From an uncultured Erysipelotrichaceae bacterium (GTDB lineage Bacteria > Bacillota_I > Bacilli_A > Erysipelotrichales > Erysipelotrichaceae), in the NCBI GenBank assembly GCA_945877405.1, contig CAMCSA010000017.1:1-40715 (forward strand): a stretch of 40,715 bases of DNA, in the 5' to 3' direction. Positions within the stretch are counted from its first letter, which is position 1. Each line of letters opens with the position of its first letter. The position numbers and the translations under genes are program-made. The notes beneath the pieces were generated by a model. It was not told where the DNA came from. It saw nothing but the letters and a program-made list of their open reading frames with translations, and did not search any database. Of this stretch, positions 1 through 40,715 are shown one piece after another.

Positions 1-199
1 GCATCGTTGATACAGTGTTTTCAAGTGCATCGTTGTTTTTCCAGCCAAGGCTTGCGGTCAGATCACCCTGTGGGTCGAAATCCACAATCAGTACTTCCTG
101 CCCGTTACGTGCAAGCCCGATCGCAACATTTGCTGTTGTAGTAGTCTTGCCGACGCCACCTTTCTGGTTAGCTACTGCAATTACTTTGCATTTGGACAT
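1..199 (-). CDS. parA: ParA-family partition ATPase, N-terminal part
   Basis: Only the first 66 residues lie in the window; the gene runs off the left edge. They contain the deviant Walker A motif KGGVGKTT near residues 13-20 and the switch region DFDPQGDLT near residues 42-50, diagnostic of ParA/Soj-type ATPases that move plasmids, integrative elements or chromosomes. The ATG at 199 is preceded by GGAAAGGAG at good spacing. The upstream region holds a putative promoter and three 11-bp-spaced repeats, and that whole region is duplicated at 1835-2071. The duplication and the neighbouring IS remnant suggest a mobile element rather than a chromosomal Soj, but this cannot be settled without the rest of the gene and a ParB partner. 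Confidence 0.9.
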
Positions 200-212
200 A
201 ATAAAAAACTCC

Positions 213-451
213 TTTCCCATAGCCACTTGTACAGTGGTATGTAAAAAGAGTCTTTTCAAACAATTGAAACACTGTAAGTATAGTAGGTCGAGAAAAGTAG
301 CAATTAAGTAGCAATAAAGTAGCAAATCGGAAAAAATCCTTATTTCAAAGGATATTTTGACTGCGAAAATTCCCCCGGAATTCTCCAAGCGTTAATCAAT
401 TTTATCGTCAAGAGAAACCAAGATCACTCATTTATCTGGGTGGTCTTTTTC
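213..451. repeat. Direct repeat copy A: parA upstream region
   Basis: A ~239-bp sequence that recurs with few changes at 1835-2071. Read on the minus strand towards parA it contains three repeats (AAGTAGCAA on the plus strand at 295, 306 and 317, exactly 11 bp apart), a -10-like TATACT (minus strand, 277-282), and a small dyad CCACT/AGTGG near 222-236. At its far end, GATCACTC pairs with GGGTGGTC followed by five T (about 422-450), a terminator-like hairpin on the plus strand. The two copies flank the AAA ATPase gene. Confidence 0.9.
277..325 (-). promoter_or_regulatory. Putative parA promoter with three 11-bp-spaced iterons
   Basis: Three AAGTAGCAA units begin at 295, 306 and 317, one helical turn apart. 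The first lies against a -10-like TATACT (minus strand, 277-282), so the innermost repeat overlaps the expected -35 region. That geometry fits a helix-phased regulator of parA or a partition/replication iteron set; the sequence does not say which. Confidence 0.55.
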
Positions 452-456
452 TTTTA

Positions 457-490
457 CAAAAAACATCATTGTCTAATTCACAATGATGTT
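457..490 (-). terminator. Terminator of the AAA ATPase gene
   Basis: On the minus strand an 11-bp perfect stem (AACATCATTGT with ACAATGATGTT, plus-strand arms 462-472 and 480-490, 7-nt loop) is followed by a T run. It begins at the stop codon of the ATPase gene. Confidence 0.85.
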
Positions 491-1695
491 TAATCAAAAA
501 TCTTTTGTTTTTCCAACAACCATCTTGCTATATCCAAGATTTTAACTCCATCGCTTTGGGTTTCTTCATGTTTTGTTCTAGCTATGATCATTTTTGGATA
601 TGCATCCTTTATCGATAATAATGGTGATATCTCTCTTTTGAATGTTTCTTTTCTTGATATGTCATCAGACACTTGAATGTATGTTTTTTCACCGTTTTTT
701 ATCGCAACGAAATCGATTTCCTTTTGATATAGCTGTCCAATATATACTTCATATCCCCTGCGAAGTAATTCTATAGCTACTATGTTTTCGTAAAGATGAC
801 CATAATCGGTATCCTTTGAACCTAAAATTGCGTATCTAAACGATGTGTCCGCCAGATAGTATTTCATTTCTGATTCCAAATATTTTTTTCCTTTGATGTC
901 ATAACGCCTTACAGGGTAGAAAAGAAAGCATCTGCAAAGATAATCGAGATAGGCTCCAACTGTCTTGTCGTTTGTCTTATAAGTACTATTTGTTAGTTTA
1001 TTTGCAATATTTCTTATTGAAGCTCTTTCTCCAACTGTATCGGTCAAATAATCAACTATTTTATTTAAGAGGATTTCGTCTTTTATTTTATACTTTTCAA
1101 CGATATCTTTTACTACTGTACTTCTTACAATTTCTAATTGGTATTTTCTTTTATCTTCATCTGAGCGATATAAATAAGATCCTGACATCCCACCTTCTGA
1201 TACATATTTATCAAAAGAATCATCTACATTATCTGAAGGATAATACTGCAGATATTCATCAAAAGAAAATGGATATACATCGATTTGGAATACTCTTCCT
1301 CTAAACAATGTTGCCAGATCACTTGATAGTAAAAAAGCATTTGAACCAGTTATATATATGTCAAAACGTTCTTCCTCATGTAAGCTGTTGATTGTTTCTT
1401 CAAAGTTATAACACATCTGAATCTCATCAATTAACAAATAATTATTTAAATCTTCAGAGTATTTAGAATCGATATAGTTATACAATTCCTCACTGTTTCT
1501 TAGGCTTGCATATTTTTTGAGATGCAAGGGAATTCTTATCACATTATTTAATTTATCACCTTCCAAAAGAGATGCATATGCATCTAAGAGTTTTGATTTT
1601 CCTGATCTTCTAATACCAGTAATAACCTTTATATCCGGAATATCTTTAACGGATACCAATTTGTCTAGATATAAGCTCCTTTTTATCAGTTTCAT
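490..1695 (-). CDS. AAA-type ATPase with DUF4143 C-terminal domain
   Basis: A 401-residue protein of the large family annotated as ATP-binding protein (AAA_14 plus DUF4143). Walker A GIRRSGKS lies at residues 27-34, and a Walker B-like LLIDEIQ follows about 60 residues later. The C-terminal part contains KEIDFVAIKNGEKTYIQV, the restriction-endonuclease-like core typical of DUF4143. The cellular role of the family is unknown; such genes often sit in accessory DNA as single mobile genes. A GTG nine bases upstream is in frame, but AAGGA is 10 nt before the ATG at 1695, so that start is preferred. The gene is flanked by two ~238-bp direct repeats and has its own terminator, so it looks like a self-contained cassette placed behind a copy of the parA promoter region. 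Confidence 0.9.
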   Translation of the reverse strand: MKLIKRSLYLDKLVSVKDIPDIKVITGIRRSGKSKLLDAYASLLEGDKLNNVIRIPLHLKKYASLRNSEELYNYIDSKYSEDLNNYLLIDEIQMCYNFEETINSLHEEERFDIYITGSNAFLLSSDLATLFRGRVFQIDVYPFSFDEYLQYYPSDNVDDSFDKYVSEGGMSGSYLYRSDEDKRKYQLEIVRSTVVKDIVEKYKIKDEILLNKIVDYLTDTVGERASIRNIANKLTNSTYKTNDKTVGAYLDYLCRCFLFYPVRRYDIKGKKYLESEMKYYLADTSFRYAILGSKDTDYGHLYENIVAIELLRRGYEVYIGQLYQKEIDFVAIKNGEKTYIQVSDDISRKETFKREISPLLSIKDAYPKMIIARTKHEETQSDGVKILDIARWLLEKQKIFD

Positions 1696-1834
1696 GGAAA
1701 TCACATCCTTGCTGACATTATAGCATTTCGCAAAAATGAAAACAATTTAAATTTGCGAAACGATATATTTTTACAGAGATTTCAAAAGAATCAATCCAAC
1801 TTTTTTTAGTAACAAGAATTGCAGAATTTATAAA

Positions 1835-2071
1835 TTTTCCATAGCCACATGTACAGTGGTATGTAAAAAAGAGTCTTCTCAAACAATCGAAAAACTGTAA
1901 GTATAGTAGGTCAAGAAAAGTAGCAATTAAGTAGCAATAAAGTAGCAAATCGGAAAAATCCTTATTTCAAAGGATATTTTGCCTGTGGAAATTCTCACGG
2001 AATTCTCTAAGCGTTAATCAAATTTATCGTCAAGAGACAATCAGGATCACTCTTTATGGGTGGTCTTTTTC
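1835..2071. repeat. Direct repeat copy B, upstream of the AAA ATPase
   Basis: Second copy of the parA upstream region. The three AAGTAGCAA units are conserved at 1918, 1929 and 1940, as are the -10-like element (minus strand, 1900-1905) and the terminator-like hairpin near 2045-2070. Scattered substitutions and small indels show the copies are not brand new. Oriented as in copy A, this copy would promote transcription of the ATPase gene, with about 140 bp between repeat and start codon. Confidence 0.9.
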
Positions 2072-2103
2072 CTTGCATAAGAAAAGGCAACCGATTGATT
2101 GCC

Positions 2104-2529
2104 TGTAAAGTGGTGCAAGACTCGGTTCCGTGGAACACCTGTTTCGCTATCTTTGGAACATCTTCTTCGGAATAACGGAACACTAGATTCGGATCAATGG
2201 AACGCTTGTTTGCCCTTTTACAATTCCAGTTATTTCTGTAAGCATATTGTACGTCTTCGTTATTCCACGATCCACTTGACAGCCAGGAACCGCCTCCCTG
2301 CACCCTCAAAAGCGCTCCGCTAGCGAAAATAAAGCCCCTTGGCAACACCGGAGCTCACAAGTGTAGCAGGGAGGCCCCTAGCTATCAAGTGGCTTTCGCG
2401 GCATAAGCTCGACTACAATATGCTGTACAGTCTCCTATACAACTCATAGAAGTCCTATCGTTCCATCGAGGCGAACCGGTGTTCCACTAAAGCGGAACTG
2501 CCGTTCCGTTATTCCGATACTAGCATACA
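2104..2529. mobile_element. Transposase-less IS21-like remnant or MITE
   Basis: About 426 bp bounded by TGTA and its complement TACA. Each end carries several GGAAC-containing repeats pointing inward: TCGGAATAACGGAAC at 2167-2181 recurs inverted at 2503-2517, and GTGGAACACC at 2130-2139 recurs inverted at 2478-2487. Multiple nested terminal repeats are characteristic of IS21-family ends. No istA or istB reading frame is present; the two overlapping ORFs here consist of repeat sequence and lack coding character. The family call is by end architecture only. Confidence 0.6.
2272..2392. repeat. Long imperfect inverted repeat inside the IS21-like remnant
   Basis: The arm at 2272-2302 (CCACTTGACAGC then CCTCCCTGCA) pairs with the arm at 2362-2392 (GCAGGGAGGC then GCTATCAAGTGG) with a few mismatches. 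A second pair, GCTCCG/CGGAGC, nests inside. The structure could form a large cruciform in DNA or a branched RNA. Its role is unknown. Confidence 0.7.
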
Positions 2530-2561
2530 GTGGTACCCAGGAGATGGAGTGGATTTTTTTA

Positions 2562-3071
2562 TCAGTTCACATCGAAAGAAATCAGTGCATGCTCCATTAC
2601 ATCACCGTCCGAAAAAGTGAAGTATACCGTAATGCGGTCTCCTGAAAAGTGTACTGAAGAGTATTCCAATGTCAGGTATGGCTGTAATTCAGGATAACAT
2701 CTGTCATACAGGAACTGCGGTCTTCCTCCCAGTATGTCTGTCTGATACTGTAATGTAAGTGTGCCGGCTTGAGATAGACCATTATCAATCATGATCGGTT
2801 TGGACTGCTGCTTTGTGGATGATACCGTTTTACTGTGGCTGTAAGTAGAATTATATTCATCCAGTGACAGAAATTCCCTGTTATTGTTATAGGTGGCATT
2901 ATATTCATGGAGGGAAAGGAATTCTTCTGAATCTTTTCTGGCATCATTGGCATATCTTTCATTATATTCAGATAGAGTCATAAATGAATCCGCTGACTCT
3001 TCGGCATATACAGAAACAATAGTAAATGGAACCATATAGAGTAATGCGGCAATGATCATGGTTTTCAGCAT
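2562..3071 (-). CDS. Secreted protein with three F-L-S-L-x-E-Y-N-x-x-Y repeats
   Basis: I do not recognise the family. The 169-residue protein has a signal peptide (MLKTMIIAALLYMVPF..., probable cleavage after YA at residue 23). Three near-identical 11-residue units follow at residues 30-40, 51-61 and 67-77 (for example FLSLHEYNATY), separated by Asn/Ser-rich spacers. A beta-rich C-terminal domain ends in SFDVN. No cell-wall sorting signal or second membrane segment is seen, so the product is probably released or surface associated. The start has a strong AAAGGAGG ribosome binding site. A perfect cre-like site lies just upstream at 3118-3131, suggesting carbon catabolite control. The gene stands alone. 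Confidence 0.8.
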   Translation of the reverse strand: MLKTMIIAALLYMVPFTIVSVYAEESADSFMTLSEYNERYANDARKDSEEFLSLHEYNATYNNNREFLSLDEYNSTYSHSKTVSSTKQQSKPIMIDNGLSQAGTLTLQYQTDILGGRPQFLYDRCYPELQPYLTLEYSSVHFSGDRITVYFTFSDGDVMEHALISFDVN

Positions 3072-3117
3072 ATTTATACCTCCTTTGTAATTTTATAGTA
3101 GCATAAAAAAAAACAAA

Positions 3118-3131
3118 AGAAAACGCTTACA
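3118..3131 (-). promoter_or_regulatory. Putative CcpA binding site (cre)
   Basis: The minus-strand sequence TGTAAGCGTTTTCT matches the Bacillota cre consensus TGWAARCGYTWNCW at every defined position. It sits about 50 bp upstream of the secreted repeat protein, just before AT-rich promoter-like sequence (CTATAAA near 3094). CcpA binding is inferred from the motif alone. Confidence 0.6.
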
Positions 3132-3845
3132 TGGTATATTCTGTTGAAATGTATTCTTACGGAAAATACAGTTTTTGAGTGCAGTGTGCTTCTTGATATT
3201 TGAGATCTGTAACATGTGAACACTGTTGGTAAACAGTATAAGCAGTGAAGCTGATCCGATATGTATGCATAAAGATCTGAAAGATCATCGAGTTCGACAA
3301 TACGTAAGTCAGTATGAACATCAGCATATAAATCGGATCGTAAACAAGACGGTCTTTTACCTCAATGTTGTAATTGGAAACAACAGCTGATTCCTGAGTA
3401 GAATGATTGGATATTTCCATGATATTGTTCATGGCGGAATAACGCTGATAACTGTTTCCACTTTTGAGTGCAACAGCATTTTCATATAGTGAGCCAGGAT
3501 TGATATCCTGAAGTGGATTGTTGGAAGAGATCAGAGAATCTGTCCAAAAATACAAGCTGTTACTGACAAATCCTTGGAATATTAAATTCGGCTTGAATTG
3601 TCAGGCGTTTTGATTGGGAAATGAAGATAAACATCTGTTAGTCAGTGTGCTGTTATAAGAGCGCAGGCATGAAAGTGAGTGCAGAAACAGTCAGAATTTA
3701 CTTTTCCCCATATAGAGCGAAGACGTGAGTCAGTTCAATGGAAACAAAGTCCGCGATTAAGTTGCTGGTTGAGAAATACCAGTGTTTTGCTGCTTGTGAT
3801 GCTGTATTTCCTGATGTATTAATTACGATCCGATGATAATAAACA
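3132..3845. other. ~700 bp without a convincing gene; possible decayed reading frames
   Basis: On the minus strand an open frame runs from about 3600 to 3157 but has no ATG and no ribosome binding site. Another frame ending at 3698 gives a plausible peptide (VINTSGNTASQAAKHWYF...) before a stop. These could be pieces of one degraded gene, the 3' piece with a hydrophobic stretch (YMLMFILTYVL), or chance open frames. I could not join them with a single indel or name a family. Confidence 0.3.
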
Positions 3846-3875
3846 TAAGAAAACCAGTATCGATTGTGATACTGG
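3846..3875 (-). terminator. Terminator of the FAD-dependent dehydrogenase gene
   Basis: The minus-strand stem CCAGTATC/GATACTGG with a 6-nt loop is followed by TTTTCTT, about 16 bp past the stop codon at 3891. Confidence 0.85.
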
Positions 3876-3890
3876 CTGTAGAGGATTGTG

Positions 3891-5270
3891 TTACTCGAGA
3901 GTGTCAGTCTGAACGATGTTGCGTGCAACATGAACACCACTTGCGGAAGCATGTGAAAGGGAATGTGTAATACCACTGCCATCACCAATGATGTACAGTC
4001 CTTTGTATCTGGATTCAAGTTTTTCATTGACTTCAACTTCCATGTTGTAGAACTTGACTTCCACACCATATAATAGGGTGTCATCATTTGCAGTGCCAGG
4101 TGCTACCTTGTCTAAAGCATAGATCATTTCGATGATGCCATCAAGAATTCTCTTTGGCAGAACAAGGCTCAGATCACCAGGTGTTGCATTGAGAGTTGGT
4201 GTGATGAATGCTTCTTCGATTCTGCTTGGGGTTGATCTTCTTCCTCTGATCAGATCTCCAAATCTTTGAACAATGACACCTCCACCAAGCATGTTACTTA
4301 ATCTGGCAATGGATTCACCATAGCCATTGGAGTCCTTGAATGGTTCAGAGAAGTTTTTGGCAACAAGCAGTGCAAAATTTGTGTTGGCTGTCTGTCTGGA
4401 TGGATCTTCATAGCTGTGACCGTTAACAGTAATAATACCATTGGTGTTTTCGGATACAACTGCACCTTTTGGGTTCATACAGAAAGTACGTACTTTATCA
4501 CCATAGGTTTCTGTACGGTATACAATCTTACTTTCATACAGTTCATCTGTCAGATGAGCAAATACTTCAGCAGGCAGTTCTACACGTACCCCGATATCAA
4601 CTCTGCTGGACTTTGTCGGAATGTCCAGCTGTTTACAGACGGATTCCATCCATTTACTGCCGATACGGCCTACAGAAATAATGCAGTCCTTACATGTATA
4701 AGTCTGATCTTTTGCGATGATTTCATATCCATCATCTGTCTTTCTGACAGTATCTACATGGGTATCAAAATAGAAATCAACCTTATCTTTGAGGTGATGG
4801 TACAGGTTTTCAAGAACAACATAATTGATATCTGTACCAAGGTGTCTGACAGAGGCATCGAGAAGATGGAGGTCATTCTGGATGCAGATTGTCTTGAATT
4901 TAGAACCGGCAGTGGAATACAGTTTCGTTCCTTCACCGCCATATTTCATGTTGATGGTATCCACATAGTTCATCAGATCCAGTGCTGTTTTCTTTCCGAT
5001 GTATTCATACAGGCTTCCACCAAAGTCATTGGTGATGTTGTATTTGCCATCAGAGAATGCGCCAGCTCCACCAAAGCCACTCATGATGGAACATGTCGGA
5101 CATTTAATACAGGATTTTATTTTCTTTCCATCAATTGGACATCTGCGCTGTTCGAGTCTGTGACCGGATTCAAATACACCGACTTTCAGTTCCGGTTTCA
5201 GCTGCATCAGTTCATACGCTGCAAAAATTCCGCCAGGGCCTGCCCCGACGATAATAACGTCATAATTCAT
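3891..5270 (-). CDS. FAD-dependent dehydrogenase, COG2509-like
   Basis: A flavoprotein oxidoreductase of 459 residues. It opens with MNYDVIIVGAGPGGIFAAYE, the Rossmann dinucleotide-binding motif for FAD. A Cys-rich segment RRCPIDGKKIKSCIKCPTC followed by GFGGAGAFSDGKYN near residues 45-75 is typical of the COG2509 dehydrogenases. The C-terminal GLYIIGDGSG is the second FAD contact. The physiological substrate is unknown for this family. The longer in-frame ATG starts are unlikely because a -10 TATAAT on this strand (5299-5304) places transcription start near 5292. An ATG at 5279 remains possible; GTGAG spacing favours 5270. The gene is monocistronic, with a terminator at 3846-3875. Confidence 0.9.
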   Translation of the reverse strand: MNYDVIIVGAGPGGIFAAYELMQLKPELKVGVFESGHRLEQRRCPIDGKKIKSCIKCPTCSIMSGFGGAGAFSDGKYNITNDFGGSLYEYIGKKTALDLMNYVDTINMKYGGEGTKLYSTAGSKFKTICIQNDLHLLDASVRHLGTDINYVVLENLYHHLKDKVDFYFDTHVDTVRKTDDGYEIIAKDQTYTCKDCIISVGRIGSKWMESVCKQLDIPTKSSRVDIGVRVELPAEVFAHLTDELYESKIVYRTETYGDKVRTFCMNPKGAVVSENTNGIITVNGHSYEDPSRQTANTNFALLVAKNFSEPFKDSNGYGESIARLSNMLGGGVIVQRFGDLIRGRRSTPSRIEEAFITPTLNATPGDLSLVLPKRILDGIIEMIYALDKVAPGTANDDTLLYGVEVKFYNMEVEVNEKLESRYKGLYIIGDGSGITHSLSHASASGVHVARNIVQTDTLE

Positions 5271-5298
5271 AAAATTCATGCTCACTTTCGTCATCTCT

Positions 5299-5304
5299 AT
5301 TATA
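5299..5304 (-). promoter_or_regulatory. -10 element of the FAD dehydrogenase gene
   Basis: TATAAT on the minus strand, about 20-30 bp upstream of the likely start codon. No good -35 is seen at 16-18 bp. Its value is that it rules out the upstream start codons of the gene. Confidence 0.5.
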
Positions 5305-5410
5305 CGTGAAGCGGACAGAAATGGCATGTGAAAAACTGACACATTCTAATCGATTCAGCTTGGTGGAATATTCTGTGAGTTGTTGTAGACTGAAAGCGGA
5401 TCAAGGCGGT

Positions 5411-5593
5411 ATGATGGTGGCGTCTTCAAATCTGAAAGAACTGACGGTGATTGTATGTCAGGCAATTACACTAGCAATGGGTGTTGCGGTTGTTGTATTA
5501 AACCTGATGGGAAATTTGAGTGAGGATAAGGGAATCGCATTGCTTGGGATCGGTCTGATTTTCAGTGGAATAGCGATGATGAGTCGGAGGTAA
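5411..5593 (+). CDS. Small two-segment membrane protein
   Basis: A predicted 60-residue protein with two hydrophobic stretches (TVIVCQAITLAMGVAVVVLNLMG and GIALLGIGLIFSGIAM) joined by a short NLSEDK loop, ending in basic SRR. The start is uncertain: AAGGCGG precedes clustered ATG, ATG and GTG codons at 5411-5419, and the last has the best spacing. It ends three bases before the next small membrane gene, so the pair is co-transcribed. I do not recognise the family. A membrane role is inferred from hydrophobicity only. Confidence 0.6.
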   Translation: MMVASSNLKELTVIVCQAITLAMGVAVVVLNLMGNLSEDKGIALLGIGLIFSGIAMMSRR

Positions 5594-5595
5594 AT

Positions 5596-5763
5596 ATGGG
5601 TAAGAAAATGCTGGTGGCATGTAATATTATTGCGGGAGTCGGTTTTCTGATTGCGGGAATCGGTAATCTTGAGCATGGAACAAAGTGGCTTGGGGTTGTG
5701 CTTCTGATTTGTGGTCCATTACAGTTTCTTGGTGCCTGGGCAAACTGGAAACGGGATATCTGA
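5596..5763 (+). CDS. Small two-segment membrane protein (55 aa)
   Basis: A short gene starting MGKKMLVACNIIAG and ending WANWKRDI, with a perfect GGAGG at 5-nt spacing. Two hydrophobic segments (ACNIIAGVGFLIAGIG and WLGVVLLICGPLQFLGAW) flank a short EHGTK loop, the same topology as the upstream gene. The pair may be diverged relatives or two subunits of one complex. It lies 26 bp upstream of the NUDIX gene and is probably in its transcript. Function unknown. Confidence 0.7.
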   Translation: MGKKMLVACNIIAGVGFLIAGIGNLEHGTKWLGVVLLICGPLQFLGAWANWKRDI

Positions 5764-5789
5764 CAGTTGTCTAAGCTGATGAAGGAGAA

Positions 5790-6254
5790 ATGATGAGTGG
5801 ATATATCATGGAACTGCGAAAGCTTGTGGGACATCGGACATTGATCCAATGTGCAGCAAGCATTATCGTCATCAACCAGCAGGGTAAGATCCTGCTTGGA
5901 AAAAGAACAGATAACCATCTATGGGGTTATTCTGGCGGATCACTGGAAATTGATGAAAAAGTGGAAGACTGCGCAAAAAGAGAACTGCAGGAAGAAATGG
6001 GTCTGATTGCAGACGAACTGGAATTTTTTATGGTCAACTCCGGTAAGGAAGTGCATTACATCTATCCAAACGGAGATGAGGTATCGAATATTGAGATTGT
6101 TTATCTCTGTTATCAATACCATGGAGAAATATGCAGACAGGAAGAGGAAATGGAAGAGTTGCGTTTCTTTGATCCTGACGAAATCAGTCTTGAGATGATC
6201 TCTCCTCCTATCCGTCCTGTTGTTAAAGCGCTGATCGAAAAAATGAAGTCATGA
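5790..6254 (+). CDS. NUDIX hydrolase
   Basis: A 154-residue pyrophosphohydrolase of nucleoside diphosphates linked to some moiety X. The Nudix box is intact: GSLEIDE, seven residues, then RELQEEMGL (consensus G-x5-E-x7-REUxEExGU), around residues 51-73, with the metal-binding glutamates present. A preceding LLGKRTDNHLWGYSGG segment is usual for the family. The start follows GAAGGAG; ATG codons at 5790 and 5793 are both possible. The substrate cannot be told from sequence. It is the last gene of a probable three-gene unit and is followed by a terminator at 6246. Confidence 0.92.
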   Translation: MMSGYIMELRKLVGHRTLIQCAASIIVINQQGKILLGKRTDNHLWGYSGGSLEIDEKVEDCAKRELQEEMGLIADELEFFMVNSGKEVHYIYPNGDEVSNIEIVYLCYQYHGEICRQEEEMEELRFFDPDEISLEMISPPIRPVVKALIEKMKS

Positions 6255-6275
6255 ACTGCATGTCCATGACTTTTT
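6246..6275 (+). terminator. Terminator after the NUDIX gene
   Basis: AAGTCATG (6246-6253) pairs with CATGACTT (6265-6272), followed by a T run; the stop codon lies in the hairpin. It separates the NUDIX gene from the convergent GNAT gene. Confidence 0.75.
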
Positions 6276-6696
6276 ACAATTGTTTTGTAAACTTGTAATG
6301 CGTGTTGTTCAGCCCGTTACGCCTGTAGAAACGGTGTGCATCTTTGCGTTTCTGATTGGTTGTGATATCCATATTGACACATCCCTGCAGCTTTGCATAT
6401 GTCATGGCGTGATTCAGAAGATCTGTTCCGATTTTTCGATTCTGAAAGTCGTTGTCAACACATAATTCCACAACTTCTGCAACTTTCCCACAATGGTGCA
6501 TCTGATATGTGATGGATAATACAAGATAACCTGTTATTCTGTCGTTATCTTTGGAAATGAAAATGGAATGATTCAAGATGGCATGCTGGAATACTTCATA
6601 CATGGCTTCCTGATCAAATACTGTTTTCTCCAGCTGGCAAACAAGCTGATAGATACCTTCAAAATCTCTTTCTTCTGCAACTGTAATTATATTCAT
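6274..6696 (-). CDS. GNAT-family N-acetyltransferase
   Basis: A 140-residue protein with the GNAT fold signature: ELCVDNDFQNRKIGTDLLNHAM in the middle matches motif A, where the Q/R-x-x-G-x-G/A pyrophosphate-binding loop (QNRKIG) contacts acetyl-CoA. DAHRFYRRNGL near the C-terminus matches motif B. It transfers an acetyl group to an unknown amine. The first good ATG is at 6696; the longer frame upstream reads through promoter-like AT-rich sequence and lacks family similarity. No strong ribosome binding site is seen. It is divergent from the kdpD-like gene and convergent with the NUDIX gene. Confidence 0.88.
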   Translation of the reverse strand: MNIITVAEERDFEGIYQLVCQLEKTVFDQEAMYEVFQHAILNHSIFISKDNDRITGYLVLSITYQMHHCGKVAEVVELCVDNDFQNRKIGTDLLNHAMTYAKLQGCVNMDITTNQKRKDAHRFYRRNGLNNTHYKFTKQL

Positions 6697-6755
6697 GTGA
6701 TGAGCATAGCAGAAATATGAGATATTGCAAATAATGCTAAAATTCAGAAACGGCG

Positions 6756-6761
6756 TATAAT
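6756..6761 (+). promoter_or_regulatory. -10 element of the kdpDE-like operon
   Basis: A perfect TATAAT lies 20 bp upstream of the sensor kinase start. The -35 region is poor, compatible with activator dependence. No copy of the TCTCAC repeats found at 10007-10056 is apparent here. Confidence 0.5.
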
Positions 6762-6781
6762 AAGGAATTACAGGGAGGAAT

Positions 6782-8302
6782 ATGATCATGCCTGCGGTTT
6801 CTTTTCATCATAAAATGAAAGATATTCTGTGTATGGTTGTGATGGTTGGCGTGGCAACCATCATCGGTTATGTATTCCGTACATTTCGGTTTCCGGAAAC
6901 AAATATCGTCGTTGTTTATATTCTGTCTGTCATTCTGACAGCCAGGCTGACAGACGGGTATGTATGTGGTATTGCTGCAACGGTTCTTTCCACATGCGCC
7001 TTCAATATCTTCTTTACAAGTCCGTATTACACGCTGTCAGTTGATGATCCGACCTATCTGATCACATTTTCCATCATGGCAGCTACATCTGTTATTACCA
7101 GTGCGCTGACATCCAAAGAAAAACAGATGACTGCAGATGCGGTACGAAAGGAACAGGAGTCCGGAACGCTGTATTATCTGACAAGTCATCTTGCGGATGC
7201 TGACAGCATTAACAGCATTGCTTCCATTACTGTTTCTTCAATCTCCACAATCATGGAATGCAAAGCTGCATGTCTCTGCTTTGATGAAAAGGGGATGCCG
7301 GAACGTACATTCATCCAACAGAAAAATGAACATGAGCAGATCCGCCGCAGTGTTAAGGATCCGGATGCACTTGTACATCGGATTGAGAATCTCAGGACAG
7401 ACTATGATGAGGGAGATGAATTTTATGACTGGCCGATTTATGGAAGCGAATCCATCCTTGGTGTTGTACGGATTCCAAAGGAACGTGCTTCTTCGTTGAA
7501 CGAACAGCAGAAACGACTTCTGCATTCGATGATTGAATGTGTTTCGCTTGCGATGGACCGTCTGCGAGTCATGCAGGAAAAGATCAGAAGTCAGGAAGAA
7601 GCAAACCAGGAAAGATATCGCGGCAATCTGTTGCGGGCTATTTCGCATGATCTGAGAACTCCGCTTGCCGGTATCATGGGGACAAGTGAGATGATCATGG
7701 ATATGAGTGAGCAGAACGAACCAAGGTATGAACTTGCTCAGGGAATCTATAAAGATGCTGACTGGTTAAGAGGGCTTGTTGAAAACATATTAAGTCTGAC
7801 ACGTCTGCAGGATGGAAGGCTGACATTGCATAAACAGATGGAACCGGTGGAGGAAGTGATTGGTGCTGCGCTCAATGTGATTGCCAAAAGAGCACCGGAA
7901 CGTGAGATTACAGTGGATATACCGGATGAGATTGTTATGGTTCCAATGGATGCGGGACTGATTGAACAGGTACTGACAAATCTTCTGGATAATGCGATCA
8001 AGCATACACAGGTTCAGGATGAAATCATCGTTGCTTTCAGAAAGGATGAACAGAGTGGACAGGCAGTGTTTACTGTCAGTGATCATGGCACTGGTATATT
8101 GGATGAAGATCTGCCGAAAATCTTTGAGATGTTCTATACGACAAAAGGATCAGGACCTGATGCGCGGAGGGGAATTGGTCTTGGGCTTGCAATCTGTGAG
8201 TCTATTATCAGGGCCCATGGTGGTACGATTACTGCTTCAAATCAGAAAAAAGGAACAGGTGCTGTGTTTGAATTTACATTACCTTTGGAGGAGTCAGAAT
8301 GA
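6782..8302 (+). CDS. KdpD-like sensor histidine kinase lacking the N-terminal KdpD domain
   Basis: A membrane sensor kinase of 506 residues. Residues ~10-110 hold the four-helix DUF4118 membrane domain typical of KdpD, followed by a GAF-like linker and the kinase core: H-box ISHDLRTPLAG with His289, N-box LLDNAIKH with Asn404, then SDHGTGI and RRGIGLGLAI glycine boxes. Full-length KdpD is close to 900 residues; the N-terminal KdpD/Usp domains that sense K+ and nucleotides are absent. It overlaps the response regulator gene by four bases (ATGA) and starts after GGGAGG. No kdpFABC genes follow; the nearest transport genes are corA and the trk operon, so control of Trk-type K+ uptake is the likely role. 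Confidence 0.92.
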   Translation: MIMPAVSFHHKMKDILCMVVMVGVATIIGYVFRTFRFPETNIVVVYILSVILTARLTDGYVCGIAATVLSTCAFNIFFTSPYYTLSVDDPTYLITFSIMAATSVITSALTSKEKQMTADAVRKEQESGTLYYLTSHLADADSINSIASITVSSISTIMECKAACLCFDEKGMPERTFIQQKNEHEQIRRSVKDPDALVHRIENLRTDYDEGDEFYDWPIYGSESILGVVRIPKERASSLNEQQKRLLHSMIECVSLAMDRLRVMQEKIRSQEEANQERYRGNLLRAISHDLRTPLAGIMGTSEMIMDMSEQNEPRYELAQGIYKDADWLRGLVENILSLTRLQDGRLTLHKQMEPVEEVIGAALNVIAKRAPEREITVDIPDEIVMVPMDAGLIEQVLTNLLDNAIKHTQVQDEIIVAFRKDEQSGQAVFTVSDHGTGILDEDLPKIFEMFYTTKGSGPDARRGIGLGLAICESIIRAHGGTITASNQKKGTGAVFEFTLPLEESE

Positions 8303-8994
8303 AACATACCGAAATGATTCTGATCGTTGAAGATGATGCACAGATCAGAAACTTCATAGCCTATACATTAAAACAGGAAGGATTTCCATGCCAGAGTGCA
8401 TCTACGGCACAGAATGCATTGGTACAGCTTGTTTCCGGGCAGTTCGATCTTGTTCTTCTTGATCTTGGCCTGCCGGATTATGATGGAATGGAAGTTATAC
8501 ATAAAGTCAGAGAATGGTCACAGATTCCGATTATTGTTGTATCCGCCAGAGATATGGACAGTGAAAAGGCGGCAGCTTTGGATGGAGGTGCTGATGATTA
8601 TCTGACAAAACCGTTTTCTGCAACAGAGCTCATGGCAAGAATACGTGTAGCTCTGCGCCACAGCAGCAGGTTTCATGGTGTGATGGAGCAGACGGTTTAT
8701 TCTGTTGGTGGACTGTCCATTGATCTGGAAAAACATCAGGTCAGTCTAGATGGACAACGGCTGCATGTAACCCCGATGGAATATAATCTGCTTTCTCTGT
8801 TTTTCAGAAACATGGGAAAAGTACTGACAACGCAATATATCATCAAAGAGATCTATGGACCAGGATATGGAAACGATACGCAGGCACTGCGTGCTCTGAT
8901 GGCTGCATTACGCAGAAAAATTGAAAAATCTCCTGCTAAGCCAAGGTATATCCTGACAGAAATCGGTGTCGGATATCGACTTGCAGATGAATAG
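8299..8994 (+). CDS. KdpE-like OmpR-family response regulator
   Basis: A 231-residue partner of the preceding kinase. The receiver domain has the acidic pair EDD near residue 12, phospho-acceptor Asp55 in LLDLGLPDYDG, and the conserved K in LTKPF. The C-terminal winged helix is OmpR/PhoB type and ends in ILTEIGVGYRLAD, matching KdpE proteins closely. Translation is coupled through ATGA overlap, with GGAGGAG upstream. OmpR-type regulators bind direct repeats about 11 bp apart, exactly what is seen at 10007-10056 before the trk operon. The gene ends in TAG directly followed by a terminator. Confidence 0.93.
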   Translation: MKHTEMILIVEDDAQIRNFIAYTLKQEGFPCQSASTAQNALVQLVSGQFDLVLLDLGLPDYDGMEVIHKVREWSQIPIIVVSARDMDSEKAAALDGGADDYLTKPFSATELMARIRVALRHSSRFHGVMEQTVYSVGGLSIDLEKHQVSLDGQRLHVTPMEYNLLSLFFRNMGKVLTTQYIIKEIYGPGYGNDTQALRALMAALRRKIEKSPAKPRYILTEIGVGYRLADE

Positions 8995-9024
8995 GGTGAA
9001 GCATATAGTTGCTTCGCCTTTTCT
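8995..9024 (+). terminator. Terminator between kdpE-like and corA genes
   Basis: GGTGAAGCA (8995-9003) pairs with TGCTTCGCC (9010-9018) and is followed by TTTTCT. The stem begins at the base after the stop codon, which argues that this TAG is a genuine stop. Confidence 0.85.
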
Positions 9025-9025
9025 G

Positions 9026-9922
9026 TTACCAGTAATGTTTCCGTCTGAATACAGACATGCATCCGATGATGACAAGGATACTGACAATGATAATGGCAGG
9101 GTATCCATATTCCCACTGCAGTTCAGGCATGTTGACAAAATTCATGCCATACCAGCCTGTGATCAGAGTCAGGGGCATGAAAACGGTTGTGACAATGGTC
9201 AGCAGTTTCATGATGCGGTTCTGCCCAAGATCGACCTGTGCCTGATATTCACTGCTGATCTGCGTTGCATATTCGCGCAGCATCTGTGTTTCTGAGCGCA
9301 GGTGGTTCAGCCTGCGAAGTACATACTGTAGGCGGTTTGAAGAAAAAGTATCCAGAAGATCGGCGGAGTTTTCCTGTAATGTTGTCATCATATCGTCCAG
9401 CTGGGCGTAGTATCTGTTACGGGCATTCAGCTGTTTTCGCAGATGGCTCATCTGATGGATGAAGTGATCTGTTTTTCCATCCAGCACATTCTGCTCCAGT
9501 TGAGAAAGCTGATCTTCCATGTGCTCGATCATGTTCATGTCATCCATGATCAGTGCAAGGATAAAGTCCATCAGAACATCATCTGCACCATCTCTGTGAT
9601 GTGGTCGCATTTCGTTGATTTTCTGAAAACATTCTCCAGCAATTCCATCAGGATCAATCAGAAGCAGATTTGGTTCCTTCCATATGAATCCGACACTTTT
9701 TGCATGTGTTGGAATGTGGATTTCTCCACAGATTCTGTTGTTTTCAATGATCAGTCTGCATCCATTGCCTTTTGATCTGTCAAAGTTTTCTTCTGGTGTT
9801 AATGTGAGTGGAAGATTGGCCTGTTTCACTTCTTCCGGTGTCAGAATGGCAGCAATTCCATTCCAGTCCGTTATGTTCTCGTCTGTGATCGGGATCAGTT
9901 TATCTTCAATTCTGTAATACAT
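9026..9922 (-). CDS. corA: CorA-family divalent cation transporter
   Basis: A Mg2+ (or Co2+/Ni2+) channel of 298 residues. The large N-terminal cytoplasmic part is helical and acidic; two C-terminal membrane helices carry the hallmark YGMN at residues 258-261, followed by the short NMPELQWEYGYP loop and a basic tail FRRKHYW. The family works as a pentamer gated by cytoplasmic Mg2+. The start follows GGAGGTAGACC. It is convergent with the kdpDE-like pair and divergent from the trk operon, so the whole stretch is devoted to cation homeostasis. Ion specificity is by family only. Confidence 0.95.
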   Translation of the reverse strand: MYYRIEDKLIPITDENITDWNGIAAILTPEEVKQANLPLTLTPEENFDRSKGNGCRLIIENNRICGEIHIPTHAKSVGFIWKEPNLLLIDPDGIAGECFQKINEMRPHHRDGADDVLMDFILALIMDDMNMIEHMEDQLSQLEQNVLDGKTDHFIHQMSHLRKQLNARNRYYAQLDDMMTTLQENSADLLDTFSSNRLQYVLRRLNHLRSETQMLREYATQISSEYQAQVDLGQNRIMKLLTIVTTVFMPLTLITGWYGMNFVNMPELQWEYGYPAIIIVSILVIIGCMSVFRRKHYW

Positions 9923-10006
9923 GGTCTACCTCCAGAACAGATATTCTTCCAATAATCATAGCACTGATTTTGGATTGTGAATGTCTGATGGACGACTTCA
10001 TCTGTT

Positions 10007-10071
10007 TCTCACACCATTCTCACAGAGATGCCGGATCTCTCACGCCATCCTCACAGCTGCAATCCTACAAT
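10007..10071 (+). promoter_or_regulatory. Tandem-repeat operator and promoter of the trk operon
   Basis: Two 19-bp direct repeats, TCTCACACCATTCTCACAG (10007-10025) and TCTCACGCCATCCTCACAG (10038-10056), start 31 bp apart, about three helical turns. Each contains two YCTCAC half-sites exactly 11 bp apart (10007/10018 and 10038/10049). A -10-like TACAAT at 10066-10071 follows, and the second repeat covers the poor -35. This is the classic layout for activation by an OmpR/PhoB-family regulator, most simply the KdpE-like protein encoded 1 kb upstream. Confidence 0.65.
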
Positions 10072-10099
10072 GAAACTGCATCGGAAAGGAGAGCTGAGT

Positions 10100-10429
10100 A
10101 TGGAAACGGATGACAGGAATCAGCAACTTCGTAAACTGTGTGAAGATGTCAGAAAGAAAGTGAAAAGAAGAGATTATGTATCCTGCCTACAGGAAATCTG
10201 TCAGGCAATGGGAAAATATCCGGATGCTCCACATCCACATAATCTTCTTGGAATTGTACTGGAAAAGGAAGGAGACCATGAGCGTGCGATGCGGCATTTC
10301 AGAGCTGCTTATGCTTTGGATCCTTCCTATCAGCCAAGCAGGGTGAACCTGGAAAGATTTGGTACGTTTATCAGTAATAACGGATGTGCATTTGATGAAT
10401 CGGATTGCAACAGGAAAGGGTGGATGTAA
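10100..10429 (+). CDS. Small TPR-like protein at the head of the trk operon
   Basis: A soluble 109-residue protein with one recognisable tetratricopeptide unit and flanking helices: PHNLLGIVLEKEGDHERAMRHFRAAYALDPSYQPS around residues 55-90, with the W/L-G-Y/A-F-A-P pattern of TPR helices. The N-terminal half is basic and helical. TPRs mediate protein contacts, so it may be an accessory subunit or adaptor for the K+ transporter or the two-component system. The start at 10100 follows AAGGAGA; an upstream in-frame ATG at 10028 overlaps the promoter. It ends one base before the first RCK gene. Confidence 0.75.
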   Translation: METDDRNQQLRKLCEDVRKKVKRRDYVSCLQEICQAMGKYPDAPHPHNLLGIVLEKEGDHERAMRHFRAAYALDPSYQPSRVNLERFGTFISNNGCAFDESDCNRKGWM

Positions 10430-10430
10430 G

Positions 10431-10871
10431 ATGACAGGAAAGAAACACGGATATACTGTCGTAGTCGGTTGTGGAAGACTGGGTGCAGGTATTGCGGATG
10501 GATTGTATGCAGAAGGGGAAGATGTTGTGGTGATTGATCAAGACAGGGATGCCTTCCGGAAACTGTCCAGTGCTTATGGTGGCCTTACTGTTGAAGGAAA
10601 TGGCATGGATCTGGAAATCCTGAAATCTGTGCAGCTGGAAAAGGCGGATACACTGATTGCGGTAACAGATCGTGATAATGTCAATATCATTGTTTCCGAG
10701 ATGGCAAAACAGATGTTCAATGTTACAAAAGTAATCGCTAGACTATCGGATCCACAACGCAGTTGTGTGTACCAGCAGCTTGGTATCGAAACAATCTGTC
10801 CGTCTGTCCTTTCGGCACGACAGGTGGATCATATTCTGAATCATGATACGGAATTGATTTCGGAGGCGTAG
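10431..10871 (+). CDS. TrkA/KtrA-type RCK protein, N-terminal domain only
   Basis: A regulatory subunit of a Trk/Ktr potassium transporter, 146 residues. The Rossmann motif VVVGCGRLGAGIADGL (GxGxxG intact) is followed by the acidic VVVIDQD that holds the ribose of NAD(H) or ATP, and by the usual VTDRDNVN segment. The protein ends near residue 146, so the RCK_C ligand-binding domain found in KtrA or TrkA is missing. It starts one base after the TPR gene and ends (TAG) two bases before a second RCK gene that does have an RCK_C domain. The two probably form a mixed ring under TrkH. Confidence 0.9.
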   Translation: MTGKKHGYTVVVGCGRLGAGIADGLYAEGEDVVVIDQDRDAFRKLSSAYGGLTVEGNGMDLEILKSVQLEKADTLIAVTDRDNVNIIVSEMAKQMFNVTKVIARLSDPQRSCVYQQLGIETICPSVLSARQVDHILNHDTELISEA

Positions 10872-10873
10872 GT

Positions 10874-11542
10874 ATGAAAAAGAATATTCTGCTGATTGGT
10901 GGCCGCAGCAAAGCCAAAGCGCTCAGTCTCTCACTTGTTGCAAAAGGATGTCGTGTAACAGTGATCAATAACAGTCATGAAGATTGTCAGATGCTGGCAG
11001 ATATTGATAAGTGCACGGTTATTTGCGGAGATGGGACAAAACCGTATGTACTGGAAGATGCAGATGCATCCTCCATGGATATTGTGATCGCTCTGACAAA
11101 TGCGGATGAAGATAATCTGGTGGCATGTCAGCTGTGCGGAAAAAGATTTGGTGTGAAAAGAACAATTGCACTTCTGAATGATCCGAAAAAAACAGATTTC
11201 TTCTATGCGATGGGCGTGGATCGGGTGATCTGTACGATTTCGGCTGTAACCGACATCATTGAACAGCAGGCATTCATGGAGGAAATGACCAATGTCATAC
11301 CGATTTCAGACGGTAAAATTCATATTGTAGAGGTGGAAATCAGTCAGGAGGATCCTTCGGTGTCCAGACAGATCTGGGAAATCAATCTGCCGAAGGAAGT
11401 GATTATCGGCTGTATTCTGAGACAGAATCAGACGCTGATTCCCCGTGGAAATACGAGAATCCGAGCGGGGGATATACTCGTTCTGATCTGCGGCGGGGGA
11501 CAGGAAAAATATGCATTGCTTGAGCTGAAAGGTGGTGCTTGA
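10874..11542 (+). CDS. TrkA-type RCK protein with RCK_C domain and degenerate nucleotide motif
   Basis: The second regulatory subunit, 222 residues. Residues 1-130 form the RCK_N domain, but the usual GxGxxG is replaced by GGRSKAKALS and the acidic residue after beta-2 by INNSHED, so nucleotide binding may be lost or altered. Residues ~135-220 form an RCK_C domain (VEVEISQEDPSVSRQIWEINLP..., ending LVLICGGG). Together with the upstream N-only subunit this gives one intact nucleotide site and one RCK_C per pair. The start at 10874 follows GGAGGCGTAGGT, and the 3' end is two bases from the TrkH start codon. Confidence 0.9.
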   Translation: MKKNILLIGGRSKAKALSLSLVAKGCRVTVINNSHEDCQMLADIDKCTVICGDGTKPYVLEDADASSMDIVIALTNADEDNLVACQLCGKRFGVKRTIALLNDPKKTDFFYAMGVDRVICTISAVTDIIEQQAFMEEMTNVIPISDGKIHIVEVEISQEDPSVSRQIWEINLPKEVIIGCILRQNQTLIPRGNTRIRAGDILVLICGGGQEKYALLELKGGA

Positions 11543-11543
11543 A

Positions 11544-13025
11544 ATGAAATGGTTCAGAGAAGGGAATGACTGTGGCAGACTGATGATCCTGATCGGAATC
11601 CTTGTTCTGGTACCGCTTGCCATTCTTCCATTTTATACAGAAGATGCAGAATATATCATGGCATTTGTCATTCCATCAGTGTTTTCACTGTTTGCAGGAG
11701 TGTCTGTCTGCATCGTGCATGGGAGTGAGAAGAAACAGGATGTTTCCAGAGCGGATGGACAGTGGAAAAGTGTGAAAACTGTTCTGTTTACATGGATCTG
11801 GGGAATTGTGATCGGTGCACTTCCGTTTCTTTTCTCCGGGCAGCTGAAACTGATTTCATCGTTATTTGAATCTGTCAGCGGATGGACAACGACTGGATTG
11901 TCCGTTATGGATGTGCGCATGACACCTGAGATCTTTCTGTTTTATCGCAGTTTCATGCAGTATTGTGGAGGTCTGGGCTTTATTCTGATGATCGTCATGC
12001 TGATTAATGACAGGTATTCCATGGATCTGTTCAATGCAGAAGGACATCCGGATCGACTGATGCCAAATCTTGGAAGAACCGCAAGAACAATTCTGTTCAT
12101 GTACCTTGGATTTCTTCTTGCTGGTACGATTGCCTATGCAATTGCAGGTATGCCGGTATTTGATGGGATCTGCCATGCGATGTGTTCTCTTTCTACAGGC
12201 GGCTTTTCAACAAAGCTCAACAGTATTGGTGAGTATGACAGCTTTGCAATTGAGGTGGTAACGGTTATGCTGATGCTGCTTGGAACTACCAACTTTGCGG
12301 TACTTCTGCTGCTTGTAAAAGGAAAGTGGAAACGTGTATTACAGGTCAGTGAAGTCAGATTCATGACTGTTGTGCTTGGAGGATCCATTGTGCTGACTGG
12401 CTTATCCTTAATGCAGATCATGCCGGTACAGGAAGCTTTCCGTCATGCCTTCTTCAATACTGCTTCTGCTTTATCCACAACTGGTTATGCAACAATGTCC
12501 TATGTGGACTGGCCTGCATTTGCCAAAGGCATGCTGATACTGCTGATGCTTGTGGGAGGTGGACTTGGCTCTACAGCAGGTGGCATCAAGCTGACAAGGG
12601 TGTATCTGCTGATCCGTATGGTCGGACTGAATATCAGAAAGAAGATGCAGCCTGGCAGATGCGTGGAATCACCTTCGTATTATAGAGCACAGGGAAAAAC
12701 GAAAATTGATGATGAAGTGTGTCTGGATACGGTTGGTTTTATCGGATGTTATCTGTTTCTGTATATCTGTGGTGTGCTTTGTCTGACGCTTGCCTGTAAC
12801 TGCAGTCTGGAAGATGCGATGTTTGAGTTTGCTTCTTCCATCGGTACTGTTGGTCTGTCCATAGGTATTACCGGGCCGACAACAGGTTCTGCAGCATTGC
12901 TGATTGAAATGGCTGGCATGCTTCTTGGAAGACTTGAAATATTCATTGTGATTGCTGGAATCTGCAGATCCGTGAAATATGTGACTGCCAAAGCTGAAAA
13001 AATCTTGATAAAGAGCAGAATGTAA
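11544..13025 (+). CDS. TrkH/KtrB-family potassium transporter pore subunit
   Basis: A 493-residue polytopic membrane protein of the SKT superfamily. Four degenerate selectivity-filter loops are visible: SVSGWTTTGLS, CSLSTGGFST, ALSTTGYATMS and SSIGTVGLSIG, each with the key glycine. A long GGGLGSTAGGIK loop follows the third repeat. It imports K+ together with the RCK subunits encoded just upstream. A GTG at 11532 is in frame, but GGTGG lies 8 bp before ATG 11544, so this start is preferred. It is the last gene of the operon and is followed by a strong terminator. Confidence 0.94.
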   Translation: MKWFREGNDCGRLMILIGILVLVPLAILPFYTEDAEYIMAFVIPSVFSLFAGVSVCIVHGSEKKQDVSRADGQWKSVKTVLFTWIWGIVIGALPFLFSGQLKLISSLFESVSGWTTTGLSVMDVRMTPEIFLFYRSFMQYCGGLGFILMIVMLINDRYSMDLFNAEGHPDRLMPNLGRTARTILFMYLGFLLAGTIAYAIAGMPVFDGICHAMCSLSTGGFSTKLNSIGEYDSFAIEVVTVMLMLLGTTNFAVLLLLVKGKWKRVLQVSEVRFMTVVLGGSIVLTGLSLMQIMPVQEAFRHAFFNTASALSTTGYATMSYVDWPAFAKGMLILLMLVGGGLGSTAGGIKLTRVYLLIRMVGLNIRKKMQPGRCVESPSYYRAQGKTKIDDEVCLDTVGFIGCYLFLYICGVLCLTLACNCSLEDAMFEFASSIGTVGLSIGITGPTTGSAALLIEMAGMLLGRLEIFIVIAGICRSVKYVTAKAEKILIKSRM

Positions 13026-13055
13026 ATGGAATTTCTGGTTGAAATTCCATTTTCC
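13025..13055 (+). terminator. Terminator of the trk operon
   Basis: Perfect 11-bp stem AATGGAATTTC/GAAATTCCATT with a 5-nt loop followed by TTT, starting at the last base of the stop codon. Confidence 0.85.
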
Positions 13056-13209
13056 AGTTAAAAATACAAAATAATTGAAAAAAAATATCGTACAAAATTC
13101 AAAAAAACTGAAAAAATTAAAAATAAATCAGCAAAATCAAAAATAAATTCAAGAAAATATGAAAATAATGAAATTTATACTTGCAATTATTTTCAACAGA
13201 ATGTAAGAT
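13056..13209 (+). promoter_or_regulatory. A-tract-rich upstream region and promoter of the amt leader
   Basis: About 115 bp made almost wholly of short A-runs (4-8 As) separated by 2-6 bases, a pattern expected of curved DNA or an extended UP element. It leads into a well-formed promoter: TTGCAA at 13181-13186, a 17-bp spacer, and TAAGAT at 13204-13209. Transcription would start near 13216, just ahead of the T-box Stem I. Confidence 0.7.
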
Positions 13210-13227
13210 TGTGACCATATTTTCAAA

Positions 13228-13480
13228 GACGATGACGAAGAGGGGAAGGATGACCTTCAGGCAAAGAGAGCTGTGCCAGGTGAGAAACAGTGCTGATCCA
13301 TCCGGAAAAACACTTCAGCAGTCGCAAGCCCAACGGTAACAAGTAGGCAAGACGCTTGTCCAGCGTTAAAAGGACAGGAGCAGTGATGTTCCAGTAAGTG
13401 GCTTTCGGGCAAAACAGGTGGCACCGCGGTATATTTCGTCCTGTAATTGACAGGGGGAATCTGCTGCAGTGCTTTTTGTT
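13228..13480 (+). ncRNA. T-box riboswitch, probably tRNA-Asn, controlling amt
   Basis: Canonical T-box parts appear in order: the Stem I base (GACGAAG... with CTTC...GTC), the AGAGAGCTG...GGTGAGAAACAG distal region, and the T-box AGGTGGCACCGCG at 13416-13428. A long terminator hairpin follows, whose 5' arm GCACCGCGG pairs with CTGCAGTGC before TTTTT (about 13421-13480); the antiterminator would pair ACAGG with CCTGT. In the specifier loop, between the helix GGATG/CATCC and CTTC, the best codon is AAC at 13309-13311, followed by A. The T-box variable base is C (TGGC, 13419-13422), complementary to a G discriminator, which fits tRNA-Asn and not tRNA-Lys. Family call secure; specificity inferred by hand folding. 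Confidence 0.88.
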
Positions 13481-13521
13481 TTGGGTACTACATATAGATT
13501 CTGTAAGGGGAGGAAAAAGAT

Positions 13522-15279
13522 ATGACAGATGTGGTAAGTATCGTCAACGACCATGTATTCGGTGTGTGGTTCCTGATTGGAGCAGCGCTTGTATTCTTCA
13601 TGCAGGCAGGCTTCGCAATGGTAGAGGCAGGGTTCACCCGTGCCAAGAACACAGGTAACATTCTGATGAAGAACCTGATGGACTTCTGTATCGGATGTGT
13701 TGCATTCATCCTGATCGGTTTTTCATTTCTGTTTGGGGAAGATGTGATCGGTCTGATCGGTAAGCCTGGATTTGATATCTTTACGGCTTATGCACAGTTT
13801 GATTTTTCAAACTTCGTATTCAACCTTGTATTCTGTGCAACAACCGCAACGATTGTTTCCGGTGCCATGGCAGAACGTACGAAGTTCCTGTCCTACTGTG
13901 TGTACTCCGCAGTCATCTCCGCTTTGATCTATCCGATTGAAGCACACTGGATCTGGGGTGGCGGCTGGCTGGCACAGATCGGCTTCCATGATTTTGCCGG
14001 TTCCTGTGCAATCCATATGGTTGGCGGAACATGTGCTCTGATCGGTGCAAAGATCCTTGGCCCACGTATCGGTAAGTTTACAAAGGATGCTTCCGGTGTC
14101 ATTACAAAGGTCAATGCGATTCCTGGTCACAACATTGCTATCGGATGTCTTGGATGCTTCATCCTGTGGTTTGGATGGTATGGATTCAATGGTGCGGCAT
14201 GTACAGATGTTGCCCAGCTTGGTTCTGTATTCCTCACAACAACAGTAGCTCCATCTGTTGCGACTGTTGTATGTATGATCTTTACATGGGTAAAGTATGG
14301 TAAGCCGGATGTATCCATGTGTCTGAATGCATCTCTTGCAGGACTTGTCGCAATCACAGCTCCATGTGATGTTACGGACTGCTTTGGTGCAATCGCAATC
14401 GGTGCAGTTGCAGGATTGCTTGTATGCTTTGGAGTATGGTTACTGGATTACAAACTGCGTATTGATGACCCTGTAGGTGCTGTTGCGGTTCATTTCATGA
14501 ACGGTATCTGGGGTACGATTGCAGTAGGATTATTCGCTACTGATACAGCTCCATCCTATGCAATTGCAGATGCAGCTGGTGTTCCTATGACAGGCCTGTT
14601 CTATGGCGGTGGTTTCAAGCTTCTTGGCATTCAGCTGATTGGTGTATTGAGTGTTCTTGCATGGGCTGCTGTTACAATTACAATCACATTCTATGTCATC
14701 AAGGCAATCTTCGGCTTAAGAGTATCGGAAGAAGAGGAAATCCAGGGTCTTGACTCTACAGAACATGGTCTTGCCAGTGCATATGCAGGCTTCTCCATTA
14801 TGGATGTATCCATGTCCATGGATGTCAATGAAAACACAGATCTTGGTGAAAGTGAATATGTTGCGGCAAGTGATGCACAGAAGAAAGCAAGTGTTGAAGT
14901 TGTCAACACAAGCAGGGAACCAAGTGGTATTCATAAGGTTACTATCATCACAAGACTTTCCAAGTATGATCGTCTGCGTAAGGCAATGAATGATCTGGGC
15001 GTCACTGGCATGACGGTTACTCAGGTTATGGGCTGTGGTATCCAGAAAGGTGCTGGTGAGAAGTACAGAGGTGTTGAAATGGATGCAACTCTGCTTCCAA
15101 AAGTACAGATTGATGTTGTTGTAGGTACAATTCCTGTTGAGTCTGTCATTGAAACAGCAAAGCAGGCTCTCTACACTGGTCATATTGGTGATGGTAAGAT
15201 CTTTGTCTATGATGTTGCGAAGGTAGTCAAGGTCAGAACAAGTGAAGAAGACTTTGATGCATTAAGGGATGTAGAATAA
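13522..15279 (+). CDS. Ammonium transporter Amt fused to a P-II signalling domain
   Basis: A 585-residue fusion. Residues 1-~405 are an Amt/Rh ammonium channel with eleven expected helices, the conserved DFAGSCAIHMVGG with the first pore histidine, and AVHFMNGIWGT with the second. A hydrophilic linker (~405-469) leads to a P-II domain (470-585) with ITGMTV-like GVTGMTVTQV, a complete T-loop GCGIQKGAGEKYRGVEM and the C-terminal signature YTGHIGDGKIFV. P-II proteins normally bind 2-oxoglutarate and ATP/ADP and plug Amt channels; here gating would be in cis. At the canonical uridylylation site (Tyr51) there is Met520, and position 49 is Val, so neither Tyr51 uridylylation nor Ser49 phosphorylation is possible. 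The start follows GGGGAGG. Expression is controlled by the upstream T-box. Confidence 0.95.
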   Translation: MTDVVSIVNDHVFGVWFLIGAALVFFMQAGFAMVEAGFTRAKNTGNILMKNLMDFCIGCVAFILIGFSFLFGEDVIGLIGKPGFDIFTAYAQFDFSNFVFNLVFCATTATIVSGAMAERTKFLSYCVYSAVISALIYPIEAHWIWGGGWLAQIGFHDFAGSCAIHMVGGTCALIGAKILGPRIGKFTKDASGVITKVNAIPGHNIAIGCLGCFILWFGWYGFNGAACTDVAQLGSVFLTTTVAPSVATVVCMIFTWVKYGKPDVSMCLNASLAGLVAITAPCDVTDCFGAIAIGAVAGLLVCFGVWLLDYKLRIDDPVGAVAVHFMNGIWGTIAVGLFATDTAPSYAIADAAGVPMTGLFYGGGFKLLGIQLIGVLSVLAWAAVTITITFYVIKAIFGLRVSEEEEIQGLDSTEHGLASAYAGFSIMDVSMSMDVNENTDLGESEYVAASDAQKKASVEVVNTSREPSGIHKVTIITRLSKYDRLRKAMNDLGVTGMTVTQVMGCGIQKGAGEKYRGVEMDATLLPKVQIDVVVGTIPVESVIETAKQALYTGHIGDGKIFVYDVAKVVKVRTSEEDFDALRDVE

Positions 15280-15303
15280 TTCTGATAATTTCATGGATAA
15301 ACG

Positions 15304-15334
15304 GCAGAGTGTACTGGCATGCGCTCTGCTTTTT
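15304..15334 (+). terminator. Terminator of the amt gene
   Basis: GCAGAGTG (15304-15311) pairs with CGCTCTGC (15322-15329) followed by TTTTT. Confidence 0.85.
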
Positions 15335-15367
15335 AGTAGTAGAAAGATAATCCTTCACTGTAAACAT

Positions 15368-15396
15368 ACCCTGTGGTAATAACAGGGTGTTATACT
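15368..15396 (+). promoter_or_regulatory. Dyad operator and -10 of the ABC transporter operon
   Basis: A perfect inverted repeat ACCCTGT (15368-15374) / ACAGGGT (15382-15388) with a 7-bp centre ends two bases before a TATACT -10 at 15391-15396. A dyad ending just upstream of the -10 is what MerR-family activators use, and a MerR-type gene lies downstream at 19422. However, no convincing -35 is found 19 bp upstream of the -10, so another regulator is possible. Confidence 0.55.
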
Positions 15397-15422
15397 GAGA
15401 AAAACAATCAGTGAGGTGTCTT

Positions 15423-17471
15423 ATGGAACTGATTCATATTCAGAAAACATATCATAACCGGAATAATACAGTGCATGCTTTAAAGGGGATCGATCTGGAT
15501 CTTTCTACAAATGGAATTATTGTGATTCTGGGACCAAGTGGCTGTGGTAAGACAACATTGTTGAATATCATGGCGGGCAGACTTTCGTATGAAGGAAGAA
15601 TAGAAGATGTTCCTTCCTTTGATTATCTGACGCAGGAGTTCAATCTTTTTGAAAATATGTCTGTAAAAGACAATCTGCTTCTTGTTTCAGAAAACCGGGA
15701 GAAACTGGACTTCTACCTGGATGTATTTGACATGTCTGATCAGATGGACAAGAAAGTAAAAAAACTGTCCAATGGACAGAAAAAACGTGTTCAGTTTATC
15801 CGTGCATTACTCCATCAGCCAGGCCTTCTGCTATGTGATGAACCAACAGCGGCACTGGATCATGATAACGCTGTTAAACTCATGGATGAACTGCAGAAAC
15901 TGTCAGATGAAGTACAGATCATTCTTGTTACACATGATATTCTTCTCTCCAGACAGTACGCTGACCGCATTATTACCATGGAACAGGGTGTTATTGTGGG
16001 CGATGAGATCATACATGAAAAGGGAAGGTGTCATCATGGAACAGAAATCGAACATAAGACGGTAAAGGAAACCGCCCTGCTGTCTTACAGGCGACTGGTT
16101 TCTACTGTTACAGGTACATTGATGCAGCTGATGCTGATGATGCTTGCAGTATTGACGATGTTTACGGTATTCAACATGTATGCTAATGTCCGTGCGCAGA
16201 GTGACTATGCTGATACATTTAAACAGGCAAAGAATCTGATTGTATCCGTACCAAAAAACAGGGAAGCAAACCATACTGAGACCTATTCCGGCTATGCAGT
16301 CAAGTATACTGATCTGACATATTCTGATCTGTTTGACTACAGTCAGATTGTTCAGGCTGTACAGGATCATCCGGAAATCATTGGTGTGGAAAGCTTTAAC
16401 AGCTACCAGTACCAGCAGGATTATGAGCTGGAAGATCTGAGATTTGAAGATGATAGCCAGGCATATCAGACATTTGATTTCCATGGAAGACAGTTTCCGG
16501 ATTTTCCTTTGGAGTCTCCGTTTATCATCCGCAGTGATTTTGAACCATATGAGGATTGGGATGAGTATGTATCAAAGGAATACAGAAACTATTATTCCTC
16601 AATGGTATCGGTGTTTGATCTTGTTAATGGATATGAAGATCTGCCTTTGCTTGCAGGTACAATGCCGGAAGACGACGGTATCGTTCTAAGCAGAAACGCG
16701 GCGGATATGCTGATGGAAATTGATGGGTATACATCGTATGAGGAAATGATTGGAAAAACCATGTCACTGGCTTTACGCGGGTATCGGAATTCCGGATATT
16801 ATCTGCTGGAAGGTCAGTGGCCGATCTCCATCATTGATGTCAGAATTGCAGGAGTGAGCAGTGTTGAAAATGATTTCATGACAATGGTGTTCTTCAACAG
16901 CGGTTTTGGAAACAATCCTGTGTATGATTACTTTGTCAAGGATCCAACGCATATGAAACTGCAGTATGTCCGCTTCCTTTTGAAGCCTGGAAGTGATTAT
17001 GAAGGTGTGGCGGAAGAGTTGGATGCATACTTTGATAAGATCAATGTGGATATTTCTGTTTTTTCAGGACAGGGATTACGGGAAGAGGTCAGACCGTATC
17101 AGTCGCCTGCAGGTCTGGTTGTATATGCCGGTATTCTGCTTGTTGTGATTGTATGCGTGCTTGTACTGTATCTGTTTGCTGGAAGAAAACGGATGATCAA
17201 GGAAAAACAGATCATGGAGATCTATGGATATTCCATCATGCAGGAAAGCATGATCCGGAATGTGGCTATGACGATTCTGGCATTCATATTATCTTTGATT
17301 GTCAGTATTCCATTCAGTAAACTGGTTAATGATTTCGCTGCTGCACATTATTACCAGCCGTTTATGACATTCAATCTGCCGGTATTAATGCTGTTTGCCT
17401 GTGGTATGGGCATTGCAGTCATTCTGCTTGAAGCAGGGATGACACACAGGAGGCAACATGATCACCATTAA
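15423..17471 (+). CDS. ABC transporter, fused ATPase and MacB-like permease (first subunit)
   Basis: A 682-residue fusion. Residues 1-~215 form the ATPase: Walker A GPSGCGKT, a modified signature LSNGQKKR (N in place of the second residue's usual G), Walker B LLLCDEPTAALD and the switch His in VTHD. One membrane helix near residue 240 is followed by a ~300-residue extracytoplasmic domain and three C-terminal helices, the MacB/FtsX topology of mechanotransmission-type exporters. Such proteins export or extract peptides, antibiotics or lipoproteins rather than import solutes. Start chosen at ATG 15423 after GAGGTG. The last 14 bases overlap the second ABC gene, so the two are translationally coupled and probably form a heterodimer. 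Confidence 0.9.
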   Translation: MELIHIQKTYHNRNNTVHALKGIDLDLSTNGIIVILGPSGCGKTTLLNIMAGRLSYEGRIEDVPSFDYLTQEFNLFENMSVKDNLLLVSENREKLDFYLDVFDMSDQMDKKVKKLSNGQKKRVQFIRALLHQPGLLLCDEPTAALDHDNAVKLMDELQKLSDEVQIILVTHDILLSRQYADRIITMEQGVIVGDEIIHEKGRCHHGTEIEHKTVKETALLSYRRLVSTVTGTLMQLMLMMLAVLTMFTVFNMYANVRAQSDYADTFKQAKNLIVSVPKNREANHTETYSGYAVKYTDLTYSDLFDYSQIVQAVQDHPEIIGVESFNSYQYQQDYELEDLRFEDDSQAYQTFDFHGRQFPDFPLESPFIIRSDFEPYEDWDEYVSKEYRNYYSSMVSVFDLVNGYEDLPLLAGTMPEDDGIVLSRNAADMLMEIDGYTSYEEMIGKTMSLALRGYRNSGYYLLEGQWPISIIDVRIAGVSSVENDFMTMVFFNSGFGNNPVYDYFVKDPTHMKLQYVRFLLKPGSDYEGVAEELDAYFDKINVDISVFSGQGLREEVRPYQSPAGLVVYAGILLVVIVCVLVLYLFAGRKRMIKEKQIMEIYGYSIMQESMIRNVAMTILAFILSLIVSIPFSKLVNDFAAAHYYQPFMTFNLPVLMLFACGMGIAVILLEAGMTHRRQHDHH

Positions 17472-19173
17472 CCATGGAACAAAATCATTTGGAAAACAGA
17501 ATGTGTTTTCTGATATCAGTCTTAATATTAATCACCCAGGCATGTATGCTCTGTGGGGAGAATCTGGATGTGGGAAATCCACATTGATGAATATTATTGC
17601 CGGGTATGACAGGTTTGATGAAGGAAGTGTTGTGAGTGAAGGGACTGTCATGACAATCTTTCAGAACTATGAACTGATTGATCAGCTGAATGTGTATGAC
17701 AATATTACCCTTGGAAAAGAATTTCCTGAGGGAAGTGAATCCATGCTGGAAGTACTGCAGCTGAAGGATTTGCTGAAACAGTATCCATCCGAATTGAGTG
17801 GTGGGCAGAAACAGAGAGTCGGTATTGCAAGAGCTCTGATTCACCAGCCATCTATCATCTGTTGCGATGAGCCGACCGAATCTTTGGATATTGAAAACAG
17901 ACATATTGTCATGGATCTTCTCAAACAGTATTCGCGGGATCACATTGTCATCATGGCAACACATCAGAAAGAGGCAGTGGATCAGTATGCGGATCATGTC
18001 ATCCGGATTGTGGATCATGGACTTGTATTTGAAGAAGGTACTTACAGTGATCGTACAATTGTTAAGGAAAAAGAAATACAGTATGACAGAAAGACCATCA
18101 ATACACTAGTGCATCAGATTATCAGCAAAAAGAACAGGCTGTTTGTCCTTCTGTTTGCATTACTGCTTGTATTAGGGCAGGCTTCGTCTTTGATTCGTCA
18201 GGTTCTGTTTTATGTGCCGGATGAGCAGAGTACACTGATTGCGGATTATGTTTTTGTCAAATGCAGTGACACTACGTTAATGGAACAGGTGGGACTGTAT
18301 GGCCCTGATCGTATTCTGGATTTTACAGATCTGAGATATGAGAATCAGGACTGGCAGGTCAATATATATCCATACAGCGGAAATCCGAAAGGACTTCAGA
18401 TCAGTGGAAAGGATCCAACCGGTCTTTCCGTACTGATCAATCAGAATACTGCGGAAGCGTTGTTTGATGGAAAATGGGAAAATCAGACACTTCCATTATG
18501 TATGCTTGTTTCACCATATGTGGTGGATGTGGAAGCAAGTGTTTCAGGAGTGATTGAGGAACCGGATACAGGTGCGATGAATATCTACTATTCCATGCAT
18601 GCGATGATGCAGTACATCAGCAATCAACAGACACGTGAAGGCCAGGATCTGGATCGGTATTTCCTGGAAACAGAAGATGATTATCAGGTGAAAGTGGGAT
18701 ATGACAGGATTCCTGAAATCTTTGAAAATGTAAAGGGAAGAAGGAATATTCAGATTACAAGTCCTTATTATGAAGAAAAACTGTATGAAAAAAACAAGGG
18801 GCAGATGTATGAATATATGTTTACCGCTATGACATTCATCATTCTGATCATGTTGAGTGTGTTTGTCTGTGTTGTTACGGGTAAAGATACGATAACAGCA
18901 CAGAAATCATTTGTTGTACTGATGAGTCAGAATATGGATGAAAAGCTGATTCAAAGCTGTTATCTGAAACAGAAGCTGCTCCCTGTTGTTATTGTGTGTC
19001 TTGTGGATGGATTGTCTGTACTGATCCTGAAAATGGTGTTTCCATATATTTCTGCCGTATCGTGCTTGTGTATGTCTGGGGTGGAACTGATTCTGTATAT
19101 CTTGACACTGTATGTGTATGGTAGGAGACTCAGGAAGGAACAGATTTCGACAATGATGAAGGAAGATATCTGA
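17458..19173 (+). CDS. ABC transporter, fused ATPase and MacB-like permease (second subunit)
   Basis: A 571-residue partner of the preceding protein with the same architecture: ATPase domain (Walker A GESGCGKST, signature LSGGQKQR, Walker B IICCDEPTESLD, switch THQ, where the usual His is kept and the next residue is Q). Then one helix near residue 230, an extracytoplasmic domain of ~240 residues and a C-terminal helical bundle. It is shorter than its partner, the difference lying in the outer domain. The start lies inside the previous gene after CAGGAGG. A pair of unequal ATPase-permease fusions is unusual, since MacB normally forms a homodimer. The substrate is unknown. Confidence 0.9.
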   Translation: MITINHGTKSFGKQNVFSDISLNINHPGMYALWGESGCGKSTLMNIIAGYDRFDEGSVVSEGTVMTIFQNYELIDQLNVYDNITLGKEFPEGSESMLEVLQLKDLLKQYPSELSGGQKQRVGIARALIHQPSIICCDEPTESLDIENRHIVMDLLKQYSRDHIVIMATHQKEAVDQYADHVIRIVDHGLVFEEGTYSDRTIVKEKEIQYDRKTINTLVHQIISKKNRLFVLLFALLLVLGQASSLIRQVLFYVPDEQSTLIADYVFVKCSDTTLMEQVGLYGPDRILDFTDLRYENQDWQVNIYPYSGNPKGLQISGKDPTGLSVLINQNTAEALFDGKWENQTLPLCMLVSPYVVDVEASVSGVIEEPDTGAMNIYYSMHAMMQYISNQQTREGQDLDRYFLETEDDYQVKVGYDRIPEIFENVKGRRNIQITSPYYEEKLYEKNKGQMYEYMFTAMTFIILIMLSVFVCVVTGKDTITAQKSFVVLMSQNMDEKLIQSCYLKQKLLPVVIVCLVDGLSVLILKMVFPYISAVSCLCMSGVELILYILTLYVYGRRLRKEQISTMMKEDI

Positions 19174-19236
19174 AAGGGATTGCATTGTTGCAGCAACAGG
19201 TTGTAAGATAGCGATATAAAGAAAAGAGATAGTGAT

Positions 19237-19368
19237 ATGAAAAAAATATTGTCGATCATTGCACTTGCATGCATAATTACCTGTGTAGGATGTGCTCCAA
19301 AAAATGATAATAATCCACAGAATACACAACAGACACAGGGTGATCATCATCCTGATGCACATCATTAA
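19237..19368 (+). CDS. Tiny lipoprotein with a His-rich C-terminal tail
   Basis: A 43-residue reading frame directly after the ABC pair. The N-terminus MKKILSIIALACIITCVGC is a classic lipoprotein signal with lipidation Cys19. The mature 25-residue peptide is Asn/Gln-rich and ends GDHHPDAHH, with four histidines and two aspartates in the last nine residues, a likely metal-binding patch. The ribosome binding site is weak (AAAGAGA). Upstream, a small dyad TGTTGC-A-GCAACA (19186-19198) may be regulatory. It lies 63 bp past the second ABC gene and before a terminator, so it may be part of that operon. It could be the exporter's partner lipoprotein, an immunity-type peptide, or a metal buffer; none is established. 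Confidence 0.75.
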   Translation: MKKILSIIALACIITCVGCAPKNDNNPQNTQQTQGDHHPDAHH

Positions 19369-19370
19369 TC

Positions 19371-19404
19371 ATACAAAGGAGACTGGAAACAGTCTCCTTT
19401 GTAT
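19371..19404 (+). terminator. Terminator-like palindrome between lipoprotein and MerR gene
   Basis: Perfect 15-bp arms (ATACAAAGGAGACTG and its complement) around a GAAA tetraloop. The inner GGAGACTG/CAGTCTCC stem followed by TTTGTAT is a typical terminator on the plus strand. It sits 3 bp past the lipoprotein stop codon. Confidence 0.8.
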
Positions 19405-19421
19405 AAAAGGGAGGGCAGTTC

Positions 19422-20240
19422 ATGCAGACAAAAGATATCATTTCCATTCTTGGCGTAACGAATAATCTTCTCAGATACTATGAGGACCAGGGTGTGATCC
19501 ATCCTGTGTGTGAATCAAATGGGTATCGTTCGTATCAAAGAAACGATATCGTTGCATTACTGGAAGGATTACGGTATGCACGGTTTGGTTTTCCCGTAGC
19601 TCAGATTCCCGCTTTTGTGAATGAAACAAAGGAAGAACAGAAAAAGCAGTTATCGCAGCAGCTTGATGTAAGGAAAAAAGAAATGCTTCTGATGCAACTG
19701 GAAAATCAGATCATGGAAAAAAGAATTCATGATCTGGAATGTCTGGAAATGAACATGAACCACTTTCATGAGGAAACAATGAAAGATAAAATCCTTCTTC
19801 CTTATCGTTCCTACAGTCATAATCTTGAATTTAACTGTGATGATCCGGATGGTTTCAGTGCCTGGGTTTAGAAAGTTTCTCTGATTGAATCTTTCCTGTA
19901 TTTTTCGAAGGAATCTATTGTGCAGGGAAAGTACGAAAGTGGTATGTGGTGTCTTGCGGTTGATAAGGATACAGCTGAAATATCACAGGAACCTGTCTTT
20001 CAGCAGGGGATCCATATTCCATCGATGCAGATGCTTTCGATCTATGTGGAAATCGAAAATGATAATCCGAAGATGTTTCTGGATCGGTTGCATGAATGTA
20101 TCAATGATGTAACGGATAAACATATTTCCATAGGGAATACTGTACTGGCACGCCTGTTTCTGCAGAATAATACAACTGCAACAGTACAGATCCTGATTGA
20201 GATTTCAGATGAGGATGTAATGAAGAAAATGGTTGCTTAA
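19422..20240 (+). pseudogene. MerR-family regulator interrupted by an in-frame TAG
   Basis: The first 149 codons encode a MerR-type winged helix (LGVTNNLLRYYEDQGVIHPV... NGYRSYQRNDI) and a long coiled coil. An amber codon at 19869-19871 ends the frame inside the effector domain. The same frame then stays open for 122 more codons to TAA at 20238-20240, with clearly protein-like sequence (YESGMWCLAVDKDT...). The full product would be 272 residues. The start follows GGGAGGG. The lesion looks like a single CAG/GAG/AAG to TAG change. Either the gene is broken, or the DNA-binding half alone is made, or TAG is read through. Its probable target is the ABC promoter at 15368. Confidence 0.85.
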
Positions 20241-20340
20241 TAAGATCCAATGGCTGTTATAATGACATGCATCCGTTGGATCATTCTGATAAAAAAAGAT
20301 GACTTTTTAAGATCTGAAAAGAGGAATTCTGAAAAAACGG

Positions 20341-20366
20341 GTAATAACTATAGTGGAGGTTATTAC
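20341..20366 (+). promoter_or_regulatory. Hairpin presenting the ribosome binding site of the Rpn gene
   Basis: GTAATAAC (20341-20348) and GTTATTAC (20359-20366) form a perfect 8-bp stem that ends two bases before the start codon. The GTGGAGG ribosome binding site lies in the loop and reaches the stem edge. The hairpin could tune translation or protect the transcript. Confidence 0.5.
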
Positions 20367-20368
20367 TT

Positions 20369-21493
20369 ATGATAAGTAAAAATGTGGTTTTTGATCCTAT
20401 TAATAGAGAAACAATTACAGAACCTGTATCTGATGAAATATTCCATTGGCAAGGATATCCTGTGTTTCTGAAAGACAGGATACTGTCTGGCGTAAGAAAA
20501 GACACGCAATACAAGGTACATCATCATAAAGATCTGATCGCAAGAGCTTTCTTTCTGGATCCGAAAGAACTTGCGGAATTTGTAAACAACGAGCTGTATG
20601 ATGGATATCCATTCACCTGTGCTGAAAACATTCAGTATATTTCAACAAATGGACCGGTATTTGATGTTCATAATGATGTCTTTGTCAGCTTTTCTGAAAC
20701 ACAAAGAGACATCTTTGCGTACGTATTGGGGACAGAACCGACAGGATATAAAAAGATTATTCTTGTTGGGCTGGAAATCCAGTCAGATTATTTTGAATAC
20801 ATGAATGGAAGAGTTGATAATTATGATGCACAGGCAAGAATGAGAGATGCGATGGCAGGAAGAGAGATGATAGATTGGAGGGAGTTCCAGAAGCTTGAGG
20901 AAGGGGAACATTTCCGTTATCTGTATTCCCATAATGGAAGGGTGGAGATTGTTACGATTGTGCTATACTTGAACTGCAGGCAGGGAAATGTATATCCGGA
21001 CTGTGATTCGTATATCGGATATGACAGCTGTGAAGGTCTTCACAGTCTGAATAACAGGCAGTATTTTTCAGCTAATCCGCTGAATATGTCAGACATACAT
21101 ATCCGCCAGTACTCCATGCGTCAGAGGATTTTTTACGAGTGTATAAAGTATAACGACGATGGCAGGAAGTTTGAACAGATATTTGATGAATACCCGGAAT
21201 ACAGGATGGATAGGGAACTGGTAGTGATGCTGAACAGTTATTTGAATGTGAACATACCTGTTCCACAGAAAGGAGAAACGGTAATTATGTGTGAAGCAGT
21301 AAGACAGATTCGTGAAAAGTATGCAACCATTGCGAGAAACGAAGGAATTACAATTGGAGATGCAAGAAGAGTACTGGAATACTATAAAGATGGCACGATC
21401 TCAAAAGAACGTGCACTGCTTGATACCGGTTTAAGTGAAGAACAGTTTGATGTCTTTGCGGGTAGTGGAGAATATCCGTTTCCTCAAGCTTGA
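20369..21493 (+). CDS. Rpn/PD-(D/E)XK-family nuclease, transposase-like
   Basis: A 374-residue protein resembling the recombination-promoting nuclease (Rpn, YhgA-like) group. Residues ~45-75 (FFLDPKELAEFVNNELYDG) match the N-terminal motif of the family. The nuclease core reads RD-I with Asp114, then VGLEIQS with Glu136 and Gln138, the D...ExQ variant of PD-(D/E)XK seen in Rpn proteins. The C-terminal ~50 residues (ARNEGITIGDARRVLEYYKDGTISKERALLDTGLSEEQF) are the helical tail common to the family. Rpn proteins cut DNA and have been linked to recombination and phage defence. Here the spacing and middle section differ from typical members, so the assignment is family level. Confidence 0.7.
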   Translation: MISKNVVFDPINRETITEPVSDEIFHWQGYPVFLKDRILSGVRKDTQYKVHHHKDLIARAFFLDPKELAEFVNNELYDGYPFTCAENIQYISTNGPVFDVHNDVFVSFSETQRDIFAYVLGTEPTGYKKIILVGLEIQSDYFEYMNGRVDNYDAQARMRDAMAGREMIDWREFQKLEEGEHFRYLYSHNGRVEIVTIVLYLNCRQGNVYPDCDSYIGYDSCEGLHSLNNRQYFSANPLNMSDIHIRQYSMRQRIFYECIKYNDDGRKFEQIFDEYPEYRMDRELVVMLNSYLNVNIPVPQKGETVIMCEAVRQIREKYATIARNEGITIGDARRVLEYYKDGTISKERALLDTGLSEEQFDVFAGSGEYPFPQA

Positions 21494-21572
21494 TGTTTCA
21501 TAAAATATAAAGGAAACAACGTCTCTTTAGAGTCGGGGTAATTGACAGTAGTGCACACTATGACAGCATTTT

Positions 21573-21623
21573 AACAATATAGGAGCTTCCTGTTACCAAA
21601 TTACAGGAAGCTCCTCTATTGTT
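21573..21623 (+). terminator. Long near-perfect hairpin downstream of the Rpn gene
   Basis: Arms of 21 nt (21573-21593 and 21603-21623; AGGAGCTTCCTGT with ACAGGAAGCTCCT at the core) with a single mismatch and a 9-nt loop. It ends in CTATTGTT, so a terminator for the Rpn gene is the plain reading, although the stem is unusually long and the T tract poor. Confidence 0.6.
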
Positions 21624-21885
21624 ATCATAGGTCTTCTGTTGAAAAGCTGATGAATCAGGTCGTCATGCATCAACAGAATGTTTATTGCAAGGATATTTAC
21701 ATCAACTCTGTGATTCAGTCAAAAGCGTGTCAAAAGAATACTCCATTCATTACAACAGACATTCGTATCAATGAAATAAGCCCTTCGCTCTCCATGGATA
21801 TATGTATGATTCTGTCGGAGTTAATCGATATTGCATCAATCGTGATCAATAATAACAACAATTCCGGTCACTCATTGCATATTAC

Positions 21886-23812
21886 TCTTAACTTCCAATA
21901 ATTTAGACCCTAGATACTTTGTAAGGCATCGGATTATTCCGATGCCTTACAAGTTACATGGATTATTTTGTTCTATATCCAAGCCTCATACTCAGATCAT
22001 TGATCCTTGTTTTGACATCTTTACTGTCTATATCAAATGCCTTCAGGATTGCTTTCTGTGTCTTTGTAATAGAATGATCCAGTCGATACACATCATTGCC
22101 ATATCGGATCATCTCTATCTTCTCCAGTTCTCTGATTGCTGCAGGCACTGTCATATAGTTTCTCTTATGATCTGTTTTTTCCATTTCATCACACAGTGCT
22201 GTATAGATTCTGTTTCTTACAATCAGTGCCACAAACTCAATAAAGATCTTTGCTCTTGTAGATTCTATTGAATGTACTCTTGCAGCTTTATCTCCTAGAT
22301 ATGACTTATCACCTCTGAAAAGTTTCTCAGATGCATCTCTGCTCTTATACAGGAACAGAGCTTCCTTAGCTGTCATCTTCTGTGATGTGATGATTGTAAA
22401 GTATCCACACAGTCTGACAGCCTCATCAATCACTGATGTTCTTGGTACTACAGCCTGCAGTACCTGATCTTCCTGTCCTTCATGCCAGTACACAAGATCA
22501 AAGTACTTCTGTACATCCATACCATAGAATACCTGCTCTCCAATGTGTTTCTTCAGCTGTTTTTCCATTGTATCAATCTTTTCTTCAAACTCCGCTCTTT
22601 CAGCAGCAGCTTTGAAATCGTTATAGTATACATGAATGTATCTGTTCTTCTTATCTTGTGGAAGGAATGTGCTTTCAATGGTTGTACCGCTGACACCATA
22701 GGTGTAGATTCTGTTTATATAAGATTCTTCAAACGTACCTTTTACTGACTTTACAAACTCACTGACAGTACTCTTCATTCCTTTGACCATCATGATAAAG
22801 TCATATCCGTTATTATCCATGTAGTGGATGTTTTCCTTACTGAAGTATCCTCGGTCCAGTATAAAACCTGCATGTTCATAACCAAAGGATTTCATCTTCT
22901 GAAGCATGCACTGCAGCTGTGTTACATCTGTTATGCTTCCAGGATATTCTTCATATAACAGCGGTTCTCTGTTATTGACATCGTATACAACAGAACAGTT
23001 GAAGATTGTATCTGTCAGACCTGATTTGGAATGACCTGGTTCTACAAGCTCAATATCACCAGCCTGGCATTTCTTGTTTGTTGAGTCATAGGAGATATAC
23101 ACCTTGTCTTTTGCAGGCTGAATACTGTTCCATACATTGAAGAATGATATCTTCTGATCACATGTCAGAGAGTGAATGAAGTCACTGACAGTGGAATCAC
23201 TGTAGATCTTCATTGTATCTGTAAACAGAGGATGGTTATAAGCATAGTCAGGATAGTATTGACCTGCATTGTTTTCACAGATGATAGTGTAAGCACAAAG
23301 ATCAAGGAACAGACCTGGTTTATCATCAATGATGTCATAGATGATGTTTTTAAGACCAGATTCCTTCAAAATCTTTTCAATAACAAGGTATGTACCGATC
23401 TTCAGGCATCCGCTTCTTTCACATTCTTCAACCTCAGGAAATTCTTCAGCAGGGAAGAACTTGTAATAGTTGTCATTTGGATACATCAGTGTTTCATCAT
23501 ACTCACAGACTTTACCGATCGTAGTACGCTTAGGTTCTGGATACTTCTTTTCTTTGTTATATGAGTTTGCATACTGATAGTGGATGTAATGAAAACCGTT
23601 GTATTTCTTATGAAAAACCTTGCCTTTGATGACAGGAATTCTGACTGTGTGATCGTAGAACATAAGCACCTCCTAACGTGTATATAGTCCCTATGAATAG
23701 TATACACCACTTAAGCTCCAAAAGCAACAAAAATGCTGATAAATATCAGCAAATTTGAACTTTTCGGATGTTGAAAACATGTGCTTAGGGAGTTAAGTAT
23801 TGGAAGTTAAGA
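21886..23812. mobile_element. Complete IS of the IS1634/IS4-like group, 1927 bp
   Basis: The ends are 15-bp perfect inverted repeats, TCTTAACTTCCAATA at 21886-21900 and its complement at 23798-23812. They are flanked by a 5-bp direct duplication ATTAC (21881-21885 and 23813-23817), showing a fairly recent transposition with no later end decay. The element holds one intact transposase gene on the minus strand. Subterminal palindromes sit at 21919-21952 (14-bp arms) and 23735-23750 (GCTGATA/TATCAGC); they may block read-through or bind transposase. It is inserted in a decayed sensor kinase. Confidence 0.92.
21963..23663 (-). CDS. IS1634-type DDE transposase
   Basis: A 566-residue DDE transposase. 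The catalytic triad is visible as YISYDSTN (first Asp), FILDRGYFS (second Asp) and a C-terminal YKSRDASEKLFRGDK (Y-x2-R-x3-E signature with the third acidic residue), with the long insertion between second Asp and Glu typical of IS1634/IS4-group enzymes. The frame is intact. A GTG at 23669 is possible, but AGGAGG lies 5 bp before ATG 23663. The gene is bounded by inverted repeats and has an internal 14-bp-arm palindrome just past its stop. It is probably active. Confidence 0.92.
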   Translation of the reverse strand: MFYDHTVRIPVIKGKVFHKKYNGFHYIHYQYANSYNKEKKYPEPKRTTIGKVCEYDETLMYPNDNYYKFFPAEEFPEVEECERSGCLKIGTYLVIEKILKESGLKNIIYDIIDDKPGLFLDLCAYTIICENNAGQYYPDYAYNHPLFTDTMKIYSDSTVSDFIHSLTCDQKISFFNVWNSIQPAKDKVYISYDSTNKKCQAGDIELVEPGHSKSGLTDTIFNCSVVYDVNNREPLLYEEYPGSITDVTQLQCMLQKMKSFGYEHAGFILDRGYFSKENIHYMDNNGYDFIMMVKGMKSTVSEFVKSVKGTFEESYINRIYTYGVSGTTIESTFLPQDKKNRYIHVYYNDFKAAAERAEFEEKIDTMEKQLKKHIGEQVFYGMDVQKYFDLVYWHEGQEDQVLQAVVPRTSVIDEAVRLCGYFTIITSQKMTAKEALFLYKSRDASEKLFRGDKSYLGDKAARVHSIESTRAKIFIEFVALIVRNRIYTALCDEMEKTDHKRNYMTVPAAIRELEKIEMIRYGNDVYRLDHSITKTQKAILKAFDIDSKDVKTRINDLSMRLGYRTK

Positions 23813-24153
23813 ATTACAGTACTTGAAAAGGCAGGTGCAATCATTCTGAAAACATCATACCCTCATCAGAATCATTCTGTTCCTGTCGATCTTGATGTGA
23901 TCGTGATATTATTAACAGATATCATGGTGCTAAAAAAAAGTGGAAGATGGTGAATATGATACTGTCAGTATTATGCTGATCATTCCGGAGCAATGACTTC
24001 CGATCATCAGAGTAGAGCGGTTTATTGATTCCACAGCAGATTCAGATCTTGCATTAAAACAGGATACCTGAACCTGAGGAATGTACAGACGAATGGTGGA
24101 ATATGACAATAAAAATAGAGGAGGAAAATGCTCTTGGGTAAAACAGAGAGGAC

Positions 24154-24180
24154 AAAAAAGACAGACATTGCTGTCTGTCA
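24154..24180 (-). terminator. Terminator of the ABC-F gene
   Basis: GACAGACA/TGTCTGTC stem (plus-strand arms 24160-24167 and 24172-24179, TTGC-type loop), followed on the minus strand by six T. The stop codon of the ABC-F gene lies inside the hairpin. Confidence 0.8.
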
Positions 24181-25917
24181 TGCTTCTGATTTTTCAGACA
24201 GTTCCATCCATCTCAGTTCTGCTTCTTCCAGGTTCTGCCTTGCTTGTTCAAGGTGGGAAGAGATCTTCTGGATTTCACTGTAATCCGTAACAAGATTGAG
24301 CTGTTGCTCCAAAGAAGATACATTTTCTTCTAAAGCAGGAAGCTGTGTTTCCAGTTTCTCAAGCTCTTTCTTTTCTGTGTAAGTCAGTCTGTTTGTTTTT
24401 ACTGCAGTCTGTTTTTTTGGTTTTGCCTGTTCAGGTTGAGTTGTCTTTGTGACTCTGTTTTCCAGATAATCTGAATAACTCTGCTGCACAATGGAAATAT
24501 GACTGCCATCAAATACAAACAGTCGATCAGCGATTTTATCCAGGAAGTAGCGATCGTGAGATACGGCTATGACAGCACCTTTGAAGTTGTCCAGGTAATC
24601 TTCCAGAATTGTGATTGTGTCTGTATCCAGATCGTTAGTAGGTTCGTCCAGTACAAGGATGTTTGGCGCTTGTAATAAGATGGAACACAGATACAGTCTT
24701 CTCTTTTCCCCACCGGAACATTTTTTGATTGGTTTGTATTGATCTTCCTTGAAAAACAGAAACCGTTCCAGCATCTGGGAAGCAGTGATTCTTTCACCGT
24801 CTGCAGTTTCGACGAAATCACCGAACTGTTTCAGATAATCAATGACACGCATGTCATCTTCAAATACTTCATTCATCTGAGCAAAGTAACCGATCTTTAC
24901 GGTTTCGCCGATTTCAACAGATCCCTGATCAGGCTGTACCTGTCCAAGGATTGTTTTCAGCAGTGTTGTCTTGCCACAACCATTAGGACCGATAATACCG
25001 ACGCGATCCATACGGAGCAGATTGTAACTGAAGTCTGTAAACAGTGTTCTGCCATCATAGGATTTGGATATGGACTGGATATCAATGGTCCGGTTGCCAA
25101 GACGGGATGCGGTAGAAGAAAGGGAGAGTTTTTCCTGTTCCTGTCTTGTTTCCATAGCAGCAATCTTATTGAATCGTTCAATTCTGCTTTTCTGTTTTGT
25201 GGAACGGGCCTGTGCACCAGCCCGGATCCATTCGATTTCTGTTTTCAGAAATCTCTGCCGTTTATGTTCCTGTAGTTTTTCCATTTCATAACGCTGGGCA
25301 CGCTGCTGCAGATAATCAGCATAGTTGCCTTCGTACTGGTATAGTTTTCCATGGTCCACCTCAACGATATGGTTTGTGATTCTTGTCAGAAAATAACGGT
25401 CATGTGTAACAAGTACAACCGCTTTTGATACACGGGCAAGATACTTTTCCAGCCATACAATCATGTCCTGATCCAGATGGTTGGTAGGTTCATCCAGCAG
25501 GTAAAGATCTGCCTTTCTGATTAAGGCAATCGCAAGGGATACTCTTTTCTTCTGCCCACCGGAAAGGATTTCGATCGGCTGATTGAGATCCGTGATACCA
25601 AGTTTATTCAGAATGGATTTGATTTCGTACTCTTCTGTCTTTTCTGTAAGGCAGTCTTGTACCGTTTCGTATACGGTTTTACCAGAAGGGAAATCCATGT
25701 TCTGTGGACAGTAGGAGATTCTGTATTTCCCAAGAAATGTAACCTTTCCTGTATCCGGCTGTTCTACGCCAGCCAGTATTTTCATAAAGGTGGATTTACC
25801 GGCACCATTGAGTCCGACTACACCCCATTTCTGTGATTCATTGATGATAAAACTGACATGGTCAAGAATCGGTGTGACTGCATATCTGTAACTGACATCT
25901 TCCAGTGATAATATCAT
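24178..25917 (-). CDS. ABC-F family ATPase, Uup-like
   Basis: A 579-residue soluble protein with two ABC ATPase domains and no membrane segment. Domain 1 has Walker A GLNGAGKST, signature LSGGQKKR and DEPTNHLD; domain 2 has GPNGCGKTT, CSGGEKRR and DEPTNDLD. A charged linker between them (~residues 230-265) is the P-site tRNA interaction motif region. The C-terminus (~residues 510-579: KKELEKLETQLPALEENVSSLEQQL...) is a coiled coil as in Uup. ABC-F proteins act on the ribosome; Uup-type members affect translation and DNA precise excision, others give antibiotic resistance. The coiled coil favours the housekeeping type. The start at 25917 follows GGGAGG. Monocistronic. Confidence 0.93.
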   Translation of the reverse strand: MILSLEDVSYRYAVTPILDHVSFIINESQKWGVVGLNGAGKSTFMKILAGVEQPDTGKVTFLGKYRISYCPQNMDFPSGKTVYETVQDCLTEKTEEYEIKSILNKLGITDLNQPIEILSGGQKKRVSLAIALIRKADLYLLDEPTNHLDQDMIVWLEKYLARVSKAVVLVTHDRYFLTRITNHIVEVDHGKLYQYEGNYADYLQQRAQRYEMEKLQEHKRQRFLKTEIEWIRAGAQARSTKQKSRIERFNKIAAMETRQEQEKLSLSSTASRLGNRTIDIQSISKSYDGRTLFTDFSYNLLRMDRVGIIGPNGCGKTTLLKTILGQVQPDQGSVEIGETVKIGYFAQMNEVFEDDMRVIDYLKQFGDFVETADGERITASQMLERFLFFKEDQYKPIKKCSGGEKRRLYLCSILLQAPNILVLDEPTNDLDTDTITILEDYLDNFKGAVIAVSHDRYFLDKIADRLFVFDGSHISIVQQSYSDYLENRVTKTTQPEQAKPKKQTAVKTNRLTYTEKKELEKLETQLPALEENVSSLEQQLNLVTDYSEIQKISSHLEQARQNLEEAELRWMELSEKSEA

Positions 25918-25957
25918 AGTGCCTCCCTTTGTTAACAAACGTTATTATTGTACCTGA

Positions 25958-25986
25958 TTTTGAGAAAATGGAAACCGCTGTATAAT
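25958..25986 (+). promoter_or_regulatory. Promoter of the mscS gene
   Basis: A perfect -10 TATAAT at 25981-25986 lies 25 bp upstream of the start codon. TTTTGA (25958-25963) gives a 17-bp spacer; TTGAGA (25960-25965) gives 15. Confidence 0.6.
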
Positions 25987-26011
25987 GGAAAGACATAAAA
26001 GAGGGATATGA

Positions 26012-26836
26012 ATGATGAATATGGAAAAACTGATTGAAGGGCTGTTAAGTATTGCTACAGATCTTGCGCTCAAGATTGTTACATGCCTTGTTGTATTTGT
26101 GATCGGTAATTATCTGATCAAAAGAGTTGTACGAATGCTGGATAAAAGCAGGCTGATGAAGGAGACGGAAGGTACGGTGCGCACCTTTACAGCAAGCTTT
26201 ATCAAGATTGCCATGTATGTCATTCTAGCAATCATTATTGTCAATATCATGGGTGTGCCGATGGCATCTGTCATTACGGTACTTGCTTCAGCTGGTGTTG
26301 CGGTTGGCATGGCGATGCAGGGAGCTCTTGGCAATATTGCTTCCGGTATTGTACTGATGCTGTTTAAGCCGTTTAAACTGGGTGATTATGTATCCATCAG
26401 TTCTGTGGAAGGAACTGTCCGTGAGCTGAATCTGTTCTATACTGTATTTGTGACTGTTGATAACAGAAGAGTAACTGTGCCAAACAGTACCATGATGAAT
26501 GCTAACATCATCGATGTCAGTGCAGAAGAAAATCGAAGAGTGGATCTGTACTTTACATGCGATCGACTGGAAGATCAGGTACTGGTCACACAGTTATTGA
26601 ATGAAGAAGTGGAAAAGACAGAAAAGATGCTGAAGGAACCTGCTCCATTTGTGTCTTTGGATGGTATCACAGATACAACACTGAAATTTGTGGTCAAGGT
26701 ATGGTGCAGAAATGGGGATTACTGGGATGTTTACTATGACCTGCTGACAAGGATTACAGCACAGCTGGAAACTAACGAAATCAGCATTCCTTCCGTGCGT
26801 GTTTCTTCTTTGGATCAGCCTCGCATCAGACAGTGA
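26012..26836 (+). CDS. Small-conductance mechanosensitive channel, MscS family
   Basis: A 274-residue membrane protein. Two N-terminal helices are followed by the pore helix TM3 with its Gly/Ala pattern (VLASAGVAVGMAMQGALGNIASGIVLMLFKPFKLGDYV, residues ~90-127), the hallmark of MscS, then the beta domain (VEGTVRELNLFYTVFVTVDNRRVTVPN) and an alpha/beta C-terminal domain. It opens on membrane tension to release solutes during hypo-osmotic shock. GAGGG precedes the start; ATG codons at 26012 and 26015 are equivalent. Single gene with its own promoter and double terminator. Close to the E. coli MscS length (286). Confidence 0.94.
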   Translation: MMNMEKLIEGLLSIATDLALKIVTCLVVFVIGNYLIKRVVRMLDKSRLMKETEGTVRTFTASFIKIAMYVILAIIIVNIMGVPMASVITVLASAGVAVGMAMQGALGNIASGIVLMLFKPFKLGDYVSISSVEGTVRELNLFYTVFVTVDNRRVTVPNSTMMNANIIDVSAEENRRVDLYFTCDRLEDQVLVTQLLNEEVEKTEKMLKEPAPFVSLDGITDTTLKFVVKVWCRNGDYWDVYYDLLTRITAQLETNEISIPSVRVSSLDQPRIRQ

Positions 26837-26854
26837 AACAATGTAAAATACCAG

Positions 26855-26920
26855 AAAATGGATTGTTCCATTTTCAGAAAGTGTAATCAGCCAGACTGTT
26901 ATTCTTAGACAGTCTGGTTT
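26855..26920 (+). terminator. Two tandem terminator hairpins after mscS
   Basis: AAAATGGA/TCCATTTT at 26855-26874 and CCAGACTG/CAGTCTGG at 26891-26917 followed by TTTAT. The second is the stronger. Confidence 0.75.
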
Positions 26921-26947
26921 ATCATTGTTGGCAGTGAGGTAAGAAAG

Positions 26948-28396
26948 ATGGAATTTGATCTGAAGAAACCATATTGTCGTTATTTCAGTGAGATCTGTGC
27001 CATTCCACATGGATCGTATCACGAAAAGGCTCTCAGTGATTATGTTGTAGCTTTTGCCAAAGAACATGGACTGGAATATGTACAGGATGAGATGTTCAAT
27101 GTCATCATCCGTAAGCCTGCAAGTAAAGGTTATGAGGAATATGATCCGTTAATGCTACAGGGGCATCTGGATATGGTGTGTGAAAAGAATCCGGATGTGG
27201 AATTTGATTTTGCAACACAGGGCATTGAAACCTACGTGGATGAAGAAGGAAAGCTGCGTGCAAAGGGAACAACCCTTGGAGCAGATGATGGTATGGGTGT
27301 AGCGGAAATGCTTGCTATTCTTGCGGATGATACGCTTGCTCATCCTGCCCTTGATTGTGTGTTTACAGTACAGGAAGAAGTCGGTCTGTTTGGTGCCCTT
27401 GGTATGGATAAGTCATTATTAAGAGCACATCGTATGATTTCTCTGGATGGTGGAGGAGAAACATGTACCGCGATCTCTTCTGCAGGTGGAGTCAATGCGA
27501 TCACAACCATTCCGGTTGAAAGAACGGAATGTACAAAACCTGTCTACAGTCTGAAAGTAACAGGTCTTACCGGTGGTCATTCCGGTGGAGAAATCCATAA
27601 GGAAAAAGGGAATGCAAACAAGCTTGTATCCCGTATCTGCAAGGAAATGATGAAGGATGGCGTGGATGTATCTTTGGTCAGTGTAAACGGCGGATCCAAG
27701 GATAATGCCATCTGCAGAGAAAGTGTGCTAGTATTTGCCAGTGATACACTAGCAGATACATTACAGACAAAGGCTTCCACATTACAGAAGAAGATCTCTG
27801 TGGAATTTGAAGTGTCTGATCCGGACTTTACAGTAGTGCTTGAACCATGTACAGCAGATTATGGCATGATGGATGAAAAGGATACAAAGAAGGTCATTGA
27901 TTACATGTATCTTTGTCCAAACGGTTTCCGTCATAAGTCCATGGCAATTGAAGGCCTGACCCTGACAAGTCTGAACATGGGTGTTGTAAATACAGAAGAA
28001 GGCAAGGTTGTTATCAACAGTTCTATCCGTAGTGCTCTGGAAGAAGCTATCGATGATCTGATCGATACGCTGAGCTGTCTGGCTTCTTATATGGGTGGTA
28101 CAACAGAAACATTTGCCAGATATCCAGGATGGAACTACAATCCATCATCAAAAATGAGAGAAACCTACGCAAAGGTACTCAAAGAAGTGGATGATGTGGA
28201 ACTGGAATGCCATGCAGGTCATGGAGGTCTGGAATGTGCTGTATTTACACAGATTGAAGGTGGTATGGATATTATTACATGTGGCCCAAAAGCAGGGGCA
28301 TGCCATACACCAGATGAATGGCTGGATCTTGAAAGCTGGGATCGTACATGGAAAATCCTGACAGGTATCCTTGCACAGTGTGATCCAAAAGCATAA
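26948..28396 (+). CDS. pepD: Aminoacyl-histidine dipeptidase (PepD), M20 family
   Basis: A cytosolic zinc dipeptidase of 482 residues that splits Xaa-His and other dipeptides. Metal and catalytic residues of the M20 fold are in place: LQGHLDMV (His ligand and catalytic Asp), GADDGMGVA (bridging Asp), TVQEEVGLFG (catalytic Glu and Glu ligand), SLDGGGE, and a distal His in GACHTPDEWLD. The dimerisation lid domain lies between (TGLTGGHSGGEIHKEKGNA). Length matches PepD/PepDA. The ribosome binding site is GAGGTAAGAA. Monocistronic, closed by a strong terminator. It would release amino acids from imported peptides. Confidence 0.95.
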   Translation: MEFDLKKPYCRYFSEICAIPHGSYHEKALSDYVVAFAKEHGLEYVQDEMFNVIIRKPASKGYEEYDPLMLQGHLDMVCEKNPDVEFDFATQGIETYVDEEGKLRAKGTTLGADDGMGVAEMLAILADDTLAHPALDCVFTVQEEVGLFGALGMDKSLLRAHRMISLDGGGETCTAISSAGGVNAITTIPVERTECTKPVYSLKVTGLTGGHSGGEIHKEKGNANKLVSRICKEMMKDGVDVSLVSVNGGSKDNAICRESVLVFASDTLADTLQTKASTLQKKISVEFEVSDPDFTVVLEPCTADYGMMDEKDTKKVIDYMYLCPNGFRHKSMAIEGLTLTSLNMGVVNTEEGKVVINSSIRSALEEAIDDLIDTLSCLASYMGGTTETFARYPGWNYNPSSKMRETYAKVLKEVDDVELECHAGHGGLECAVFTQIEGGMDIITCGPKAGACHTPDEWLDLESWDRTWKILTGILAQCDPKA

Positions 28397-28405
28397 ACAA
28401 ATCAG

Positions 28406-28439
28406 GAGAATGCATGATTGTTCATGTGTTCTCTTTTTT
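28406..28439 (+). terminator. Terminator of pepD
   Basis: GAGAATGCATGA pairs with TCATGTGTTCTC (two G-T wobbles in mid-stem), TTGT loop, followed by six T. Confidence 0.88.
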
Positions 28440-28579
28440 GCTTAAAACAGGGAAGGTCTGAACAGAAGAAGTGTTGTGCTTAAGATTGAACAGAATGTAA
28501 ATAATACTACGTTAATAGCTGAAGTACCGAAAGATGGTGTTAAGATATACATATAGAAATGAAAAAGGAGAGACCGTTT

Positions 28580-29113
28580 GTGAAAGAAAAGTCCTTTCTG
28601 AAAAAACCTGGTCCTGTGGGAATGAGAACAGTCAAAACAGCAGCTACTGCAGCCCTGCTTGCGGCTGTATATTATCTGATTGGCCGTAATCCGGCATTTG
28701 CGTGCATTGGTGTCATATTCGGTATGGGAATAGACATGAAGGACTCCATACAGAATGGAGGAAACAGGTTATTCGGAACACTCATTGGTGGTGTTCTTGC
28801 AGTGATGCTGTTCCGTGTGTATCTGTTTGCCTTTCCAGAAGGTGGACATAGTATGTACCTTGCGGTGCTGCTGTTTATTGGCATCATTGCACTGATTCAA
28901 TTGTGCCGTACATTCTGGCCAGGTGGCGTCATACTCTGTATTGTACTGTTCAGCACCCCAGTGCATTCCTATCTGAGTTATGCTGTAAACCGAATCTTTG
29001 ATACAGCGGTTGGTGTGATTGTAGCACTGCTTGTTAACTGGGTATTGCAGAAGGACAGACAGAAGGGGTTTGTTGAGGAAATCAGACACTTTCTGGAACA
29101 TATGAATGATTGA
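28580..29113 (+). CDS. FUSC/ArAE-like membrane protein
   Basis: A 177-residue protein with about five hydrophobic segments after a basic N-terminus. The sequence MRTVKTAATAALLAAVYYLIGRNPAFACIGVIFGMGIDMKDSIQNGGNRLFGTLIGG is typical of the aromatic acid exporter/FUSC families, where the R-x-x-GT-x-x-G loop is conserved. It is only the membrane half; full ArAE proteins carry a cytoplasmic domain. An ATG at 28559 is in frame, but AAGGAG lies within its second to fourth codons and 9 bp before GTG 28580, so the GTG is preferred. Substrate unknown. Monocistronic. Confidence 0.8.
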   Translation: MKEKSFLKKPGPVGMRTVKTAATAALLAAVYYLIGRNPAFACIGVIFGMGIDMKDSIQNGGNRLFGTLIGGVLAVMLFRVYLFAFPEGGHSMYLAVLLFIGIIALIQLCRTFWPGGVILCIVLFSTPVHSYLSYAVNRIFDTAVGVIVALLVNWVLQKDRQKGFVEEIRHFLEHMND

Positions 29114-29141
29114 CGATGTGGTGGTGACCGCATCGTTTTTC
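29113..29141 (+). terminator. Terminator of the FUSC-like gene
   Basis: ACGATGTGG (29113-29121) pairs with CCGCATCGT (29128-29136), followed by TTTTTC. Confidence 0.85.
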
Positions 29142-29154
29142 TATGTTCAAGGCT

Positions 29155-29192
29155 GCATGAAAAAAGCCACAGCTGAATTGCTCAACTGCGGC
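29155..29192 (-). terminator. Terminator of the peptide-binding protein gene
   Basis: Minus-strand stem GCCGCAGTTGA/TCAGCTGTGGC (11 bp with two wobbles) followed by TTTTTTC, 27 bp beyond the stop codon. Confidence 0.85.
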
Positions 29193-29218
29193 AGTGATCT
29201 GATTGGGGAAATGATCAC

Positions 29219-30853
29219 TTAATGTGTTTTGGTCAGATGTCTCCACGAACCTGTACCGATCGCAAGTGGTATATATCCTTCTACGTCTGTGGAAATCAGA
29301 ACGGCTCCACCTTCCTGACAGATCGGCATGATACCATAGTCTTCCGCAACAAGAACATGCTCTGCTTCAACCATATCTTCAATACGCTTGGCAGAATCAT
29401 TGACGTCTTCACCCTTTGTTGCCTTTTCTTCCAGTGTATCAAATGCCTTGCTGGAATATTGACCGAAGTTCATGGATGCATCGCTGACAAACAGATCGAG
29501 ATAGGACTGTGGGTCTGCATAGTCAGGGCCCCATCTTGTAAGACCGATGGAGAAGTCATGAGCAAACATGATCTGGATTCTTGTCTTCTTTGGATTCGGA
29601 TTTAACGTAACAGTAATGCCTGGGCATGCTGTTTCGATCATCTGCTGGATGTTTTCGGCCATCTTGGATGTGTCGTTGGCATTGTCGTAAACAATATCAA
29701 TCACTGCATCCTTACCCATTTCCTTGACTGCTTCCGCATAGAAAGATGCTGCCTTTTTAGGATCATAGGATGGCATTTCTTCGGCTATGTCACGGAAATC
29801 TGTACCTTCATAATTGGTTACGATACCCCGTCCGACAACACCATCAATGGCTGTAGCGCCTGTTTTCAATACATCGTTAACGATGGATTCACGGTTGATG
29901 GAATAAGCAATTGCTTTTCTCAGATTGATATTGGACATGTATTCATCATTCATATTCGGACAGAGGTAATATACACCTGCCTGATGAATGTTTGTAAAGC
30001 CTGGATCATCCTTATATGCGTCTACCATTTCACCGGATAATGTGACATAGTCAACATTTCCCTGCTGGTATTCCAGAACGGTTGTCTGGATTTCCTGTGT
30101 GAATTTGACATCGATCTGCTGTTGTGGATAAGAAGCTTCATCCCAGTAGTTTTCGTTATGTGTGAATGTATATTTATTTCCCTGCTGCCACTCGGTCATC
30201 GTATAGATGCCGCTGTAGATCATGTTTTCAGGAGACAGTGCATACTGGTCCCCCTGTGAAGTAACATATGCTTCATTGAGCGGATAGAATTCAGGGAATG
30301 ACATAAGTGAAATCATGAAGGAACATGGTGCGCTCAAATGGACGACGAATGTACTGTCATCAGGTGCTTCGACACCAAGTTGCTCTACGGCTTTTTCACC
30401 GGAAATGCATTCTGCAGCATTTTCAACGTTGATGGCTGTTGCCAGATAGTTATATTCGCTGGCTGTGGCTGGATCGACAAGCCGCTGGAATGCATAGACA
30501 AAGTCAGCTGCTGTGATCGGTGTTCCATCTGACCATTTGATACCATTTCTTAAATGGAATGTCCATGTTTTTCCATCTTCGGATGTTTCCCAGCTTTCCG
30601 CAAGGTCACCTGTAATCTTGCTGTCAGTTCCATACTGTACAAGTCCGGACTGACAGAAGGCAATCATGGAAAGAGAGGATCCATCGGTTGCGATGGATGA
30701 GTCCATTGTGTTCATGTCGTTTTCGATTGCGATAGTTACCGGTGTTGTTCCTTTGGTGCTGTCGGAAGAAACGGCAGAAGAAGCACTGCCTGAAGAGCAT
30801 CCGGCAACCATGGTCATTACCATGGTACATGTCATTACCTTTCTGTAATTCAT
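29219..30853 (-). CDS. Peptide ABC transporter substrate-binding lipoprotein (OppA-like)
   Basis: A 544-residue family 5 solute-binding protein. The N-terminus MNYRKVMTCTMVMTMVAGC is a lipoprotein signal with Cys19, followed by a Ser-rich tether. Family features include LAESWETSEDGKTWTFHLRNGIKWSDGTPITAADFVYAF-type sequence (residues ~85-120) and a C-terminal RWGPDYADPQSYLDLF motif. It captures oligopeptides at the membrane. No permease or ATPase genes adjoin it, so it must use an Opp system encoded elsewhere. The start follows TGGAGGACCAG. A T-box leader at 30924-31180 controls it, apparently by leucine-tRNA charging, coupling peptide capture to amino acid shortage. Confidence 0.93.
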   Translation of the reverse strand: MNYRKVMTCTMVMTMVAGCSSGSASSAVSSDSTKGTTPVTIAIENDMNTMDSSIATDGSSLSMIAFCQSGLVQYGTDSKITGDLAESWETSEDGKTWTFHLRNGIKWSDGTPITAADFVYAFQRLVDPATASEYNYLATAINVENAAECISGEKAVEQLGVEAPDDSTFVVHLSAPCSFMISLMSFPEFYPLNEAYVTSQGDQYALSPENMIYSGIYTMTEWQQGNKYTFTHNENYWDEASYPQQQIDVKFTQEIQTTVLEYQQGNVDYVTLSGEMVDAYKDDPGFTNIHQAGVYYLCPNMNDEYMSNINLRKAIAYSINRESIVNDVLKTGATAIDGVVGRGIVTNYEGTDFRDIAEEMPSYDPKKAASFYAEAVKEMGKDAVIDIVYDNANDTSKMAENIQQMIETACPGITVTLNPNPKKTRIQIMFAHDFSIGLTRWGPDYADPQSYLDLFVSDASMNFGQYSSKAFDTLEEKATKGEDVNDSAKRIEDMVEAEHVLVAEDYGIMPICQEGGAVLISTDVEGYIPLAIGTGSWRHLTKTH

Positions 30854-30923
30854 AATTTCTGGTCCTCCATCAATGCGTTGCATAACATGCATGTATTGGA
30901 TTTATCAGAAATATCCGGAAATA

Positions 30924-31180
30924 AAGAAAATCCCGGAAGTATTTCTCTTCCGGGACGTAATGATCATATTACGCGGTACCACCCGTATTCAGGACAAGTC
31001 CTGCACTCACTGGATCCAACAATCCTCTCTTCTGTATCGTGAAGACTACGGAAACTCCTAATGGAATTACGTTCAGAGTTTCGAACTCAGAAGCCAGTAA
31101 CCGTATCGTCAACCACAGAACTTACACCAGCCGTCTGCTCTCTTTGCGTTTACATCAACGGTATCTCTTCGTCATCGCCC
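30924..31180 (-). ncRNA. T-box riboswitch, probably tRNA-Leu, controlling the peptide-binding protein
   Basis: Read on the minus strand: Stem I start GGGCGATGACGAAGAG, the AGAGAGCAG...GGTGTAAG distal region, the T-box CGGGTGGTACCGCG (30972-30985) and a strong terminator TCCCGGAAG/CTTCCGGGA with TTTTCTTT (30924-30955). In the specifier loop between ACGG and CTTC the best codon is CTG (31095-31097) followed by G. The T-box variable base is U (TGGT), complementary to an A discriminator, consistent with tRNA-Leu and not tRNA-Trp. T-box identity is secure; the specifier is read by hand and could be shifted (ACT is the alternative). Confidence 0.88.
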
Positions 31181-31211
31181 TTATGTATAGGTGCTTTTGT
31201 TATGCAGGTAT

Positions 31212-31241
31212 ATTTATAACACTGCTTTGAAATTTCTGCAA
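31212..31241 (-). promoter_or_regulatory. Promoter of the second T-box transcript
   Basis: Minus strand: -35 TTGCAG (31236-31241), 17-bp spacer, -10 TATAAA (31212-31217). Transcription would start about 25 bp before Stem I. Confidence 0.7.
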
Positions 31242-31320
31242 GCGGATTCAGAAAAAACACGCGAAAAATTACAGAAATATATGAAAATATTTACATAAAT
31301 AAAAACCTGATCATAATGAA

Positions 31321-31692
31321 TCAGGCTTTGGCTGTTCTGATGTGATTCTGAATGGCACGGAATGTTTCTTCACTGATGACATGTTCCATTTCACATGCAT
31401 CTTCATTAGCTGTCTTTTCATTGACACCTAGTGTAACAAGCATCTGCGCCAGTACTTTGTGTCGTTCATAAACTCGTTCGGCTATTTCTCTGCCAGTATC
31501 TGTTAATGTAATGTATCCGGCAGTGCTGACATTGATTTTTCCTGACTCTTTCAGGTGTTTCATTGCTACGCTGACACTTGGCTTGGAAAAACTCAGTTCA
31601 ATGGCAATGTCAATCGAACGTACAACAGGCAGTCTTTCACTCAGAATCAGGATGGTTTCCAGGTAGTCTTCTGAAGAACGATTATGTTTCAT
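31321..31692 (-). CDS. DtxR/MntR-family metalloregulator
   Basis: A 123-residue metal-dependent repressor. The N-terminal winged helix (SSEDYLETILILSE... VRSIDIAIELSFSKPSVSVAMKHLKESGKI) is the DtxR DNA-binding domain, and the C-terminal helices contain ERHKVLAQMLVTLGV and CEMEHVISEET, the usual dimerisation and metal-binding region with Cys, Glu and His ligands. There is no SH3 domain, as in MntR-size members. It is divergent from feoAAB, so Fe2+ is the likely signal, though Mn2+ cannot be excluded. The start at 31692 follows GGGAGGAG; the upstream promoter has TTGCAC-17-TAAAAT. Putative binding sites lie at 31782-31805 and 32301-32314. Confidence 0.92.
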   Translation of the reverse strand: MKHNRSSEDYLETILILSERLPVVRSIDIAIELSFSKPSVSVAMKHLKESGKINVSTAGYITLTDTGREIAERVYERHKVLAQMLVTLGVNEKTANEDACEMEHVISEETFRAIQNHIRTAKA

Positions 31693-31726
31693 TGATAAAA
31701 CTCCTCCCTTGAATACGGTTACAGGT

Positions 31727-31755
31727 ATTTTATCGTCATGAAGAAAAAAGTGCAA
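31727..31755 (-). promoter_or_regulatory. Promoter of the dtxR-like gene
   Basis: Minus strand: TTGCAC (31750-31755), 17-bp spacer, TAAAAT (31727-31732), 35 bp from the start codon. It lies outside the feo operator, so the regulator may be made independently of its own repression. Confidence 0.7.
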
Positions 31756-31774
31756 TTGAGTTGACTGAATATTA

Positions 31775-31805
31775 TTGACAGCTAATTATGATTAGTATAA
31801 ACTAA
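31775..31805 (+). promoter_or_regulatory. feo promoter with overlapping DtxR-type operator
   Basis: TTGACA (31775-31780) and a -10-like TAAACT (31798-31803) are 17 bp apart. The palindrome TTAGTATAAACTAA (31792-31805) covers the -10, and an overlapping dyad CTAATTATGATTAG (31782-31795) fills the spacer. TTAG...CTAA arms resemble the DtxR-family box. Metal-loaded repressor bound here would block RNA polymerase. Confidence 0.7.
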
Positions 31806-31829
31806 CCGTGCGATGACAGGAAGAGGGAT

Positions 31830-32042
31830 ATGCCGCTTACATTCACTGCCGCAGGTAAAACTGTGAAAATTGTCAAGGTAAAGGGAAAGGATGATACGGT
31901 ACGTTTTCTGCAGAATCTTGGTTTTGTGGAAGGTGAGCCAGTTGCAGTCATCAGCGAAAATGCCGGTGGTCTGATTGTAAGAATCAAAGATGGCCGGGTT
32001 GCGATCAGTAAGGAAATGGCATGCAGAATTCTTGTTGCATGA
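31830..32042 (+). CDS. feoA: FeoA domain protein (first copy)
   Basis: A 70-residue SH3-like FeoA protein (MPLTFTAAGKTVKIVKVKGKDDTVRFLQNLGFVEGEPVAVI...). The RFLQNLGFVEGEPV segment is the family signature. FeoA proteins support Fe2+ uptake by FeoB in the cytoplasm, probably by binding its N-terminal domain. First gene of the operon, with AGGAAGAGGG upstream, 12 bp before the second feoA. Confidence 0.92.
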   Translation: MPLTFTAAGKTVKIVKVKGKDDTVRFLQNLGFVEGEPVAVISENAGGLIVRIKDGRVAISKEMACRILVA

Positions 32043-32054
32043 AAGGGAAAAAAG

Positions 32055-32276
32055 ATGAAAACACTGAAAGAAGTAACATGTGGCAGCACAGTCAATGTTG
32101 TCAGAATTCATGGCGAAGGGGCAGTACGCCGGCGAATCATGGATATGGGAATTACAAAACATACGGAAATCTATGTGCGTAAGGTGGCACCATTAGGAGA
32201 TCCGATTGAAGTAACAGTACGTGGATATGAGCTGTCGTTGCGTCAGTCAGATTGTGAGATGATAGAAGTTGAGTGA
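32055..32276 (+). CDS. feoA: FeoA domain protein (second copy)
   Basis: A 73-residue FeoA (MKTLKEVTCGSTVNVVRIHGEGAVRRRIMDMGITKHTEIYVRKVAPLGDPIEV...). RRRIMDMGITKHTEI and APLGDPIEVTVRGYELSLR match canonical FeoA better than the first copy, so this is the more typical one. Tandem, diverged feoA genes before feoB occur in many Bacillota; the two may form a hetero-oligomer. A 49-bp gap with a second palindrome follows before feoB. Confidence 0.93.
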   Translation: MKTLKEVTCGSTVNVVRIHGEGAVRRRIMDMGITKHTEIYVRKVAPLGDPIEVTVRGYELSLRQSDCEMIEVE

Positions 32277-32300
32277 CTTCTTTATTTTTTGAAAATTAAG

Positions 32301-32314
32301 TTAGCTGCAACTAA
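32301..32314 (+). promoter_or_regulatory. Second putative DtxR-type operator, before feoB
   Basis: TTAGCTGCAACTAA has TTAG/CTAA arms and a near-symmetric centre, like the palindrome at 31792-31805, and lies 11 bp upstream of feoB inside the operon. It may act as a roadblock or control an internal promoter. No clear internal promoter is visible. Confidence 0.45.
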
Positions 32315-32325
32315 TCAGAGGAAAT

Positions 32326-34455
32326 ATGAATATCAGAATCGCACTTGCCGGTAATCCAAACAGTGGAAAAACAACCCTGTTCAATGCATTGACCGGTTCA
32401 AATCAGTACACAGGTAACTGGCCTGGTGTTACGGTAGAAAAAAAGGAAGGAAAACTGAAAGGATATGGAAAGGGAGAAACCACAGTAACTGTTGTGGATC
32501 TGCCTGGTATCTATTCTCTTTCTCCTTATACATTGGAAGAAGTTGTATCTAGAAAATATTTGCTGGAAGAAAAACCGGAAGCAATCGTCAATATTGTGGA
32601 TGGTACGAATCTGGAAAGGAATCTGTATCTGACAACACAGCTCAAGGAAACAGGCATTCCGATGGTGACAGCTGTCAATATGATGGACCTTGTCAGAAAA
32701 AACAAAGAAGAACTCAATCTTGCACAGATGGAAAAGGATCTTGGATGTCCGGTCGTCGAAATCTCTGCCTTAAAAGAAGAAGGCATTGACAGATTGATTG
32801 AAACAGCTGTTTCAGTTGCGAAAAAGGCAGAACCATCTCATCGACTCGTCTTTGATGAAAAACTGGAATCCGTTATTTCTGCGATTGAAAAGAAACTGGG
32901 CGGCTTGCTCCCACAGAATAATCCTGACTGGTACGCCATCAAGGTGTTTGAGCGGGATGAAAAGGTTGTGGAACAGTTGTGTCTGACAGCTTCACTGAAA
33001 CAGGAGATTGATGCATATATTTCTTCGGTTGAAAAGGAATATGATGATGACAGTGAAAGCATCATCACATCCGCAAGATATCATCAGATTGAGACGATGA
33101 TTCATGACTGTTATGTAAAAAGAAACAGACAGAGTGATTCCATTTCTGATCGGATTGATCGGGTTGTGACAAACAGAATTCTTGCATTACCGATCTTTGC
33201 ACTTGTTATGTTCCTTGTCTATTATGTATCTGTGACAACTGTTGGATCAATCCTGACTGACTTTGTCAACGATACATTGTTTGGTGAATGGATTCTTCCT
33301 TCTGCATCTGCTGCATTGGAATCCATCGGATGTGCGGAATGGTTGAATGGGCTTGTTGTTGAAGGTATTATTGGTGGTGTTGGCGCAGTACTTGGCTTTG
33401 TTCCACAGATCTTTGTCCTCTATCTGTTTCTGGCAGTTCTGGAAGACTGTGGTTACATGGCTAGAATTGCCTTCATCATGGACAGGATTTTCCGTCGATT
33501 CGGGTTATCCGGTAAAAGCTTCATTCCAATGCTGATTGGGACCGGTTGTGGTGTACCTGCCATCATGGCAAGCCGTACCATTGAACAGGACAGAGATCGT
33601 CGTATGACAATCATGACAACAACCTTCATTCCATGTTCCGCAAAGCTTCCGATCATTGCATTGATTGCAGGTGCACTGTTTGATGGTGCTGCCTGGGTAG
33701 CACCAAGTGCATACTTTACCGGCATTGTGGCAATTGTCACTTCCGGTATTATTCTGAAAAAGACAAGACTGTTTGCCGGGGATCCATCTCCATTTGTTAT
33801 GGAACTTCCGGATTATCATATTCCATCTGTTAAGAATGTATTCCACAGTGTATGGGAAAGGGGTTCCTCCTTTGTGAAGAAAGCTGGTACAATCATTCTG
33901 TTATCCACCATTATCGTATGGTTCATGCAGGCATTCGGATTTGAAAACGGTGTATTTACAATGGTGGAAGACATGAATAACAGCATACTGGCAATGGCAG
34001 GCAACTGCATTGCATGGATCTTCACTCCACTTGGATGGGGTGATTGGAAGGCGGCAGCAGCTGCTGTAACAGGACTTGTCGCAAAGGAAAATGTCGTTGG
34101 TACATTCGGTGTCCTTTATGGGTTTGGCGAAGTGGCTGAGGATGGTATGGAACTGTGGGGAACACTGTCCAGTGAATTCACTGCTTTCTCCGGATTCTCC
34201 TTCCTTGTATTCAATTTGTTATGTGCACCATGCTTTGCGGCAATGGGTGCAATCGCAAGAGAAATGAACAGTGCAATGTGGTTCTGGATCGCAATCGGCT
34301 ATCAGACACTGCTTGCCTATGCATGTTCTCTATGCATTTACCAGGTGGGAACCTGGATTACTACAGGTGTATTTACACTCGGTACTGTCATTGCAGGTAT
34401 TGCGATCATCGGATTTATATACCTGTTGATCAGACCTGAAAGAAAGGTGGCATAA
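32326..34455 (+). CDS. feoB: Ferrous iron transporter FeoB
   Basis: A 709-residue inner-membrane Fe2+ transporter. The N-terminal G domain has G1 GNPNSGKT (residues 9-16), G2 T in PGVTVEKKEG, G3 DLPGIYSL and G4 NMMD, followed by a guanine-dissociation-inhibitor-like helical domain (~170-270). The membrane part has the two Gate motifs, including the conserved Cys in IPMLIGTGCGVPAIMASRT and in FIPCSAKLPI. Length and order match standard FeoB. The start follows AGAGGAAAT. The C-terminus abuts (zero-base gap) the gene for a Cys-rich partner. Confidence 0.97.
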   Translation: MNIRIALAGNPNSGKTTLFNALTGSNQYTGNWPGVTVEKKEGKLKGYGKGETTVTVVDLPGIYSLSPYTLEEVVSRKYLLEEKPEAIVNIVDGTNLERNLYLTTQLKETGIPMVTAVNMMDLVRKNKEELNLAQMEKDLGCPVVEISALKEEGIDRLIETAVSVAKKAEPSHRLVFDEKLESVISAIEKKLGGLLPQNNPDWYAIKVFERDEKVVEQLCLTASLKQEIDAYISSVEKEYDDDSESIITSARYHQIETMIHDCYVKRNRQSDSISDRIDRVVTNRILALPIFALVMFLVYYVSVTTVGSILTDFVNDTLFGEWILPSASAALESIGCAEWLNGLVVEGIIGGVGAVLGFVPQIFVLYLFLAVLEDCGYMARIAFIMDRIFRRFGLSGKSFIPMLIGTGCGVPAIMASRTIEQDRDRRMTIMTTTFIPCSAKLPIIALIAGALFDGAAWVAPSAYFTGIVAIVTSGIILKKTRLFAGDPSPFVMELPDYHIPSVKNVFHSVWERGSSFVKKAGTIILLSTIIVWFMQAFGFENGVFTMVEDMNNSILAMAGNCIAWIFTPLGWGDWKAAAAAVTGLVAKENVVGTFGVLYGFGEVAEDGMELWGTLSSEFTAFSGFSFLVFNLLCAPCFAAMGAIAREMNSAMWFWIAIGYQTLLAYACSLCIYQVGTWITTGVFTLGTVIAGIAIIGFIYLLIRPERKVA

Positions 34456-34635
34456 ATGGGAACAATTCTTGTATTACTGGTGATCTGTGCAACTGTTGTA
34501 TGGATCATCCGAAACATGATCAATGATCATAAAAACGGTAAATCCGTCAGCTGTGGATGCAGCTGCAGTCAGTGTCATGGTGGTTGTCATGCCAATCTCA
34601 AAAAAGAAATCGACCGATTACGAAATGCAGGATAA
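34456..34635 (+). CDS. FeoB-associated Cys-rich membrane protein
   Basis: A 59-residue protein: one N-terminal membrane helix (MGTILVLLVICATVVWII), a short basic segment DHKNGKS, then a cluster CGCSCSQCHGGCH (Cys at 33, 35, 37, 40 and 44) and a charged helical tail. This is the family found after feoB in many Bacillota, thought to play the part of FeoC, perhaps binding iron or a cluster. The start codon directly follows the feoB stop. A terminator 40 bp later closes the operon. A paralogue lies at 37071. Confidence 0.93.
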   Translation: MGTILVLLVICATVVWIIRNMINDHKNGKSVSCGCSCSQCHGGCHANLKKEIDRLRNAG

Positions 34636-34675
34636 AAAAATACTGGCATAAAAAATCATTTGTACTCATGCGGAA

Positions 34676-34705
34676 AACTGCAGGAAATCATCTCCTGCGG
34701 TTTTT
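34676..34705 (+). terminator. Terminator of the feo operon
   Basis: AACTGCAGGA (34676-34685) pairs with TCCTGCGGTT (34693-34702), followed by TTT. Confidence 0.88.
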
Positions 34706-34713
34706 CGTTATGC

Positions 34714-34741
34714 TTTACCTGAACTGTATTTGGATTATAAT
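34714..34741 (+). promoter_or_regulatory. Promoter of the LytTR regulator gene, apparently leaderless
   Basis: A perfect -10 TATAAT (34736-34741) with TTTACC (34714-34719) 16 bp upstream. The first good ATG is at 34748, only six bases after the -10, about where transcription should begin. No ribosome binding site is present. Confidence 0.55.
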
Positions 34742-34747
34742 CGTGTT

Positions 34748-35437
34748 ATGCGAAAATTCCGTATTTGTGTGATTGATGACAGTGAAAATGACAGACTCCG
34801 ATTCACAACCCTGCTAAAACAGGTGGATTATCCTGTTGCGATATACTCTTTTTCCTGTGTAAGAGATTTTCTTGATTCCAGGGAAAAGTCAGATATCGTG
34901 TTTCTGGATATCGAATTGAAAGAGGAGGATGGAATCGGTCTCAGAAACAGTGTCAGAAATAATACCAGGTGGATTATTTACATGACTTCGTGGAAGGAAA
35001 GAATGCAAGAGGCATTTTCGTCTAACGTCATTGCTTTTCTGTTGAAACAGGATCCGGATATTGCATTGAAAGAAATGATCAGACGGTTGTTTGATGAATA
35101 TCTCGGCAAAATTGTATCTTTCAGAACAACTGCAGGGATAGTGGATATTCCGGTATCTGAAATCCATATGATCACACGGGAAAACCGGAAACTTTATATT
35201 TATGTTTATAATGAGGAAATTCAGGTGTTTGATCTTACACTCTCAGAACTGATTGAACTTGTCGGAAATGATTTTATCCAGACAGATCGGTCTCGTGCTG
35301 TCAATTACAGGCATGTCATTGGTTTTGAAGGAAATGATTTTGTTCTCGATAATGGAAGACAAGAACGTATCAGCACACGCAGAAAAAAACAGGTCATCCG
35401 CCTGTTTATGGAAAAACGACTGACGTTTGGACATTGA
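34748..35437 (+). CDS. LytTR-family response regulator (AgrA-like)
   Basis: A 229-residue regulator. The receiver domain has IDDSEND, phospho-acceptor Asp57 in IVFLDIELKEEDG, and MTSWKE in the switch region; the usual conserved Lys near residue 105 is present as FLLKQDP. The C-terminal LytTR domain (IVSFRTTAGIVDIPVSEIHMITRENRKLYIY... FIQTDRSRAVNYRHV) is the beta-fold DNA-binding domain of AgrA, ComE and VirR. The ATG at 34748 has no ribosome binding site and coincides with the predicted transcription start, so translation may be leaderless. It is followed by a membrane protein and an AgrC-like kinase, likely one operon. Confidence 0.9.
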   Translation: MRKFRICVIDDSENDRLRFTTLLKQVDYPVAIYSFSCVRDFLDSREKSDIVFLDIELKEEDGIGLRNSVRNNTRWIIYMTSWKERMQEAFSSNVIAFLLKQDPDIALKEMIRRLFDEYLGKIVSFRTTAGIVDIPVSEIHMITRENRKLYIYVYNEEIQVFDLTLSELIELVGNDFIQTDRSRAVNYRHVIGFEGNDFVLDNGRQERISTRRKKQVIRLFMEKRLTFGH

Positions 35438-35455
35438 AACCGTCGTTTGGACATT
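35424..35455 (+). promoter_or_regulatory. Direct repeats, possible LytTR binding site
   Basis: The 12-bp sequence CGTTTGGACATT occurs at 35424-35435 and again at 35444-35455, with starts 20 bp apart, nearly two helical turns. LytTR proteins bind paired 9-bp repeats about 21 bp apart with a central GTT, which both copies contain. The site straddles the end of the regulator gene, upstream of the membrane protein. Confidence 0.45.
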
Positions 35456-35514
35456 CGTGGTTACCAGGAACGGAAAAGACAGATATGATAAAAAGGCGAA
35501 AGGCGGAAAAAAAT

Positions 35515-35970
35515 ATGAGACGCATTAGAACTTTTGTATTCATCTCTGTATCGTTTGTGATCAGCCTGATACTCACATCATTTCTGTTTGATCGTGCAAT
35601 TCTGTTTGTGGCTGAGGATAGTGTTACATTCTGTTATCTGGATATTTTTATTGGATTTTTGACATATCTTGTCACGGATGTAATCTGGTTACTGATTGTT
35701 GGCGGTATGGCTGTCATTGCATATATGAAAAGAAAGAGAACCATTGATGCACTGGATGCGGTTCTGCTCGGTAAAACAACAGTGACAGATATCAGATGGA
35801 CATGGGTGGTGTTGTTGATCATGGCAATTGCCGGTAAATGGATTCCTTTCATCGGAGTGATCAGTGCACTGGCTATACCGTATATATCTGTTATGACAAT
35901 GTATATGGTCATAAGGGGAAAAGCAGATGTTAGAAGCGATTGCGGCATTTCTTCCACTTCTTCTGATTGA
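35515..35970 (+). CDS. Membrane protein of unknown function in the LytTR cluster
   Basis: A 151-residue protein with about four hydrophobic segments (FVFISVSFVISLILTSFLF; YLDIFIGFLTYLVTDVIWLLIVGGMAVIAY; VVLLIMAIAGKWIPFIGVISALAIPYISVMTMYMVI) and a basic loop YMKRKRT. It lies where agrB would be in an agr operon, but the conserved His and Cys of the AgrB peptidase are absent, so it is not an AgrB. The start at 35515 follows AAAGGCGG; other in-frame starts upstream lack this. Its 3' end overlaps the kinase gene by 44 bp. Function unknown. Confidence 0.75.
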   Translation: MRRIRTFVFISVSFVISLILTSFLFDRAILFVAEDSVTFCYLDIFIGFLTYLVTDVIWLLIVGGMAVIAYMKRKRTIDALDAVLLGKTTVTDIRWTWVVLLIMAIAGKWIPFIGVISALAIPYISVMTMYMVIRGKADVRSDCGISSTSSD

Positions 35971-37021
35971 GCGCGGATACAGTGATACCTGTCGGTATAC
36001 CATACCGGCGGGTATTGCCATACTGTTGTTAGCGTGTTTTCTGCAGGATGTTATCCTACAGGCAATTCTTTTTGGAATTGTGATTCTACTGATTCACCAA
36101 AGGGAAACCGGCAATGGAACTGTATCTTTGATGGCGGAAGGAATGATTGTGACAGAACTGCTGATGATTCCATATGTGATTCGGTATTTCATCCCATCGG
36201 TTTCATCCCATCTTTGTGTGTTATGTATAATCATGAAAGCAACTGCGGTTTTCGTTTTACGATATCATAATGAACGGGATGATATCCGTGATCTGCTGGT
36301 GATCAATGGAATATCCATGGGAATTGCAATGCAGGTGGTATACTGCTTTGAAAAGTGGAAATATGTTGTGATCATACCGATGTCGGTTATGTACTGTTTT
36401 TCTGTTTATCTGATGATCCGTGTGATATCACAGCAGAAAGAGGCACAGAAGCTGAAGGAAATCCAGTCTGTACTGGAACTTTCAAGAAATCAGATGGAAC
36501 TGTGGAAAAACATAAGCGAGGAAACAATACAGTTCAGACATGATGTCAGTCATCATATGCATGTTCTGCAGGAACTTGCGGATCAGAATCATATTGCGGA
36601 TATCAGAGAGTATCTGAATGTGGTCGGAAAACATGAGAATACGGAAATCTATTCCTGCGATGCATACCTGGATGCGATATTGAGATATCATATTCATCTG
36701 TATCCGGATATACAATGGAACCTGGATGTTCATTATTCGCATGTAAATAACAGATTCTCCATCGATTTGTGTCTGATCCTTTCGCGTCTTTTTCATGATG
36801 CGGTATGTCAGATGGTTTCAGACAGAAGTGTTGATGTAATAATTCATCAGATGGAAAGCATGGTGCTGGTGAAAGTGGCATATCAGAAAGGGAACAATGA
36901 AGATATGGATCTGGCCTGGCTTGATGATATGTTGAAACCATACCATGGCAATGTTGAAGTGCAGGATGGAGAAAGACATTGCATCATGTTGATGCTTCAG
37001 CTTCCGATGGAAAATGAGTAA
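35927..37021 (+). CDS. AgrC-like sensor with degenerate ATP-binding domain
   Basis: A 364-residue membrane sensor. Residues 1-~165 hold six hydrophobic segments, then a coiled coil (QQKEAQKLKEIQSVLELSRNQ), the H-box FRHDVSHHMHVLQELADQ with His205, and a GHKL-like C-terminus. Normal AgrC kinases have an N-box LLDNAIEA and a glycine motif GxGLxN. Here the N-box reads RLFHDAVCQ (Asn replaced) and the glycine motif is absent (DMDLAWLDDMLKPYHG), while the final strands (GERHCIMLMLQLP) remain. It probably cannot bind ATP and may act as a phosphatase, a scaffold, or the partner of another kinase. AAGGGG precedes the start. Confidence 0.82.
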   Translation: MLEAIAAFLPLLLIERGYSDTCRYTIPAGIAILLLACFLQDVILQAILFGIVILLIHQRETGNGTVSLMAEGMIVTELLMIPYVIRYFIPSVSSHLCVLCIIMKATAVFVLRYHNERDDIRDLLVINGISMGIAMQVVYCFEKWKYVVIIPMSVMYCFSVYLMIRVISQQKEAQKLKEIQSVLELSRNQMELWKNISEETIQFRHDVSHHMHVLQELADQNHIADIREYLNVVGKHENTEIYSCDAYLDAILRYHIHLYPDIQWNLDVHYSHVNNRFSIDLCLILSRLFHDAVCQMVSDRSVDVIIHQMESMVLVKVAYQKGNNEDMDLAWLDDMLKPYHGNVEVQDGERHCIMLMLQLPMENE

Positions 37022-37070
37022 GGTGCATTCGGCTGTGTGTTATGATTTTCTGCAGGGAAAGGAGTTCTGT

Positions 37071-37223
37071 ATGGGAACTGTGATTGTACTGATTGTACTT
37101 GGTATCCTTGTCGGTTTATCTGTGCGTACCATGGTCAAAGATCATCGTAATGGAAGATCGTGTTCGTGTAGATGTAACGGGTGTACAGGATGTTCCTATG
37201 GAAGAAAAGACCATGAAAGCTGA
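37071..37223 (+). CDS. Second FeoB-associated-type Cys-rich membrane protein
   Basis: A 50-residue paralogue of the protein at 34456: one membrane helix MGTVIVLIVLGILVGLSV, the same DHxNG motif, then CSCRCNGCTGC (Cys at 31, 33, 35, 38 and 41). It lacks the charged helical tail. Start after GGAAAGGAG. It lies 49 bp after the AgrC-like gene and overlaps the ASCH frame by 11 bp. This family is almost always next to feoB, so a copy in a signalling operon is unusual and suggests an iron link. Confidence 0.88.
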   Translation: MGTVIVLIVLGILVGLSVRTMVKDHRNGRSCSCRCNGCTGCSYGRKDHES

Positions 37224-37659
37224 GGAAATGTGGAGACAGTACTGTCTTGAAAACGGAATGGATGAAACGATGCCATATTAGGCGTGGCAATTTGGAGGTG
37301 CACCTGACCAGCTGGCGGAACTTGTACTGCAGGGAAAGAAACGGGGTACATCTTCCGCATATGATCTGTATGCACTGGATCCGTCCGAACCAATGCCGAA
37401 AGCCGGGGATTACAGTGTGATTCTGAATTCCTTTGATGAGGCGGTATGTGTGATTCAGACAGTGGAAACAGAAATGATTCCATTCAGCGAAATCAGTGAA
37501 AGACATGCATTACTGGAAGGAGAAGGCGATCTGAGTCTGGCCTGGTGGCGGAAAGTGCATACTGAATTCTTTGAACAGGAATATGAAAACTGTCATCTGA
37601 AGTTTGAGGCGGATACATGTACTGTTCTGTTTGAACAGTTTGAGGTTGTGTATCGATAA
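37213..37659 (+). pseudogene. ASCH-domain protein interrupted by an in-frame TAG
   Basis: From ATG 37213 the frame encodes MKAEEMWRQYCLENGMDETMPY, then TAG at 37279-37281, and continues open for 125 codons: AWQFGGAPDQLAELVLQGKKRGTSSAYDLY... to TAA at 37657. ASCH proteins of this type contain a Y-x-A-W-x-F-G motif, so one residue (probably Glu or Gln) is replaced by amber. The rest is intact, including the GxKxxTxS-like loop (QGKKRGTSSA). ASCH domains are PUA-like and thought to bind RNA. Either a nonsense mutation or read-through. The intact length would be 148 residues. Confidence 0.85.
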
Positions 37660-37664
37660 GAAAG

Positions 37665-37686
37665 GGAGCTGAAGATCAGCTCCTTA
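37665..37686. terminator. Bidirectional terminator between ASCH and DUF853 genes
   Basis: GGAGCTGA (37665-37672) pairs with TCAGCTCC (37676-37683), with TTATT on the plus side and CTTTCTT on the minus side. It serves two convergent genes. Confidence 0.75.
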
Positions 37687-37696
37687 TTGCGTTGTA

Positions 37697-39238
37697 TTAT
37701 TTTTTCGTGCCAAAGATTCCACGGGTAATGGAATCCAGTGTTCCTTTGAGCAGCTGGTTTACCGCATTGGTTGCTGCCTGCTGGGCAATCTTTTCAACCG
37801 ATTTTGTTTTCTTACCACTCATCGCATTGACAAGATTGGAAGAAACAGAGCGGGTGATGGAAGAGGTGGCAGAAGAAACAGCACGGTTGACGGTTCTGCC
37901 TGCACTTTTTCTGAATGTAGCGGCTTTCTGTTCCTGTTCAATCTGTTTCTGTGCTTCATTCTGTACTTCACTGATGATTTCAAAAGCAGATTCGCGGTCA
38001 ATGGTATTTCTGTATGTTTCATCCAGTGGGGAAGAAATGAAGTAACGAGTCATCTGGTTTGGATCAGCCGGACCTTCCTTGGATTGTGGCGCCAGAATCT
38101 TTGTCTTTTCAACAACGGATGGCACACCTTTTTCATCCAGGAATGATACCAGTGCTTCACCAACACCAAGACTCATGATTTCATCTTCACATCTGAATGC
38201 AGGGTTTGGGCGGAATGCAGAAGCGGCCTGTTTCACGGCTTTGATTTCTGCAGGTGTATAGGCACGCAGGGCATGCGTGATTCTGTTTTGAAGCTGGGAG
38301 AGTACCGGATCCGGGATATCCGACGGAGATTGTGAAATAAACCAAATGCCGACGCCTTTGGATCGGATCAGCTTAACGGTCTGAGTGATCTTTTCAACCA
38401 GTGCTTTCGGTGCATCGTTGAACAGCAGATGTGCCTCGTCAAAGAAGAATACCATCTTCGGTTTTTCCGTATCACCGACTTCCGGGAGTTTTTCAAACAG
38501 ATCGGAAAGCATCCATAACAGAAACATGGAGTAAACAGTAGGGGAATGGATCAAAGAGGAGGAAGAGAGAATATTGATGAATCCTTTGCCTGTATGGTCT
38601 GTACGGAACAGATCGCTGATTGAAAGTGCAGGTTCCCCAAAGAAGCGATCAGCACCTTCATCTTCCAGTTTCAAGAGTGCCCTTTGAATGGCACCGATGG
38701 ATTGTGTGGATACATTGCCATAGGATGCAGTGAGTTCTTTTCTGTTGGCATTCACATACGTCAACATGGTTCTCAGATCCTTGAGATCGAGTAATAACAG
38801 TCCGTTATCATCTGCTACATGGAATACGATTGAAAGCACACCTTCCTGTACTTCACTCAGATTCATGAGTCTTGCAAGAAGCACCGGTCCCATATCTGAT
38901 ACGGTAACACGCACCGGTGTTCCCTTTTCGCCATTCAGGTCCCAGAAGGCTGTCGGGAATGCCTGTGGGACATATGGAATACCGGCTTCTTCACATCTTG
39001 TTGTCATCCATGGTTTTTCAATTCCTTCCTGCATCATGCCGGAAAGATCTCCTTTGACATCTTCGAGAAATACCGGTACACCGGCATTAGAAAAACCTTC
39101 TGCCAGTACTTTGAGGGTTGTGGTTTTACCTGTGCCTGTGGCACCGGTAATCAGGCCATGCCTGTTGGCTTTGGATAAGGGGAGGCATATTTTCTTCTCT
39201 GCACTGATGCCTGTAAATATATTCTGATCTGTATACAT
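37697..39238 (-). CDS. HerA-like ATPase, DUF853 (YjgR-type)
   Basis: A 513-residue P-loop ATPase of the HerA/FtsK superfamily. Walker A GATGTGKTTT lies near residues 32-41, FLEDVKGDLSGM follows, and Walker B MVFFFDEAHLLF is near residue 265, with a downstream sensor/arginine segment (GIWFISQSPSDIPDPVLSQLQNRITHALRAYTP). This order and wording are typical of the DUF853 family represented by E. coli YjgR, of unknown function; HerA relatives translocate DNA. The C-terminal ~70 residues are Ser/Ala-rich and basic. An upstream in-frame start was rejected because CAGGAG lies 6 bp before ATG 39238. Monocistronic. Confidence 0.93.
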   Translation of the reverse strand: MYTDQNIFTGISAEKKICLPLSKANRHGLITGATGTGKTTTLKVLAEGFSNAGVPVFLEDVKGDLSGMMQEGIEKPWMTTRCEEAGIPYVPQAFPTAFWDLNGEKGTPVRVTVSDMGPVLLARLMNLSEVQEGVLSIVFHVADDNGLLLLDLKDLRTMLTYVNANRKELTASYGNVSTQSIGAIQRALLKLEDEGADRFFGEPALSISDLFRTDHTGKGFINILSSSSLIHSPTVYSMFLLWMLSDLFEKLPEVGDTEKPKMVFFFDEAHLLFNDAPKALVEKITQTVKLIRSKGVGIWFISQSPSDIPDPVLSQLQNRITHALRAYTPAEIKAVKQAASAFRPNPAFRCEDEIMSLGVGEALVSFLDEKGVPSVVEKTKILAPQSKEGPADPNQMTRYFISSPLDETYRNTIDRESAFEIISEVQNEAQKQIEQEQKAATFRKSAGRTVNRAVSSATSSITRSVSSNLVNAMSGKKTKSVEKIAQQAATNAVNQLLKGTLDSITRGIFGTKK

Positions 39239-39422
39239 GATTGTCTCCTGTAATGTATATGTATTATAACGTATGCAGGTGTGCTTTCTATAAGGAAATG
39301 TCATAACATGTGTATATCTGTTATTCTATATGTGAATGTGACAAAATCAGCGAAAACTGCTAAAAATCAAGAATTTCGCTTGATAAAGCAATCATCTGAT
39401 GATTGAAAAGGCAGAAAAGAAT

Positions 39423-39450
39423 AAAAAAACATACGGTTTCCCGTATGTCA
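39423..39450 (-). terminator. Terminator of the CaCA antiporter gene
   Basis: Minus-strand stem ACATACGG/CCGTATGT with a GAAA tetraloop followed by seven T; the stop codon overlaps the stem. Confidence 0.9.
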
Positions 39451-40485
39451 GGCTGCAATACCAAACAGGCTCAGATACCATGGAGTGCCTGCAATGACGA
39501 TTGCAAGATATGCGATGTAAAGACAGAGTAATGCGATACCCTGGTAGCGGTGGAACTTACCTGTTAATACCGGTGGAATGACTGCAATGGCAGAAGCGAT
39601 AATCGCTACCGGGAAGTCAAGGTAAATATTGATGGTTGAAACCGGAAGGTTGCCACGGTATACAAAGGAACAGATGGCAAGAATCAGAGTGACATCAATG
39701 ATGTTTGCACCTACGACATTGCCGACAGACATGGATGCCTGCTTTTTGACAATGGATGTAATGGCTGTAACAAGCTCAGGTAAGGAAGTGCCAAGAGCTA
39801 CCATAGTGACTGCAATGATGGCTTCAGATACACCAAGCATTCTGGCGATCTCCGTACCGTTATTGACAAGAAGGTTGGAACCGATGACAATACATACTGC
39901 ACCAGTAATGATCATGCCGATATGCATGAGCATTTCTTTTCTGGTAACCTGTGGTTTTTCATTTTCTTCATCATCCGGTTGTGACTTTGCAGAGCGGATG
40001 TTTTCCAGCATGAACAGAACAAAGATGATAAGCAGCACAGCTGCACCCATGATGGACATGGATCCACCGATGGAAAGAACAAACAGGGCAATCACACTGG
40101 CAAGCAGAAGCAGTGCCTTAGGTGTGAAGTCCTTTTTATTGACTGCAATCGGCATGAAGACAAGGCTTAACGCCATGATTAATGCAGTGTTGCAGATGAC
40201 AGATCCAATACCATTACCAATGGCCATGGATACCTTGCCCTGTGATAATGCTGCAGCATTGGCAACTCCTGAAACAAGAATGGCATGACCTTCAAATGCG
40301 GCAATCGTGGAAACGATGATTTCCGGTAATGTAGTTGCGATGGATACGATGGTTGCACCGATGATGAACTTTGGAATGCCTGTTACTTCCGCAATCCAGG
40401 AGGCACCATCGACAAACCAGTCCCCACCTTTGACAATCAGAACAAGTCCGACCGCAAACAGAATATATATCATCAAAAAATTCAT
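39448..40485 (-). CDS. CaCA-family sodium/calcium exchanger
   Basis: A 345-residue membrane antiporter with the two inverted alpha repeats that form the ion path: GATIVSIATTLPEIIVS (alpha-1, residues ~43-59) and VALGTSLPELVTAIT (alpha-2, residues ~216-230), each with the critical Glu. The second halves GNGIGSVICNT and GNVVGANIIDV are present. About ten helices are separated by an acidic cytoplasmic loop (QPDDEENEKPQ). It likely exports Ca2+ in exchange for Na+ or H+; related YrbG-type proteins have about this length. Start after GAGGGGGA. Confidence 0.94.
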   Translation of the reverse strand: MNFLMIYILFAVGLVLIVKGGDWFVDGASWIAEVTGIPKFIIGATIVSIATTLPEIIVSTIAAFEGHAILVSGVANAAALSQGKVSMAIGNGIGSVICNTALIMALSLVFMPIAVNKKDFTPKALLLLASVIALFVLSIGGSMSIMGAAVLLIIFVLFMLENIRSAKSQPDDEENEKPQVTRKEMLMHIGMIITGAVCIVIGSNLLVNNGTEIARMLGVSEAIIAVTMVALGTSLPELVTAITSIVKKQASMSVGNVVGANIIDVTLILAICSFVYRGNLPVSTINIYLDFPVAIIASAIAVIPPVLTGKFHRYQGIALLCLYIAYLAIVIAGTPWYLSLFGIAA

Positions 40486-40581
40486 ATAATCCCCCTCAAA
40501 AGATTTTCAGCGCCATATACTCTACCATTATTATGCCTGTGCAACAACAGAAAAAATAGACAGATCATGTAAAGTGTAATA

Positions 40582-40608
40582 CAAGAAAACCATGGTTTTA
40601 CCCATGGT
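40582..40608 (-). terminator. Terminator of the rubrerythrin gene
   Basis: Minus-strand stem ACCATGG/CCATGGT with a 6-nt loop followed by TTTTC, 13 bp past the rubrerythrin stop codon. Confidence 0.75.
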
Positions 40609-40620
40609 CTGTTATGCATC

Positions 40621-40715
40621 TTAATAGTTTTCAGCGTGAACTTCAAAGTAAGCCTGTGGATGATCACATACCGGGCATACTTGCGGAGCTGCTGTACCAA
40701 CGACGATATGTCCGC
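40621..40715 (-). CDS. Rubrerythrin, C-terminal end
   Basis: Only the last 31 codons are in the window: GHIVVGTAAPQVCPVCDHPQ then AYFEVHAENY and stop. CPVC followed by HPQAYFEV is the second half of the rubredoxin-like Fe(SCys)4 domain at the end of rubrerythrins. These proteins reduce hydrogen peroxide in anaerobes, consistent with an anaerobic host. The gene continues past the right edge. Confidence 0.9.
   Translation of the reverse strand, partial: GHIVVGTAAPQVCPVCDHPQAYFEVHAENY

Follow-up and report, generated by a model that had tools for sequence, protein, structure and literature searches.

Histidine-kinase sensors that have lost kinase activity are known from only a few cases, namely MaeK, PhyT, Spo0B and ChpT. 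The CA domain of MaeK from Lactobacillus casei is degenerate and fails to bind nucleotide, and both this domain and Asp54 of its partner MaeR are still required in vivo (PMC5457438). PhyT is a membrane-anchored degenerate kinase that has been shown to pass on phosphate, i.e., to act as a phosphotransferase (PMC5898713), and in ChpT the ATP lid is replaced and the pocket closed (PMC3433190). A literature search for histidine pseudokinases combined with LytTR regulators found none. Here we describe an operon in which this combination is predicted. It lies in a window of 40,715 nucleotides, the whole stretch of DNA that was analyzed, which forms contig C17 in the draft genome (2.1 Mb, completeness 95.6%) of an uncultured Erysipelotrichaceae bacterium.

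The LytTR operon and its surroundings

The feo operon of the window, with the gene order FeoA, FeoA, FeoB, FeoB_associated, ends at 34635 and is followed by an intrinsic terminator (Table 1). Beyond it, the genes for a response regulator, a four-TM membrane protein, a sensor and a second FeoB_associated protein all lie on the + strand, and a + strand terminator scan found no terminator between these four genes and none after the sensor. This confirmed the anatomy described in an earlier note on this DNA: a LytTR regulator, a membrane protein, a degenerate sensor and a Cys-rich tail adjoining feo. An ASCH-domain gene (37213-37659) overlaps the second Cys-rich gene at its end and is interrupted after codon 22 by an in-frame TAG (37279-37281; MPY*AWQFGG); it is either a pseudogene or an assembly error.

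Table 1. Positions of the features of the operon and its borders in the window
Feature	Position	Strand	Basis
FeoB_associated protein, tail of the feo operon	34456..34635	+	PF12669, 51.7 bits
Intrinsic terminator between feo and LytTR operon	34670..34708	+	16-pair stem, -27.3 kcal/mol, z -6.2
Promoter TTTACC-16-TATAAT, +1 at start codon	34714..34741	+	10/12 consensus match; position read from sequence
Response regulator, receiver and LytTR DNA-binding domain	34748..35437	+	PF00072, PF04397
Membrane protein with four TM helices (151 aa), of no known family	35515..35970	+	No Pfam/NCBIfam match above cut-off
Predicted kinase-dead sensor of AgrC/HPK10 type; TM helices at the N-terminus, DHp carrying His205, CA domain degenerate	35927..37021	+	Alignments, AlphaFold2, Foldseek
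Codon of phospho-acceptor His205	36539..36541	+	Present in 15/15 GxG-less sensors
Asp291 codon, in place of the N-box Asn	36797..36799	+	Asn there in 58/58 GxG sensors
Shortened ATP lid; QKGNNEDMDLAW in place of the lid and GxGL of GxG sensors	36890..36925	+	
Second FeoB_associated (PF12669) Cys-rich protein	37071..37223	+	43.7 bits; SD AAGGAG, -8.2 kcal/mol

Both domains of the regulator score above their Pfam cut-offs (PF00072, 33.2 bits; PF04397, 37.8 bits), and its receiver pocket is complete (D10, D11, D54, T80 and K100). The A of its ATG, at 34748, lies 7 nt beyond the last T of the -10 box, so the start codon coincides with the expected +1 of the predicted promoter, as had been noted earlier. 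The assignment of this promoter rests on its position, because the promoter scan gave 10 sites compared to 10.9 in shuffled sequences, i.e., no overall excess. A 5' leader with a ribosome binding site, which would contradict a leaderless start, was sought and no usable one was found: the terminator hairpin caps any leader at 39 nt, and anti-SD pairing at the regulator start amounts to -3.1 kcal/mol, with a GGA 14 nt upstream at an unusable distance, compared to -5.3 to -11.3 kcal/mol at the other tested starts of genes in the window. The predicted leaderless start is of an uncommon but known type: in Firmicutes genomes with leaderless genes, these account for approximately 4% (published survey, PMC3160421). 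Judging from the upstream sequences, leaderlessness does not extend to the whole clade; G047 is one of the relatives whose regulator differs, with a plausible ribosome-binding site, AAGGAAAA, ahead of its start.

The four-TM protein showed no match above cut-off in Pfam or NCBIfam, including AgrB, and it contains no His at all and hence no AgrB His/Cys pair, in line with the earlier description of a membrane protein lacking AgrB residues. No AgrD-like ORF was seen by eye in the ORF list either, and Agr-type quorum sensing was rejected. The AlphaFold2 model of the protein was poor (pLDDT 52) and unfit for a fold search. A profile search of 272 genomes gave convincing relatives only in the window genome and in genome G061, where regulator, four-TM protein and sensor are encoded in the same order. 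The two four-TM proteins share 21% identity. G061 also has a second, stand-alone four-TM copy (L087 4183-4611), located between prs and an amylase-like gene. On the 8.9-kb contig that carries the G061 operon, no Cys-rich gene follows it and no feo lies alongside. Because G061 has the trio without the Cys-rich gene, we regard regulator, four-TM protein and sensor as a three-gene module, with the Cys-rich gene either added to it or merely adjacent.

The second Cys-rich protein scores well above the PF12669 cut-off of 27 bits, and the ATG preceded by AAGGAG is probably its true start. It is 44% identical to the feo-tail protein directly upstream and 42-48% identical to the feo-tail proteins of two congeners. 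PF12669 genes are the usual feo-tail genes, and tandem feo-tail proteins occur, e.g., in Candidatus Stoquefichus. Translation and iron binding of FeoB_associated-type proteins are themselves still open matters (PMC8749426). It is thus probable that this is a second feo-tail gene of the ordinary kind, co-transcribed because of where it lies, and in the simplest reading the LytTR module would sit between two feo-tail genes. FeoB of the window (32326-34455) matches Candidatus Stoquefichus at 64% compared to 55% for the congener Lactimicrobium massiliense, which may mean that the feo operon was acquired horizontally or that the two are different paralogues.

The earlier note had suggested an iron- or membrane-linked signalling unit; for the iron link, adjacency was the one point of support. 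The feo operon is closed by its own terminator, and the nearest homologous operon, that of G061, lacks both a neighbouring feo and a Cys-rich gene. The contigs that carry the remaining decayed LytTR systems had none of the PF12669 matches of the genus. The proposed association of LytTR systems with Cys-rich proteins was thus unseen in G061 and on these contigs, and iron coupling by conserved neighbourhood was rejected. Among 80 feoB loci scanned, a few had a response-regulator match within 7 kb, and none had a LytTR-RR/sensor pair directly after the feoB tail when the coordinates were read. Gene position, and that only, hints weakly at a link between the LytTR operon and iron.

The sensor and its relatives

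The sensor gene is an intact ORF of 364 aa with a strong SD (-8.4 kcal/mol). Standard annotation overlooks it entirely, with no Pfam family matched at E<=0.05, and a profile built from relatives aligns it end to end, with HPK10-like DHp and CA domains. His205 is retained and aligns with the His of 57 of the 58 GxG-bearing sensors described below. The N-box reads HDA instead of DNA (Asp291 for Asn), the GxG box is replaced by NNEDMDLA (MDLA for GxGL), and the ATP lid has collapsed to approximately 10 residues, with most of it lost. The Asn at the G1 position, which is the counterpart in HPK10 kinases of the G1 box of others, is also missing. This bears out the view that the His was kept while the N-box Asn and the glycine motif were lost; alignments that might have restored intact N and G boxes recover neither. 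The phosphatase motif E/DxxT/N is absent (DVSH is found there), and the acidic residue after the His and the Asn at His+4 vary within the clade.

Structure prediction with AlphaFold2, a check that had been proposed in the earlier note, gave a kinase-like CA fold with a collapsed lid, and the DHp-CA core was modelled with a pLDDT of ~90 over most of residues 171-360. The nearest solved structures identified by Foldseek were AgrC (6e95) and DesK. The AgrC CA domain 4bxi aligned to the model over 120 residues (Z 13.6, rmsd 2.5). The Bergerat fold of the CA domain is kept in the model despite the collapsed lid.

No intact AgrC-type/HPK10 kinase was found elsewhere in the 95.6% complete host genome, and a scan of genome contigs using the sensor sequence found no relative. 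Other histidine kinases exist in this genome, with four HisKA-HATPase-receiver hybrids (G000 C5, C24, C29 and C56) and one Hpt. The latter is a single 127-aa protein (L281, G000 C21 28960-29136).

The sensor was compared within a set of 73 GHKL sensors from the family and order that were long enough to judge; they were gathered by similarity, which could slightly favour His-keeping rows. GxG was present in 58 of them, and all 58 had the N-box Asn; the sensor of G048 is an example with intact boxes. Fifteen were classified as decayed by their missing GxG, of which 14 had lost the N-box Asn and one, that of G061, had kept it. The His was present in 15/15. Of the 80 columns, it alone was invariant, the mean top frequency being 0.37. 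Thirteen of the GxG-less sensors belong to the genus of the window, five of these coming from one genome, G058, which is 10%-contaminated; two other genera contributed one each. Every partner regulator retains its phospho-Asp and its Lys. Save for single conservative changes, the acidic pair and T/S are kept as well; one of these changes is a D-to-N in one residue of the acidic pair of the G061 receiver.

In a sensor tree for which the N and G boxes were left out, the GxG-less trait needs at least four changes of state, three of which are forced by well-supported branches; these are counts of changes and not of their direction, and long branches make the exact placement unsure. The GxG-less state was far more clustered on the tree than shuffled labels, and the window sensor paired with that of G061 (SH-aLRT 99). 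Because the same decay arose repeatedly in relatives, the sensor without an ATP site seems to be a functioning, kinase-free design. The new part is this recurrence: with 15 of 73 related sensors lacking GxG, all of them His-keeping, the window case does not stand alone.

Some neighbourhoods of the related systems were also recorded. In four other assemblies, LytTR pairs with GxG-less sensors are followed by members of one homologous secreted-protein family (L081 2527-3192, L084 2670-3356, L085 1546-2244 and L147 2900-3343; 31-46% identity, no Pfam match), which is absent from the operon of the window and is likely the output or signal of these four systems. In G058 (L089, L090), two kinase-dead LytTR pairs are followed by ABC-transporter and membrane genes, in bacteriocin-like loci.

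Candidate mechanism and alternatives

The earlier interpretation stands in one part and falls in another. Absence of normal kinase chemistry is well supported by the sequence comparisons, as three ATP-site features are gone, the loss recurs and no intact HPK10 partner was found; the iron link amounts to adjacency. Most likely, the window sensor is a controller that is kinase-dead and depends on its His, as with MaeK, PhyT, Spo0B or ChpT, here within the AgrC/LytTR class.

Starting from the loss of the ATP site, the invariant His, the intact receiver and the recurrence in relatives, we infer a sensor that would not bind ATP, would function through its His, would obtain phosphate from another source and would be assisted by the four-TM protein. 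We consider it moderately probable that this is a non-canonical two-component system in which the ATP-less sensor acts through His205 on the intact LytTR receiver, with phosphate supplied from elsewhere. The sensor would be a descendant of AgrC/ComD (HPK10) that no longer binds ATP or phosphorylates itself. Its DHp dimer would persist, and His205 would swap phosphate with, or dock on, the receiver of the neighbouring LytTR regulator. A signal would reach the TM part of the sensor, probably together with the four-TM partner, and would set the share of regulator that is phosphorylated at Asp54 and bound to DNA. The phosphate could come from a small phosphodonor or from the receiver of a hybrid kinase, and the four hybrid kinases and the single Hpt of the genome could feed a relay. 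Phosphorylation in trans by a partner of the same family is unlikely, because the search of the genome yielded no intact HPK10 kinase. Against this mechanism, the window sensor lacks the phosphatase motif, and the G061 sister keeps its Asn and has the altered acidic pair in its receiver.

The main rival is allosteric control free of phosphate, in which the sensor or the four-TM protein would hold the regulator at the membrane and release it on a signal, and the regulator would act unphosphorylated. There is precedent, as ComE of S. mutans activates its promoter without its kinase and with the phospho-Asp replaced (PMC12323615), and in LRS pairs a LytTR regulator is encoded together with a membrane inhibitor (PMC6193735), the extra membrane protein here being likewise placed. 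However, the His and the receiver pocket are conserved far better than the rest and would have no clear reason to stay. LRS-type 9-bp direct repeats, 11-13 bp apart, were absent upstream of the -35 box, the best pair agreeing in 6/9 positions and being matched in 218 of 300 shuffles, and LRS autoregulation was rejected. We give phosphate-free control a modest chance of being correct.

It is quite unlikely that ATP-dependent kinase activity persists in the sensor by way of an unusual pocket, or that the sensor works as a heterodimer with an intact kinase. The Bergerat fold of the model, the N-box Asn kept by the G061 sister and the other histidine kinases of the genome are consistent with such activity, but the sensor has lost the Asn, the G1-equivalent Asn, the GxG box and most of its lid, and no intact HPK10 partner for a heterodimer turned up in the nearly complete genome. 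Decay of the gene towards loss, as the in-frame TAG of the neighbouring ASCH gene and the fast sequence divergence across the clade might suggest, is highly improbable given the intact ORF with its strong SD and the fourteen other GxG-less sensors, which are open and His-keeping.

The preferred reading, a His205-dependent sensor fed with phosphate from elsewhere, can be widened to the genus. A genus-wide AgrC-type branch would then have repeatedly dropped ATP binding in favour of membrane signal-gated phosphotransfer or docking for LytTR regulators, fed by other kinases, and a four-TM co-sensor would have joined the window copy together with a Cys-rich protein that binds iron and may inform it of Fe2+ uptake; in this full form we regard it as unlikely. 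The value of the finding lies in the recurrent loss across the genus, not in the iron neighbourhood. A set of this kind in one gut genus, with at least three changes of state on the tree and a His that stays each time the ATP site goes, would imply that evolution can turn a quorum-type kinase into a non-kinase sensor repeatedly, and the GxG-less sensors provide many natural variants for asking what role the His has once ATP binding is gone.

Comparison with known systems

The gene order of the window, with a LytTR regulator followed by a membrane protein, fits the arrangement of the LytTR Regulatory Systems HdrRM and BrsRM (PMC6193735). The window differs from these by its receiver domain and kinase-like sensor and by the lack of direct repeats, and none of its proteins matched DUF3021 or DUF2154. 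AgrC/AgrA and ComD/ComE come closest to the window in fold (6e95, 4bxi) and likewise have a LytTR regulator that carries a receiver. In AgrC and ComD the kinase motifs are intact, in contrast to the window sensor, and the window has no AgrB/AgrD genes. Compared to a canonical HPK10 kinase, the sensor has the DHp His and the Bergerat CA fold and lacks the N-box Asn and GxG.

Judged by its motifs, the sensor shares with MaeK, PhyT and Spo0B a degenerate CA domain combined with a retained active-site His. Spo0B and ChpT are kinase-derived dimeric His phosphotransferases, as suggested here for the window sensor; they act inside known relays and are not described as membrane sensors in the cited papers. 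Spo0B was absent among the matches listed by Foldseek/VIA, which is not evidence against a likeness. PhyT (PhyP) of Sphingomonas melonis resembles the sensor in its membrane anchor, degenerate ATPase domain and His, which is active in PhyT. It is an alphaproteobacterial HRxxN-type kinase that feeds PhyR and has a known single-domain regulator as donor (SdrG), whereas none was found for the window sensor. MaeK/MaeR shares a membrane sensor, a SPOB-type His, a degenerate CA domain lacking the N box, the G box and the lid, and a partner with an intact receiver. MaeK belongs to the CitA/DcuS family, has a Cache sensor and keeps E/DxxT/N, whereas the window sensor is of the AgrC/HPK10 type, with LytTR output and an extra four-TM protein. 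By analogy, MaeK can be taken as the nearest worked example for the window sensor.
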